Assembly (NCBI RefSeq): GCF_030145815.1
Contig: NZ_JAIXHL010000002.1
Coordinates: 231,141 to 295,140, forward strand
Direction of reading: 5' to 3'
Length of the DNA: 64,000 nucleotides
Source: Sphingomonas sp.
GTDB taxonomy: Bacteria; Pseudomonadota; Alphaproteobacteria; Sphingomonadales; Sphingomonadaceae
Part shown: positions 1 to 64,000 of the stretch, in pieces
How the letters are laid out: each line of letters begins with the position of its first letter
How positions within the stretch are numbered: position 1 is the first letter of the stretch
Position numbers and translations under genes: made by a program
Notes under the pieces: model-generated
Databases searched by the model: none
Told to the model about the DNA's origin: nothing
Seen by the model: the letters and a program-made list of their open reading frames with translations, nothing else

Positions 1-2
1 TG

Positions 3-1112
3 CGGCATCTCGCCCGCGCGCGCGCGATCATCGACCGGCCGAAATTTCTGGAGGCGTTGCAGTCGAGCCTGCCGCTGTCATCATGGTTCAAACCCAACGA
101 GCTGCGCGAGATCTACCGCTGGCTCGAATATGCCTGCCTCTCGTCGGGCGCGTTGCGGGATTTTGTGATGGATCGCACCGACCACCAGATCGCCAGTCTG
201 CCGGCGGGCTATCCGTTGTGGGCGGCGGCGCGCGGCGTGCTGCCGGGTCCCGCCAGCGCGTTCGGCGATCATCCCCAGGTGCGCGAGATCATGGCAAAGG
301 TGTTTGTACTGCCGCCGTTGCCGCCATCTGCGGATGGCAGCAAACCGCCGGTCGAGCGGAAGCGCCCGATGCTGCGCGATCATACCCTGTTGCGCTGGTA
401 TGGGCAGACCAATGCGGTGCTGCCCCTGATCGTGCTCGACGGCGTGCGCGACGTCTATCCGACCAGACGCGTGCCCAACCTGCCATCCAACAGGCAGGGG
501 ACTACCGCATCGACATCTGCCCGGCCCCAACTCGTTGCCCTGGCCTCGGCGATACGGGCAAGCGCGGATCCCGCCCTGCATGCCGAGCTGGTCGCTGCCG
601 CAGAGAACTACATTGAAGGGTCGCGGAAGTTTGCCGGCGCAGACGTCGCGCTTGACGGCAATCGCAAGCTCGGGCTGAAGATGGCGAAGCGCTATCTCCC
701 GCCACGCATGCGTGGCGGCTCCGGCGCCCGGTTCGATCCTACGATGTGGTCGATGCCGACGCGCGATGCCGGATTCTGGCGCATGTTCGTCGAGGTTCGC
801 CGCAGTGGCAGGCTCTACCGCAGTCCGCATGCCAGGTTCCGCACGATGATGCGTCAGTCGCTCGGCATCCTGCGCCGAGCGTTCGGGCCGTTGTTCACAC
901 GCCTAACTTGGTCTGATGAAACCGCGCGCATCGTCTGCGACCTAGCATGTGCCATCGGCCCGATCAGCGCCAACCCCCAGATCGCCTATGCCATTCAGCA
1001 GCTCGAGCGAAAGCCGAGCATAATACGGCGGTTGGGCAACACCGTCCGCCGGCCAGGCTACGGGCATGGCAAGAAAAGCGGCGCAGCCGCGAAAATTACG
1101 CGAGTCACCTGA
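3..1112 (+). CDS. hypothetical protein, 5'-truncated by the window edge
   Basis: Open frame continues upstream of the listed ORF start (RHLARARAIIDRPKFLEALQS...) to the window edge; no recognised domain. Confidence 0.4.
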   Translation, partial: RHLARARAIIDRPKFLEALQSSLPLSSWFKPNELREIYRWLEYACLSSGALRDFVMDRTDHQIASLPAGYPLWAAARGVLPGPASAFGDHPQVREIMAKVFVLPPLPPSADGSKPPVERKRPMLRDHTLLRWYGQTNAVLPLIVLDGVRDVYPTRRVPNLPSNRQGTTASTSARPQLVALASAIRASADPALHAELVAAAENYIEGSRKFAGADVALDGNRKLGLKMAKRYLPPRMRGGSGARFDPTMWSMPTRDAGFWRMFVEVRRSGRLYRSPHARFRTMMRQSLGILRRAFGPLFTRLTWSDETARIVCDLACAIGPISANPQIAYAIQQLERKPSIIRRLGNTVRRPGYGHGKKSGAAAKITRVT

Positions 1113-1355
1113 TGATGGAGGTCGACGGGGGAACCCTTCGATCGCCATTAGTGTCAATTCGCCGGTCGTTCATAGGGACCACTTCGCACCCCAATAGCGG
1201 TTATTCAAGCTAACCTATGACGGCCCTAAACCTGACGATCACCATTGGCAGCTCTGATCTGCGATGGAATGAGGCGCTGGTCTACCCGTACTCCACAGGC
1301 TAGCATCCCGCTCAAGCCCCACCGGGCTAAAAGACCGCGGGGAACAGGGGGTGTG

Positions 1356-2672
1356 ATGGTTCTCTCTACAGATGTTCGTAGGAACAAGCTGACTGACATA
1401 AAGGCATCAGGCGAAAGTCAGGGCAAACAGAAGCTCTATTATATGGGTGAGACCCAGAGCTTCGATGTCTATCGGATCGACCTCGATCATCTGATCTATA
1501 ATCGACACAACGGTCGCATCGAGGCCGAGATGCTGACGTGGGAGCAGGAGAACGCTGCGCCGATCGGCACCTATGATGACGAACTGCATGAGAAGATCGG
1601 CACGTTCCTCTGGGATTCCAACAAGGGGAGGAATAAGGCCACCCTTACTGACCTGACTAGCAAGGGCCAACAGAAGCCGGGAATCGTCAGCCTCGATGGC
1701 GTGATCATCGATGGCAATCGGCGTGCCATGCTGCTCCGGAAGCTCGAAGGAGAATCCAAGAGCAAGCAGTACTTTGACGCCATCATCCTTCCCCACGCCT
1801 ACGCTGACAACCAGGCCGAGATCGTTCGTCTGGAGACGCAGTATCAGCTCGGCGAGGACGCGAAGGTCGAATACGGCCCGCTACAGAAATACCTTCACGC
1901 ACGTCGACTTCATGACGATCTCAACATCTCTGCCGAGGAGATCGACACACTGATGGGCGAGTCCCGCGGCAACACCAAGAAGTTGCTCGAGATCATGCAG
2001 CTCATGGACGACTATCTCGAGCACATCGGCTGTCCGAAGCTCTATTTGATGCTCAAGGACAGCGATGGCACGAAGGAAGGCATGTTCGTCGACCTTCATG
2101 CGGATCTGAAGCGCATCGAGGTCGGCAAGGCGAAGATCCCATGGGCGTTCGATCCGGACATTGACCCGTTGCAGCTTCGGCTGATCCAGTTCGACTACAT
2201 CCGGCTCGGTGACTTCGCCGACGCGAAGAAAGTGTACCGCGAAATCTCGCATCAAGGGAAGGACCGCAATTTCTTCGCGAGCAAGGATATCTGGGAGCAG
2301 TTCCGCGATAGCCATTCCGCGGAGATCGACCCGATCACGATGGAGATGGGGACGCTAGAGGCCTACATCGCGGCAGATCCGGATGCCTTCGCGACCAAGA
2401 TAGATGCGGCCCGTGCGCGGGACAAATCTTGGAGTGCGAAGGTCAATGCACCGATGAAGCGGAACTTCGGCCAGTCGAGCTACAAGCTCAACCTGGCGAC
2501 CGAGGTCCTGAAACCCGGCGAATACCTGAAGCGCGCTAAGGACCAACTCGACAAGATCGACCTGGATAGCGAAGGCCTTCTCTCCGCGGCGGAGAATGAG
2601 GCGCTTGCGGTCGAGATCGGCCGCATCGCCTTCAACATCAAGAAGCGTTTCGACCGTCGGGTCTCGAAATAG
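1356..2672 (+). CDS. ParB-like (ParB/Srx fold) domain protein
   Basis: Likely start MVLSTDVRRNKL; ParB-like motif GIVSLDGVIIDGNRRAMLLRKL; first gene of a tight three-gene + strand operon. Confidence 0.65.
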   Translation: MVLSTDVRRNKLTDIKASGESQGKQKLYYMGETQSFDVYRIDLDHLIYNRHNGRIEAEMLTWEQENAAPIGTYDDELHEKIGTFLWDSNKGRNKATLTDLTSKGQQKPGIVSLDGVIIDGNRRAMLLRKLEGESKSKQYFDAIILPHAYADNQAEIVRLETQYQLGEDAKVEYGPLQKYLHARRLHDDLNISAEEIDTLMGESRGNTKKLLEIMQLMDDYLEHIGCPKLYLMLKDSDGTKEGMFVDLHADLKRIEVGKAKIPWAFDPDIDPLQLRLIQFDYIRLGDFADAKKVYREISHQGKDRNFFASKDIWEQFRDSHSAEIDPITMEMGTLEAYIAADPDAFATKIDAARARDKSWSAKVNAPMKRNFGQSSYKLNLATEVLKPGEYLKRAKDQLDKIDLDSEGLLSAAENEALAVEIGRIAFNIKKRFDRRVSK

Positions 2673-2676
2673 GTAG

Positions 2677-4641
2677 ATGGCCACGATCGAGTATGATCCG
2701 GCTGACGAGCTGCTTATCCTGCGCGGCGCGGGAACGGTCGTCCGACATCCGCTATTGGCGGCATTCACCCGCCAGGTCGGCGGAGCGCTCGATGATGATG
2801 GGTCGCTGCGGATTCCGACCGCTCCCGAGGAACTCACCAACCGCTATCAGACGCTTTCTCGATTGCTGGCGAAACTCGCCGTCGAGATCGAGACCGGCGG
2901 GCATGTCTCGGACGCGTTGGACCGCGTCGAGTCGGAGGAGCAGCAGTTCGTAGAATTCTCGCGGCAGGCTCGTGCGATCTGGGATGCGCAGATAGACACC
3001 GAAGCCTTCCGTGATTTCGTCGCTGTCGTCGAGGAGGCCTGCCCGGGTCGCACCTTCTATCGCAAGCAGCTCCTCTCGGCGTTCCATCTCGCCTTCTCGC
3101 AAAATGCGTGCAATTTCTCGGTGCCGGGCGCGGGCAAGACCTCGGTGGTCTACGCAGCCTATGCCTACCTTCGAAGTTTGCCGTCAGAGGACCCGAAGTC
3201 GGTCGATCGCCTCCTGATTGTCGGGCCGCTCTCCTCGTTCAAGGCGTGGGAGGACGAGTTCGCCTCGATCTTCAATCACCAGCCCGTGTCGCGCCGTCTT
3301 TCCGGTGGTGTGCCGACATTGGATCGGACCGATCACCTTCGTGGGATCAGCGTCAACTCGCGTTCAACAGAACTTACGCTCACCACCTATCAGACACTGG
3401 CGAACATGGAGGATGAGTTCCGGACCTTCCTCATGCGGGTCGCCCCCCGCGCGATGGTGGTTCTGGACGAGGCGCATTACATCAAGAGCGCGGATGGGCT
3501 GCAGGCCGCCGCGGCGTTGCGGCTCGCCCCACTAGCCCGTGCACGCGTGGTGCTCACGGGGACGCCGGCGCCCAACGGTTACGAGGACCTCGCGAACCTG
3601 TTCCGCTTCATCTACCCGACACGAAACATCACGGGGTTCCCGACGGCCTCCCTGCGGGCCATGACGGACGGCTTGATGCCCGCCGCCATCCCAGAGCTCA
3701 AATCCAAGATCGAGCCGTTCTACACGCGCATCCGCAAGAGCGACCTGTCGCTGCCCGACGCCGAGGAAAGGCGCGTCGCCGTGCCGATGTCGGCGGACCA
3801 CGAACGCATCTACCGGAGCCTCGAGAACCGCATCGTACCGCACCTGAAACAGCAGATGGACGATCCCTCGGCGACGATCAGGGTTCGGGCGCGGCTGATA
3901 CGCCTTCGCCAAGCGGCCGTGAATCCGGAGCTCCTCCTGCGCCCACTCGAGACCGAGGATGGTATTTTCGACACGGGCGGAAGCGGCGATCTCAACATCG
4001 CCGAACTCGAGGTGGCCGACCTGATCAGGAACTTCTCCGCCAGGACGGACCTCGCCCGCCTCGGGGTGTGTCGGACATTGACCATCAGCGTGCTGGCCGA
4101 TCAGGGGAAGATCCTGATCTGGTCCTATTTCCTCGGGAACCTCGACCTATTGCGGCGTGGGCTCGGTGACCTTGCGCCTTTCATCGAGGTCCTCACCGGC
4201 GCGACCCCCGTGGCCAGTCGCGAGGATGACGCGGCCGTTGAGCTTGGCACGCGAGAGGAAATCATCGACCGGTTTCACTCCACCACCGACCGGGCGATCT
4301 TGATCGCGAACCCTCAAGCGGTCGGTGAATCGATCTCGCTGCACAAGGCATGCAGGACAGCCATCTATTTTGACCGGGACTTCAACGCGGGCCGCTTCAT
4401 TCAGTCAAAGGACCGCATCCACCGATACAATCCAGCCGGCGGCGAAGCGGTCACTTATCATCATCTGGTCACGCCCGGAACCGTCGATCAGGATATCGAC
4501 ACTCGGCTCACGGTGAAGGAACGTCGACTTGCGGACCTCGTAGACAAGGATGACATCCCGCTGTTGACGGCGGCCGATGACAGCGACCTCAGCGATCTGC
4601 GCGCTATCTTCGAGGCATATGAGCGCCGCAAGGCCCAGTGA
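2677..4641 (+). CDS. SNF2/DEAD-like superfamily II helicase
   Basis: Walker A-like SVPGAGKTS, Walker B MVVLDEAHYIKS, LTGTPAPNGYEDL, C-terminal helicase motif SKDRIHRYNPAG. Confidence 0.85.
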   Translation: MATIEYDPADELLILRGAGTVVRHPLLAAFTRQVGGALDDDGSLRIPTAPEELTNRYQTLSRLLAKLAVEIETGGHVSDALDRVESEEQQFVEFSRQARAIWDAQIDTEAFRDFVAVVEEACPGRTFYRKQLLSAFHLAFSQNACNFSVPGAGKTSVVYAAYAYLRSLPSEDPKSVDRLLIVGPLSSFKAWEDEFASIFNHQPVSRRLSGGVPTLDRTDHLRGISVNSRSTELTLTTYQTLANMEDEFRTFLMRVAPRAMVVLDEAHYIKSADGLQAAAALRLAPLARARVVLTGTPAPNGYEDLANLFRFIYPTRNITGFPTASLRAMTDGLMPAAIPELKSKIEPFYTRIRKSDLSLPDAEERRVAVPMSADHERIYRSLENRIVPHLKQQMDDPSATIRVRARLIRLRQAAVNPELLLRPLETEDGIFDTGGSGDLNIAELEVADLIRNFSARTDLARLGVCRTLTISVLADQGKILIWSYFLGNLDLLRRGLGDLAPFIEVLTGATPVASREDDAAVELGTREEIIDRFHSTTDRAILIANPQAVGESISLHKACRTAIYFDRDFNAGRFIQSKDRIHRYNPAGGEAVTYHHLVTPGTVDQDIDTRLTVKERRLADLVDKDDIPLLTAADDSDLSDLRAIFEAYERRKAQ

Positions 4642-5584
4642 CGGCCTGCTCCCCGCTGGCTCGACCATCTCGATGGTCGAGCTGCTGGCGAGAAGGTCTG
4701 ACGGGACGTCGATAGACCACCTGTTGAGGGACCTTGCCGCGATCAACAGCATATCTTGGTCGAGGGCCCGGAACACGGTCGCAAAGCTGATCGCGTATGG
4801 CTTGTTCGAGACCGACGCCAAATCCTTGGTCCGGCTGGCTCCTGGAGAGCGCCCGGACGTGCCGGATTGGATCGCGGAGCGGGTCGCCGCCGAGTTCACC
4901 GCGCTGCTGACAAAGGCCGAAGCCTGGTCATGCGTAGGTCGTGATCCGGCGACCGGCGACCTGACGATCGACGCCATGACACTGCCGCCGATCCGGGACG
5001 GCTTGGCGATGTGGCTAACCGAATTCGCGATCGCCCAGCGCGCGGCGGTTCAGACGCGTTTCTGGAAGGTGTCCGACAATCACAACAACGCCTTCCTGAG
5101 GGGCGCTCGAGATGCGAACAAGGAGACGCCGCGCCGGGCGAAGTCGGCCGAGCGCCTCGCTGCCGATCTAGCTCAGCAGGCCGAGGCTGGCGCGGCCGCC
5201 GAGGTATGGGTCGTCCAGTATGAACGCGAGCGGTTGTCCGATCATCCATTGCGAGACCAGATCCGCCGGGTCTCGGAGGACGACGTCTCGGCGGGATATG
5301 ATATCGTGTCATTCGCTTCGGTCCATTCGATTCGGCACGATCGGTTCATCGAGGTTAAGTCGTATGGCGAACGGAAGGTGTTCCATTGGTCGCGCAACGA
5401 GATCGCGACCGCTGTGGAATTTGGTGAGGACTATGCGCTTTACCTCGTGGATCGCGAGCGGTGCGAGCAGGCGGGATATTCTCCCCACATGATAACTGGA
5501 CCCACGCCAGAGATGTTCGCCTTGCCCGACAGCGGTTGGCGCGTTGAGGCCACCTCGTTCGAGCACGTCGCCATCTCGGAATAA
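4619..5584 (+). CDS. DUF3883-type domain protein (putative nuclease-fold)
   Basis: C-terminal GYDIVSF...RFIEVKSYGERKVFHWSRNEIATAVEFGEDYALYLV matches the DUF3883 pattern; start overlaps the end of the helicase gene by about 23 nt. Confidence 0.7.
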   Translation: MSAARPSDGLLPAGSTISMVELLARRSDGTSIDHLLRDLAAINSISWSRARNTVAKLIAYGLFETDAKSLVRLAPGERPDVPDWIAERVAAEFTALLTKAEAWSCVGRDPATGDLTIDAMTLPPIRDGLAMWLTEFAIAQRAAVQTRFWKVSDNHNNAFLRGARDANKETPRRAKSAERLAADLAQQAEAGAAAEVWVVQYERERLSDHPLRDQIRRVSEDDVSAGYDIVSFASVHSIRHDRFIEVKSYGERKVFHWSRNEIATAVEFGEDYALYLVDRERCEQAGYSPHMITGPTPEMFALPDSGWRVEATSFEHVAISE

Positions 5585-5586
5585 AT

Positions 5587-6006
5587 TCAGCTCAATCGAG
5601 GAGACCCCAGGAAGTCAGTCAATCGCCTCGTCAGGTCGGCTATGTCGCGGGTCTCGCACTCCCAGATCGTCAGCGTCTCCCAGCCAAGTGCGGACGCGTC
5701 ACGCTCGAGCCGGTCATCCCGCTCACGATTGCGCGCGAACTTCGCCTTCCAGAACTCGGTGCGGGTGGAAGGTGTCCGGGAGAGGCTGCAGCCGTGGGCA
5801 TGCCAGAAGCAACCATGGATTTGCACGCAGCGTCGACGAGCTGGGAATGCGATGTCAGGTCGACCAGGGACCTCGCCGAATTGGACGCGGAAGCGGTAGC
5901 CCAGGCTGTGAAGGAGCCGACGAACGACCAGTTCTGGTTTGGTGTTCGCCCTGCGGATGCGCGCCATGTGCGCGCTACGTTGTTCAGGTGTCAGCCGATC
6001 CGCCAT
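5587..6006 (-). CDS. vsr: very short patch repair (Vsr) endonuclease
   Basis: MADRLTPEQRSAHMARIRRANTKPELVVRRLLHSLGYRFRVQ...PGRPDIAFPARR...IHGCFWHAHGC, canonical Vsr motifs. Confidence 0.92.
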   Translation of the reverse strand: MADRLTPEQRSAHMARIRRANTKPELVVRRLLHSLGYRFRVQFGEVPGRPDIAFPARRRCVQIHGCFWHAHGCSLSRTPSTRTEFWKAKFARNRERDDRLERDASALGWETLTIWECETRDIADLTRRLTDFLGSPRLS

Positions 6007-6038
6007 TACCGGCGATATAGGGTGGAGCTATGGGATGT

Positions 6039-7709
6039 TCACCGTGCTGAAGTCTCCGACAACCTCCTTTTGGGCTGATTGCGGATCGGTGCGGCCAAGA
6101 GGGGATTCACGCGCGACGCGATGAGCAGCCCGGCCAGGATCAAGGCCGCGTTACGCTGTAATTTGGGTACGCCCGGGATATCCGCGAGGCCGTCGCGATA
6201 CTCATGCTCGAGCATCGAGGCTATCAGGCGCTGTGCCTCCGCGTCGTGATCGGCCAGCGCATCGATCAGGCTCGAGCCCGTTTCGCTGAGTTTGTCCAAC
6301 ACCATGAAGGGACGTGTCCCGCCGGGCCCATGATGGCTCCAGACCGCCTGCAGGTTGTGGATGTCGGCCGTCGATATGAAGTCCGCGAGATCATCGAGCG
6401 GCGCGGTGACTGCCTCCGTCAGTTCGATCGACATGGCCGATGTCAGCCTCCGCGCCATGGATTGGTCCAGGACGAGACTGAGTATCTCCTTCGACGTCCC
6501 GAAGTAGAACGCGACCTCCCATCGGACATCCGCCCCGCAGTGATCGTTCCGAAACTCGAAACGGACGCCGCTCTTCAATTGCAGGCTTGGTATCGCGAAC
6601 CGGAAGGTCCGCGTGGTCGGATAGCGCGCTCCTGCGCGATCCGGTGGCGTCTCAACTGGAGTGGGCACCGGCCGCACCAGCGCCTTGGCGACGTCTGACA
6701 ACGGCTGCACCTTGTCAGCTGGGTGGTCTTGGAGGACATGCCCCATCAGGTAGGCGAACGCGGGCGGTACGGCGTTCCCGATCATGCGGAGCTTCTGACC
6801 GTAGTTCGCCCCGTAAAACTGGAAGGTAATCGGAAAACCTTGGAGGCTGGCTCGCTCCCGCAGCGTGAGCCGCCGATATTCCTCACGATCGGACCCGGTC
6901 GCGATGACGATGCTCTCGCGTGACACGCGCGTGCATGTGGCGGTAATCGTCCGAACGGTCCGATCCAAGGGATCGGGGAATGGCATGGCATTGTAGACGG
7001 TGTGCGTTACCTTGTGGGACCGGTTGATCCGGGCCTCCTCGAAATTCAGGACGTCCTCCTCGACATGATCGATCAGGTCCTCGCGTGGTATGGCGATGCC
7101 AAAGATGGGATCGACGACAATCTCATTCTTCAGCGAGCGGATCACATCGCCCAGGAGCCGTGGCCGGGTGTTGGCTTGGTAGGATTCCAGCAGGCCGATG
7201 TCGAAGTTGCCGGCGACGCACCGCCGTCGCCGTTGAGGCAGGCCATAGTTGGCCATGTCAATGATATGCGTCACGCAGCCCAGATGATTGAACTCCTCGA
7301 GCGCTCCACCCTCCTTGAGTTCCGCCTCGATGATCTTCGCCACACGGGGCACGTTCTCCATTGCCCAGACACGCGGTTGCAGATGATCGACGATGGTTAG
7401 GAAATGCTTCACGTCTTCTAGACCATCGGCGATGTCACCGCCCCCACCACGATTGCTGTAGGAGAACTGGGTACAGGGGGGGCTGCCGACGACGATGTCT
7501 ATGTCGTCAGGGAGGTCTGCGAGCGCTAGCCGGCGGATATCAACCGTCTGCGCTTGATGGAAGTTGTTCTTGAAGTTGGTCTCGTTCGCAGGTCCCCATT
7601 TCTCGTAGGACGCGACAACTTCGACGTTCGCCAAACGCAACCCCAATGACCATCCGCCGACACCGGAGTAGAGGTCGATCGCCCTCGGCCTTTTCGATTT
7701 GCGTCCCAT
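6039..7709 (-). CDS. DNA (cytosine-5) methyltransferase with C-terminal extension
   Basis: Start MGRKSKRPRAIDLYSGVGG; motifs GSPPCTQFS (IV), ENVPRV (VI), LPQRRRRCVAG (VIII), LQGFP...GNAVPP (IX/X); then about 230 aa of unassigned C-terminus. Confidence 0.92.
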   Translation of the reverse strand: MGRKSKRPRAIDLYSGVGGWSLGLRLANVEVVASYEKWGPANETNFKNNFHQAQTVDIRRLALADLPDDIDIVVGSPPCTQFSYSNRGGGGDIADGLEDVKHFLTIVDHLQPRVWAMENVPRVAKIIEAELKEGGALEEFNHLGCVTHIIDMANYGLPQRRRRCVAGNFDIGLLESYQANTRPRLLGDVIRSLKNEIVVDPIFGIAIPREDLIDHVEEDVLNFEEARINRSHKVTHTVYNAMPFPDPLDRTVRTITATCTRVSRESIVIATGSDREEYRRLTLRERASLQGFPITFQFYGANYGQKLRMIGNAVPPAFAYLMGHVLQDHPADKVQPLSDVAKALVRPVPTPVETPPDRAGARYPTTRTFRFAIPSLQLKSGVRFEFRNDHCGADVRWEVAFYFGTSKEILSLVLDQSMARRLTSAMSIELTEAVTAPLDDLADFISTADIHNLQAVWSHHGPGGTRPFMVLDKLSETGSSLIDALADHDAEAQRLIASMLEHEYRDGLADIPGVPKLQRNAALILAGLLIASRVNPLLAAPIRNQPKRRLSETSAR

Positions 7710-7848
7710 AATAGCCCCCACGAATACACGGGAACCCTTCAATAGATCCTCTCGCGCTATTGCAAGATCTTTCGTCGCCACGTGTGCGGCTTCAAGTCGG
7801 AGCAAGCCGACTAGCCGTGTCAGCCGCCGCCCTCGCGTCGGGTATGCG

Positions 7849-8184
7849 CGGTCGCATTTTTTGTCGCCAAAGCTGGAAGACCGCCGGGACGCCACGGAGA
7901 AGCTGTGGGACGCATTCGAGCGCATGAAGACGCTTGAACCGGGCTCGGACAAGAAGGTGCAGGCCGACGCGCTCCCTCAATCGTGCTGCGAATCCCGGAT
8001 CGAAGATGAGAGTTGCGCTGGGGCAAGAGGCGAGGGCGTTGACCATGCTCGGCAACAGCCTGCGCATCCGTCACTCGGAGGTGACGCAGGAGATGATCGA
8101 CCGATCCGAGCAGCTTGACTGGCTTTCGTGCGGATGTTCAGCTTAGTGCGCTTTCTCCTCCTTGGCGCCGGGCGCAGCGACTGA
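7849..8184 (+). pseudogene. frameshifted C-terminal remnant of a HEPN/abortive-infection-like protein
   Basis: Three consecutive frames give LEDRRDATEKLWDAFERMKTLEPGSDKKVQAD / SLNRAANPGSKMRVALGQEARALTMLGNSLRIRHSEVTQEMIDRSEQLDWL / LAFVRMFSLVRFLLLGAGRSD*, together resembling one protein C-terminus. Confidence 0.6.
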
Positions 8185-8280
8185 GAATCATGGTCAGGCG
8201 CGCGATCCAAAGCGCGAGGCCCTTGCAATGTTCTTGGTGCGTTCCCAACTGCTGACGGAGCTCTATGGGAGGGGCGACGC

Positions 8281-9729
8281 ATGAGGCAGCTTGAGGTTGA
8301 GAACCAGCTCCGCGATGTGGTCAGCCGCATCATCCTTCAGGTGGAGCTGGCGACGGCGCAGGGTAGGACCGACATAAACCTGGCGCTGGAGGATGCGTTC
8401 ATCCCCATCCTGAAGTCGGTCTTCAACCTGCCGCACCTTATAAACCTCAACCGCAAGCAGAAGAACTATCCCGGCATCGACCTCGGCGACGACCACGACC
8501 GCGTCGCCTTCCAGGTGACGTCCACGACCGGCCTGGAGAAGGTGAAGTTCACGGTCGGCCAGTTCATGACCCGATCCTACTACAACACGTTCGATGAGCT
8601 CTACGTGCTGATGCTCGGGAAGAAGCAGTCATCTTACAGCCAAAACGCCGTGAACGCGCTTCTGACGGAGGACTTTTCCTTCAATTGCGCCAAGCACATC
8701 ATCGACCTCGGTGACATCCTGGGCATGGTGACCGGACTGCGGTTGGCCGCGCAGGAGCGAGTGCTGGCGGAGTTGAGGCACATCCTCGGCGAGGTTGACG
8801 CCTTCATCAGCATCCGTTCCGAGACGGTCGAGGCGCCGACCGCGATCACAACCAATCTGCAGGAGATCCGGCTGCCCGATGCCGTGTACGTCGCCGAATT
8901 GACGATCAACGATAAGGCAGTGGTCGAGCGGGCGAAGGTTGAGCTGAGCTACAGGGGGTATGCCAAGGGTCGCAGGGCGGTCGTGAAGATGGCCCTGCTC
9001 CTGAACGACGTGCAGACCGACGCATGGGTCTGTCATGACAACAAGCTGTTCTCGTTCACGGATATCGCCTCCAGCGGCCTCGTCAGCATCGTGGACGAGG
9101 GCACCGTGGAGCGGCTGGACGTCGCCGATCTGGCAGACTCCGACGAGCTGGACAACGTCAACGTCCTGAAGCAGCTGCTCGCGGCCGAGGCTCGTCAGAT
9201 GCTCAAGGCGCGCAACGTGCGCGCCCATCCGAAGGACGGCTTCTTCTTCTTCGTGCCGTTCGAGGATGGCCAGGACATCCGCAGGGAGGCCTGGGTCGGC
9301 AAGGCCAACGCGACCCGCACTGTCTATGTGGTCAGGTATCAGAAGAAGGACCCGGACAAGGTCCTGCACCATCAGCACTTCTCATTCGAGCTGACGTTCT
9401 CGAACCTTGGTGGGACCTGGTTCGCCCAGATCGTGCCGAGTTGGTATTTCTCTTACGACGGCTTCAGGCGGTCGAACTGGCACGACAAGCTGCTGTCCAA
9501 GCAGAAGCGGCTCGAGCTCAACCTGAGCGTGCGGAATGCGGTGCGTTTCGTCGCGTACTTCCTGTTGAACAGCAGCGGGGCGGATGAGGCGGATGAACAG
9601 TCGCTGAGGTTCGGAACGCTACTCGAGTTCGACGTGGATCGCGATGGCGAGGAGGACCTGGACGACGGGGACATCGCCGCGGATGCCGCCTTCGATGACG
9701 ACATGACCGATGATGAGGTGGCGGCATGA
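8281..9729 (+). CDS. SMEK-like N-terminal domain + APAZ-like domain protein (short-pAgo partner)
   Basis: N-term ...NRKQKNYPGIDLGDDHDRVAFQVTSTTGLEKVKF (SMEK-type); C-term KLFSFTDI...GTVERLDVADL...GFFFFVPFEDG...WFAQIVPSWYFSYDGF...KQKRLELNLSVRNAVRFVAYFLL (APAZ-like); overlaps the downstream PIWI gene by 4 nt. Confidence 0.7.
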   Translation: MRQLEVENQLRDVVSRIILQVELATAQGRTDINLALEDAFIPILKSVFNLPHLINLNRKQKNYPGIDLGDDHDRVAFQVTSTTGLEKVKFTVGQFMTRSYYNTFDELYVLMLGKKQSSYSQNAVNALLTEDFSFNCAKHIIDLGDILGMVTGLRLAAQERVLAELRHILGEVDAFISIRSETVEAPTAITTNLQEIRLPDAVYVAELTINDKAVVERAKVELSYRGYAKGRRAVVKMALLLNDVQTDAWVCHDNKLFSFTDIASSGLVSIVDEGTVERLDVADLADSDELDNVNVLKQLLAAEARQMLKARNVRAHPKDGFFFFVPFEDGQDIRREAWVGKANATRTVYVVRYQKKDPDKVLHHQHFSFELTFSNLGGTWFAQIVPSWYFSYDGFRRSNWHDKLLSKQKRLELNLSVRNAVRFVAYFLLNSSGADEADEQSLRFGTLLEFDVDRDGEEDLDDGDIAADAAFDDDMTDDEVAA

Positions 9730-11135
9730 AACTGACCACCCTTGCAGAGCCGCTTCTCGAGTTCGGCACCGGAACGCACATCTGCCCGCGCACGGGCATC
9801 GAGAACATGGGAGTCTATGACAAGCGCGATGAGCTGCGCCGGACCGAGCTTCGGATTGGCGTCGTTGGTCGCGGTGAGGGCATCGACCTCTTCGACGAAT
9901 GGCTGGAGCGCTGCCGGGAGGGCGTCGAGCGCAAGAAGGAATCCCAGCTCCTGAACCTTTTCCGTGGCTTTGGAGGGGTGAACCAGAGCTATGGCTTTCT
10001 CACTAGGCTGATCAACTCGCCCCAGTATGCACGGCTGCTCAAGAAGTCGGAGATCACGGCGATCGTGAAGCTGGCCTCTCGCGCCGACCGAGTAGAGCGG
10101 GCCGTAAATCTCTATTACGAGCAGATCCGCTTCCTGGCCGAGAACAGGTCCGTCGACGTGATCGTCTGCGTCATGCCGAACGAGATGTTCGATTCCGTGA
10201 CCACCGCCGCAGTCGGCGACGACAAGGATGATAGCGAGCTCGAGCACAACTTCCGGAGGAGGCTGAAGGCCCGGTGCATGCACCTCGGGACGCCGCTTCA
10301 GCTCGTCCGGGAGAAGACCATCCTCATCACCAAGTTCGCCGGAGAGCAGCAGGATCCCGCGACGAAGGCCTGGAACTTCTGCACGGCCCTCTACTATAAG
10401 GGGAACCGGACGATCCCCTGGCGGCTGGTCGAGGACGGCTCCAAGCTGAGATCGTGCTACATCGGCATCGGGTTTTACAAGAGCCGTGACGGCGAGACAG
10501 TGTCGTCCAGTCTGGCACAGGTCTTCGACGAGTTCGGCCATGGCATCATCCTGCGCGGGACGCCCGTTTCAATCGACAAGAAGAACCGGCATCCCTTCCT
10601 GAGTGAGGATCAGGCCTACGAACTGCTCAGCGACGCGCTGGACGAGTATGACCGCGCGTTGGAGCACATGCCGGCCCGGATCGTCATCCACAAATCCAGC
10701 CGGTTCCGCGATGGCGAGCGCAAGGGCTTCTTGCGGGCGTTGAAGGAGAAGGGCATCCGCTCGAAGGATTTCGTCGCCATCACGGACACCGACGTCCGCC
10801 TCTTCAGTGACAAGAAATATCCGCCCAAGCGAGGAACCCTGCTAACCATCTCGGAGACTGAAGGCGTCCTGTATACGAGGGGCACCGTTGATTTCTACAA
10901 GACTTATCCGGGACAGTACGTGCCGAGCCCGCTCAAGATCACGGTCTACGAGCAGGACTCTTCGCTCGAGAGCCTGTGCGATGAGATTCTTGGTCTGACC
11001 AAGATGAACTGGAACAACACCCAGATGGACGGGCGACTGCCTATCACGCTCGAATGCGCGAAGAAGATCGGCGACATCATGAAGTATGTGAGCGTGAACG
11101 AGAAGCCACAGGTCAGTTACAGCTTCTACATGTGA
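9726..11135 (+). CDS. short prokaryotic Argonaute (MID-PIWI)
   Basis: RRRLKARCMHLGTPLQLV (MID-like); PIWI signatures YIGIGFYKSRDGETVSSSLAQVFDEFGHGIILRG, PARIVIHKSSRF, KKYPPKRGTLLTISETEGVLYTRGTVDFYKTYPG, LTKMNWNNTQMDGRLPITLECAKKIGDIMKYV; about 470 aa without N/PAZ. Confidence 0.88.
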   Translation: MKLTTLAEPLLEFGTGTHICPRTGIENMGVYDKRDELRRTELRIGVVGRGEGIDLFDEWLERCREGVERKKESQLLNLFRGFGGVNQSYGFLTRLINSPQYARLLKKSEITAIVKLASRADRVERAVNLYYEQIRFLAENRSVDVIVCVMPNEMFDSVTTAAVGDDKDDSELEHNFRRRLKARCMHLGTPLQLVREKTILITKFAGEQQDPATKAWNFCTALYYKGNRTIPWRLVEDGSKLRSCYIGIGFYKSRDGETVSSSLAQVFDEFGHGIILRGTPVSIDKKNRHPFLSEDQAYELLSDALDEYDRALEHMPARIVIHKSSRFRDGERKGFLRALKEKGIRSKDFVAITDTDVRLFSDKKYPPKRGTLLTISETEGVLYTRGTVDFYKTYPGQYVPSPLKITVYEQDSSLESLCDEILGLTKMNWNNTQMDGRLPITLECAKKIGDIMKYVSVNEKPQVSYSFYM

Positions 11136-11884
11136 TCGTGGCTACCGCCAGCCGGCTGATCTGACACCGCAGCGCTGACGCTGATTGGATGATTCGTGTC
11201 GGGACTGAGCGGCAATAATCGCGGCTTGGCAGTTGCTGGACATGTTGGCATCGTAGATGAAATCGACGGTCTCGGCGCATCGTTGTGCGCCATCTGTGCA
11301 CGCATATTGCGACGAACACTTTATAGCGCACCCAACCGGATTGGAATTTGCGACCCAACGCTTAGAATGGTCGTGCTCTATCCTTCATTGAGTCTGACGG
11401 ATTAGGGGGCAGTCGCGAGGCAGATTTTCGCTAACCGCCCAAGGCCCGCAAGCCAACAAATCCCAGTTGGAGCCGTTCAATTCCCGCCGCCGATGATGTC
11501 CGCTTTCGCGTTCGTGCCGCCAAAACTACCAGTCCGCCAACGGCTCAGAATAAGACAACCACCGCCCCGGTTGGGTACTAGCGGCTCGGATGCAGTCATC
11601 TACAACGAGCGCTTCAGCGAAAGCATTCGTATTGCGAACGGGCGCGATCGGGCATATAATAGTAGCTCGCTTCAATGCGATGAGCCGAGATCAGATCGCA
11701 CCCGGGCAGCGTCCCGTAATGTGAGTCGGCGATAGAAGGGTGGCAGTTGGCACCCATGTTCCGGCGGTGGCGATGCCCGCGCGGACTGGCCGGCCCTAAT
11801 GGCTCGGTCATGGAGCTTTCCGCGTGAACAACGCTCGCGGATCTCATCCCGCATTGGCCTCGATGCAGGCCGAAAGGACATCGC

Positions 11885-12412
11885 ATGCCTAATTTTGTCT
11901 ATGCCGGCTTCACCGTGACCGGCGACCCCGTGGAAGTTCAGCGCTTCAAGGACAGGATGATCAAGCCGGAGCATGAGGTCGGCATGGCCGCCTACTTCGA
12001 CATCCCGTCTCCGCCGCGAAAGCAATATGTCGATCCGGCGACACCGGAAGGTGCCAAGCTGACCCTGGACTTCAACGGCATCATCCAGATGCCGCCCGAG
12101 AAGGATTGCCCGAACTGGGAGGAATGGGCGATCGAGCACTGGGGAACCAAATGGAACGCGCAGTCGGTCGATATGCGCGATGAGGGACCGGGCCGGTTCT
12201 GGTTTCAGTTCACGACCGCCTGGGATTTCCCGACACCCGTGTTCGAGGCGCTCGCCCGGGAGTTCCCGACCCTGGTCTTCGAGGGATCCGCTTATGAGGA
12301 GGATGACGCGTTCGCACTCGCCGGCCAGATCAACGGCGACAATACCTGGGGACCGGCCGTGATCGACCGGGGCGAAGAGCCCGACGAGGATGACGAAGGC
12401 GATCCCTTCTGA
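11885..12412 (+). CDS. Api92-like / DUF1281-type protein (ferredoxin-like domain), mobile-element associated
   Basis: MPNFVYAGFTVTGDPVEVQRFKDRM...NWEEWAIEHWGTKWNA pattern with acidic C-terminus. Confidence 0.65.
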   Translation: MPNFVYAGFTVTGDPVEVQRFKDRMIKPEHEVGMAAYFDIPSPPRKQYVDPATPEGAKLTLDFNGIIQMPPEKDCPNWEEWAIEHWGTKWNAQSVDMRDEGPGRFWFQFTTAWDFPTPVFEALAREFPTLVFEGSAYEEDDAFALAGQINGDNTWGPAVIDRGEEPDEDDEGDPF

Positions 12413-12443
12413 CCTGATCCCGTTCCTCATCGAAAGAAACATC

Positions 12444-12671
12444 ATGTCCGACTCAACTGGACCCACCTTCGCCAGGAGCGGCAAGCAACCGGATCCGTTG
12501 CCGGTTTGCGCGATCTGCCCAAAAGCGATGTGGTATCGCTCGTCCAAACGGCTGCGCGCCTTCTGCCGCGAGCTTCGCACCATCACCTGGCAGGACGACG
12601 AAGTCGAGCCGATCCTCGAATGCGATGGCTATGAGGCAACGCTGGCGCCGCCCGACGAGGACCGGCGATAA
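12444..12671 (+). CDS. small hypothetical protein
   Basis: MSDSTGPTFARSGKQPDPLPVCAICPKAMWYRSSKRLRAFC...; paired cysteines; downstream of the Api92-like gene. Confidence 0.5.
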   Translation: MSDSTGPTFARSGKQPDPLPVCAICPKAMWYRSSKRLRAFCRELRTITWQDDEVEPILECDGYEATLAPPDEDRR

Positions 12672-12687
12672 GATGGAGTGCTCGTCC

Positions 12688-13011
12688 CTAGCCGCCACGA
12701 TGGAGCGCGGCGATGCGTTCGCTGCGCTCCATCGTGGCCGGGAACAGGCTCCGGAGCTCGGTTTGCCGGATGGCAAGCTTGAGCCCGGCCGCCATCGATC
12801 GACGCTGGGCGCGGCTGGGCCGACGGTCGAAGTCCAGGATCGTGGCCTGCGCGCCGCTTCGCATCGCAATGATGCGGCGGCGGATGCGGGCAGCGCGAAG
12901 GGTGAGCACGATGCCCATGGCCGTTGCGATCAGGTCAACGGTCAATCGGGCGATCACCGTGCAGCCCTCCCAGGCAGCAATCATGATCGTCAGCGTGATG
13001 AAGACGGACAT
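12688..13011 (-). CDS. small hypothetical protein with N-terminal transmembrane-like segment
   Basis: MSVFITLTIMIAAWEGCTVIARLTVDLIATAMGIVLTLRAARIRRR..., hydrophobic N-terminus then basic; plausible but unsupported by homology. Confidence 0.35.
   Translation of the reverse strand: MSVFITLTIMIAAWEGCTVIARLTVDLIATAMGIVLTLRAARIRRRIIAMRSGAQATILDFDRRPSRAQRRSMAAGLKLAIRQTELRSLFPATMERSERIAALHRGG
12694..12738. repeat. 15-bp perfect inverted repeat, 15-nt loop
   Basis: gccacgatggagcgc at 12694-12708 and gcgctccatcgtggc at 12724-12738. Confidence 0.85.
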
Positions 13012-13120
13012 ATCCCTGTTCCTTTTTTCCTGATCCCATCCGGATCATCCTCTCCTGCCCACCAGATAAATTTGAGAATGTCCCAAGCTTGGGTGCCAGC
13101 CGGGCTGGCAGTTCAACGCC

Positions 13121-13312
13121 ATGGACCGGCACAGCGACAGCGACGATATCTCCGCGCGCTTTGCGGTCGCGCGCGGCGTCGCGGGGGAACACCCGCCCCA
13201 CTCGCGTCTGGTCCATACCGATATTCCAGAGCAGCTTCCGGTCCTGCCAGGCGAAAGCGATCTGATCCTCCAGCATATCGGCAATGCGCTCGCCAGCATC
13301 TTCGACCAGTAG
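13121..13312 (+). CDS. small hypothetical ORF directly upstream of the recombinase
   Basis: MDRHSDSDDISARFAVARGVAGEHPPHSR...; stop lies 24 nt before the recombinase start. Confidence 0.35.
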   Translation: MDRHSDSDDISARFAVARGVAGEHPPHSRLVHTDIPEQLPVLPGESDLILQHIGNALASIFDQ

Positions 13313-13336
13313 TGTCGTGACGCAGGAGGATGCACC

Positions 13337-15031
13337 ATGACCGAACGCCGACGCGCCTTCATCTATCTGCGGGTCAGCAATGACGATGAAGGCGGCAACA
13401 ACGCCTCCAGCGCGGCGCAGGAGGCCGCCTGCCGCTCCCTGTGCGAACGCGAAGGTATTGCGGTGGCCGAGGTGTTCGAAGAACTGAACGTGTCAGGCCG
13501 AAAGCTGCAGCGCAGGCAGTTCGACCGGATGATCGCACTGGCGACCGCTCCTACCCGCCCGGTGGACGTCGTCGTCGTTTACGCGCTGAGCAGATTCACC
13601 CGGCGCCTGCTCACTCAGGTCACCGCCGAGCACAAGCTCACCGAGGCCGGGGTGAAGCTGATATCCGTCATCGAGGGGATGGGCGACGATCCCAACAGCC
13701 GGATGATGCGCGGGTTCATCGCGGTGATGAACGAGAAGTACGCCAACGATGCATCCACGTTCACGTGCCGCGATCGGCGCGGCAATGCGCAGGCGGGGTA
13801 CTGGAACGGTGGTCCGGTGCCGTTCGGCTATGAATCCCGCGTCGTGACTATTGAGGGACGCAAGGAGCGCAAGAAGCTGTTCGCGCGCGAAGACGAGGCG
13901 GCAACCGTCCGCCTGATCGTCAAACTGGCCTGCTCCGGACTGACCGGCCAGCCGATGGGCACGCGAGCGATCGCAAAATATCTGAACGACAATGGCTACA
14001 CGATGCGGGGCAGGAAATTCTACCACAGCAACGTCGATGGCATCCTGACGCGCGAACATTATGCCGGATCCTACCGCGACCGCACGCGCGACGATAACGG
14101 CGTGCCCCCAAGCGCTGCCGACGAGATCGTTGTCGCATGCCCAAAGATTATCGAGCCCGATGTGATGGCCCGCGTTGCCGCAATCCGATCACGGGCGGCC
14201 CCGCGCGTGACGGCGCCGCGCACCACCAACTCGCCAGTGCTTCTCGGCGGCCTGGCGACATGCGGGCATGCCGAATGCAACGCCGGCATGGTGATCAGGA
14301 GCGGCAAGGGCGGCCGGTACCGCTATTACGTCTGCAACCGCAAGGCGACGGCCGGTGCGGATATTTGCGGTAGCAGCTCGATCCGCGAAGATGCGCTCGA
14401 CACCATCGTACTGGATGGCCTGCTCCACCGTGTGCTTTCCCCCGACCGCTTGCGCCAGCTTCTCGCTGACGTGCTCGACCGTTCCGATGACGCGAGGCAG
14501 CGCCGCGAAAGGGATCTCGGCCGCGTTCGGCGCGAGCGCGTCGCGGCGGAGACGCGGCTCCGGCGGCTGCTCGAGATCGTCGAGGAAGGCATGATGAGCG
14601 TGCGCGATCCGATCTTCGCAGCGAAGCTCGCAGAAGCCAATGCGTCCATCGCCGCACTTTCGGAGACTGAGCGCAGTCTAGCCGGGCAGCTCGGCAGCGC
14701 GTCGCGCCAGATCACGGACGAAGCGATCCAACAATTCGGTAATGCGCTGCGTGCTCGCATCATGGCCGAGGATAGCGCCATGCGCCGCGCCTACGTTCGC
14801 CTGCTCGTCTCCAGCGTGACGGTCAACGACAACGAAATCGTCATAGCGGGGTCAAAGGCAGCCCTCGAAAATGCTGCCCAACAAGGCGATCCCGCAGCTT
14901 GCGCCGCGGTGCCCAGTTTTGACCGGAAGTGGTGCCCCTGGCCGGACTCGAACCAGCATGCCTTGCGGCGGTCGATTTTGAGTCGACTGCGTCTACCATT
15001 TCGCCACAGGGGCAGCGAGCGGGCTGGCTAG
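13337..15031 (+). CDS. large serine recombinase (resolvase + recombinase + zinc ribbon)
   Basis: MTERRRAFIYLRVSNDDEGG...VVVYALSRFTRR...; zinc-ribbon-like region LGGLATCGHAECNAGMVIRSGKGGRYRYYVCNRKATAGADICGS; coiled-coil C-terminal part. Final ~35 codons are antisense tRNA-Leu. Confidence 0.92.
   Translation: MTERRRAFIYLRVSNDDEGGNNASSAAQEAACRSLCEREGIAVAEVFEELNVSGRKLQRRQFDRMIALATAPTRPVDVVVVYALSRFTRRLLTQVTAEHKLTEAGVKLISVIEGMGDDPNSRMMRGFIAVMNEKYANDASTFTCRDRRGNAQAGYWNGGPVPFGYESRVVTIEGRKERKKLFAREDEAATVRLIVKLACSGLTGQPMGTRAIAKYLNDNGYTMRGRKFYHSNVDGILTREHYAGSYRDRTRDDNGVPPSAADEIVVACPKIIEPDVMARVAAIRSRAAPRVTAPRTTNSPVLLGGLATCGHAECNAGMVIRSGKGGRYRYYVCNRKATAGADICGSSSIREDALDTIVLDGLLHRVLSPDRLRQLLADVLDRSDDARQRRERDLGRVRRERVAAETRLRRLLEIVEEGMMSVRDPIFAAKLAEANASIAALSETERSLAGQLGSASRQITDEAIQQFGNALRARIMAEDSAMRRAYVRLLVSSVTVNDNEIVIAGSKAALENAAQQGDPAACAAVPSFDRKWCPWPDSNQHALRRSILSRLRLPFRHRGSERAG
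14930..15013 (-). tRNA. tRNA-Leu (CAA), CCA encoded
   Basis: Reverse complement GCCCCTGTGGCGAAATGGTAGACGCAGTCGACTCAAAATCGACCGCCGCAAGGCATGCTGGTTCGAGTCCGGCCAGGGGCACCA: acceptor, D, anticodon, variable and T arms all present. Confidence 0.95.
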
Positions 15032-15318
15032 ACGATGGGCCGCGCGGCGGCAAGCCTTTAACGGCCCATTGGTGCCGATGCGTTTGACACTGGCCCTGCC
15101 CCTGCCTATATCGCGCCCCTACCCCGACCGGTCGGGACATGGCACGCCGTCGCGCAGCGCGCCGTACGAATGGACCGGACAGGGATCATAGACGCTTGAG
15201 AGGCTGAGTTTTTCCCCGTTTCGACGCAGGGAATCGCTCGGCCCTTTTGGCGTCTGTCTGCGTGCCTGTCCCGGCGGATACCGGGGCGAAATTCAGGCTG
15301 AGAAGGCGAAAACAGCAC

Positions 15319-19464
<4,146 letters not shown>

Positions 19465-19476
19465 GCGATCCAGTCC

Positions 19477-19581
19477 CCCTCTCTCCGCTTGCGGGGAGAG
19501 GGTCGGGGAGAGGGGCCTGAATGGCGCGCTCTCCCACCGGACTCCCCCTCTCCCCTGCCCTCTCCCCTGAAGGAGAGAGGG
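19477..19581. repeat. long imperfect inverted repeat in the rpoB-rpoC spacer
   Basis: ccctctctccgcttgcggggagagggtcggggagagggg (19477-19515) is complementary to cccctctcccctgccctctcccctgaaggagagaggg (19545-19581). Confidence 0.85.
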
Positions 19582-19598
19582 AGTTTGAGGAAAAAGAA

Positions 19599-23879
<4,281 letters not shown>

Positions 23880-23914
23880 TCGCCCGGTTCAGCGGATCGC
23901 GCTGACCAAAAAAT

Positions 23915-23947
23915 GCCGCCGCCCGAGGCATCGGGTGGCGGCTTTTT
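23915..23947 (+). terminator. Rho-independent terminator downstream of rpoC
   Basis: gccgccgcccgaggcatcgggtggcggcttttt: GC-rich stem then T run. Confidence 0.88.
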
Positions 23948-23981
23948 GTTGGTACCGGACAGGGCCGGAAAGCCCGACGCC

Positions 23982-25355
23982 TCAGAAGAAGGTCGACAAG
24001 GTCAGATAGCCGAACTTCATGTCGCCCGTTGCCGGCGCATTGGGCGCGTCGGTCAGGAACCGCCCCTTGGCGAGGAAGGCTGCGCCCGCCTCGACCCGCA
24101 ACTTCTTTGGCACCAGCCAGTTGCGCACGCGACCCTCGACCTGGGTACCGGCATCGCGGCCCGATGCGCCGCTGGCGTCGCGCACCGCCGTGGCGGCGAA
24201 GCTGTCGGTCGGGGACGCGAGCAGGAACTTGCGCGCCTTCACCGCAAAATCCCATGCCTTGCTCGGCTTCGCCTCGATCGCCACGCCCGGGCTGACGACG
24301 TTCGACCAGCTCGCCGGGCCATAAAGGCTGAGCGGCCCGAAATCGCCGCGCCGTCCGCCGAACAGCGGGTCGAAGCGGCGATAGTCGGTGGCCGTCGTAT
24401 CCCCGCTGGCATAGCCGAAAAATGCGGTGACGCGCGGGGTCCAGCCCGACGCGAAGGTATAGCCAATCTCGACATTGGCCATGCCCGCGCGGACCTTGCG
24501 GTCGAGCAGGTCGCTCGCCGATGTCGATCCGCGCGTCGTGCCGCGCTGGAGCGCGCCTTCCACTTCGAAGTCGAGCTTGCCCTTGCCCGGCGTGCGATTG
24601 ACCCGGCCGCCAAAGGTGACGAGGTCGCGGTCGCGGGTCGCCCGGCCGGCGCGGTCGCGCTCGTCCAGCGCATAGGCAAAGACTTCGGCCTGCGCCCCGG
24701 CCAGCGCCTTGGAGCGGGTGTAGGACCCGCCCCAGAAATGCAGCCCGGCGTTGGCGCGATCCAGCTCGACCTTGTTGTCCTCGATCGACGCGCGGTCGGA
24801 TGGCAGCTTGTCGAACGGCCGAACCGCAATCAGATACACCCGGTCCCCGCGGGCGCTGCTCCAGTCGAGATTGACGCCGACAAAGCTGTTGGGCGAGTTC
24901 GACCAGTCAGGCCGGTCGAGCAGGCGACCCGAGCCCGACGATGCGGTGAAGCGACCGACGCGCAGCACGCCCTTCCCCTTTTGGCCCGCGACGGTGCCGA
25001 GATCCACGCCCAGATAGGCCTGGAGCGGTTCGAGCGCGTTGGTCTCGCTGGTCCCCGCGACCGACTGGCCATGCTGGAAATAGCTGCGCGCGTCGTCGAG
25101 TTCCGCGGTCAGATGGACGCCACCAAAATCATAGCGCGCAGTGACGAGCGTACGGAACGAGAGCATGGCGTCGCTGTCCGGGGCACCGGGACGCACCTGC
25201 CCGTCGACCACTTCGACCCGTGCGCGGACGCTGCCTTCGATCGTCAGCCCGGTGCTGTCGGCGTCCTTGCCCGATGCCGCGTGCGCGCCGCCTGCCGCTC
25301 CGATCAACAGCGCAACCGCCGCGCCGCTCAGCAGCGCGGCATAACCCGTCTTCAT
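23982..25355 (-). CDS. alginate export family outer-membrane beta-barrel porin
   Basis: MKTGYAALLSGAAVALLIGAAGGAHA signal peptide; GSVRARVEVVDGQ..., RYDFGGVHLTAELDDARSYF pattern. Confidence 0.75.
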   Translation of the reverse strand: MKTGYAALLSGAAVALLIGAAGGAHAASGKDADSTGLTIEGSVRARVEVVDGQVRPGAPDSDAMLSFRTLVTARYDFGGVHLTAELDDARSYFQHGQSVAGTSETNALEPLQAYLGVDLGTVAGQKGKGVLRVGRFTASSGSGRLLDRPDWSNSPNSFVGVNLDWSSARGDRVYLIAVRPFDKLPSDRASIEDNKVELDRANAGLHFWGGSYTRSKALAGAQAEVFAYALDERDRAGRATRDRDLVTFGGRVNRTPGKGKLDFEVEGALQRGTTRGSTSASDLLDRKVRAGMANVEIGYTFASGWTPRVTAFFGYASGDTTATDYRRFDPLFGGRRGDFGPLSLYGPASWSNVVSPGVAIEAKPSKAWDFAVKARKFLLASPTDSFAATAVRDASGASGRDAGTQVEGRVRNWLVPKKLRVEAGAAFLAKGRFLTDAPNAPATGDMKFGYLTLSTFF

Positions 25356-25596
25356 GCGTGATATCCTCAAACTGAACCCTGAGCCTCATTATAGACGGCC
25401 CGACCAAAGACCGGCGCGCGCGGCGCAATTGCGGTGGACCGGTGACCGACAGACCAGGCTATCGCGCCGCGCATCCCCCGGCCCGCTGAAGGACGATATT
25501 GACCGCTACCGAAGAAATACGGCGCCCCATTTGCGACCCGGTGTAGCGCAACAAGTATAAAGACAGCGTTTGCGCCCCGGCCCGCTCCGCATCGCT

Positions 25597-26781
25597 TCAG
25601 AATTCCAGCGTCGTCCGCAGGCCCGCGACCAGTACAGCCCCCCGCCCCCGCTCGCCGGCGGGATTGACGATCAGTTGAAGGTCGGGCTGGACACTGAGCC
25701 AGGGCGCAAGGCGATCCGAATAGGTCAGCTCGAACGCGGTTTCCGCCGGTACGCTGTCGACACCGACCGCGCTAAGCAGGCGGCGATAGCCATGCGACAG
25801 ATAAGCCTGATTGACCCCGAAGGAGAGCTGGGAGTCGGCGCGCCCCGGAATAGGCCGGGTCACCAGCACACCTGCCTGCCAGCCGCCTCGAAAGGGCGTG
25901 GTCCGGCCCTCGGAGATGCCGACCCGGGCGAAGGCCGAAATCCCCGCCGCATCCGCGGACTCGCGCAACACGATCTCGCCGATGGCATAGATGCCCCAGG
26001 CCGTGCGCTGCAGCGGATCCCCCGCCGCATCGACCGCGTCGATATCGTCATGCCGGTCGGTATAGCCCCAGCCGCCGACCGCCAGCTTCCCGGCCTTGCC
26101 CGCCGTGCCGAGCTCCCCGATCAGCAGCGCGCCCTGATCGAAGCTCAGATCGACCCCCTGCGGGTCGCCCAGCGTCCCGGCGGCGGCGTTGAGCACGGCG
26201 ATTCGGGCGTAGCGCCCCTTGTCGTCGAGCTGATGGTCAAAGCGAACGGCGAGCGCGGTGGACGGGAAGATCGACGGGCCATTGGCGCCGGTCGCCGCAA
26301 TTTCGGACCCGACGCCGAATGCCGGCGCGATCAGAAGGCCTGCGGCATCGTTCGAGTAGAATTCGCTGTTGAGGTCAAAGAGCCCGACCCGGACGCTGCT
26401 GCGCGTGCCCAGCTTCTGCTCCACCCATGCCTCGAATAGCCGCAGCCGCTGGCTCGCCACCTCGATATTGTTGACACCCTGCAGCGTCGCCGCGCGATCA
26501 TTGGGCATGCCGCCGAGATTGTTGAGCACATGCACATGCGCCTGCCCGCCGCGCCAGCCAAGCAGGGCATCGAAGTCAAGGTCGGCGACGACATCCAGAT
26601 TATCCAGCAGAAAGACATCGTCGCCAGAGCCGCCTGATAAGGCAACGACATCGACAGTCTCGACCAGCGAAATCTGCACGGCATCTTTCGCCAGCACGGG
26701 AGATGCATGCATCGCAAAACAACATGCGGCGAGTTTGAGCATTTGATATCGCACGACCTGATCCTCATGCAGTTTACGCAT
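25597..26781 (-). CDS. carbohydrate porin (OprB-like)
   Basis: LRLFEAWVEQKLG...VRVGLFDLNSEFYSNDAAGLLIAPAFGVG, C-terminal ...GLRTTLEF. Confidence 0.75.
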   Translation of the reverse strand: MRKLHEDQVVRYQMLKLAACCFAMHASPVLAKDAVQISLVETVDVVALSGGSGDDVFLLDNLDVVADLDFDALLGWRGGQAHVHVLNNLGGMPNDRAATLQGVNNIEVASQRLRLFEAWVEQKLGTRSSVRVGLFDLNSEFYSNDAAGLLIAPAFGVGSEIAATGANGPSIFPSTALAVRFDHQLDDKGRYARIAVLNAAAGTLGDPQGVDLSFDQGALLIGELGTAGKAGKLAVGGWGYTDRHDDIDAVDAAGDPLQRTAWGIYAIGEIVLRESADAAGISAFARVGISEGRTTPFRGGWQAGVLVTRPIPGRADSQLSFGVNQAYLSHGYRRLLSAVGVDSVPAETAFELTYSDRLAPWLSVQPDLQLIVNPAGERGRGAVLVAGLRTTLEF

Positions 26782-26857
26782 ATTTTAGAGGATCATGACC
26801 GGGACCGCTCGTGATCGACCTATAAGAATTGCGACTTTCATTTCGGGGGATGTTGCT

Positions 26858-28804
26858 ATGATTTCGTTGAACCGCGCCGCGCGGCGGGTATCCGGGCTCA
26901 TCCTGGGATTGATGCTGCTATGCGGTGGCGCCGGATTGGCGGCGATCTGGATCCTGAGCGACGCTCTGTCCCGTCAGCAGGACGCGGCGTCGCTACTGCG
27001 ATCGCATCTTGAAGCCGACATGATGCACGACGCGGTGCGCAGCGACGTGCTCGCCACGCTCGCCGCAGCAGATCCCGCCACGGGCATCAAGCGGGCCGAA
27101 GCCATTGCCGACCTCGAGGATCATCTCAAGACTTTTGCCGAGTCGATTGCCGAGGAGCGCGCCTATGCGGGGTCGGCGGAGATCACCAGGCTGACCGAAA
27201 CGCTGGCACCGCCGCTGGCCGCCTATGGCGAAGCCGCGCGAAAGATCGCGACCCTATCCGAACGCGATCATGCCGGCGCGCTTGCCGCCCTGCCCGATTT
27301 CTTTACCCGCTTCGGTGCGCTCGAAACCGCGATGGAAAGCGCGTCGGGAGCCATAGAAACACATGTCGTGCAGGTCGGGGACAGCAGCCGGCGGGCCGGC
27401 ATCATCGCCATGGTGCTGCTCGGCATCACCCTGCTGCTCGGGATCGGCGTCGCCGTGCAACTGTCCCGGCTCGCGCGCCGCCATCTGGTCACACCCCTGA
27501 TCGGCGTGACCGACGCGCTGCGCCGACTGGGTGCGGGTGAACCGGATGTCGCGATGGTCCCAGCGGGCAAGGTCAGCGAGATCGGCGATCTGGCCGCCGC
27601 CACCGCCGGCTTCCAGCAACAGCTGGCCAGCGCAGCCGCCGCGCGGGAGGCGCAGACGCAGTTGATCGTCGACAGTATCGGGGCCGGATTGGGCGCGTTG
27701 TCGCGCGGCGACCTGACCGCAGTAGTGACTGCCGACCTGGACGGCCCGTTCGCCAGTCTGAAATCCGATTTCAACGATGCGCTCGTCCATCTGCGCGCGC
27801 TGATCGGTGCGGTGGTCAACGGCGCACAGGCAATCCAGGCCGGAACGGGCGAGATCGCACATGCATCAGACGATCTGGCCCGCCGCACCGAAGGCAATGC
27901 CGCGAGCCTGGAGCAGACGTCCGCTGCCGTCACCCAGATGAACGACCGCCTGCACCAGACCGCAGAGGCGGCAACCCGCACCGTGGCGCGCGCCGATGGC
28001 GCGATCGCGGTGGTGGCGTCGGGCCGCGCCGTCGCGGAAGAAGCGACGCTGGCGATGACGCGCGTGGCCGACAGTGCCAAGGGCATCGACGATGTGATCG
28101 AAGGGCTCGACAAGATCGCGTTCCAGACGCGCGTGCTGGCAATGAACGCCGCCGTCGAAGCCGGTCGCGCGGGTGAAGCCGGACGCGGCTTCGCCGTCGT
28201 CGCCGACCTCGTCTCGGCTTTGGCCATGCGCGCGGAGGAAGAGGCCGGCCGCGCGCGCGAGCAGCTGACCGTGACCCGCACAGATATCGGCTCGGCCGTC
28301 GAAGCGGTGCGCAAGGTCGATGGCGCGCTGGTCGATATCACCAGCGATGTGCGCGAAGTGCATGCCCTGCTCGGCCAGATGGCGACGGACAATCAGGCGC
28401 AATCGACCGCGATCACGCAGATTGCGAGCGCGATCCAGGCAATGGACCATTCGACCCAGCAGAACGCCGCGATGGTCGAGCAAACATCAGCCGCCGCACG
28501 CAAGCTGTCGAGCGAAGTCGCCGCGCTGACCGAACAGTCGGCGCGCTTCACCATCGGCGGAGGAAATTACGCACGGGCGGTCAGTCCGCGCCCCGGTGCG
28601 GCCCGCGCCGTCCCGGTCACACCCGAGGCGGCTGCGCCCGCCAAGGCAGCGGATAAGCCCAAGCCGGCGGCAAAGCCCAAGCCGGCGGCAAAGCCCAAGG
28701 CCGAACCCGCCGCTCCCGCCTATCGCTCGCCGGTCAAGGCGCTGCCACGGACCAACGGGTCGGCGGTGGTTGCAACCGACGGCGATAGCTGGGACGCCTT
28801 CTGA
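26858..28804 (+). CDS. methyl-accepting chemotaxis protein
   Basis: N-terminal TM, HAMP-like region, signalling domain GIDDVIEGLDKIAFQTRVLAMNAAVEAGRAGEAGRGFAVVADLV. Confidence 0.95.
   Translation: MISLNRAARRVSGLILGLMLLCGGAGLAAIWILSDALSRQQDAASLLRSHLEADMMHDAVRSDVLATLAAADPATGIKRAEAIADLEDHLKTFAESIAEERAYAGSAEITRLTETLAPPLAAYGEAARKIATLSERDHAGALAALPDFFTRFGALETAMESASGAIETHVVQVGDSSRRAGIIAMVLLGITLLLGIGVAVQLSRLARRHLVTPLIGVTDALRRLGAGEPDVAMVPAGKVSEIGDLAAATAGFQQQLASAAAAREAQTQLIVDSIGAGLGALSRGDLTAVVTADLDGPFASLKSDFNDALVHLRALIGAVVNGAQAIQAGTGEIAHASDDLARRTEGNAASLEQTSAAVTQMNDRLHQTAEAATRTVARADGAIAVVASGRAVAEEATLAMTRVADSAKGIDDVIEGLDKIAFQTRVLAMNAAVEAGRAGEAGRGFAVVADLVSALAMRAEEEAGRAREQLTVTRTDIGSAVEAVRKVDGALVDITSDVREVHALLGQMATDNQAQSTAITQIASAIQAMDHSTQQNAAMVEQTSAAARKLSSEVAALTEQSARFTIGGGNYARAVSPRPGAARAVPVTPEAAAPAKAADKPKPAAKPKPAAKPKAEPAAPAYRSPVKALPRTNGSAVVATDGDSWDAF
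28658..28693. repeat. 18-bp direct tandem repeat x2 in the MCP C-terminus
   Basis: cccaagccggcggcaaag twice in tandem (KPKPAAKPKPAAKPK). Confidence 0.85.
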
Positions 28805-28844
28805 AGCACCGGGCCGGGTCGCCAATGACCCGGCCCGGTTCAAT

Positions 28845-29378
28845 TCAACCGAATACTTCGGGCGCGTCGAGATCCGCGCCCTTGGGATCCTCCCCGAAAC
28901 GGTTCGGGCCGGCTGTGCCCGCCGTGCAATACCAGACCAGCAGCACGATCGAACAGATGAAGCCGGCGAACAGTGCGATACCGCCAACGACCATCAGCGA
29001 CGATGTGCCGCCGCCCATTCCGCCCAGCGACTGCACCATTCCCACTCCTAACAGCACCGCACCGACCAAAATCGGCCCCATTGGGAGCAGAATCCACCAA
29101 CCGCTGCGATCGAGATCATGGAGTCGCCGTACGCTGACTGCCAGGCTGGGGATCAAGGTGCCGAGCGCAAAGATATTGCCGAGCAGTCCGCCCGACGCTG
29201 CACCAAACGGGTCGGCCGGGTCGGCAGTGGCACTGCCGTCTAGTCCGAGCGCGTTGTCGAGGATCGCAAGCACGATCGACACGATCACCAGGAACAGCGT
29301 GTACATCCAATATTCCTTGCGCCGCGAGCGGCCCGAAAAATCGAAATAGCGTTTCAGCGGCAGGATCATCCATTCCAT
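28845..29378 (-). CDS. DUF805 domain membrane protein
   Basis: MEWMILPLKRYFDFSGRSRRKEYWMYTLFLVIVSIVLAILD. Confidence 0.9.
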   Translation of the reverse strand: MEWMILPLKRYFDFSGRSRRKEYWMYTLFLVIVSIVLAILDNALGLDGSATADPADPFGAASGGLLGNIFALGTLIPSLAVSVRRLHDLDRSGWWILLPMGPILVGAVLLGVGMVQSLGGMGGGTSSLMVVGGIALFAGFICSIVLLVWYCTAGTAGPNRFGEDPKGADLDAPEVFG

Positions 29379-29458
29379 CGGTCATTCCCCCTTATTGTCC
29401 GACTCACCCTGGTGGCCAGCGGAAGCGGTCAGCCTAACGCGCTGAAACGGCGTTGCAA

Positions 29459-30970
29459 TCAGCTTCGCGGAGCCTGTCGCCGGTAGCTCAGTGCTTCGGC
29501 GACATGGATGCGGCCCACCGTTTCGGCACCCGCCAGGTCGGCGATGGTGCGCGCGACGCGGAGCACGCGGGTATAGCCGCGCGCACTCATCCGCATCGCC
29601 TCCGCCGCCTGCGCCAGCAGCTTGCGTCCGGGTTCGTCGGGCGTGGCTGCGCTGTCGAGCACCGGACCGTCGGCCTCGGCATTGGTGCGCGGGCCGTCGC
29701 TGCCATAGCGGGCACGCTGGACGGCGCGTGCCGTCGCGACGCGGGCGGCAACTTCGGCAGAACCTTCGCTCGGCGGGGGCAGCACCAGATCGGCGGCGGT
29801 GACCGGCTGCACCTCGACATGCAGGTCGATGCGGTCGAGCAAAGGCCCTGAGACCTTGGCCTGATAATCCGCCGCACAGCGCGGGGCGCGGGCGCAGGCC
29901 AGCGCGGGGTCGCCAAGATGCCCGCAGCGGCACGGATTCATCGCCGCAACCAGCTGCACCCGAGCGGGAAAGGTCACATGCGCATTGGCGCGCGCAACGC
30001 TGACGGTCCCCGCCTCCAGCGGCTGGCGCAGTGAATCGAGCACCGCGCGCTGAAATTCGGGCAGTTCGTCTAGGAACAGCACGCCGAGATGCGCAAGGCT
30101 GACCTCGCCCGGCTTGACCCGCAACCCACCGCCGGTCAGCGCCGCCATCGAAGCGGAATGGTGGGGTGAGCGGAACGGGCGCGTGCGCGTCAGCCGCCCG
30201 CCCTCCAGTGTCCCGGCGACGCTGGCGACCATCGACACCTCCAGCGCCTCGGCTGCGTCGAGCGGCGGGAGGATGCCGGGCAGACAGCTCGCCATCAGCG
30301 ACTTGCCCGCACCCGGCGGCCCGACCATCAGCAGATTATGCCCGCCAGCTGCGGCGATTTCCAACGCGCGCTTCGCGGTTTCCTGCCCCTTTACCTGACG
30401 CAGGTCCGGCCCGAACCCCGGCGCATCGGCCTCCCCCGGCTCGGGCGCGCCCAGCAATTGCTGGCCCTTCAGATGGTTGAGCAGGCCGATCAGGTCGGGT
30501 GCCGCCAGAACCGCGCCGGTCCCGGCCCAGGCCGCTTCCGCCCCCTGCGCCGCGGGACAGATCAGCCCCTTCCCCTCCCCCGCCGCATGCAGCGCCGCGA
30601 GCAGCACGCCCGGCGACGGCGCGATCCGTCCGTCGAGCGCCAGCTCGCCGACCACGACATAATCCGCCAGCGCCTCGGCATCGGTCACGCCCATCGCCGC
30701 CAGCAGCGCCAGCGCGATCGGCAGGTCGAAATGCGACCCTTCCTTGGGCAGGTCGGCGGGCGACAGATTGAGCACGATATGCTTGGGCGGCATGGCAAGG
30801 CCGATCGCCGCCATCGCCGCGCGCACCCGCTCGCGGCTTTCCGCCACCGCCTTGTCGGGCAGGCCGACGATCATGAATTTGGGCAGGCCGGGGACCAGGT
30901 TGCACTGCACCTCGACGCTGCGCGCCTCCAGCCCGAGATATGCGACCGTCGAGACACTCGCGACCATCAA
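29459..30970 (-). CDS. YifB/ComM family Mg-chelatase-like AAA ATPase
   Basis: GLEARSVEVQCNLVPGLPKFMIVGLPDKAVAESRERVRAA..., MVGPPGAGKSLMASCLPGILPPL, FLDELPEFQRAVLDSLRQPLE. Confidence 0.96.
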   Translation of the reverse strand: MMVASVSTVAYLGLEARSVEVQCNLVPGLPKFMIVGLPDKAVAESRERVRAAMAAIGLAMPPKHIVLNLSPADLPKEGSHFDLPIALALLAAMGVTDAEALADYVVVGELALDGRIAPSPGVLLAALHAAGEGKGLICPAAQGAEAAWAGTGAVLAAPDLIGLLNHLKGQQLLGAPEPGEADAPGFGPDLRQVKGQETAKRALEIAAAGGHNLLMVGPPGAGKSLMASCLPGILPPLDAAEALEVSMVASVAGTLEGGRLTRTRPFRSPHHSASMAALTGGGLRVKPGEVSLAHLGVLFLDELPEFQRAVLDSLRQPLEAGTVSVARANAHVTFPARVQLVAAMNPCRCGHLGDPALACARAPRCAADYQAKVSGPLLDRIDLHVEVQPVTAADLVLPPPSEGSAEVAARVATARAVQRARYGSDGPRTNAEADGPVLDSAATPDEPGRKLLAQAAEAMRMSARGYTRVLRVARTIADLAGAETVGRIHVAEALSYRRQAPRS

Positions 30971-31073
30971 CGCCCCCCTTTTGTTCGCACACTCTTAACC
31001 GCTTTTCGTGCGAGGGAAACGGTTCATCTTCCCCGCGTCTTGCATCTGCAACACACGCCCCCACTTGGGAGCG

Positions 31074-31358
31074 ATGCGCCGCAATCCGCATCCCTTTGTG
31101 CGAATCGCCCTGCTGACGACCGGCTGGCTGCTGTTCCTGATCGTCGCGCCGCTCGCATCGCCGCTGCCCGGCCCGGGCGGCACGGTCATCGCGGCGTTCG
31201 GACTGATCCTGGTCCTGCGCAATTCGCGCTGGGCGCGGCACCGATTCGTGCGATTGAAAGCGCGCTGGCCGCGGGTCGGTGCGTTCATCGACCGGATTCT
31301 GGTGCGCGGAAGCGCCAAACGCCGTCGCGCGGTGGCAAAAAGGCTCGCTGCGAATTGA
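31074..31358 (+). CDS. small membrane protein (PGPGW-like)
   Basis: MRRNPHPFVRIALLTTGWLLFLIVAPLASPLPGPGGTVIAAFGLILVLRNSRWAR. Confidence 0.55.
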   Translation: MRRNPHPFVRIALLTTGWLLFLIVAPLASPLPGPGGTVIAAFGLILVLRNSRWARHRFVRLKARWPRVGAFIDRILVRGSAKRRRAVAKRLAAN

Positions 31359-31445
31359 CTTCGCTGCCCGCTTTGGCTAACGGCCCCGTTCACACGGTCG
31401 CCCCCGCGGCGGCCTTTTCAGTTTCTAGAATTCAGGGAATGAGCG

Positions 31446-31580
31446 ATGAAGCGGACCTTTCAGCCGAGCAACCTGGTGCGAGCGCGCCGGCACGGCTTCC
31501 GCGCGCGCATGGCGACCCCCGGCGGTCGCAATGTGATTCGCGCCCGCCGCGCCCGCGGCCGCAACAAGCTGAGCGCGTAA
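31446..31580 (+). CDS. rpmH: 50S ribosomal protein L34
   Basis: [44 protein letters not shown]; not in the ORF track because of its length. Confidence 0.98.
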
Positions 31581-31669
31581 GCCTGACGCCAGCATCGCTG
31601 GTGTCGAACCAGCCCGTTTCCTCAGCCAAGGAAGCGGGCTGTTTGCGTTCACCCGCCCCGCTGGCACGG

Positions 31670-31987
31670 ATGACCCAGCGCCGCGACTATCTCGCCGCCA
31701 ATGCCGGCAAGCGCGCGCCGATGCCCGGCTTCGTCCTGATCGTCCGCCCGCGCGGCGATGATGATGCGACGATGCGAATCGGCATCACCGTGTCGAAGAA
31801 GGTCGGCAACGCCGTCACGCGCAACCGCATGAAGCGCCGTTTCCGCGCGCTGGTGCGGGAGGTGCTGCCGGTCGATGGCATCGCGGGTGCCGACCATGTC
31901 CTGATCGGCCGCGCCAGCGGGATCGAGCGGGACTATGGAGCGCTCAAGACCGAACTGGCCAAGGCGCTGGCAAAGGTGAAACGGTGA
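31670..31987 (+). CDS. rnpA: ribonuclease P protein component
   Basis: [28 protein letters not shown]...[30 protein letters not shown]; exact start uncertain. Confidence 0.92.
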
Positions 31988-32196
31988 TCGCCCGCATCCT
32001 GATTCTGATCGCGCGCGGGTGGCAGATCGGCCCGTCGCGCATCCTGCCGCCCAGCTGCCGTTTCGCGCCAAGCTGTTCAGCCTATGCAATACAGGCGCTC
32101 TCCCGCTATGGGGCGCTCAAGGGCGGATGGCTCGCGCTGCGGCGCATCCTTCGCTGCCATCCATGGGGTGGGCACGGCTATGATCCCGTGCCCTGA
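31984..32196 (+). CDS. yidD: membrane protein insertion efficiency factor YidD
   Basis: [60 protein letters not shown]. Confidence 0.97.
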
Positions 32197-32216
32197 TGTC
32201 CTGACCGGGGAATGAC

Positions 32217-33971
32217 GTGAAAGAAGACCAGAAGAATTTTCTGCTGTTCGCGGTAATCGCGGGGCTGCTGCTGTTCGCATGGCCGGCGGTAACCAACTGG
32301 CTGTTCCCCACTCCGCCCGCGACGACGGTAACCAAGGCGGCCGACGGCACGCCCAAGGTAGTGCCGAACCCCGGCGCAGACCCCACCGCCGACACGCCGC
32401 AGGCGATCCGCGACCGCGACAGCGTGCTGCGCGAAACCCCGCGCATCGCGATCGAAACCCCGACGGTGCGCGGCAGCCTGAACCTCAAGGGCGCGCGCAT
32501 CGATGATCTGGTGCTGGTCAAGCACAAGGAAACGATTGCCAAGGGCAGCGCCCCGATCCGCCTGCTGTCGCCCAGCGGCACGCGCGACGCCTATTTCGCC
32601 GGCTTCGGCTGGTCGGGTCAGGGCCTCAACGCCCCCGGCCCCGACACGGTGTGGCAGGCCAGCGGGTCGAAGCTGACCCCGACCACCCCGGTCACGCTCA
32701 CCGCCACCAACGGCACGCAGCGCTTTGCGATCGAACTGTCGGTCGATTACGGATACATGTTCACCGTCCGCCAGAAGGTCGCGAACCTGGGGCAAAAGGC
32801 GGTTGCTGCGGCGGGCTATGGCTATCTCTATCGCTATGGCGCGGGCAAGGACGTCGACACCTGGACGATCCACGCTGGCCCGGTCGCCTCCTATGGCGGC
32901 GCGGTCGACTATGGCGTCAATTACGATACGGTGAAGGACGAAGGCACCAAGCGCTTCGACGCCAAGGGCGGCTGGATCGGCTATACCGACATCTACTGGC
33001 TGACGGCACTCGTGCCCGATCAGGGCATGCCGGTCAGCCTCAGCTTCCGCCCCGGCGCCGGCACCGCAACCCAGGCGCAGTTCGAACCGACCACCGCCCG
33101 CCAGATCGCGCCGGGCCAGGTGCTGACCCAGACGACGCGCTTCTTTGCGGGTGCGAAGGACATCAACCTGCTCGACAGCTACGAAGAGGAAGGCGGCATC
33201 CACCAGTTCGGCAAGGCGATCGACTGGGGCTGGTTCGAAGTCTTCGAAAAGCCGATCTTCCATTACCTCCACTGGCTGTTCCGCATGGTCGGCAATTTCG
33301 GTCTGGCGATCATCCTGCTGACCGTCACCGTCCGCCTGCTGCTGTTCCCGATCGCGCAGAAGCAGTTCGCGTCGATGGCCGCGATGCGCGCTCTCCAGCC
33401 CAAGATGAAGGCGCTGCAGGAGCGCTACAAGGACGACAAGCCGCGCCAGCAGCAGGAGATCATGAAGCTGTACAAGGACGAGAAGGTGAACCCGCTCGCG
33501 GGCTGCCTCCCGACCCTGCTGCAGATTCCGATCCTCTACGCGCTGTACAAGGTGCTGATGCTGTCGATCGAAATGCGCCACCAGCCGCTGGTGCTGTGGG
33601 TCAAGGATCTGTCCGCGCCCGACCCGGCTAACCTGGTCAACCTCGTCCATTACCTGACCGGCATCCAGCTGCCGATGTTCATGGCGCTGGGCGTGTTCCC
33701 GATCCTGCTCGGCGTGTCGATGTGGGCGCAGTTCAAGCTGAACCCGGCACCGACCGACGAAGTGCAGAAGCAGATGTTCGCGATCATGCCGTGGATTCTG
33801 ATGTTCGTGATGGCACCGTTCGCAGCGGGTCTCCAGCTTTACTGGATCACCTCGAACCTGCTCACCATCGCGCAGCAGAAGTTCCTGTACAGCCGCCATC
33901 CGGCGCTCAAGGAACCGGTGCCCGCGACCGGCGCGGTGATCGACGCCAAGCCGGCTAAGGGGAAGAAGTGA
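32217..33971 (+). CDS. yidC: membrane protein insertase YidC
   Basis: [31 protein letters not shown]...; [29 protein letters not shown]. Confidence 0.97.
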
Positions 33972-34609
33972 CCGAATTCGACCCCGAGCTGATCGAGGGC
34001 GCGCGCAAGACCTTTGCGGGTCCGGTCGCGTTCCTCAAATCCGCGCCTGCGCTCAACTTCCTGCCCGACGCGGTCGTGCCGGAAGTCGCGTTTGCCGGGC
34101 GATCGAACGTCGGCAAATCCTCGCTGCTCAACGCGCTGACCGGGCGCAACGCGCTGGCGCGCACGTCGAACACGCCGGGGCGGACGCAGGAACTGAACTT
34201 CTTCGACGTGGGCGATCCGGTGAAGTTCCGCCTGGTCGACATGCCCGGCTATGGCTTTGCCAAGGCGCCCAAGGATATCGTCAAAAAGTGGCGCTTCCTG
34301 GTGAACGACTATCTGCGCGGGCGCGACGTGCTCAAGCGCGTGCTGGTGCTGATCGACAGCCGCCACGGCATCAAGGATGTCGACCGCGAGATCCTCGACA
34401 TGCTCGACGCAGCAGCGGTCAGCTATCGCATCGTCCTGACCAAGGGCGACAAGATCAAGCCGGCCGAGCTCGCCGAAGTAACCGAACGCACCATCGCCGA
34501 AGCGCGCAAGCGTCCGGCCGCCCATCCCGACATCCTCGCTACGTCGAGCGAGAAGAATGACGGCATTGCCGAGCTGCGCGCCGCGGTGGTCGAGGCCGTT
34601 AGTATCTAG
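33968..34609 (+). CDS. engB: ribosome biogenesis GTP-binding protein EngB/YsxC
   Basis: [42 protein letters not shown]...[12 protein letters not shown]; 4-nt overlap with yidC. Confidence 0.96.
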
Positions 34610-34706
34610 TTTCTGTCCCGAAAATTACGCTTTCTGTCAGAGGCTTATCCGACAATGTTCCCACTGTCGTCTCACCGGAGACGATTCGAACTGGGGAACC
34701 TATTTC

Positions 34707-35207
34707 ATGAAGTTAGTATCTGTGGCGGCCACGGCTCTTCTGGCCGTGAGCCTTAGTGGTTGTGCAACGGTTATGAATGGACCGAACGTCAACTATGCGA
34801 CCCAGTCGAAGCCAGATGGGGCTCAAGTCAAGTTCACGAGCGGTGAAACGTGCACCACGCCTTGCACGCTCAAATTCAAGCGCAAAGATGACAGGCGCGC
34901 GGACATCAGCTTGGCTGGCTACAAGTCCACTTACATCTTGATTCAGTCCAAGCTGGGCGGTTCGGCTTTTGGCAACATCCTGCTTGGCGGTGGCGTTGGC
35001 GCAATCGTCGATGGCGCGAACGGCGCAAGTAATCGGCTGTATCCGCGCCCGCTGATCGTCCGGCTGGCACCGGAAGGCTCGAGCGAGGAAGCAGTGCTGC
35101 TCGACAAGGATGGCAAGGTCGTCATGACGGTAAAGGCGCACAACGACTCGGTGCGTGCCGATGTCGCCAAGACCATCGGGCCGAAGCTCGCGGGCCTCGA
35201 AGACTGA
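34707..35207 (+). CDS. putative lipoprotein, PEGA-like
   Basis: MKLVSVAATALLAVSLSGCATVMNGPNVNYATQSKPDGAQVKFTSGETCTTPCTLKFKRKDD; lipobox LSGC. Confidence 0.7.
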   Translation: MKLVSVAATALLAVSLSGCATVMNGPNVNYATQSKPDGAQVKFTSGETCTTPCTLKFKRKDDRRADISLAGYKSTYILIQSKLGGSAFGNILLGGGVGAIVDGANGASNRLYPRPLIVRLAPEGSSEEAVLLDKDGKVVMTVKAHNDSVRADVAKTIGPKLAGLED

Positions 35208-35272
35208 ACCAACGTGATGGTTGGCGGAACTGAGTTTCGCCAACCGAACGCGTATCGCCAAGGCGAACAAGG

Positions 35273-35304
35273 GAGACGCCCGGGCCTTCCCGGGCGTCTC
35301 TTTT
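35273..35304. terminator. hairpin terminator between convergent genes
   Basis: gagacgcccgggccttcccgggcgtctcttttc: long GC stem plus T run. Confidence 0.85.
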
Positions 35305-35311
35305 CTGCGGC

Positions 35312-37258
35312 TCAGGCCGGGTTATGCTTGGCGAGAAACGCCTCCATCGCCTTCAGGAACTCGAGCCGGTCCTCCTGGCGCGAGAAGTGATGGTCGCCCA
35401 GCGGCTGGACGATATAGGTCACGTCCTTGCCCGCGCTCTTCAGCTTTTGCGCCATGACCTGCGACTGGACGATCGGCACGACGCGGTCTTCCTTGCCGTG
35501 CATGATCAGCACCGGAATGCTGAACGACCCCGCGAAATTGACCGGCGACACGTCCTTGAGGTCGCTTGCCTGCCGCCGCAGCCAGTCGCCGCGCGACTTG
35601 GAATAGAGGAAATTGCTCTGATAGCGGATCATCCGGTTGAGGTCGGACACGCCGGCATAGGAAATGGCGCAGCGATATTTGTCGCTGTCGCGCTGGGCCG
35701 CCCGCAGCGCGGCATAGCCGCCATAGGACGCGCCGACCATGCACACGCGCTTGGGATCGGCGATGCCCAGCGCGGCGAGCGCCTTGACCGAATCGTCGAG
35801 GTCATCCTGCATCGCGCGACCCCATTGACCCTCGCCCAGTTCCATGAACTTGGTGCCGTAACCGGTCGAGCCGCGATAATTGGGCTGGATCACGACATAG
35901 CCGCGATCAGCCAGGAACTGCGTCCACCAGTCCCACACTTCGCTGTCGCGCGCGCGCGGACCGCCATGCGGCATGACGATCAGCGGCAGCGCGCCCGAAC
36001 GTCCCTTGGGCGTCGTCAGCACCGCCGCAATCTCGACCCCGTCGCGCGCCTTGTAACGGATCGTGCGCACCGGATGCAGCCGCTTCAATCCGATTGCGCT
36101 ATTGTCGTTGGCGATCGGCAACAATTCCTCGCCCTCGCGCTTGAACAGCAGCCAGGCTCCCGGCGAATCCGGACCACTGACGCGGATCAATGCGGCGCTC
36201 TGGTCGCGGCTCATCGATGCGATGTCGACCTGCGCGCCCTTGACCCGCGCCTCCAGCCGGGTCTGTAGCGCCGCCATCGCCGGATCGACCCATTTGGTCA
36301 TCGGCCGGTTCTCTTCGACCGCGACGCCCAGAAACCCGTCCCCCGCCGGGTCCGGGACGATCCCGGCGATGTCATAGCCCGGCGTGGCGAACAACTGCTT
36401 GCCGCGCTTGAAACTGGTCAGATCGAGTTCGTACAGCGCGGAAAAGCCATCGGCATCGTCCTCGACGATCAGCGCCTTGGTCTTGTCGCGCAGGAACATC
36501 GACGGAATGGTCATGCGGTCATCCGGGCCGCGCGTACGGTCGATCGTCCGCACGGGGCTGTCGGCGGCTTCGCGATAGAGCAACCGGCTGGTGCGTCCGT
36601 CGAGCGACGAACCGATGCCCATGCGCACCACGCCATCGCGGTCGGCATACCAGTCGAGCACGCCTTCGCGCGGCCCCTGCACCAGCTTGCTCTTGCCGGT
36701 GGCAAGATCGAATTCCTCGACCCGCGCCCAGAAGTCGATCGTGTTGGTATAGATCGAGCCCTGATAGGCCAGCATCAGCCGCGGCGTGCCATCGCGCGCG
36801 GTCCAGATGACATCGTCGCCGATCTGCGCCGCTTGCTTCCCGGCAAGTACCGCCATGGCCGAAGTCTTGACGTTCAGGCTGACGGCACGCCGGAAGTAGA
36901 AATTCTCGCCCTCCAGCGGCTGTTCGCGGCCGATACCGACCACGGCCCATTCGTCATTGACCCAGCGCCACCAGTTGAGGTCGGACTTGCCCGGATTGTA
37001 AAAGGACGGCGGCGTCTTGCCATCGAGCGGGATCATCGCGAGCAGCATCTGCCCGTTACGCGCGACCCGGGCGAGCAGCCGCGTGCCATCGGGCGACAGC
37101 GCCGGATTCTCGATCTGCGGCAGCTGGGCAAATACCTCGACCGGCAGGGGCGCGGGCGCGGCGCGCGCAGGGGCCGGTGCGGGCGACGGATTCTGCGCCG
37201 CCGGCGCGGCACCGATCGTCGCAAGACCAGCGGCCAAGATCATGAACTTACGTGACAT
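35312..37258 (-). CDS. S9 family peptidase (prolyl oligopeptidase-like)
   Basis: Signal peptide MSRKFMILAAGLATIGAAPAAQ; VCMVGASYGGYAALRAAQRD (GxSxGG), MPHGGPRARD, HGKEDRVVP. Confidence 0.92.
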   Translation of the reverse strand: MSRKFMILAAGLATIGAAPAAQNPSPAPAPARAAPAPLPVEVFAQLPQIENPALSPDGTRLLARVARNGQMLLAMIPLDGKTPPSFYNPGKSDLNWWRWVNDEWAVVGIGREQPLEGENFYFRRAVSLNVKTSAMAVLAGKQAAQIGDDVIWTARDGTPRLMLAYQGSIYTNTIDFWARVEEFDLATGKSKLVQGPREGVLDWYADRDGVVRMGIGSSLDGRTSRLLYREAADSPVRTIDRTRGPDDRMTIPSMFLRDKTKALIVEDDADGFSALYELDLTSFKRGKQLFATPGYDIAGIVPDPAGDGFLGVAVEENRPMTKWVDPAMAALQTRLEARVKGAQVDIASMSRDQSAALIRVSGPDSPGAWLLFKREGEELLPIANDNSAIGLKRLHPVRTIRYKARDGVEIAAVLTTPKGRSGALPLIVMPHGGPRARDSEVWDWWTQFLADRGYVVIQPNYRGSTGYGTKFMELGEGQWGRAMQDDLDDSVKALAALGIADPKRVCMVGASYGGYAALRAAQRDSDKYRCAISYAGVSDLNRMIRYQSNFLYSKSRGDWLRRQASDLKDVSPVNFAGSFSIPVLIMHGKEDRVVPIVQSQVMAQKLKSAGKDVTYIVQPLGDHHFSRQEDRLEFLKAMEAFLAKHNPA

Positions 37259-37328
37259 TACTTCCCCCTGCGCAACCGGCCCCGGCGCGCAACCTGTCGC
37301 GTCAGCGGCCGCCGTGCAAGCGAAATGG

Positions 37329-37691
37329 TCAGGCGGGCGGAACGCGTCTCGCCCAGCGCTGGAGACGGGGTCGGACGCGCAGGAATGCGCGATAGCCGCG
37401 CTCCAGCAGCGCGAGCACCACATGGTTACGCGCCGCCAGCCCCAGCGGGCGGAGCAGCGGGATCGCGCGCCACATCGCCGCGAATGCCGCCGCGCCGGAC
37501 AGCAATCGGCCATTCTCCCGCGCATGGAAGCGGGCGAGCAACTCCGCCCGATCGACCGGGCATGCGCCATCGCCCAGCCCCTCGATCGCGACGAACGCGA
37601 TTCGCCCACGCCGCTCGAGTCGACGCATCAGCGCGATCTCGCGAACGCACAACGGGCATTGGCCGTCGTACCAGACGGTGACGTGGGTCAT
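37329..37691 (-). CDS. DCC family thiol-disulfide oxidoreductase (DUF393)
   Basis: MTHVTVWYDGQCPLCVREIALMRRLERRGRIAFV. Confidence 0.85.
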   Translation of the reverse strand: MTHVTVWYDGQCPLCVREIALMRRLERRGRIAFVAIEGLGDGACPVDRAELLARFHARENGRLLSGAAAFAAMWRAIPLLRPLGLAARNHVVLALLERGYRAFLRVRPRLQRWARRVPPA

Positions 37692-37770
37692 GGCGACCGT
37701 CTACCACCGCCGCCGCTTCGACCATAGTGGACAGGTTGCCCCATCCCCGCCCCGCCGCTATCCCCGCGCG

Positions 37771-38436
37771 ATGCTCAAGCTCTTCATCGGCAACAAGGCC
37801 TATTCCTCCTGGTCGCTGCGCGGCTGGCTCGCATGCAAGCTCTCCGGGCTTCCGTTCGAGGAAGTGGTCGTCCCGCTCTACGATCAGGATTGGGACAAAC
37901 GGCGCGAGGGCGACGAGTTCGCGCCGTCATCGGGCAAGGTGCCGATCCTGTGGGATGGCGACGCGGTGGTGTGGGACAGCCTCGCCATCGTCGAATATCT
38001 GAACGAAAAGTCGGGCGGCGACAAATTCTGGCCGACCGATCCCGCCGCGCGCGCGATGGCGCGGTCGATGGCGGCCGAGATGCATTCGGGCTATGCCGCG
38101 CTGCGCCGCAAGCACAGCATGAACATCCGACAGGTCTATCCGCCCAAAACCCCGGACGAAGACGTGATGCACGACATTCAGCGGATCATGGAGCTATGGG
38201 CGCAGGCCCGCGCGCGCTATGGCGGCGATGGCGAATTCCTGTTCGGCCAGTTCGGCGCGGTCGACGTGATGTTCGCGCCGGTCGTGACCCGCTTCGTCAC
38301 CTACTCGCTCCCCGTCGCACGCTTCGCCCCGGCATACATGAACGCGGTGCTCCAGCATCCCTTCATGCAGGACTGGATCGCCGGCGCGCAGGAAGAGGAA
38401 TGGGTGATCGAACAGTTCGAGCAGGCGCCGGTCTAG
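37771..38436 (+). CDS. glutathione S-transferase family protein
   Basis: MLKLFIGNKAYSSWSLRGWLACKLSGLPFEEVVVPLYDQD...GKVPILWDGDAVVWDSLAIVEYLNEK. Confidence 0.9.
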   Translation: MLKLFIGNKAYSSWSLRGWLACKLSGLPFEEVVVPLYDQDWDKRREGDEFAPSSGKVPILWDGDAVVWDSLAIVEYLNEKSGGDKFWPTDPAARAMARSMAAEMHSGYAALRRKHSMNIRQVYPPKTPDEDVMHDIQRIMELWAQARARYGGDGEFLFGQFGAVDVMFAPVVTRFVTYSLPVARFAPAYMNAVLQHPFMQDWIAGAQEEEWVIEQFEQAPV

Positions 38437-38879
38437 AACCCGCCCCCGTCTTTCCGCCTGAACCCGACGCCATTCGCGAGATGCATGTCTATATCGGGAT
38501 AATGGCAGTCGCTCGCCGCCGGGCGGCCGATCGCGACGAACACACAATCGGCGTCGCTGCGGTTCTGCAGGACATGGCCGTTGCCATCGGCCTTGGGAAA
38601 GGCCGCGACGTCGCCGGGGCGCATCACATGCTCGCCCGCGTCGTCGACCAGCACCGCTTCGCCCGCCAGCATCACGACCAGCTCATCCTCGCCCTCATGC
38701 CAGTGGCGGTGCGCGGACCATGCGCCGGGCTTGAGCGTAACATGGCTCGCGCCGAAGTCGGTCAGCCCCGCTGCGGGCGCGAGGCGGCGGTACCAGCGGC
38801 CCTGCACGACATCGGCATATTCTGCCGGATAGCCGGTCGCATTGGTCTGCGGGATTGTGTCGAGGTCGAGCTTGGGCAA
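38433..38879 (-). CDS. cupin domain protein
   Basis: HVTLKPGAWSAHRHWHEGEDELVVMLAGEAVLVDDAGEHVMRPGDVAAFPK. Confidence 0.88.
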   Translation of the reverse strand: MPKLDLDTIPQTNATGYPAEYADVVQGRWYRRLAPAAGLTDFGASHVTLKPGAWSAHRHWHEGEDELVVMLAGEAVLVDDAGEHVMRPGDVAAFPKADGNGHVLQNRSDADCVFVAIGRPAASDCHYPDIDMHLANGVGFRRKDGGGF

Positions 38880-38905
38880 AGGAGCCTCCCAGTGAAGGAG
38901 CGAAT

Positions 38906-40027
38906 ATGCCCGATGTCGTCGACCTGACCAAGGCGCTGATCGCCGCGCCCAGCATCACCCCCGCGCGGGGCACTGTGTTCGACGTGCTGGAGGCTGCGCT
39001 GATCCCGCTCGGTTTCGCTGTCGAGCGGTTCGTGGCGGGTGAGGCGCCCGACGGGCCGGTCGAAAACCTCCTCGCCGTCCGCAGCGCCGGTCCGGGGCCG
39101 CATTTTGCCTTTGCCGGACATCTCGACGTGGTGCCGCCGGGCGAAGGCTGGGCAAGCGGCGCGTTCGAGCCGGAAGTGCGCGGCGACCTGCTCTACGGAC
39201 GCGGCGCGGTGGACATGAAAGGCGCAATCGCGGCGTTCGTGGCGGCACTCGCCCCCCTGCCCGCCTCCGGCACTGTCAGTCTGATCATCACCGGCGATGA
39301 GGAAGGCCCGGCCACCTATGGCACGCTCGCGATCATGGATCGGATGGTGGCACGTGGCCTGACCCCAGACCTGTGCCTCGTCGGTGAGCCGACCTCCGCC
39401 CACCGCCTCGGCGACACGATCAAGATCGGGCGGCGCGGATCGACCGTGATCGATATCGAGGTGCCGGGGCGGCAGGGCCATGTCGCCTACCCCCATCTCG
39501 CCGACAATCCGATCCCGCGCCTCGTCCGCGCGCTGGCCGAGATCGACGCCATCGTGCTGGACGAAGGCACCGACTGGTTCCAGCCGTCGAATATCGAGGT
39601 CATCGACCTGGAGGTCGGCAACCCCGCGACCAACGTCATCCCCGGCCGGGCCAAGGCGCGCATCTCGATCCGCTTCAACGACCAGCATCGCGGCCACGAC
39701 CTGATCGCGCGGGTGCAGGACATCGTCCACACGCACGCCCCCGCCGGAATCGTGCGCGGCCGCGTCTATGGCGAAGCGTTCCTGACCCAGCCGGGTGAGC
39801 TGTCCACGTTGGTCGCCGATGCGATCCGCGCGGAAACCGGGGTCGAGGCGGAACTGTCCACCAGCGGCGGAACGTCCGACGCGCGCTTCCTGTCGCGTAT
39901 CTGCCCGGTGGTCGAATTCGGCCTGCTCAACGCGACGATGCACAAGCTCGACGAAGCGGTCGCGCTGGACGACCTGCACACGCTGACGCGGATCTATGCG
40001 GGGGTTTTGGGGCGAGTGTTCAGGTAG
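38906..40027 (+). CDS. dapE: succinyl-diaminopimelate desuccinylase
   Basis: MPDVVDLTKALIAAPSITP...FAGHLDVVPPGEGW...YGRGAVDMKGAIAAFVAAL...STSGGTSDARF. Confidence 0.95.
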   Translation: MPDVVDLTKALIAAPSITPARGTVFDVLEAALIPLGFAVERFVAGEAPDGPVENLLAVRSAGPGPHFAFAGHLDVVPPGEGWASGAFEPEVRGDLLYGRGAVDMKGAIAAFVAALAPLPASGTVSLIITGDEEGPATYGTLAIMDRMVARGLTPDLCLVGEPTSAHRLGDTIKIGRRGSTVIDIEVPGRQGHVAYPHLADNPIPRLVRALAEIDAIVLDEGTDWFQPSNIEVIDLEVGNPATNVIPGRAKARISIRFNDQHRGHDLIARVQDIVHTHAPAGIVRGRVYGEAFLTQPGELSTLVADAIRAETGVEAELSTSGGTSDARFLSRICPVVEFGLLNATMHKLDEAVALDDLHTLTRIYAGVLGRVFR

Positions 40028-40030
40028 GGC

Positions 40031-41707
40031 TTACGCCCGCAGCGCCAGTCGCGGCGCGGCGCTCGCCCATTCGAGAAACGCATCCTCAGCCATCGGCTTG
40101 GCGATGACATAGCCCTGCAGAATGTCGCAGCCGATCACGCGCAGCACTTCCAGCTGCGCCTCGGTCTCGATCCCCTCGGCCACGACCTCGCACCCGATGC
40201 CGTGGATCAGGCCGATCACGGCGTGCGCGATGGTGCGCGCCTCGGCGCTGGTCGCGACATTTTCGACCAGACTGCGGTCGAGCTTCACGCGGTCGAGCGG
40301 GAGGTCGCGCAAGCGGGCGAGGTTCGAATAGCCGGTGCCGAAATCGTCCACCGCCACCGTCGCGCCATCGCTGCGCAGCGCCGCGATCGCATCGATCACC
40401 TCGCGCGAGCAGTGCATCGCCAGCGTCTCGGTAATCTCCAGCTCCAGCAGCCGCGCGGGCGCACCAGCGGCCTGCATCGCCTCACGCAACCGACGGAAAA
40501 AGGCGGCGTGATCGAGCTGGCGCGGGCTGATATTGACCGCCATCCGCTGTTCGATGCCCAGCGCCCCCCAGCGCGCGATCGTCGCGGCGACATGCTCGAC
40601 CACCCATTCGCCAATCTCGACGATCAGGCCGGTTTCCTCGGCACGCCCGATAAAGCTGCCCGGCAGGCACAGCCCGCGCGTCGGATGCTGCCAGCGCAGC
40701 AACGCCTCCGCGGCGACGATGCGACCGTCCATCGCGCTGATCTGCGGCTGATAGACCAGAGTGAACTGGTCGCGCTCGACGGCCATGCGCAGGTCGCTCT
40801 CCAGCAACGCGCGCTCAGCGATCTCGTTGGCGAGGTGGTCGGTGAAATGCTCGGCGCGCCCGCGACCCTTGGCCTTGGCGTGGTACATCGCCGCGTCGGC
40901 GGCGCGCATCAGGTCGGTCAGCGACGTGCCATGCTCGGGCCGGATCGCGATGCCGACCGATGCGCCGATCGACACTTCCTGATCGGCCAGATCGAACGGT
41001 TCGGACAGCGCGAACAGGATGCCGCGACCGACCCGGTCGGCGTCACGGACATGGCCCAGCTCGGGGAAATAGATGGTGAACTCGTCGCCCGACAGGCGAC
41101 CGATCAGCGGCTGGCGCGCATCGCCCTCGATCGCGAAGCGGTCGGCCACCGCGCGCAGCCGGTTCGCGACCATGCCGAGCAGCTGATCGCCGACGGCATG
41201 GCCCAGCGTATCGTTCACCGCCTTGAACCGGTCGAGATCGATAAAGAACAATGCCGCCATCGCATCCTGCGGCAGCTCGGCCAGCATCCGCTCGCAACTG
41301 CGGCGAAAATGGGTGCGGTTGGGCAGGCCGGTGACCGGATCGTAAAGCGCGAGTCGCTGGACGCTGTCCAGATTGCTGTGCAGCTGGCGGAACAGACCGT
41401 CCATCGCCCGCGCCAGCGGCGGAACGCACTGCTCCACCTCTTCCGGAATTTCACTTTGCAGGTCGCCATTGGCGGCGCGGGTCAGCCGCTCGATCGCTGC
41501 GTCGATCGCTGCCGCAGTCGAGGCGATGGTGCGCTCGGCATAGGCCCAGCACATCGCGGCACAGATGATCGCTGCAATCAGTGCGCGGCTCGCACTCGCC
41601 ACGTCGAACGGCCCGCGCGTCGTGGCGGCGAGCGCAAGAATGAAGACGAACGCCCCCGCACACAGCGCGAACGCAATCGCGCGGCTTTTGAGCGAAAATC
41701 CGTCCAT
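40031..41707 (-). CDS. bifunctional diguanylate cyclase/phosphodiesterase (GGDEF/EAL)
   Basis: LSGDEFTIYF (degenerate GGDEF, SGDEF) and AAEALLRWQHP (EAL) with DDFGTGYSNLARLRDLPLDRVKLDR. Confidence 0.93.
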   Translation of the reverse strand: MDGFSLKSRAIAFALCAGAFVFILALAATTRGPFDVASASRALIAAIICAAMCWAYAERTIASTAAAIDAAIERLTRAANGDLQSEIPEEVEQCVPPLARAMDGLFRQLHSNLDSVQRLALYDPVTGLPNRTHFRRSCERMLAELPQDAMAALFFIDLDRFKAVNDTLGHAVGDQLLGMVANRLRAVADRFAIEGDARQPLIGRLSGDEFTIYFPELGHVRDADRVGRGILFALSEPFDLADQEVSIGASVGIAIRPEHGTSLTDLMRAADAAMYHAKAKGRGRAEHFTDHLANEIAERALLESDLRMAVERDQFTLVYQPQISAMDGRIVAAEALLRWQHPTRGLCLPGSFIGRAEETGLIVEIGEWVVEHVAATIARWGALGIEQRMAVNISPRQLDHAAFFRRLREAMQAAGAPARLLELEITETLAMHCSREVIDAIAALRSDGATVAVDDFGTGYSNLARLRDLPLDRVKLDRSLVENVATSAEARTIAHAVIGLIHGIGCEVVAEGIETEAQLEVLRVIGCDILQGYVIAKPMAEDAFLEWASAAPRLALRA

Positions 41708-41776
41708 TGCGGTTGCGCGATCCCCCACGCCAGCCGGACCATCCGGCTTCTTGGAGATGGGTATGCAGGCAAAGAG

Positions 41777-42367
41777 TTAAAAATTTCGAGCGGGCGACCG
41801 AAATCGACGCAGGATGATATAGAGCGCGCCCTGTCCACCGTGGCGCGGGTGCGCGGGGCGCACGGCGGCGATGGCATCGGCATGGCGAGATGCGGCAAGC
41901 CAGTCCCCCACCGCAGCCCGGATCGCACCGCGCGCGTGCGGCCGCTCCGACTCCGGGCGCGGCGGCTTCCCGGTGATCAGCAGCAACACCCGGTCGCCAC
42001 GCGCAATCGCGCGCGCGAGCCCCTGGTCGAGCAGCGCATGCGCGCTGGCCAGCGTATGACCGTGCAGGTCGATCGAACTTTCCGGCGCAACCAGCCCGCG
42101 CGACAGGCGCCGGTCCCAGCCGCCGTCCAGCGTGTCGCGCGGCGGCTTGGGCGGGGGCGGCGGTGCGGGCTGGCGCGGCGGCGGGACCCGGCCCTTCACG
42201 CGTTTCACCGGTTCTGGATCAGGTACAGGCGCAGCCACCGGTGCGGCAAACGGCACGACCGGCGGGGCTGGGACCGGTTTGGCCCGCGCAATCGGCGTCA
42301 CACTGGAAATCACGCGCTGCCACAACGCCCGCTCCTCGGGCGAAAGCGCGCGCGGCGGGCGGGCCAT
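41777..42367 (-). CDS. Smr domain protein
   Basis: SSIDLHGHTLASAHALLDQGLARAIARGDRVLLLITGKPP...RHGGQGALYIILRR. Confidence 0.88.
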   Translation of the reverse strand: MARPPRALSPEERALWQRVISSVTPIARAKPVPAPPVVPFAAPVAAPVPDPEPVKRVKGRVPPPRQPAPPPPPKPPRDTLDGGWDRRLSRGLVAPESSIDLHGHTLASAHALLDQGLARAIARGDRVLLLITGKPPRPESERPHARGAIRAAVGDWLAASRHADAIAAVRPAHPRHGGQGALYIILRRFRSPARNF

Positions 42368-42370
42368 GGA

Positions 42371-43633
42371 TCAGTCGCGCGCGGCGCCGAGGCGCGCGAG
42401 CGTCCCCTTGGGCAGCAACAGCCACGCGGTGCCGCGCGCGGCCATGCCGCCGGCAATCGCACGGGCATCGTCGCCCGCACCCCAGAAGGTGTCGAACCGG
42501 TTGGAGCCCTTGATCGCGCCGCCCGTGTCCTGCGCGATCCACAGCCCGTTGGCGTCCTGGCGATCCATCGACAGAAACACCGGCGCGCCGAGCGGCACGA
42601 ATTTCGGATCGGTCGCCACAGTCGCCTGCGCGGTCACCGGAATCCCCAGCGCGCCGAGCGGCCCGGCCCCGGTCAGCTCGCGGAAGAACACATAGCTCTT
42701 GTTCTCGCGCATGATCGCCTTCCCCTCTTCGGGGTTGGCGCGCAGATAGGCCATGATGCCCTGCATCGACGCCTGCCCGCGCTGCACCAGCCCGCGGTCT
42801 AGCATCAGCTTGCCGATCCCGGTATAGTCGCGCCCATTCTGGCTGGCATAGCCGATGCGCATCACCCCGCCATCGGGCAGGCGCAGGCGGCCCGAACCCT
42901 GGATCTGCAGAAAGAACAATTCGACCGGATCGGCCGCCCAAGCGATTTCCAGCCCGCGCCCGGCCAGCGCGCCCTGCTCGATCGCGGTACGGTCGTGATA
43001 GGGCACCAACTTGGTACCTTCGACGCGGCCACGGATCGACTTGCCCGCCAGCGTGTCGGTAAAGCTGCCGAGATCGACATCGATCAGATCGGACGGGCGG
43101 GCATAGACCGGCACCTCATAGCCGGGGCGGCGGGTGCGCGATCCGGCGATTTCGGGTTCGTAATATCCGGTCGCGAATGCCTTGCCGTCGGCGACCTGCA
43201 CCGTCTCAAAATACCGCGCGAAAAAGGTCGCGGCATCGCGATCCTGAGTGGTCCGCGCGGCATCGCAGGCGGGTTGCCAGTCTGCGCCGCGCGTGAGGCC
43301 GGTCGCGTCGGTACGACGAACAAGTGTCGCGCAGCTGAGCTTGAACGCACCGAGCGCACGCGCTGCGGCGGCCATTGTGATCGGCAGGTCATCGACCGCC
43401 GGACCTGCGAGCAATCCGGCGGCGGCAGCGGTGGTAACGCCCGCCGGAACGGGTGCGGCAGGAGCCGGGGTCAGCGGTGTCGCCGCAACCGGCTGGCGCA
43501 CCGGAACGCCGGAGGACGGTGCGGCGCGCGCGGGTGCAGTACCGCCGGTCGCGGGACGACCCGCCGGAACCACCCCGGACGAACACGCGCCCAACAGCGC
43601 GGCGCAAGCCGCTACCCCCCAAGCGCGCATCAC
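42371..43633 (-). CDS. MltA family murein transglycosylase
   Basis: TGYYEPEIAGSRTRRPGYEVPVYARP...FFLQIQGSGRLRLPDGGVMRIGYASQNGRDYTGIGKLM...AQDTGGAIKGSNRFDTFWGAGDDA. Confidence 0.95.
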   Translation of the reverse strand: MMRAWGVAACAALLGACSSGVVPAGRPATGGTAPARAAPSSGVPVRQPVAATPLTPAPAAPVPAGVTTAAAAGLLAGPAVDDLPITMAAAARALGAFKLSCATLVRRTDATGLTRGADWQPACDAARTTQDRDAATFFARYFETVQVADGKAFATGYYEPEIAGSRTRRPGYEVPVYARPSDLIDVDLGSFTDTLAGKSIRGRVEGTKLVPYHDRTAIEQGALAGRGLEIAWAADPVELFFLQIQGSGRLRLPDGGVMRIGYASQNGRDYTGIGKLMLDRGLVQRGQASMQGIMAYLRANPEEGKAIMRENKSYVFFRELTGAGPLGALGIPVTAQATVATDPKFVPLGAPVFLSMDRQDANGLWIAQDTGGAIKGSNRFDTFWGAGDDARAIAGGMAARGTAWLLLPKGTLARLGAARD

Positions 43634-43652
43634 CTAACCCCTTTATGCCCGA

Positions 43653-44297
43653 TCAAACTTCGTCGGTGTCGCTCAGCTTCCAATTCGGATCGCCGCTGCC
43701 CAGCGTGCGGCTGAACGTCCAGGCATCGTGCGTCTGCACGGCATCGCTCAGCGACCCGGCGATGACGTTGCCGTCCTTGTCACGGGTGATCGCCGCGATA
43801 TCGGCGTCGAAACGGACCGTGATCCGCGCCACGCGGCCGTCGAGCGCGATGTCGGAGATGGTCGCGCGCTCGATGCTGATCAGACGGTTGTCGAGCGTCT
43901 CGCCCGCCGCCTCGCGCGCGTCGATCGCGGCAATGAAGTCATGGCGCACATTGTCATCGACCAGCCAGTCGAGCGTCTCGCGGTCGCCCTTCCAGAACGC
44001 CTCGAGGATCATGCGGTAGGCGGATTTCGCGCCCTCGACGAACTGCCCCACATCGAACGACGGGTCGGCAGCGACCAGCGCGCGCAGGCCGCCCTCGGCA
44101 CCGCTCTCCAGCGGTCGAGGACCCGCGTCACGCACTTCGGCGGGCATGTCGATCGTGCGCGGCATCTGCGGCGCGCCGATGCGTTCTTCAGCCGGCTTGG
44201 GCAGCGGCTGCTCATGCCCGGTGCGCTTGCCCAGCACCGAGTAGAGGCGGAGCGCGAGGAACGCGGCAATCGCGGCAAACAGGATCACTAGATACAC
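43653..44297 (-). CDS. Tim44/TimA domain putative adaptor protein
   Basis: N-terminal TM; FVEGAKSAYRMILEAFWKGDRETLDWLVDDNVRHDF...DAWTFSRTLGSGDPNWKLSDTDEV. Confidence 0.9.
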   Translation of the reverse strand: MYLVILFAAIAAFLALRLYSVLGKRTGHEQPLPKPAEERIGAPQMPRTIDMPAEVRDAGPRPLESGAEGGLRALVAADPSFDVGQFVEGAKSAYRMILEAFWKGDRETLDWLVDDNVRHDFIAAIDAREAAGETLDNRLISIERATISDIALDGRVARITVRFDADIAAITRDKDGNVIAGSLSDAVQTHDAWTFSRTLGSGDPNWKLSDTDEV

Positions 44298-44474
44298 TTG
44301 GGCACCTTCTTTCTTCGCTCCAACATAGGCGGGAAACCGCCGCGTTTCAAATCCGGTCTGCTGCGCGGTGCACGCCCGTTGAAACGCTCAAGCGCCCCTG
44401 CTAGTCGCGACCGTCATCGCAACGCGGGTCGCCGCGACAAGTATCCCGAATATTGACAAGGAAGTTTGACGACC

Positions 44475-44975
44475 ATGGACACGCCCGACACCGCAGCTCC
44501 CCAGGCGAATGGCGCCGACACCGCCCCGTCGGTCGGCGTGATCTCGCAATATATCAAGGACTTCTCGTTCGAGAATCCGAACTCGCCGGCAATTTATCAG
44601 GTGCAGGGCCAGCCCGCGTTCGACGTTCAGTTCAACATCGGCGCGGCCGAAGTGGCACAGGACGTCCATGAAGTGACGCTGAAGATCGATGTCCGCGCCA
44701 CGATGGAAGAGCAGGTCGCGTTCATCGTCGACCTGTCCTATTCGGGCCTGTTCGCGATCCGCAACGTGCCGGACGAGCATCTCCAGCCCTTCCTGCTCGG
44801 CGAAGCGCCGCGCCTGCTCTTCCCGTTCGCGCGCCGCGTGCTGGCCGATGCCGTCCGCGACGGCGGCTTCCCGCCGCTGATGCTCGAGCCGATCGACTTT
44901 AACGGCCTGTATGAACAGCAGCGCGCGCAGCACGACGCGCAGGGCATGCTGGGCGGCGAGGCCGGCCAGGCGTAA
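44475..44975 (+). CDS. secB: protein-export chaperone SecB
   Basis: VGVISQYIKDFSFENPNSPAIYQVQGQPAFDVQFNIGA...LLFPFARRVLADAVRDGGFPPLMLEPIDF. Confidence 0.97.
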   Translation: MDTPDTAAPQANGADTAPSVGVISQYIKDFSFENPNSPAIYQVQGQPAFDVQFNIGAAEVAQDVHEVTLKIDVRATMEEQVAFIVDLSYSGLFAIRNVPDEHLQPFLLGEAPRLLFPFARRVLADAVRDGGFPPLMLEPIDFNGLYEQQRAQHDAQGMLGGEAGQA

Positions 44976-44991
44976 AGGTGTTCGCCCCCTC

Positions 44992-45131
44992 CAATCCTCC
45001 CCGCCAGGGGGAGGTGGCAGCGCGCAGCGCTGACGGAGGGGGCGGAACCACTGCGGCAAGAGGTTAGAGGACACAGCCGTCCTCCCCCTCCGCCGCCTTC
45101 GGCGCCACCTCCCCCTGGCGGGGGAGGATTG
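44992..45131. repeat. long near-perfect inverted repeat between secB and murJ
   Basis: caatcctccccgccagggggaggtggc (44992-45018) vs gccacctccccctggcgggggaggattg (45104-45131): complementary apart from a 1-nt bulge. Confidence 0.9.
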
Positions 45132-45151
45132 AGATAAAGGGCGGGGAATCC

Positions 45152-46717
45152 ATGAATCTCGTCAAGGCACTCGGGTCGATCGGCGGGCTGACGCTCGTCA
45201 GCCGGGTGCTGGGGCTGGTCCGCGATTCGCTGTTCGCGCGCTATGTCGGCGCCAGCTTCGCGTCGGACGCCTTCCTGATCGCCTTCCGCCTGCCCAACCT
45301 CTTCCGCGCCTTGTTCGCCGAAGGGGCGTTCAGCGCCGCGTTCGTGCCGATGTTCAGCAAGAAGGTCGGCGAGTCCGGCGGCGACACCAAATCCGCCTTG
45401 TCCTTTGCGGAAGAGGCGCTGTCGGTTCTCCTGCCGATCCTGATCCTGATCACCGCGGTGATGGAGATCGCCGCATTCCCGGTGGTGTGGGCGCTGTCGG
45501 GCGGGTTCAATGAGGCCAGCCCCGGCGAGTTCGCCTATGCGGTCGAACTGTCGCGGATCACCTTCCCCTATCTGCTGCTCATCAGCCTCGTCTCATTGCT
45601 CGGCGGCATCCTCAATTCGCTCAACAAATTCTGGGTGAATGCCGCGGCGCCGATCCTGCTCAACGCGACGCTGATCGTGGCGCTGCTGTTCTTCCACACC
45701 GACGACACGCTGCTGACTGCACGCAATCAGGCGATTGCGGTGACCGTGTCGGGCGCACTGCAGCTGCTGTGGCTGATCCTCGCCTGCCGCGCCGCCGGGG
45801 TGAAGCTCAAGCTCCGCCTCCCCCGCCTCAGCCCGGACGTGAAAAAACTGCTCAAGCTGATCGGCCCGGCAGCGGCGGGTGCGGGAGCGTATCAGATCAA
45901 TCTCGTCATCTCGACCGCGCTCGCCGCCAGCCTGCTGGTCGAGGGGTCGGTGTCCTACATCTACTACGCCGACCGGCTGAACCAGCTCCCGCTCGGCCTG
46001 ATCGGCATCGGTCTTGGCACCGTGCTGCTTCCCACTATCGCGCGCCAGCTGGGTGCGGGGAATGACGGCGCGGCGATGCACACGCAGAATCGCGGGATGG
46101 AACTGGCGCTGTTCCTCACCCTCCCGGCCACCGTCGCGCTGGTGGTGTGCGGCGTGCCGATCGTCGCGGCGCTGTTCCAGCATGGCGCGTTCACGCCCGA
46201 GGACAGCCGCGCCACCGCGCAGGCGCTCGCCGCCTTCTCCGTCGGTCTGCCCGCCTACATCCTGATCAAGGTGCTGACCCCGGGCTTCTACGCCCGGTCG
46301 GATACCAAGACGCCGGTGCGCTATGCGACGATCTCGATCGGCATCAATCTGGTGCTCAACCTCGCGCTGATCGTTCCGCTCAAGCATATGGGTCCGCCGC
46401 TCGCCACTGCGATCGCAGCCTGGGTCAATGTCGCCCTGCTCTACCGCACGCTCGTCAAGCGCGGCCATTTCGACGCCGATCCGCAATTGCGCCGCCGCGT
46501 CTGGCGGCTGGTCGGCGCGGCGGTCGCGATGGGCGCGGTGATGTTCTTCCTCAACGACCTGTTCACGCCTTACACGCACGGAGCCTGGACGATCCGCACC
46601 GGGGCGATGACGGTGCTGGTCGGCGCCGGATGCGTGGTGTACGCGGTCGCGTGTTTCGCAACCGGCGCGTTCCGGCCGAGTGACATCAAGGCGCTGGTGC
46701 GCCGCAAAGCAACCTAA
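45152..46717 (+). CDS. murJ: lipid II flippase MurJ
   Basis: [69 protein letters not shown]. Confidence 0.97.
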
Positions 46718-46734
46718 GGTCTGGACCCTCACTC

Positions 46735-47745
46735 ATGCGCGTCGTTTCCGGCATCAAGCCAACCGGCAATCTCCACCTCGGCAACTATCTCGGCGCGATC
46801 AAGCAATGGGTGGGTATGCAGGCCGATGTCGAGGCGGCGGGCGGCGAGTCGATGTACTTCATCGCCGACCTTCACGCGCTGACCGAATGGAGCGAGCCGG
46901 CGGCGATCACCGACAGCACGTTCGAGGTTAGCGCCGCGATGATCGCCAGCGGCATCGACCCCAGCCGCTCGATCCTGTTCAACCAGGCGCGCGTTCCGGC
47001 GCATAGCGAGCTCGCCTGGCTGCTCAACAATGTCGCCCGCGTCGGCTGGCTCAACCGCATGACCCAGTTCAAGGACAAGGCGGGCAAGAACCGTGAGGGC
47101 GCGAGCGTCGGGCTGTACGACTACCCCGTGCTGATGGCCGCCGACGTCCTGCTCTATCGTGCGACGCATGTGCCCGTCGGCGAGGACCAGAAGCAGCATC
47201 TCGAGCTGGCGCGCGACATCGCCGCCAAGTTCAACCTCGACTACAAGACCGACCTGCTGCTCGAGCCCGAACCGCTGATCAGCAAGGCCGCGCCGCGCAT
47301 CATGTCGCTGCGCGATGCGACGCAGAAAATGTCCAAGTCGAACCCGTCCGATGCGGCGCGGATCAACCTCGTCGATGACGACGACGCGATTGCCCAGAAA
47401 TTCCGCAAGGCCAAGACCGACCCGGAGCCGATGGGGGAAAGCTGGGAGTCGCTCAAGGACCGGCCCGAGGCGAAAAACCTCGTCACCATCTTCGCCGCGC
47501 TCGCCGACCGCACGCCGGAGGATGTCGTCGCCGAATATGCCGGGCAAGGTTTCGGCAGCTTCAAGCCCGCACTCGCCGACCTCGCCGTGGCGAAGCTCGG
47601 CCCGATCCGCGACGAAATGGTCCGCCTGATCGCCGACAAGGGCGCGGTCGATGCCGAACTGCGCAAGGGCGCGCAGCGCGCCGCCACCCTCGCCGCGCCG
47701 CTGCTGCGCGATGTGCAGCAGGCAATGGGGCTGCGCATCGGCTGA
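46735..47745 (+). CDS. trpS: tryptophanyl-tRNA synthetase
   Basis: [26 protein letters not shown]...[36 protein letters not shown]...KMSKSNPS. Confidence 0.98.
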
Positions 47746-47793
47746 CAGGGATTGTCGCTGGCATGAACGGGACAGGCTGATAGTCTGGCCCGC

Positions 47794-49356
47794 ATGCGCT
47801 TGCTGCTTTCCCTGCTGCTTGTCACCGCCCCGGCGCAGGCGTCCGAACGCGCGCCGGTTCCGAAAGCTGCGGACAAGGTTCAGGCGGCGCTCGACGCGTG
47901 CCTCGCAAAGCCGGAACCAGCCGACCGCTGTTTCGCGCTCCAGCTCGCCCGCGCCCGCGCTCTGCTCGCCACCGACCCCGCCGCCGCGCACGCGCTCGCC
48001 CAAGCTGCCCGCCGCGCCGCTACAGACGCGCATGATGCTGCCGCAGACCGCGTCGCCCCGCTCGATTTCCGTCGCCGCAACGGCACCATCACCCCAGCCG
48101 ATGCCGCCGCGCTCGTGCGTGGCGAGGAACAGGTCCGCCGCCTCTGGATCGACCTTGCCGAGGCCAGCGAAGTGCTCGGCGACGCGGCCCTCGCCTCGGG
48201 CCGGATCTATCGTGAGGCTGCCGAGAATTATGGCAGCACCGTCGCGCTGCTCGAAGAACATGGCCGGAGCGATGCCGACAAACGCTGGCGCTTGCGCGCC
48301 AAGGGCAAGCACGCTGCGGCATTCACCGACTCCCCGTCTCCCGACGAAGGGGCAAAGCCCGCACGCGAGGCCTATGACGAGGCACTGGCCGCCTATGGCC
48401 CCGCCGACCCGCTCACCGTCTCGCTGGCACTGACACTTGCCGACTCGCATACGCAGCTCGGTCGGTTCGACGCGGCGGAGCCGCTCTATCGCGATGCGCG
48501 TGCGCGGCTGCGCGATCCGGTCGCACGGATCGATGCCGACACGCGTATCATGCAGCTGTTGACCCGAATGGACCGCCGTCAGGAAGCCGAAGCGCTGGGT
48601 CGAGACCTCCTTAGCCGCCTCACTGCGAGCCGCGCCGACCCGCTCCAGTCCGCGCGCGTCTACCTCGATCTTGCGGCCGTGGTGGCACCCGAGGACGGCC
48701 TCGCCTTCGCCCGCACCGCGCTGGCACTGCGCACCGAAAAGCTGGGCGAGAAGCATGTTGACACCGCCCGCGCGCAACTCGCCATTGCGACGCTGCTCGA
48801 GGCGCTGGGCCGTTACGCCGAGGCCGAGCCGCTGCGGCGTACGGGGGCGTGGGCATTGCGGGGCAAGCTCTTTGCCCAGCACCCCGAAACCGCGGCCGCC
48901 TGGCTGCGCTACGGCGAAAATCTGCTGCTTCAGGGCAAGCTCAAAGAAGCCGCCGGCGCGCTAAGCACCGCCGAGTTTTCCGTGCGCGATTCGGTCGGGG
49001 AAAAGCACCCGCAATATGGCCGGGTGCTACTGTTCACCGGCATGACGCAGCTGCGCCAGGGCGATCCGCAATCGATCGCGACAATCGAACGCGGTCTGAC
49101 GATCATCCGCGCCGGCCTCGCCCCGACGCATATCGACCGGGTACAGGCGGAGCTGACCTGGGGGATGCTCAAGCTGCTGAGCGGCGACCCGGCGACCGCG
49201 CGGTCGCAATTCCGCGCCGTCGGCCAGGCCGGGCTGGAGCGCGCCGCCGCCTTTGCCGACTATGGCCCGGCAGCGCAGCGCGAGCTGAAGCAATTCTCCG
49301 GCGTCTACGCGCTTCAGGTCCGCGCGGCGTGGCAGCTGGCGGCCACGAAGCCCTAG
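47794..49356 (+). CDS. tetratricopeptide-repeat protein
   Basis: Signal peptide MRLLLSLLLVTAPAQA; TPR-like helices. Confidence 0.7.
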   Translation: MRLLLSLLLVTAPAQASERAPVPKAADKVQAALDACLAKPEPADRCFALQLARARALLATDPAAAHALAQAARRAATDAHDAAADRVAPLDFRRRNGTITPADAAALVRGEEQVRRLWIDLAEASEVLGDAALASGRIYREAAENYGSTVALLEEHGRSDADKRWRLRAKGKHAAAFTDSPSPDEGAKPAREAYDEALAAYGPADPLTVSLALTLADSHTQLGRFDAAEPLYRDARARLRDPVARIDADTRIMQLLTRMDRRQEAEALGRDLLSRLTASRADPLQSARVYLDLAAVVAPEDGLAFARTALALRTEKLGEKHVDTARAQLAIATLLEALGRYAEAEPLRRTGAWALRGKLFAQHPETAAAWLRYGENLLLQGKLKEAAGALSTAEFSVRDSVGEKHPQYGRVLLFTGMTQLRQGDPQSIATIERGLTIIRAGLAPTHIDRVQAELTWGMLKLLSGDPATARSQFRAVGQAGLERAAAFADYGPAAQRELKQFSGVYALQVRAAWQLAATKP

Positions 49357-50735
49357 AAGCGCGTCTCCGCATAGATCCGGCTGACATCGCCCTGCCACTC
49401 GCCGTGATAGCGGTCGAGCAGCAGTTCGGCTGGCACCTTGCCGCTCCGCACGATCTCACGCAGCGGGTCGAGAAAGCCATTCTCGCTGTCCCCCGCCGAA
49501 TTGAGCCGCGCGCGCGCCGTCAGGCCTGCCCCGGCGATGTCGATCACCTGCCCGGCGATATCGCGCAGCGTGCCGCCACCGGGCAGCGGCGCGTCGAGGC
49601 CAAGTCGCGGCACGCTGTCGCGCAGCGTCTGCCGCCCGGCCATGTCCCAGTCCTTGACCAGATCCCATGCCGCATCCAGCGCGCCCTGATCATAGAGCAG
49701 CCCGACCCACAAAGCCGGCAGCGCACAGATCCGCCCCCACGGCCCGCCATCGGCGCCGCGCATTTCGAGGAAGGTCTTCAACCGCACTTCGGGGAAGGCG
49801 GTCGACAGATGGTCTGCCCAATCGTCAATCGTCGGCTTTTCGCCCGGCAGCACCGACAGCTCGCCCTTGAGGAAGTCGCGGAAGCTCAACCCTGCCGCAT
49901 CGATGTAGCGCCCGTCGCGGTAGACAAAGTACATCGGCACATCGAGCGCATAGTCGGCATAATGCTCGTATCCGAACCCCTCCTCGAACACGAACGGCAG
50001 CATGCCGGTGCGGTGCGGATCGGTGTCCGACCAGATGTGCGAGCGATAGGAGAGCATCCCGTTCGGCTTGCCCTCGGTAAACGGCGAATTGGCGAACAGC
50101 GCGGTCGCCAGCGGCTGTAGCGCGAGGCCGACGCGGAACTTCTGCGCCATGTCCGCCTCGCTCGAATAATCGAGGTTCACCTGGATCGTGCAGGTGCGCA
50201 GCATCATGTCGAGGCCGAGCGACCCGACGCGCGGCATATGGTTGAGCATGATGCCATAGCGGCCCTTGGGCATGATCGGCAGCTCGGCGCGCGTCTTGTC
50301 CGGCCACATGCCAAGGCCAAGGAAGCCGATGCCCAGCTTCTCGCCCACCGCCTTCACCTGTTGCAGGTGCCGCCCGGTCTCGGCGCAGGTCTGGTGCAAA
50401 TTCTCGAGCGGCGCGCCGGAGAGTTCGAGCTGTCCGGCAGGCTCCAGGCTGACCGTCCCGTCCGGACCGGACAGCGCGATCACCTTGCCCCCCTCCTCGA
50501 CCGGGCTCCAGCCGAACTGGGTCAGCTCGGCGAGCAGGTCGCGGATGCCGCCCGGCTCGTCATAAGACGGCGCGTGATTGTCGCCGATCGCATAGACGAA
50601 CTTCTCATGCTCGGTACCGATGCGCCAGCGCTCCGCCGGCTTTTCGCCCCCGGCGAAATAGTCGAGGAGCATCTGACGGCTCTCGATGACAGGCGCGTTG
50701 CTGTTTGAAACCGTCTTTGTGCTCATCGCGCGCAT
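49353..50735 (-). CDS. gshA: glutamate--cysteine ligase
   Basis: RWRIGTEHEKFVYAIGDNHAPSYDEPGGIRDLLAELTQFGWSPVEEGGKVIALSGPDGTVSLEPAGQLELSGAPLENLHQTCAE. Confidence 0.96.
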   Translation of the reverse strand: MRAMSTKTVSNSNAPVIESRQMLLDYFAGGEKPAERWRIGTEHEKFVYAIGDNHAPSYDEPGGIRDLLAELTQFGWSPVEEGGKVIALSGPDGTVSLEPAGQLELSGAPLENLHQTCAETGRHLQQVKAVGEKLGIGFLGLGMWPDKTRAELPIMPKGRYGIMLNHMPRVGSLGLDMMLRTCTIQVNLDYSSEADMAQKFRVGLALQPLATALFANSPFTEGKPNGMLSYRSHIWSDTDPHRTGMLPFVFEEGFGYEHYADYALDVPMYFVYRDGRYIDAAGLSFRDFLKGELSVLPGEKPTIDDWADHLSTAFPEVRLKTFLEMRGADGGPWGRICALPALWVGLLYDQGALDAAWDLVKDWDMAGRQTLRDSVPRLGLDAPLPGGGTLRDIAGQVIDIAGAGLTARARLNSAGDSENGFLDPLREIVRSGKVPAELLLDRYHGEWQGDVSRIYAETRF

Positions 50736-50917
50736 TTAGGCGCGCGAAACGATCTGCGAAAGGGGGGATGAAACACCCAAATCGGGATGGGAAATGCGGG
50801 GGTTTTACCTCCGCTTGGTTGCAAGCGCTCGCAATCTTGCGTTCCGCGCTATTCGGACGGTCAAGCGGGGAAGCGCCCGCGATAGAGACTGTTAACAGAA
50901 ATCATTTTTCGAACAAA

Positions 50918-51952
50918 TCAAGATTTATTTGAATTTTCGTATGATGAAAGCACGAAATGGCTTAGATGGAGAACTACCTGAGCAGTTTCCATAATGTATC
51001 TCTGAATCTCTCTATAGCGATTTGCATCCTGCGTTCTTAGCATTTGAAAAGCCTGAACTACATTTGTGATACCCCGATCTCTATGCGAACCAATGGTATC
51101 ACCGATGTCCTTTATAACATCGCGATGAGAGTATGTTTTTCCTTTTATAGTCAAAGCAGGAAATCGTAACCACACATCCAAATCAACGGGGTTGGATTTA
51201 AATAAAGTCGGCTTAGCCAACGCAGGTGGTTGAAAGGTTATTACACTGTCGATTGATAATGTTAATTCAGGATCCCGGCCGCAAAAAACTATGAGTGGCA
51301 ATTTATCAAACGCCGCACAGTGTTGCAGAAGCCCCAGAGGCTTGTCGATAATCAGCAGGCGAAGGCGCGATGCAAGCCCAAGAACATGAGCCTCCCTCCC
51401 TCTTTTTAAGGCGTCAATGAGATCTTCTAACTGCTCCGACTCATCATTAAGGGCGGAAAGTAGATAATTTCTTCCCCCCGCCTTTCTTTTTGGTTGATCC
51501 CGAATTTGCTGCAATGTTAAGTAACGACTTTCCTGGGCTTTTCCATTTTCTATCGCATAATCGACATTATCACCCGGCTCTTTGTCGTCTATAATTAATG
51601 GCCCTGTAAATTCGGTATTTGGAAATATCGAATGACGGTTCACTTCCAATTCAGATATTTTACTGTTCTCCCAGATCACGCAGATAATGGCGATCGGGTT
51701 GGCCTCGACGTGGATTTCGGGAGTGGCCAAGCTATCAATAAATCCGCCCACCCCTTCTTCGCGAGACCGGAGAGTGGCTTCTATAGTCCCATTTGGCCTC
51801 GCTCCGATGAGTAAGAACCCATCCAGAAGCTGGTATTCCATGAACAAAATAGGGTGCGGGACCGGCCACGGCGTAGGCAAGTCCAGGGAAACGAATAATG
51901 TACCAGCAGAGAGAGATGGAACTGCAAGGGTCATGCCCTGGATGATAGTCAC
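50918..51952 (-). CDS. hypothetical protein on an AT-rich segment (probable xenolog)
   Basis: 344-aa ORF MTIIQGMTLAVPSL...; clearly lower GC than flanks; lies between rsmE and gshA; no recognised domain. Confidence 0.7.
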   Translation of the reverse strand: MTIIQGMTLAVPSLSAGTLFVSLDLPTPWPVPHPILFMEYQLLDGFLLIGARPNGTIEATLRSREEGVGGFIDSLATPEIHVEANPIAIICVIWENSKISELEVNRHSIFPNTEFTGPLIIDDKEPGDNVDYAIENGKAQESRYLTLQQIRDQPKRKAGGRNYLLSALNDESEQLEDLIDALKRGREAHVLGLASRLRLLIIDKPLGLLQHCAAFDKLPLIVFCGRDPELTLSIDSVITFQPPALAKPTLFKSNPVDLDVWLRFPALTIKGKTYSHRDVIKDIGDTIGSHRDRGITNVVQAFQMLRTQDANRYREIQRYIMETAQVVLHLSHFVLSSYENSNKS

Positions 51953-52013
51953 CTGCTCTGAGCATTACGACTCCGCTTTATCAACGCGTAAAGCGCGTCA
52001 CTTGCTCCAATGC

Positions 52014-52757
52014 TCACCAATCCCCCGCCGCGCCCATCCACAAACTCACCGCCGCCGCCGCCGCAGTCTCGGCGCGCAAGATCCGCGGGCCAAGCGAAAT
52101 CCCGACAGCCCCCGGTGCCGCGAGGATCGCCTCGCGCTCCTCGGCGTCGAAGCCGCCTTCGGGGCCGATCAGGATCGCCGCCGGTCCCGGATGCGCCTTC
52201 ATGGCCTCCAGCGCGGGCTTGCCGCCGGTCTCGTCGGCGAAGAACAGCGTCCGCCCTGCCGGCCAGTCGCGCAGCAGTGCCGCCAGCTTCACCGGTTCGG
52301 CGAGGTCGGGAAGCGCGGTGCGGCCGCATTGCTCCGCCGCCTCGACCATATGCGCGCGCAGCCGGTCGAGGTTCAATTTGTCCACCACCGCGCGCCGCGT
52401 CAGCACCGGCGCGACGCGGGCGACGCCCAGCTCGCATGCCTTTTCGACCACCCAGTCGATCCGCCCCTTCTTGATCGGCGCGGCGCACAGCCACAGGTCC
52501 GGCACCGCCTCGCGTTCGCGCAGCCGCTCGCGCACCTCCAGCACCACGTCGCGCTTGCGCACCTCGCTCGCAACGCCGAGCCATTCGCCGGTCGCGTCGT
52601 CGAACAGCTTGACCGGGTCGCCGACCTTCAGCCGCATCACGCTGGCGAGGTAATGGCCCTGCTGCCCGTCGATGCGGCGCTGCTCGCCCTGCGTCAGCGT
52701 CGGCTCAACGAACAGGCGCGGGGTCGATTGCGGCGGCCAGGCGGGGGTGGCGATCAT
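52014..52757 (-). CDS. rsmE: 16S rRNA (uracil1498-N3)-methyltransferase
   Basis: PRLFVEPTLTQGEQRRIDGQQGHYLASVMRLKVGDPVKLFDDATGEW...AAILIGPEGGFDAEEREAILAAPGAVGISLGPRILRAETAAAAAV. Confidence 0.96.
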   Translation of the reverse strand: MIATPAWPPQSTPRLFVEPTLTQGEQRRIDGQQGHYLASVMRLKVGDPVKLFDDATGEWLGVASEVRKRDVVLEVRERLREREAVPDLWLCAAPIKKGRIDWVVEKACELGVARVAPVLTRRAVVDKLNLDRLRAHMVEAAEQCGRTALPDLAEPVKLAALLRDWPAGRTLFFADETGGKPALEAMKAHPGPAAILIGPEGGFDAEEREAILAAPGAVGISLGPRILRAETAAAAAVSLWMGAAGDW

Positions 52758-52934
52758 CGCCGAGCCATATCGCGCCCCAAATGCTTCGTCACCCGGCGTC
52801 TTTTCGCTGTCCTACAAGCGGCCGCTTGTGGCAGCAGAGGGCATGACCGAAACGGCCCCCTCCCCCAGCCTGACACCGCGCATACAACCCGCATTTTTTT
52901 GTCCGCTTTGTCCGCTTTGTCGTCAGGTTCACCC

Positions 52935-53852
52935 ATGACTGATCCAGCGCAGACCGTTCCCGACACGGAGCATAGCGGCCTGATGGCGCTGCTGCCCACC
53001 GCCGCGCGCCCCTATGCCCTGCTCGCCCGGTTCGACCGCCCGATCGGCTGGTGGCTGCTGTTCTGGCCCGGAGCCTGGGCGATCGCTCTGTCCGGCGGCG
53101 CGGTCGAGCGCTGGGATCTGATCCTCTGGTTCCTGCTCGGCAGCATCGCGATGCGCGGCGCAGGCTGCGTCTATAACGACATCGTCGACCGCGACCTCGA
53201 CCGACAGGTCGCCCGCACCCGCAGCCGCCCGTTGGCGAGCGGCGCGGTCAGCCTGAAGGCCGCATGGCTGTGGCTCGGCTTCCTGTGCCTGATCGGGCTG
53301 GTCGTGTTGGTCCAGCTCAACCCCTTCGCCGCCGGGATCGCGGTTGCCAGCCTCGCCTTGGTCGCAGCCTATCCGTTCATGAAGCGGATTACGTGGTGGC
53401 CCCAGGCATGGCTGGGCCTGGTCTTCTCCTGGGCCGCGCTGGTCGGCTGGGCGGCTATCACGCGCGAACTCCCCTTGCCCGGCCTGCTGCTCTATGCCGG
53501 GTGCATCGTCTGGGTCATCGGCTACGACACCATCTACGCGCTGCAGGATGTCGAGGATGACGCGCTGGTCGGCGTCCGCTCCTCCGCCCGTCGTCTGGGC
53601 AGCAATGTGAAGGCTGGTGTCGCGGTCTTCTACGCCCTCGCCCTCGGCCTGTGGAGCGCCGCCTTGTGGCAGGTCCGCCCCGACCCGCTCGTCCTCGCCG
53701 CGCTCGCTCCGATGGCGTTGCATCTGGTCTGGCAGGTCGTCACGCTCGCCCCCGCAGACGGCGCCAACGCGCTCCACCGCTTCCGCTCGAACCGCAATGC
53801 CGGGCTGCTGATGTTCGCCGCCTGTTTCGTCGTGGGGACCACTGCCTTTTGA
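52935..53852 (+). CDS. ubiA: 4-hydroxybenzoate octaprenyltransferase
   Basis: YALLARFDRPIGWWLLFWPGAWAIALSGG...RGAGCVYNDIVDRDLDRQVARTRSRPLASGAVS. Confidence 0.96.
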   Translation: MTDPAQTVPDTEHSGLMALLPTAARPYALLARFDRPIGWWLLFWPGAWAIALSGGAVERWDLILWFLLGSIAMRGAGCVYNDIVDRDLDRQVARTRSRPLASGAVSLKAAWLWLGFLCLIGLVVLVQLNPFAAGIAVASLALVAAYPFMKRITWWPQAWLGLVFSWAALVGWAAITRELPLPGLLLYAGCIVWVIGYDTIYALQDVEDDALVGVRSSARRLGSNVKAGVAVFYALALGLWSAALWQVRPDPLVLAALAPMALHLVWQVVTLAPADGANALHRFRSNRNAGLLMFAACFVVGTTAF

Positions 53853-53898
53853 ACCGGCGCCTTTTGACCTTCGCCCCCGTACTTCCTAGATCGCGTCG

Positions 53899-55245
53899 AT
53901 GTTGACCCCCGATCAAGCCCGTGACCGCGTCCACGACGCCATTGCCCGCGCCACCCGCGCCGGTGCCGACGCCGCCGATGCGATGCTCTCCGCCGGCGAA
54001 TCACTGTCGGTGTCGGTCCGGCTCGACGCACTCGAAGATGTCGACCGCGCCGAACATCTCGAACTCGGCCTGCGCGTGTTCTGCGGCCAGCGTTCGGCGA
54101 GCATCTCGACCACCGATCTGACGCCTGCCGCACTCGACATCCTCGCCGAACGCGCTGTCGCAATGGCGCGCGAGGCTCCCGAGGACGAATGGGCCGGCCT
54201 CGCCCCGGTCGAGCGGCTGATGCACGGCGACGTGCCGCAGCTCGACCTGGATGACGGCACGCTGGGCGACCCCGCCGCGCTCAAGGAAACCGCCTTGATC
54301 GCCGAACGCGCCGCCCGCGCCGTCCCCGGCGTGACCAACAGCGAGGGCGCAGGTGCCAGCGCCAGCCGCAGCATCTGGGCGCTCGCCACCAGCCACGGCT
54401 TCGCCGGTGCCTATGCCTCGTCCAACCACAGCATTTCCGCCAGCGTCCTCGCGGGCGACGCCGGGGCGATGGAACGCGATTACGACTATCACAGCGCCCG
54501 CCACGCCGCCCGGCTCGACGCCGCCGAAGAGATCGGCCGCCGCGCCGGTGAGCGTGCCGTTGCCCGCGTCGGTGCCGGGCGCGTCCGGGGTGGCGCGATG
54601 CCGATCGTCCTCGACCCGCGCGTCGGATCCAGCCTGCTCGGCCATTTGAGCGGGGCGATCTCGGGCAGCGCGATCACCCGCAAGACCAGCTTCCTGCTCG
54701 AAGCGATGGGCACCCGCATCTTCGCGCCGGGCATCGATATCGTCGACGACCCGCACCGCCCCCACGGCCTGCGCTCGCGCCCGTTCGATGGCGAAGGGCT
54801 GCCGGTATCGCCGATGAAGCTGGTCAGCGACGGCATGCTGGAAACCTGGCTGCTCGACAGCGCCGCCGCGCGTCAGCTCGGCCTCGAACCCACCGGCCAC
54901 GCCGTGCGCGGCGTCGGCGGCGCACCCAGCGTCGGGCCGAGCAACCTCTACCTCGCCAATGGCAAGACCCCGGTCGCGTCGCTGATCGCCGATATCGACT
55001 ATGGCGTGTACGTCACCGAACTGATCGGCCAGGGAATCAACCTCGTCACCGGCGATTATAGCCGCGGCGCGGCGGGCTATCTGATCGAGGGCGGCGTCAT
55101 CACCACGCCGGTCAGCGAGTTCACCGTCGCGGGCACCCTGCAATCCATGTTCCGCGAACTGGTCCCCGCCAATGATCTGAACTTTCGCTATGGCATCAAC
55201 GTGCCGACGCTGCGGATCGACGGGATGACGGTGGCCAGTGGCTGA
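53899..55245 (+). CDS. pmbA: TldD/PmbA family metalloprotease
   Basis: GESLSVSVRLDALEDVDRAEHLELGLRVFCGQRSASISTTDLTPAALD...GAAGYLIEGGVITTPVSEFTVAGTLQSMFRELVPANDL. Confidence 0.93.
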   Translation: MLTPDQARDRVHDAIARATRAGADAADAMLSAGESLSVSVRLDALEDVDRAEHLELGLRVFCGQRSASISTTDLTPAALDILAERAVAMAREAPEDEWAGLAPVERLMHGDVPQLDLDDGTLGDPAALKETALIAERAARAVPGVTNSEGAGASASRSIWALATSHGFAGAYASSNHSISASVLAGDAGAMERDYDYHSARHAARLDAAEEIGRRAGERAVARVGAGRVRGGAMPIVLDPRVGSSLLGHLSGAISGSAITRKTSFLLEAMGTRIFAPGIDIVDDPHRPHGLRSRPFDGEGLPVSPMKLVSDGMLETWLLDSAAARQLGLEPTGHAVRGVGGAPSVGPSNLYLANGKTPVASLIADIDYGVYVTELIGQGINLVTGDYSRGAAGYLIEGGVITTPVSEFTVAGTLQSMFRELVPANDLNFRYGINVPTLRIDGMTVASG

Positions 55246-56026
55246 CGATCTCGCCGCCGCCGTCAGCGCCATCGCCGCCGAAGCGGGTCGGCTGGCGCTC
55301 GGCCGCTATGGCACCGATGTCGAGAAATGGGAAAAATCGCCCAACAATTTCGTGTGCGAAGTCGACCTCGCGGTGGACGAGCTGCTCCGCAACCGCCTCT
55401 CCGCCCTCCTCCCCGACGCCGGCTGGCTGTCAGAGGAAACCGCCGACGACCTCGCCCGCCTGTCCTGCCGACGCGTCTGGGTGGTCGATCCGATCGACGG
55501 CACCCGCGATTTCCTGCGTAAGCGCCCGGGCTGGGCCGTCTCGGTCGCGCTGGTCGAGGATGGCCAGCCGGTGATCGGCGTGCTCGACGCCCCGGTGCGC
55601 GGCGAACATTGGCTGGCGGTCAAGGGTCAGGGCGCGACCCGCGACGGCGCGGCCATCGCCGTGTCCGACCGCACCGACCTGACCGGCGCGCGCGTTCCGG
55701 CTGACGATCTCGCCAAGGTCGACCGCCATCTGGTCACGGTCGACAAGCCCAATTCGATCGCGCTGCGCATGGCGATGGTCGCTGCAGGCGACGCCGATCT
55801 GCTCGCCACCTTCCGCTGGGGCGCCGACTGGGACATCGCCGCCGCCGTGCTGATCGCGCGTGAGGCCGGTGCGACGGTGACCGACGCGCTTGGCAAGAAA
55901 ATCCGCTTCAACACCCCACGCGGCGAAAGCTTCGGCCTGCTCGCCACCACCCCTGGCATCCACGCCGCCGCCGCCGATCACCTGCGGCCAAGGGCGGTGG
56001 AGGCGCTGGGCAAGCCTATCCGCTGA
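55238..56026 (+). CDS. inositol monophosphatase / CysQ-like 3'(2'),5'-bisphosphate nucleotidase
   Basis: WLSEETADDLARLSCRRVWVVDPIDGTRDFLRKRPGWAVSVALVEDGQPVIGVLDAP; overlaps pmbA by 8 nt. Confidence 0.92.
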   Translation: MADDLAAAVSAIAAEAGRLALGRYGTDVEKWEKSPNNFVCEVDLAVDELLRNRLSALLPDAGWLSEETADDLARLSCRRVWVVDPIDGTRDFLRKRPGWAVSVALVEDGQPVIGVLDAPVRGEHWLAVKGQGATRDGAAIAVSDRTDLTGARVPADDLAKVDRHLVTVDKPNSIALRMAMVAAGDADLLATFRWGADWDIAAAVLIAREAGATVTDALGKKIRFNTPRGESFGLLATTPGIHAAAADHLRPRAVEALGKPIR

Positions 56027-56729
56027 CCTCGTCATCGCCGCGATAGCGGATCTGCAGGTACCGGCCGCGCGTCGCCAGCGCGTCGAGATCACCCTGCGCA
56101 AGCTGCGCCGACATCTGCGCGATTTCCTGATCGATCAGCGCCAGACCATCGACCAGTTGCTTGTCAGGTGACTGGCCGAACCGGTCGACCCGGCGCAGAT
56201 TTTCAGGGACGCGCTGATAGCCCTTGATCAGCTCGGGCAGTTGCTCGCCGACCAGCTTGCGCACTTCCGCCGCCGCCGGCTCCGCTTCGTTCAGCGCCTT
56301 GAGCTGCCCGGCGAGCACGTCCAGCTTGACCCCGATCCCGTCGACCAGCGGCATCGCAGCCCCCGGCAGGCTCGGGCGCTGGCGATCCAGCCACTCCTCG
56401 GTCTGCAACGGCAGCGACGCCAGCGCCACCTCGCCGAAGCGCTCGGGGATCGCTTCCCGGCTGGTCGGCATCAGGCCAAAGAACAGGGTGGCCGCAATCA
56501 ACGCCGCCATCACCAGCAACGCGCCGCCCATCCCGAGCGGGATGAACAAGCCGACCACCAGCGCACCGACCAAGATCGCGCCGTCCGCCGCGGCGATGCG
56601 CCCGATCCGCCCGAAAATCTCGGCCTCGCGCCGCTTCTTCGCGCGTGAACTCAGCGTCGTATAGCGCTCGCGCGAGCGGTTCAGGACTTCGCTCGCGCGG
56701 TCAATCTGGCGGTCGATCTCGGTCGGCAC
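56016..56729 (-). CDS. XpaC-like membrane protein (partner of TelA)
   Basis: Two TM segments; located next to the TelA-like gene, a common pairing. Confidence 0.6.
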   Translation of the reverse strand: MPTEIDRQIDRASEVLNRSRERYTTLSSRAKKRREAEIFGRIGRIAAADGAILVGALVVGLFIPLGMGGALLVMAALIAATLFFGLMPTSREAIPERFGEVALASLPLQTEEWLDRQRPSLPGAAMPLVDGIGVKLDVLAGQLKALNEAEPAAAEVRKLVGEQLPELIKGYQRVPENLRRVDRFGQSPDKQLVDGLALIDQEIAQMSAQLAQGDLDALATRGRYLQIRYRGDDEVSG

Positions 56730-56735
56730 GGGTGG

Positions 56736-57944
56736 TTACAGAGCCTCCAGTTTGAACGTGTCGTTGGCGCCGCCGATCTGGTTCTGCGCCGCGCCCTCGG
56801 CCCGGGCGATATAGCCCTTGGACTTTTCCACCTCGGTCGACAGCACGTTGACCGTGGTCTTCATGTTGTCGAGCGCCTTGACCTTGAACGTGTCGATTGC
56901 ATCCATCGTGTCATAGATGTTCTGGAACGCGCGCTGCAGCGTTTCGATCGGGATCGTCGCCGACGCCGCCTGTTCATGGATGCGGCCGGTATTGTCCTTG
57001 AGCAGCTTGCCGGTCGAATCGATGATGTTCGCGGTCGTGGTGTTGAGCGCGGTAATCTGGTCGAGCACCAGCCGCTGCGCCGTCAGCGCCTGCGCCACCG
57101 TCACCGCCGTGCGCAGCGCGCCGACCGTGGTGGTGCTGGCCCGATCGACGCCCTTCACCAGCTCGACGTTATTTTTCTTGACCAGATCGAGCGCAAGATA
57201 GCCCTGCACCGTCACCGCCATCTGGGTCAGCAGGTCCTGCGTGCGCTGGCGGGTGTAGAACAACGCCGTCTCGCGGATCGCCTTGGCCTTGGCCGGATCG
57301 CTGTGATCCAGCTCATTGGCCTTGTCCTCCAGCCGCTGATCCATCTCCTTCGAGATATAGATCATCTGCTCCAGCCGACCCATCGCCGCCCACAGATTCT
57401 GCCGCTCCACATCGATCGCGGCATTGTCCATCAACAGCTCGTCCTTGCCGGACTGCAGGCTCTTCAGGATCGCGGCGATATGGCCCTGGCTCGACTTGTA
57501 GCTGTCGAAGTAATTGCGCAGCGAATTGCCGAACGGGATGATGCCGAACAGCTTCTTGCGCTGGGTCAGGCTGCCCTTCTTGCCAGGATCGAGATCCTCG
57601 ACCACGCGGCGCAGCTCGGCCAGGTCCTTGCCGACGCCGACATCCTTGTCCATCGCGCGGACCGGGCGGTCGAGGAAGCGGTTCGACTGGCCCGCCGCGT
57701 CGCGGATCTCCTTCGATCCCATCGCGGTGATCGCGTCGACGCGCTTGCCGAACTCGGGCGAGTTCACATCCTGCGCCACCAGATCGTCGATGAAGCTCTC
57801 GACGCGGGTGACGAGCTCGGACTTTTTCCCCTCGTCGACGGGCACGAGACCCGCCATTTTCTCGATCGGGCGTTCCTTCAACGGCTCTGGGGCAGTCAGC
57901 ACCAGATCGTCGGTCTTTTCGGCAGTCGCAGTCTCGGTCGACAT
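56736..57944 (-). CDS. toxic anion resistance protein TelA-like
   Basis: FGNSLRNYFDSYKSSQGHIAAILKSLQSGKDELLMDNAAIDVERQNLWAAMGRLEQMIYISKEMDQRLEDK. Confidence 0.9.
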   Translation of the reverse strand: MSTETATAEKTDDLVLTAPEPLKERPIEKMAGLVPVDEGKKSELVTRVESFIDDLVAQDVNSPEFGKRVDAITAMGSKEIRDAAGQSNRFLDRPVRAMDKDVGVGKDLAELRRVVEDLDPGKKGSLTQRKKLFGIIPFGNSLRNYFDSYKSSQGHIAAILKSLQSGKDELLMDNAAIDVERQNLWAAMGRLEQMIYISKEMDQRLEDKANELDHSDPAKAKAIRETALFYTRQRTQDLLTQMAVTVQGYLALDLVKKNNVELVKGVDRASTTTVGALRTAVTVAQALTAQRLVLDQITALNTTTANIIDSTGKLLKDNTGRIHEQAASATIPIETLQRAFQNIYDTMDAIDTFKVKALDNMKTTVNVLSTEVEKSKGYIARAEGAAQNQIGGANDTFKLEAL

Positions 57945-58100
57945 CCCATCCCTCCAGCGGTTCTCCCCTAGATGAACGGGAACCGCGTCGCCTTCAAGTG
58001 TATCGCAAATATAATACACTCTGGCCATGGTGCAACCGACTGCATATGTCAGTGGTTGGCGATACGCGGACCGTTAACATATCGGCGTTAGGGAGGACTG

Positions 58101-58268
58101 ATGGAACGCAGGCTCAGGATGATGATCGCCGGTTCGATCGCGGTTTGGGTACCGGTGGCTTCGGCCTCCGAAGCACGCCCCGCCGCCGTCGATACGGGGA
58201 AACTCTATCGCCTGAAGGCCCAACCTGCGACAAAAGCGCCCCCGATCATGGAGCATCATGCGCGCTAA
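58101..58268 (+). CDS. small exported-like peptide (55 aa)
   Basis: MERRLRMMIAGSIAVWVPVASASEARPAAVDTGKLYRLKAQPATKAPPIMEHHAR; stop overlaps the start of the next gene (ATGCGCGCTAA). Confidence 0.5.
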   Translation: MERRLRMMIAGSIAVWVPVASASEARPAAVDTGKLYRLKAQPATKAPPIMEHHAR

Positions 58269-59199
58269 TCTGGTTGCGGTCCTGCTTGCCGCCCTCGTTG
58301 TTCCCGCTTCGGCATCGCAAGCGGATCTTTGCCAACAGACTTATGGCAAGCGCGCCTGCAAGGGCACCGCGCTCGCCCCGCTCCGCGCAGAACTGGCGCA
58401 TAAATTCGCCGCCGTGATGGCGCTCGGCAACCGCACCGCGACCTGGCAGGCACGCCACGATGCAACGCTCCGCACGATCCGCGCCGCGCTGAACTATGAC
58501 GACAAGCCGATGGGCGATGTCGAACTGGAACAGACCTTCCGCGACGCCATCGCCGACTATGACAAGGCGCTGAAGCAGGCGCAGGGCGTCCGGGAGATGA
58601 TCAAGACTCCCTCGGCCCGCAGCCAGACGTGCATGGCGACATGGCTAGACCAGGGCTGCGGGGTGACCGCCTCGGGCATCCTGTGGCGCAAGGACGGCCA
58701 GCCGGTGCATTGGCAGATGATGGACGGCGCATCGGGCGAAGACGGCATCGGCGCGGGCATCGTATTGTGGGCGGAAAGCGGGCATGGCACCGCCAATCTG
58801 ATCGGATGGTCGTTCGACGGCGTCGTCTACGAACCGCCGCGCATGACGCAGGGCGGGATGATCTGGGTGCCGGGGCGCAGGGCCGGAACAGGCGACGGCA
58901 ATGCCGATCTGCTTTTCAAATGGGATGACGCCAGCAAGGCCTGGCAGGATATCGAGCTCGAGAGCTGGCGCGATGCGCTACCCGGCAAGCTGCCCAAGGG
59001 CTTCGGCATCTGGAAGGGCGTCGATTATGATTTCGAGGGGATGGGCGCGTCCAGCAAGCTGTGGCGCGACAAGGACGGAAATTGCTGTCCGAGCGGCGGT
59101 GAAGCGCTGCTTGAGTTCGCGATTACCGGCCGCAGCCTGGTGCTGAAGGACGTCCGCGTCGACATTGTCGAGAAATGGGCGCCGCGCAGAAAAGACTGA
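58258..59199 (+). CDS. hypothetical secreted protein
   Basis: MRANLVAVLLAALVVPASASQADLCQQTYGKRACKG...; signal peptide, no recognised domain. Confidence 0.75.
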   Translation: MRANLVAVLLAALVVPASASQADLCQQTYGKRACKGTALAPLRAELAHKFAAVMALGNRTATWQARHDATLRTIRAALNYDDKPMGDVELEQTFRDAIADYDKALKQAQGVREMIKTPSARSQTCMATWLDQGCGVTASGILWRKDGQPVHWQMMDGASGEDGIGAGIVLWAESGHGTANLIGWSFDGVVYEPPRMTQGGMIWVPGRRAGTGDGNADLLFKWDDASKAWQDIELESWRDALPGKLPKGFGIWKGVDYDFEGMGASSKLWRDKDGNCCPSGGEALLEFAITGRSLVLKDVRVDIVEKWAPRRKD

Positions 59200-59272
59200 A
59201 GCTCTTCCCGCGCCGCACAATTTCCGCTATTGGCGCGCCCGAACCGCATTTCAGCGACATCCAGGAACTCGT

Positions 59273-61108
59273 ATGAATCTTCGCAACGTGGCGATCATCG
59301 CACACGTCGATCATGGCAAGACCACGCTCGTCGACCAGCTTTTCCGTCAATCCGGCACCTTCCGCGACAATCAGCGCGTCGAAGAGCGCGCGATGGATTC
59401 GAACGACCTGGAAAAGGAACGCGGAATCACGATTCTGGCCAAGCCGACCTCGGTCGACTGGTCGCCCGATGGGACCGAAGAAAACTCGATCCGCATCAAC
59501 ATCGTCGACACGCCCGGTCACGCCGATTTTGGCGGTGAGGTGGAGCGCATCCTGTCGATGGTCGACGGTGTCGTCCTGCTGGTCGATTCGTCGGAAGGCG
59601 CGATGCCGCAGACCAAGTTCGTGACCGGCAAGGCGCTCGCGCTGGGCCTGCGTCCGATCGTCGTCGTCAACAAGGTCGACCGCCCCGACCAGCGCATTCA
59701 GGAAGTGCTGGACGAAGTGTTCGACCTGTTCGTCAGCCTCGACGCGAATGACGAGCAGCTCGACTTCCCGGTGCTCTACGCATCGGGCCGCAACGGCTAT
59801 GCCAGCGAAGATCCCGACCGGCGTGAGGGCACGCTGGCCCCGCTGTTCCAGAAGATCGTCGACCATGTCCCGCCCCCCGCGCTGGACGTCGATGCGCCGT
59901 TCACCTTCCTCGTCACGCTGCTCGACCGCGACAATTTCCTCGGCCGCGTGCTGACCGGCCGCGTCACCAGCGGCAAGCTCAAGGTCAATCAGCCGATCCA
60001 CGCGCTCGACATGGACGGCAACGTCATCGAGAGCGGCCGCGCGTCGAAGATCATGACCTTCCGCGGCCTCGACCGCGTCCCGACCGACGAAGCGCAGGCG
60101 GGCGACATCATCTCGCTGGCCGGCCTGGCCGTCGCGACCGTGTCGAACACCATCGCCGACACCTCGGTCAGCGTGCCGATCCAGGCGCAGCCGATCGATC
60201 CGCCGACGCTGTCGATGCGCTTTGCGGTCAACGATTCGCCGATGGCCGGCCGCGAAGGCACCAAGGTAACCAGCCGCATGATCCGCGACCGCCTGTTCCG
60301 CGAAGCCGAATCGAACGTCGCGATCAAGGTGACCGAAGCCGCTGACAAGGACAGCTTCGAAGTCGCCGGCCGCGGCGAGCTTCAGCTGGGCGTGCTGATC
60401 GAAACGATGCGCCGCGAAGGCTTCGAGCTGGGCATCAGCCGCCCGCGCGTGCTTCTTCAGGAAGAAGACGGCCAGAAGATGGAACCGTATGAAACGGTCA
60501 TCATCGACGTGGACGAGGAATATTCGGGCACGGTCGTCGACAAGATGAACATCCGCAAGGCCGAGATGACCGACATGCGCCCCAGCGGCGGCGGCAAGAC
60601 CCGCATCACGTTCAGCGCGCCCAGCCGCGGCATGATCGGTTACCATGGCGAGTTCCTGTCGGACACGCGCGGCACCGGCATCATGAACCGCCTGTTCGAG
60701 AAATACGGCCCGTACAAGGGCACGATCGAGGGCCGCAAGAACGGCGTGCTGATCTCCAACGGCGCGGGCGAGGCCAATGCCTATTCGCTCAACACGCTGG
60801 AAGAGCGCGGCATCCTGTTCGTCGGCCATGGCGAAGCGCTGTACGAAGGCATGATCATCGGCGAGAACGCGAAGCCGGACGACCTTGAGGTCAACCCGAT
60901 GCGCGCCAAGCAGCTGTCCAACGTCCGCTCGTCGGGCAAGGACGACGCGATCCGCCTGACCCCGCCCAAGAAGATGACGCTGGAACAGGCCATCGCGTAT
61001 ATCGACGATGACGAGATGGTCGAGGTTACGCCCAAGACGATCCGCCTGCGCAAGCGCTTCCTCGACCCGCACGAGCGCAAGCGCCAGAGCCGCGCCAAGG
61101 CGGCTTGA
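59273..61108 (+). CDS. typA: translational GTPase TypA/BipA
   Basis: [57 protein letters not shown]. Confidence 0.98.
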
Positions 61109-61316
61109 AGGTCTAGACGTGATTTGACGGAAAGGCGCCCGAGACGACTCCGGCGCCTTTTCCATTTGGCCACATCGGCCTACGCCCCCTAGTTGCTCAA
61201 CCCGCCGCGCGGATCGCACTGCCCGCCCGGAGTCGGGGGTGCGGCGTCGGAACCTTCGCCGCGACGCGGGCTTTGCTCCGCAGCCCCGTAACGGGCTGAG
61301 TTTCAGGAGTATGTCT

Positions 61317-62189
61317 ATGCGTTCCATCCAAGCCGGCGCCCTCGCCTTCACCGCCCTGCTCGCTGCCACTGCGCCGAGCGCGCTGGTTGCGCAGGAAGCG
61401 CCACTGCAATCGGGCGAGCAGGTCACCATCACCGGCGCAGCGCTGCCGCCGCTGGCGCAGCTCCCGGCCGGACCGGAGATCGAAGGGATGATCTCCGCGC
61501 GGCAGGGCAACCAGATCCAGGTGACCGCCGCCGATGGCACCCCGACGCTGATCGCGGTGAGCGAAGAGACCCAGATTCGCTCGTCCGGCGGCTTTCTCGG
61601 CCTTGGGCGGACCAAGCGCGGCAGCGACGCGCTGCTCAACGGGCTGCCGGTGAGCGTGCAGACGCGCCAGTTCGAGGGCGGCCTGGTTGCGGCGCAGGTG
61701 AAGCTTGCCGACAAGGATCTCAAGACCGCCGCGATGATCCGCAGCGGCACCTCCCAGGGCTTTGCCGAGCAGACTGCCGCGACCGAAGCGCTGCGCGGCC
61801 GGGTCGGCGATATCGACCAGTATAACGTCAAGGGCACGACCAATGTGAACTTCGACACCGGCAAGGCGGTGCTGAGCGCGCAGGCCAAGGCCGAGCTGTG
61901 CAGTGCCGCGAGCCAGGCCGGGTCGATGGAGAATGCGCTGCTGCTGGTGGTCGGCTATACCGACGCGACCGGCCCGGAGGAGCTCAATCAGGAACTTAGC
62001 GAAAAGCGCGCCAGCCGGGTGGTCAACCATCTGCAACAGGCGTGCGGGTGGAAGCCCTATCGCATGCTGACCCCGACCGGGATGGCCGAAGCCGATCCGC
62101 TGGCCGACAACAGCACCGAGGAAGGCAAGGCGCAGAACCGCCGCGTCGCGGTGAACATCCTCGTCAGCAAGGCGGTCGACGGGCTGTAA
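61317..62189 (+). CDS. OmpA family protein
   Basis: Signal peptide; NVNFDTGKAVLSAQAKAELCSAA...VVGYTDATGPEELNQELSEKRASRVVNHL. Confidence 0.92.
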   Translation: MRSIQAGALAFTALLAATAPSALVAQEAPLQSGEQVTITGAALPPLAQLPAGPEIEGMISARQGNQIQVTAADGTPTLIAVSEETQIRSSGGFLGLGRTKRGSDALLNGLPVSVQTRQFEGGLVAAQVKLADKDLKTAAMIRSGTSQGFAEQTAATEALRGRVGDIDQYNVKGTTNVNFDTGKAVLSAQAKAELCSAASQAGSMENALLLVVGYTDATGPEELNQELSEKRASRVVNHLQQACGWKPYRMLTPTGMAEADPLADNSTEEGKAQNRRVAVNILVSKAVDGL

Positions 62190-62226
62190 GATGATGGCGC
62201 CGGAGAGCGGCCCCTCCGGCGCCTCC

Positions 62227-63588
62227 CTACTGCGTCAGCGGCAGCAGGATCAGCGTGATCCGGTCGTGCCCGACGGCGATGTCGAGTGTCTCACCCGCGA
62301 TCACATCGACCGGTGTGGGAAAGCTGTGCAGGATCTGCAGCCAGCCACCATCGGTGTAGCGGTCGGGGTGGTTGTCGAACGTCACGCCGGGCCACAGGTC
62401 AATATGCATCCACTGGACGATGCCGATCGCCCGGCCGCTCGCCGTCACCGGGATGCGTAGGCGGGTCAGCACCGCGTCATGCTTGGCCTGGGTCAGGTCG
62501 AGGCGAACCAGTTCGTGGTCGTCGGATAACCGCTGCCACGCAGTCATCGTGCCATGGATCGGCAGCCGCTGCTGCGCGAAGTCGGTGAAGGGCGACAGGT
62601 CGAACCCCGACACTTCGCCGACAAACGCGTAATCGGCCAGCGTCTCGCTCGCGACGAGGCAGCCCATCGCGGTCGCCGCGCGCGGGATCACCAATGCGTC
62701 GGGGGCGAGCAGGCGCCGATGTGCGTCCTCGAACGTGTCCAGCACCTTTTCGGTGAGCAGGTCGCTGGAGAGGATTTCGGAGACGAGGATTTGCGCCGGC
62801 ACGTCGAGCTCGACCCCGACGGCAAGGTCGGTGGACGGCTTGGCATGGACGGTGATGCGATCGGCATAGCCGTTCTGCGCGACGATCTGCTGTGCCATTT
62901 CGGCGATCAGCGGTTCCATCTCGCACGCCACCACATGCTGCGCCCCGGCCCGCGCGGCGATCAGCGACAAGAGGCCGCTGCCCGCACCGATATCGAGCAC
63001 GCGCGCGTCCGGGCCAGCGACGGCAATCGCGGCCGTGATCGCCGCCTCGAACGCGTCGTTGCGGGGCGCGTCGTTCATCATCGGGATATGCCAGAAGGGC
63101 ACCGATGCCGCGCCGAGCCGACGCAACTGGTGGCGCAGGTGCAGATTGTCCGACTGGAGCGCGAGCGCGCGGCGAAACTGGCCGATCGCGGCGTGATTGC
63201 GACCCGCATCGGCCAGCACCACCGCGAGATTGCCGATCGCGATCGCATTGTGCGGATCGAGCGCACAGGCCTGTTCCAGCGCCGCGACCGCCTCCCCGGT
63301 GCGGCCGAGCCAGTGCAGCGTCAGCCCTTTTTCATGCAGCGCCACGGCATGGTCGGGCGCGATGGCGAGCAGCTGCTCCCAGGCGATCAGCGCGTCTTCC
63401 GCGCGGGACAGCCGCCCAAGCAGGCCGGCAAGCAACGGAAGGACATCGGTCGCGCGATACTCAAGCGCGAGCACCGCGCGATACCCCGCCTCCGCGCCTT
63501 CCAGATCCCCCTGTTCGTGCAGCGCCATCGCAGTGGCGAGCGCGGCACGGGCCTCGCTCAGACGGTCGGTGGAAGGCTGGTCGGTCAA
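62227..63588 (-). CDS. TPR protein with PRMT-like methyltransferase domain
   Basis: TPR-like N-term; VLDIGAGSGLLSLIAARAGAQHVVACEMEPLIAEMAQQIVAQNGYADRITV; ILVSEILSSDLL. Confidence 0.82.
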   Translation of the reverse strand: MTDQPSTDRLSEARAALATAMALHEQGDLEGAEAGYRAVLALEYRATDVLPLLAGLLGRLSRAEDALIAWEQLLAIAPDHAVALHEKGLTLHWLGRTGEAVAALEQACALDPHNAIAIGNLAVVLADAGRNHAAIGQFRRALALQSDNLHLRHQLRRLGAASVPFWHIPMMNDAPRNDAFEAAITAAIAVAGPDARVLDIGAGSGLLSLIAARAGAQHVVACEMEPLIAEMAQQIVAQNGYADRITVHAKPSTDLAVGVELDVPAQILVSEILSSDLLTEKVLDTFEDAHRRLLAPDALVIPRAATAMGCLVASETLADYAFVGEVSGFDLSPFTDFAQQRLPIHGTMTAWQRLSDDHELVRLDLTQAKHDAVLTRLRIPVTASGRAIGIVQWMHIDLWPGVTFDNHPDRYTDGGWLQILHSFPTPVDVIAGETLDIAVGHDRITLILLPLTQ

Positions 63589-63740
63589 GGCGTCGTTTCC
63601 ACAAAATCGGTATCACCCGATAGTCCAACCAGCGGTAGCAGCGATAGCCCGCATATCCGTAGTTCGTTTGCGCCCCCGCCACGCGGCAATTGCCAAGCCA
63701 TTGCAATCGGATAGGATCGGTTGCGACTCAAATGGGGGAA

Positions 63741-64000
63741 ATGATGGACAAGATTCTGCGGCCGTGGCGCCACTATGTCGATTTCAGCGGGCGATCGACG
63801 CGGACCGAATTCTGGCTGTTCTTCATCATCTTTTACGGCGTGATCGCGGCGACGTTCGTCGTGACGGATGTCGTGCTAGGCGGGACTGCACTGCAAGACT
63901 CGGCAGATAGCGACGAGTTCTCGCTCATTTACATCCCGGTGGTTCTTTGGATCCTGGCCTGTTTCCTCCCGAGCATCGCGGTCACCGTCCGGCGCCTGCA
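63741..64000 (+). CDS. DUF805 domain membrane protein, 3'-truncated by window
   Basis: MMDKILRPWRHYVDFSGRSTRTEFWLFFIIFYGVIAATFVV. Confidence 0.85.
   Translation, partial: MMDKILRPWRHYVDFSGRSTRTEFWLFFIIFYGVIAATFVVTDVVLGGTALQDSADSDEFSLIYIPVVLWILACFLPSIAVTVRRL

Follow-up and report, generated by a model that had tools for sequence, protein, structure and literature searches.

A five-gene cassette in a Sphingomonas sp. genome, encoding a ParB-like protein, an SNF2 ATPase, a NOV_C (DUF3883) protein, a Vsr endonuclease and a C5-cytosine DNA methyltransferase (MTase), is conserved as a single unit in a second genus, and its first three genes recur as a fixed trio beside DNA MTases of two classes. 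The cassette lies within the 64,000-nucleotide stretch of DNA analysed here (hereafter the window) and is probably a mobile defence of the restriction-modification (R-M) type, in which the trio would carry out ATP-dependent restriction while the MTase provides self-marking and Vsr provides repair. A tight forward-strand operon of the ParB-like, SNF2 and NOV_C genes faces the Vsr and C5 MTase genes convergently. This organisation had been described in a first-pass annotation, and all five open reading frames proved to be intact with the positions and spacing that it gave (Table 1).

Table 1. Features of the cassette and of its surroundings, in window coordinates
Feature	Position	Strand	Length	Remarks
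ParB-like protein	1356-2672	+	438 aa	first gene of + operon
SNF2 (SF2) ATPase	2677-4641	+	654 aa	4-nt gap after ParB-like gene
NOV_C (DUF3883) protein, putative PD-(D/E)XK nuclease	4619-5584	+	321 aa	23-nt overlap with SNF2 gene
Vsr mismatch endonuclease	5587-6006	-	139 aa	downstream of MTase, same orientation
C5-cytosine DNA MTase	6039-7709	-	556 aa	upstream of Vsr; MTase part residues 1-330, C-terminal extension 336-556
SMEK-domain protein and short pAgo pair	8281-11135	+		genes overlap 4 nt; adjoins cassette
Large serine recombinase	13337-15031	+		3' end overlaps tRNA-Leu(CAA)
tRNA-Leu(CAA)	14930-15013	-		

Conservation of the cassette as a unit

The domain assignments in Pfam are SNF2-rel_dom (E = 1.3e-23), NOV_C (2.6e-14), Vsr (1.4e-27) and DNA_methylase (4.2e-41), and the Vsr protein also scores above the cut-off of TIGR00632 (139 bits). 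No Type II restriction endonuclease (REase) was found in the cassette by Pfam, PADLOC or NCBIfam, models which divergent REases can escape; the earlier remark that a conventional enzyme of this type is lacking thus agrees with these searches.

A genome from another genus of the same family (G1013, locus L119) has an identical five-gene content and layout. Its DNA matches the window at 79% identity across positions 1347-7772 and nowhere outside them, giving a conserved block of about 6.4 kb. Since this second genome holds the same genes as one block, the five-gene arrangement is not due to chance; the proposal that the five genes form one composite locus is borne out, and the forward operon and the vsr-dcm pair do co-occur elsewhere. 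Ratios of dN/dS between the window and L119, which are approximate as dS is near or above 1, are 0.03 for ParB, 0.06 for SNF2, 0.16 for NOV_C, 0.05 for Vsr and 0.08 for the MTase, and all five genes are plainly under purifying selection. The locus of Hyphomonas sp. ih12 (L003) carries ParB (62% identity), SNF2 and NOV_C genes together with a convergent C5 MTase, which is frame-broken in that MAG, and an Mrr-like gene upstream; Vsr is missing from this locus.

It is very unlikely that the cassette consists of two unrelated defences in a shared island, the forward operon being one and the Vsr/MTase pair the other. Their convergent orientation implies that they are transcribed separately, Vsr is missing from most relatives, and the neighbouring pAgo pair (see below) shows that this island does stack systems. 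However, both parts move between genera as one block with identity ending at its edges, and the distances of the C5 MTase and SNF2 proteins correlate at 0.91 (20 loci). Moreover, the convergent C5 layout recurs in the Streptococcus prophage Javan191, which repeats the window layout: an REase gene is followed by ParB, SNF2 and a NOV_C gene that shares 26 nt with SNF2, and the C5 MTase gene is convergent.

Distribution and partners of the ParB-SNF2-NOV_C trio

Homologues are uncommon, occurring in 7 of 385 genomes sampled from the class, 4 of 399 from the phylum and 7 of 401 from the order, counts that each include the window's own genome. A close-relative scan with P0001 alone recovered Hyphomonas only, viral contigs scanned with the same query gave nothing, and profile searches were needed to go beyond it; P0003 had no match in plasmids by tblastn. 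Further loci came from plasmid, phage and viral-contig searches, with duplicates removed. The resulting set, which was seeded from the ParB-SNF2-NOV_C family itself and is not exhaustive, holds 39 distinct three-protein loci, with NOV_C a weak match in two of them (L036 and L022). The order ParB>SNF2>NOV_C on one strand is kept in 39/39, and the protein distances between trio members correlate at 0.91-0.95. The loci span Pseudomonadota, Bacillota and, weakly, Actinomycetota, and their locations include plasmids, prophages and an ICE. Two genomes (L023 and L124) have a ParB homologue with no SNF2 detected alongside. On three Enterococcus plasmids (L005, L006 and L009) a protein of about 860 aa with a sigma-70 region 4-like HTH precedes ParB and SNF2; no MTase was detected nearby by the profiles used, and a Type I R-M system adjoins L006.

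In 34 of the 39 trio loci a DNA MTase is adjacent, of the C5 class in 19 and of the N6/N4 class in 15; two of the five loci that have none, L022 and L029, come from contigs some 5 kb long. The viral scan also supplied 52 other SNF2 loci as controls, and 5 of these had an MTase within 7 kb, one of the five being a cut-off member of the ParB-SNF2-NOV_C family. The linkage of the trio with DNA MTases, first suspected from the window, is confirmed by this comparison. Counted over all loci of the SNF2 tree (54 rows), there are at least 4 switches of MTase class and 10 changes in the REase slot that precedes ParB, which indicates that the module has been reused with different modification genes.

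The location of trio loci on plasmids and an ICE, the predicted ParB fold and the presence of ParA genes upstream on two Exiguobacterium plasmids could also be explained if the trio served the partition or maintenance of mobile elements and its nearness to R-M genes were incidental. This is highly improbable, as no ParA was seen immediately next to the operon elsewhere among the annotated loci and the constant partner of the ParB-like protein is an SNF2 ATPase with a nuclease, in most cases accompanied by the MTases described above.

The slot before ParB is occupied by a Type II REase in 28/39 trio loci: BglII-like (PF09195) in 13, BanI/DpnII-like in 9, and a PADLOC REase_II protein (2.8e-19) in 6 loci of rhizobial type. 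No REase was recognised in the window, L119, L021, L024, L025 or L027, and that of L003 is the Mrr-like one. More distant Bacillota relatives (L007, L010, L037 and L038) have a PLD domain fused to SNF2, and in these PLD-fused relatives the slot REase is Sau3AI/MutH-like; true fusions are limited to proteins of 850 aa or more. The PLD labels of six lactic-acid-bacteria-type contigs (L008, L030, L052, L053, L058 and L061) were rejected as spurious, the profile having contained SNF2 sequence, and the proteins concerned are of about 630 aa (split in L058); the tally of nuclease changes from the SNF2 tree was discarded for this reason. These contigs carry ParB and SNF2 after Type III-like Mod and Res genes, with no NOV_C. 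Type enzymes of the BglII, DpnII, Sau3AI and MutH families often recognise GATC-containing sites, and the slot REases of L028, L038, L037, L020 and L011 fall into families of this kind, which may be chance. In L027 (6280-8756), a gene for a GHKL/MORC-like ATPase and a Methyltransf_35 gene are divergent from the locus formed by the trio and its N6/N4 MTase.

The C-terminal extension of the window's C5 MTase is common to the enzymes of L119, L003, L056 and L123. In L056 and L123 the BglII-like REase is kept within an N6/N4 clade, yet the MTase is a C5 enzyme with the window-type extension. The idea that this extension is a hidden REase was rejected, as both loci combine it with a BglII-like REase and its sequences show no evident D/ExK set. 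The Vsr gene is present in 7/19 C5 loci and 0/15 N6/N4 loci, a restriction to C5 loci that is expected if Vsr repairs deaminated methylcytosine, and the proposed link of Vsr to C5 methylation is upheld by this distribution.

Most relatives already hold a Type II REase, so the trio does not have to be the restricting enzyme and may instead have an accessory or a repair/clearance role. In this alternative, the trio would serve R-M systems of Type II or Type III that are already complete, for example by degrading or clearing REase-cut DNA, and the window copy would be a reduced form, without the REase it once had and perhaps impaired in restriction. The frequency of the REase in the slot before ParB favours such an accessory role of the trio in general, and C5 MTases with the same extension occur both with a BglII-like REase (L056 and L123) and without one (window, L119 and L003); in the Lactococcus-type loci ParB and SNF2 follow a complete Type III Mod and Res pair. 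For the window, however, the alternative is rather unlikely: members lacking an REase recur across the set and all five window/L119 genes are under strong purifying selection, which does not resemble decay; together these points favour a trio that restricts by itself.

Predicted proteins and candidate mechanism

The ParB-like protein is only weakly assigned by sequence (Pfam ddrB-ParB, E = 0.03). Its AlphaFold (AF2) model has a pLDDT of 88, and the best Foldseek matches of this model are the CTP-/CDP-bound Myxococcus ParB and the Noc CTPase (E = 2.6e-4, with modest TM-scores); a profile comparison also matches the Myxococcus ParB weakly, with GNRR aligned to GERR. The model suggests a ParB/Noc CTPase-fold N-domain with a Box-II motif and GNRR box, followed by HTH-like helices and a helical C-terminus. 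Residues R54, Q105, G115, N121, R123, E160, Q164 and Y173 are invariant over 21 homologues. Proteins with ParB-CTPase folds bind CTP, ATP or GTP via the Box-II arginine (PMC12704722).

The SNF2 protein belongs to a distinct SNF2 subfamily, with the Walker A sequence NFSVPGAGKT and the motif QSKDRIHR in the window and, common to the family, FSVPGxGKT and QSxDRIHR; the catalytic residues are invariant among homologues. In the NOV_C protein, E195, D228, E245, K247 and E261 are invariant over 13 and 19 homologues, and the first four of these correspond to the E, D, ExK catalytic set of a PD-(D/E)XK nuclease. The N-terminus is probably a wHTH. The structure model of this protein is confident over the nuclease domain only, and with an N-terminal half of low confidence it had no significant match in Foldseek.

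The combination of MTase, nuclease and translocase is the established logic of ATP-dependent R-M, and a candidate order of events can be proposed along these lines. The C5 MTase would mark the host copies of its own target site, and Vsr would repair the T:G mismatches that arise from methylcytosine deamination. The ParB-like protein would bind NTP and DNA and act as a DNA-engaging switch that sets the module on unmarked DNA, the SNF2 protein would be the motor that moves along the duplex, and the NOV_C nuclease would be the cutter. In most relatives, where the trio adjoins a Type II REase, it probably enhances or completes restriction begun by that enzyme. The window lineage has no REase gene, and here the trio would therefore itself be the cutting arm; that it is the only visible restriction arm in the window is the best reading. 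More specifically, it can be put forward as a tentative possibility that a ParB-type clamp gated by NTP is loaded onto unmarked target DNA and then passes it to the SNF2 translocase and NOV_C nuclease, the three forming a self-contained module compatible with C5 or N6/N4 modification genes and with varied Type II REases. No sequence-recognition part was identified within the trio. We infer that the proteins would form a complex and act in this order on a recognised target, with defence as the outcome; co-inheritance of the genes falls short of proving a complex.

If the proposed function is correct, the cassette would represent an unnamed and widely spread R-M architecture in which a ParB-fold protein is paired with an SNF2 motor, and the ParB-CTPase fold would gain a role in immunity. 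As the same trio is found both in the presence and in the absence of a Type II REase, and beside MTases of different classes, it offers a natural experiment in which its role can be separated directly.

Related systems and genomic surroundings

Kinship with DISARM or BREX, suggested in the first-pass annotation, is not sustained, as only generic SNF2 and MTase domains match. By PADLOC and Pfam, the DISARM proteins DrmA (helicase), DrmB (DUF1998) and DrmC (PLD) are absent from the cassette, in which DISARM models give generic domain matches to SNF2 (DrmD) and the C5 MTase (DrmMII) only, and PglZ, BrxC/PglY and PglX-type MTase of BREX have no match among the cassette genes. For Zorya, the ZorD model scores 44 bits against a cut-off of 1500, and there is no ZorA or ZorB among the five genes. 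ZorD, DrmD and DpdE of Dpd likewise have an SNF2-type ATPase domain, but the cassette SNF2 is far below the cut-offs of these families and their other components are absent from the cassette.

In CglI and NgoAVII, ATP-dependent restriction by translocation is achieved with a C5 MTase and with nuclease and SF2 ATPase on distinct proteins (PMC4267653, PMC5737866), a division of parts that the window shares, its C5 MTase matching PF00145. However, the CglI nuclease is of the PLD-B3 type and its ATPase of the DEAD-Z1 type (PMC4267653), with no ParB, whereas the window has NOV_C, SNF2 and a ParB-fold protein, and no PLD, B3 or Z1 domain was matched in the cassette by Pfam. The cassette is distinct from BREX, DISARM, Zorya and CglI. 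The nearest published concept is the group of R-M operons with SNF2, MORC/GHKL, C5 MTase and Vsr described by Iyer et al. 2008 (PMC2292703), which share the SNF2 ATPase, cytosine MTase and Vsr, plus a nuclease. These operons are defined by MORC/GHKL and are not described with ParB or NOV_C, whereas the window has both and no MORC; in the present set, MORC-like genes occur only near L027 and possibly L034. In Lactococcus FM03P, a PLD-SNF2 protein paired with an MTase has been proposed as a restriction subunit (PMC6098607); compared by description only, the window differs in having its nuclease as the separate NOV_C protein.

Ordinary Type II R-M systems need no ATPase. Many relatives combine an MTase, a Type II REase of the BglII, DpnII or Sau3AI families and the trio, whereas the window has the MTase and no site-specific REase gene of its own was found there. 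A check for a named system of the same composition returned none: no model for the set as a whole is present in the PADLOC, NCBIfam and Pfam releases used, and no description of a ParB-SNF2-NOV_C set was found in open-licence literature.

The SMEK/pAgo pair that adjoins the cassette matches the PADLOC models for REase-type short Argonautes Aga_REase and pAgo_I (7e-184 and 6e-185); it is likely a short-Argonaute (SPARDA-like) system and is of a separate, already known kind. The serine recombinase and tRNA-Leu(CAA), with rpoB and rpoC just beyond, probably mark where an integrated element ends on the right. About 3.5 kb to the left of the window there is a relaxase gene (L012:10466-12589), and the combination of these features suggests a mobilisable element integrated beside core genes. 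A search of the own genome for a second tRNA-Leu att copy gave only a 75% match and no obvious att. Further along the window, positions 51001-52000 have a GC content of 0.47 against a background of 0.65, under an unmatched 344-aa ORF on the reverse strand (50918-51952).

What the first reader, a model, noticed from the sequence alone, without database searches (positions are those of the whole stretch)
8281..11135. Candidate new short-Argonaute operon: SMEK-like/APAZ effector plus MID-PIWI short pAgo
Seen: two + strand genes overlapping by 4 nt (ATGA at 9726-9729). The second has the full set of PIWI signatures in about 470 aa with no N or PAZ region. The first ends in an APAZ-like region (FSFTDI, GTVERLDVADL, WFAQIVPSWYFSYDGF, RLELNLSVRNAVRF). 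Established: short pAgos pair with APAZ proteins fused to effectors such as SIR2 (SPARSA), TIR (SPARTA) or DUF4365/DREN-like nucleases (SPARDA), and act in prophage/plasmid defence by abortive mechanisms. Inference: the N-terminus here does not read as SIR2 or TIR. It reads as a SMEK-type domain, so this may be a distinct effector class.
Basis: partly seen in the sequence, partly recalled or inferred. Interest (0 to 1): 0.93.

Follow-up and report, generated by a model that had tools for sequence, protein, structure and literature searches.

The report
SMEK-type short Argonaute defence operon
This is a two-gene bacterial defence cassette, a short Argonaute that most likely recognises foreign DNA with an RNA guide plus a partner nuclease that then cuts DNA indiscriminately; it is real and well formed, but it belongs to a type already named and partly characterised.

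Summary
Two + strand ORFs, 8281-9729 (482 aa) and 9726-11135 (469 aa), overlap at ATGA 9726-9729. The first is SMEK_N (Pfam PF21941, E 2.5e-43) followed by APAZ; the second is a MID-PIWI short pAgo. The APAZ half matches solved SPARDA partner proteins by sequence, profile and fold, and the pAgo's best PDB matches are SPARDA pAgos (E 2e-85). SMEK-APAZ/short-pAgo pairs are already named in the literature as SPARDA-type nuclease effectors, the Kordia jejudonensis pair was studied in 2020, its nuclease domain is in the PDB (26bh; E 7e-22 to ours), and PADLOC models both proteins. A pAgo tree groups the SMEK-linked pAgos together, beside the DUF4365/DREN group and apart from TIR and SIR2. DNA similarity to relatives ends close to the two genes, so it travels as a cassette. 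Most likely it is an RNA-guided, DNA-activated collateral nuclease. A side observation, a Nostoc relative with an EAD8 adaptor instead of SMEK and a trypsin-EAD8 gene upstream, may be newer than the finding itself.

The parts
8266..8275 (+). Shine-Dalgarno-like GGGAGGGG a few bases before the ATG of the effector gene (position approximate)
   Evidence: read directly from the sequence; not tested
8281..9729 (+). SMEK-APAZ effector gene, 482 aa
8308..8724 (+). SMEK_N nuclease-like domain (residues 10-148); D31, E37, D67, Q78, T80, K87 invariant
   Evidence: PF21941; PDB 26bh; conservation
8821..9630 (+). APAZ domain (about residues 181-450)
   Evidence: (Foldseek to SPARDA partner chains; profile-profile E 4.8e-37 with DUF4365-APAZ proteins)
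9726..9729 (+). ATGA start/stop overlap between the two genes
9726..11135 (+). Short pAgo (MID-PIWI, first catalytic Asp position is Gly), 469 aa
8210..11135 (+). Extent of DNA similarity shared with most close relatives in other genera: the apparent transferred cassette (8029-11185 with L003)

Best explanation
A SMEK-type SPARDA (short pAgo plus nuclease-APAZ) abortive defence cassette. The two proteins form a heterodimer in which APAZ supplies the N-L1-L2-like surface that the short pAgo lacks. The pAgo loads a small RNA guide (probably 5'-phosphorylated) and pairs it with invader DNA (plasmid or phage). Duplex formation re-orders the PIWI domain and makes complexes assemble, which brings SMEK domains together and switches on non-specific DNA cutting, so the invaded cell dies or stops growing. 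Shown here: gene arrangement, domain identity, homology to SPARDA, conservation of most guide-binding residues, loss of the first PIWI catalytic Asp, spread as a cassette. Inferred from characterised relatives: heterodimer, RNA guide, DNA target, assembly, collateral nuclease, cell death. SMEK as a PD-(D/E)XK (Mrr-like) enzyme rests on homology to PDB 26bh, named 'Mrr domain' by its depositors, and on conserved E37, D67, Q78 and K87.
For: SMEK_N E 2.5e-43; PADLOC models of both proteins, 610 and 614 bits; SMEK matches the Kordia Mrr-APAZ domain at E 7e-22, and 4.6e-45 as a profile. APAZ matches SPARDA chains by sequence (E 6e-19), by fold (the 24 best Foldseek hits are all SPARDA, best E 3.6e-15) and by profile. 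The pAgo matches SPARDA pAgos at E 2.3e-85 to 2.2e-78, far ahead of SPARTA or SPARSA pAgos. The pAgo tree groups SMEK-linked pAgos at 100/98, with DUF4365-linked pAgos (99/98) as neighbours and TIR and SIR2 outside. Residues that NbaAgo uses for the guide 5' phosphate and the first two bases (N181, F182, R183, K187, Q224, N232, K240 in PMC12205087) correspond to N175, F176, R177, K181, Q209, N217, K225 here and are invariant in the pAgo alignment. Literature: SMEK-APAZ/KjAgo is described as an RNA-guided heterodimer with weak collateral nuclease activity.
Against: No activity is shown for this pair. Some NbaAgo guide contacts are not conserved: W201 is R195, R221 is G206 and R459 is E443, so guide preference may differ. 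SMEK and DREN profiles do not match significantly (Prob 1.1%), so DREN tetramerisation in filaments cannot simply be carried over. The effector model is poor in the SMEK half.
Confidence: 0.82

Rival explanations
1. A new effector class of short pAgo systems: SMEK is an undescribed effector that defines a new SPAR type.
For: SMEK does not match DUF4365, TIR or SIR2 by HMM, SMEK/DREN profile comparison is not significant, and SMEK-linked pAgos form their own group.
Against: SMEK-APAZ short pAgo systems are named in PMC10810196 and PMC12205087, one was studied biochemically in 2020, its nuclease domain is in PDB 26bh, and PADLOC, Pfam and NCBIfam cover it.
Confidence: 0.04
2. A restriction-like system: the pAgo guides the SMEK nuclease to cut only the target DNA, without collateral damage or cell death.
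For: The 2020 Kordia study is described as RNA-guided target DNA cleavage (PMC10810196); a PD-(D/E)XK domain could cut in cis.
Against: A later account describes weak collateral dsDNA and ssDNA cleavage by the Kordia complex (PMC12205087); the closest DREN relatives are collateral nucleases switched on by target recognition.
Confidence: 0.11
3. A decayed or inactive locus in which the effector no longer works.
For: Several relatives have a broken or missing SMEK part.
Against: Here both frames are intact over full length (no internal stops), candidate active-site residues are kept, and the encoded proteins stay 95-98% identical to those of other genera at 90-92% DNA identity.
Confidence: 0.03

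Closest known systems
Kordia jejudonensis SMEK/Mrr-APAZ plus KjAgo (Kim et al. 2020; nuclease domain in PDB 26bh)
   Same: Same effector domain (E 7e-22, aligned over residues 13-161, with D31, E37, D67, Q78, K87 kept), SMEK-APAZ partnered with a short pAgo
DREN-type SPARDA (DUF4365-APAZ plus short pAgo): NbaSPARDA 9jsb-9jt2, XauSPARDA 9qbl/9qbq/9qcc, Enhydrobacter 9qbp
   Same: Operon layout, APAZ, pAgo (E 1e-78 to 1e-85), most guide-binding residues
   Different: Nuclease domain is SMEK, not DUF4365; guide contacts W201, R221, R459 are R195, G206, E443; pAgo in its own sub-branch
SPARHA (HNH-associated short pAgo, PDB 9om4)
   Same: Short pAgo E 2.9e-72, partner found by fold (E 3.5e-6), nuclease effector
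   Different: HNH, not SMEK
SPARTA (TIR-APAZ) and SPARSA (SIR2-APAZ)
   Same: APAZ and short pAgo architecture
   Different: NADase effectors; pAgos much more distant (E about 1e-30 to 1e-22)

Membership tests
SPARDA in the broad sense (short pAgo plus nuclease-APAZ, SMEK included) | Short pAgo with MID-PIWI only | tested here: met
   469 aa; PADLOC pAgo_I 1-455/455; best PDB hits are SPARDA pAgos
SPARDA in the broad sense (short pAgo plus nuclease-APAZ, SMEK included) | PIWI catalytic residues lost | tested here: met
   First catalytic Asp position read as Gly (YIGIG, residues 245-249), invariant G249; the other tetrad positions were not mapped one by one
SPARDA in the broad sense (short pAgo plus nuclease-APAZ, SMEK included) | Partner carries an APAZ domain | tested here: met
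   phmmer to 9qbp/9qbl/9qbq/9jsb, Foldseek best E 3.6e-15, profile-profile E 4.8e-37
SPARDA in the broad sense (short pAgo plus nuclease-APAZ, SMEK included) | Partner carries one of the listed nuclease domains (DREN, SMEK, MRR, HNH) | tested here: met
   PF21941 E 2.5e-43; PDB 26bh 'Mrr domain' E 7e-22; list of types in PMC12205087. Nuclease activity itself not tested
SPARDA in the broad sense (short pAgo plus nuclease-APAZ, SMEK included) | Both genes in one operon | tested here: met
   ATGA overlap; the pair is adjacent in all 13 relatives fetched
SPARDA in the broad sense (short pAgo plus nuclease-APAZ, SMEK included) | RNA guide, DNA target, collateral nuclease, assembly on activation | not testable with these tools
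   Guide 5'-end residues largely kept, W201, R221, R459 equivalents changed
DREN-type SPARDA (strict) | DUF4365/DREN nuclease domain | tested here: not met
   No PF14280 hit; SMEK versus DUF4365 hhalign Prob 1.1%
SPARTA | TIR domain | tested here: not met
   No TIR hit; TIR-linked pAgos form a separate group
SPARSA | SIR2 domain | tested here: not met
   No SIR2 hit in Pfam; PADLOC SIR2 models match only residues 242-431, the APAZ part
PD-(D/E)XK nucleases | Catalytic acidic residues plus Gln/Glu and Lys on the common core | tested here: inconclusive
   E37, D67, Q78, K87 invariant and kept in the Kordia domain; the weak hhalign sets D67 and Q78 opposite the catalytic D and Q of DREN, not significantly; low-confidence model of this half

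The most novel reading that the evidence does not exclude
SMEK-type systems differ from DREN-SPARDA in guide choice and in how the nuclease is switched on. The first-base pocket residue W201 and two basic guide-phosphate contacts (R221, R459) of NbaAgo are R195, G206 and E443 here; the last position is E, D, G or A in the SMEK branch but mostly Arg or Lys in the TIR-linked and half of the DUF4365-linked pAgos. SMEK also has no detectable DREN homology, so the active assembly may be different.
Probability: 0.25. Interest if true: 0.4.

Novelty: new member of a known kind. Interest (0 to 1): 0.2.

Why it matters
It adds an intact member, with close plasmid-borne relatives, to the less studied SMEK branch of nuclease-type short pAgo systems. 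It could be used to test whether the target-induced filament assembly seen in DREN-SPARDA also holds for SMEK effectors. It does not add a new effector class.

Tried and rejected
Searched IMG/VR with the effector and GenBank phages with the pAgo: nothing, so no evidence of carriage by phages. Looked for TIR, SIR2 and DUF4365 in the N-terminus: none. Tried to show SMEK homology to DREN by profile comparison: not significant. AlphaFold models: the APAZ part was usable (blocks of pLDDT mostly 77-90), the SMEK part was not, and the pAgo model (mean pLDDT 44) was discarded; the alignments were shallow. The promoter scan gave no site in front of the operon. A search centred on the Nostoc record could not be run. 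Searched for a paper joining APAZ and effector-associated domains: none in the held library; the two EAD papers read do not mention Argonaute or APAZ. Caution: the Kordia row of alignment A3 was typed from the match printed, and its first seven letters were not in that printout, so A3 is not used for claims; Kordia conservation is taken from the HMMER alignments and window-family conservation.

Full report
What is there. Two ORFs on the + strand, 8281-9729 (482 aa) and 9726-11135 (469 aa), overlap by ATGA at 9726-9729. A GGGAGGGG stretch lies just before the first ATG. Relatives in genomes of several alphaproteobacterial families and one Acinetobacter keep both genes side by side.

The effector. 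Residues 10-148 are SMEK_N (PF21941, E 2.5e-43; NCBIfam NF033859). The only solved relative found by sequence is PDB 26bh, named by its depositors 'the Mrr domain from Kordia jejudonensis Mrr-APAZ pAgo' (E 7e-22 with the single sequence; 4.6e-45 with a profile). D31, E37, D67, Q78, T80 and K87 do not vary among the ten SMEK domains aligned, and D31, E37, D67, Q78 and K87 are also kept in the Kordia domain. D67 and Q78 sit in GIDLGD...AFQVTS, which resembles the D...QxK core of PD-(D/E)XK nucleases. A profile comparison with nine DUF4365/DREN domains sets the same D and Q opposite the catalytic ones but is not significant (Prob 1.1%), so common descent with DREN is not shown here. Residues of about 190-450 are APAZ: they match SPARDA partner proteins by sequence, the top 24 Foldseek hits are all SPARDA chains with SPARTA, SPARHA and SPARSA weaker, and the APAZ profile matches that of DUF4365-APAZ proteins at E 4.8e-37.

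The pAgo. PADLOC pAgo_I covers residues 1-469 at 613.6 bits. The best solved relatives are SPARDA pAgos (9qbp_B E 2.3e-85, 9qbl_B 6.9e-83, 9jsb_A 2.2e-78), then the SPARHA pAgo 9om4_B (2.9e-72), with SPARTA and SPARSA pAgos at 5e-30 and weaker. The first catalytic Asp of active Agos appears as Gly249. Residues that hold the guide 5' end in NbaAgo (PMC12205087) are mostly kept: N181, F182, R183, K187, Q224, N232, K240 correspond to N175, F176, R177, K181, Q209, N217, K225. W201, R221 and R459 are not kept: they correspond to R195, G206 and E443 (mapping from the alignments).

Placement. In a tree of 37 short pAgos labelled by the effector next to them (effectors named by Pfam or by record annotation), the SMEK-linked pAgos are one group (100/98) that also holds one EAD8-linked and one effector-truncated member. 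The eight DUF4365-linked pAgos are one group (99/98), the five TIR-linked ones another (100/100), and the SIR2-linked ones lie outside. The join of the SMEK and DUF4365 groups has 91/95 support. Some rows have long branches, so deep joins are unsure.

Spread. BLASTN of the first 20 kb of the window against relatives in other genera shows similarity that ends close to the two genes (window 8210-11135 at 92% with a Rhizobiaceae genome; 83% with Novosphingobium plasmid pLA4), and nothing else in the neighbourhood matches. The pair therefore seems to move as a compact cassette. Relatives occur on plasmids; 30 of 51 effector-matching plasmid records are typed conjugative, though many of these match only SMEK or only APAZ. 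No pAgo match was found in phage records. In samples of whole genomes, 18 of 399 of the phylum had a pAgo match and 7 of 399 a SMEK match.

How it works. By relation to the Kordia and SPARDA systems, the most likely mechanism is an RNA-guided, DNA-activated heterodimer whose SMEK nuclease becomes a collateral DNase, giving abortive defence. Only the anatomy, the homology and the spread are shown here. Guide type, target, assembly and cell death are carried over from relatives.

Comparison with what is known. [quoted passage not shown] system' and describes the earlier Kordia study of a SMEK-APAZ/short pAgo heterodimer. PMC10810196 does the same. PADLOC-DB of 2023 already models this effector and pAgo, and plasmid records already label relatives 'SMEK domain-containing protein'.

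Verdict. A new member of a known kind, intact and probably functional. Interest 0.2.

Noticed in passing
L051:2542-6351 (Nostoc carneum NIES-2107 plasmid2, AP018182.1 108930-112739): A short pAgo nested in the SMEK-linked group (48% identical to the window's) has an APAZ partner whose N-terminus is an EAD8-like adaptor domain (PF19961, E 8.5e-6 for that part alone, just under the curated cut-off) instead of SMEK; the gene directly upstream encodes EAD8 (E 4.4e-23) plus a trypsin-like protease domain (E 4.3e-23). This suggests a short pAgo that recruits a protease effector by EAD8-EAD8 pairing. No paper joining APAZ and EADs was found in the held library. One locus only, and the two EAD8 stretches do not align by BLASTP.
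   Followed up: partly
L065:4001-5269 (Nostoc sp. HK-01 plasmid6): The same EAD8-like N-terminus (56% identical over 139 residues) is fused to an FGE-sulfatase domain, so this adaptor is shared between different proteins in Nostoc.
   Followed up: partly
L012:8001-9404, L013:1733-3116, L022:161-1414, L024:54-1441, L050:4001-4816: Five relatives have a damaged SMEK-APAZ gene (in-frame stop, frameshifts, lost N-terminus or lost SMEK domain); in four of them the neighbouring pAgo frame is intact, in L013 it is broken too. This could reflect a cost of the nuclease or assembly errors; not controlled.
   Followed up: partly
window:2677-7952: Next to the cassette lies what looks like a defence island: an SNF2-type helicase (2677-4641), a NOV_C-type protein (4577-5584), a Vsr endonuclease (5587-6006, - strand) and a C5 cytosine methyltransferase (6039-7952, - strand).
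   Followed up: partly
window:13337-15031 and 14930-15013: A large serine recombinase ORF whose 3' end runs over a tRNA-Leu(CAA) gene on the other strand: a possible integration site at the edge of the island that holds the pAgo cassette.
   Followed up: no
L049:3627-8676 (Novosphingobium pentaromativorans US6-1 plasmid pLA4): The closest plasmid-borne relative sits between a YhhA/YhhB cyclophane RiPP gene pair and recombinase genes.
   Followed up: no
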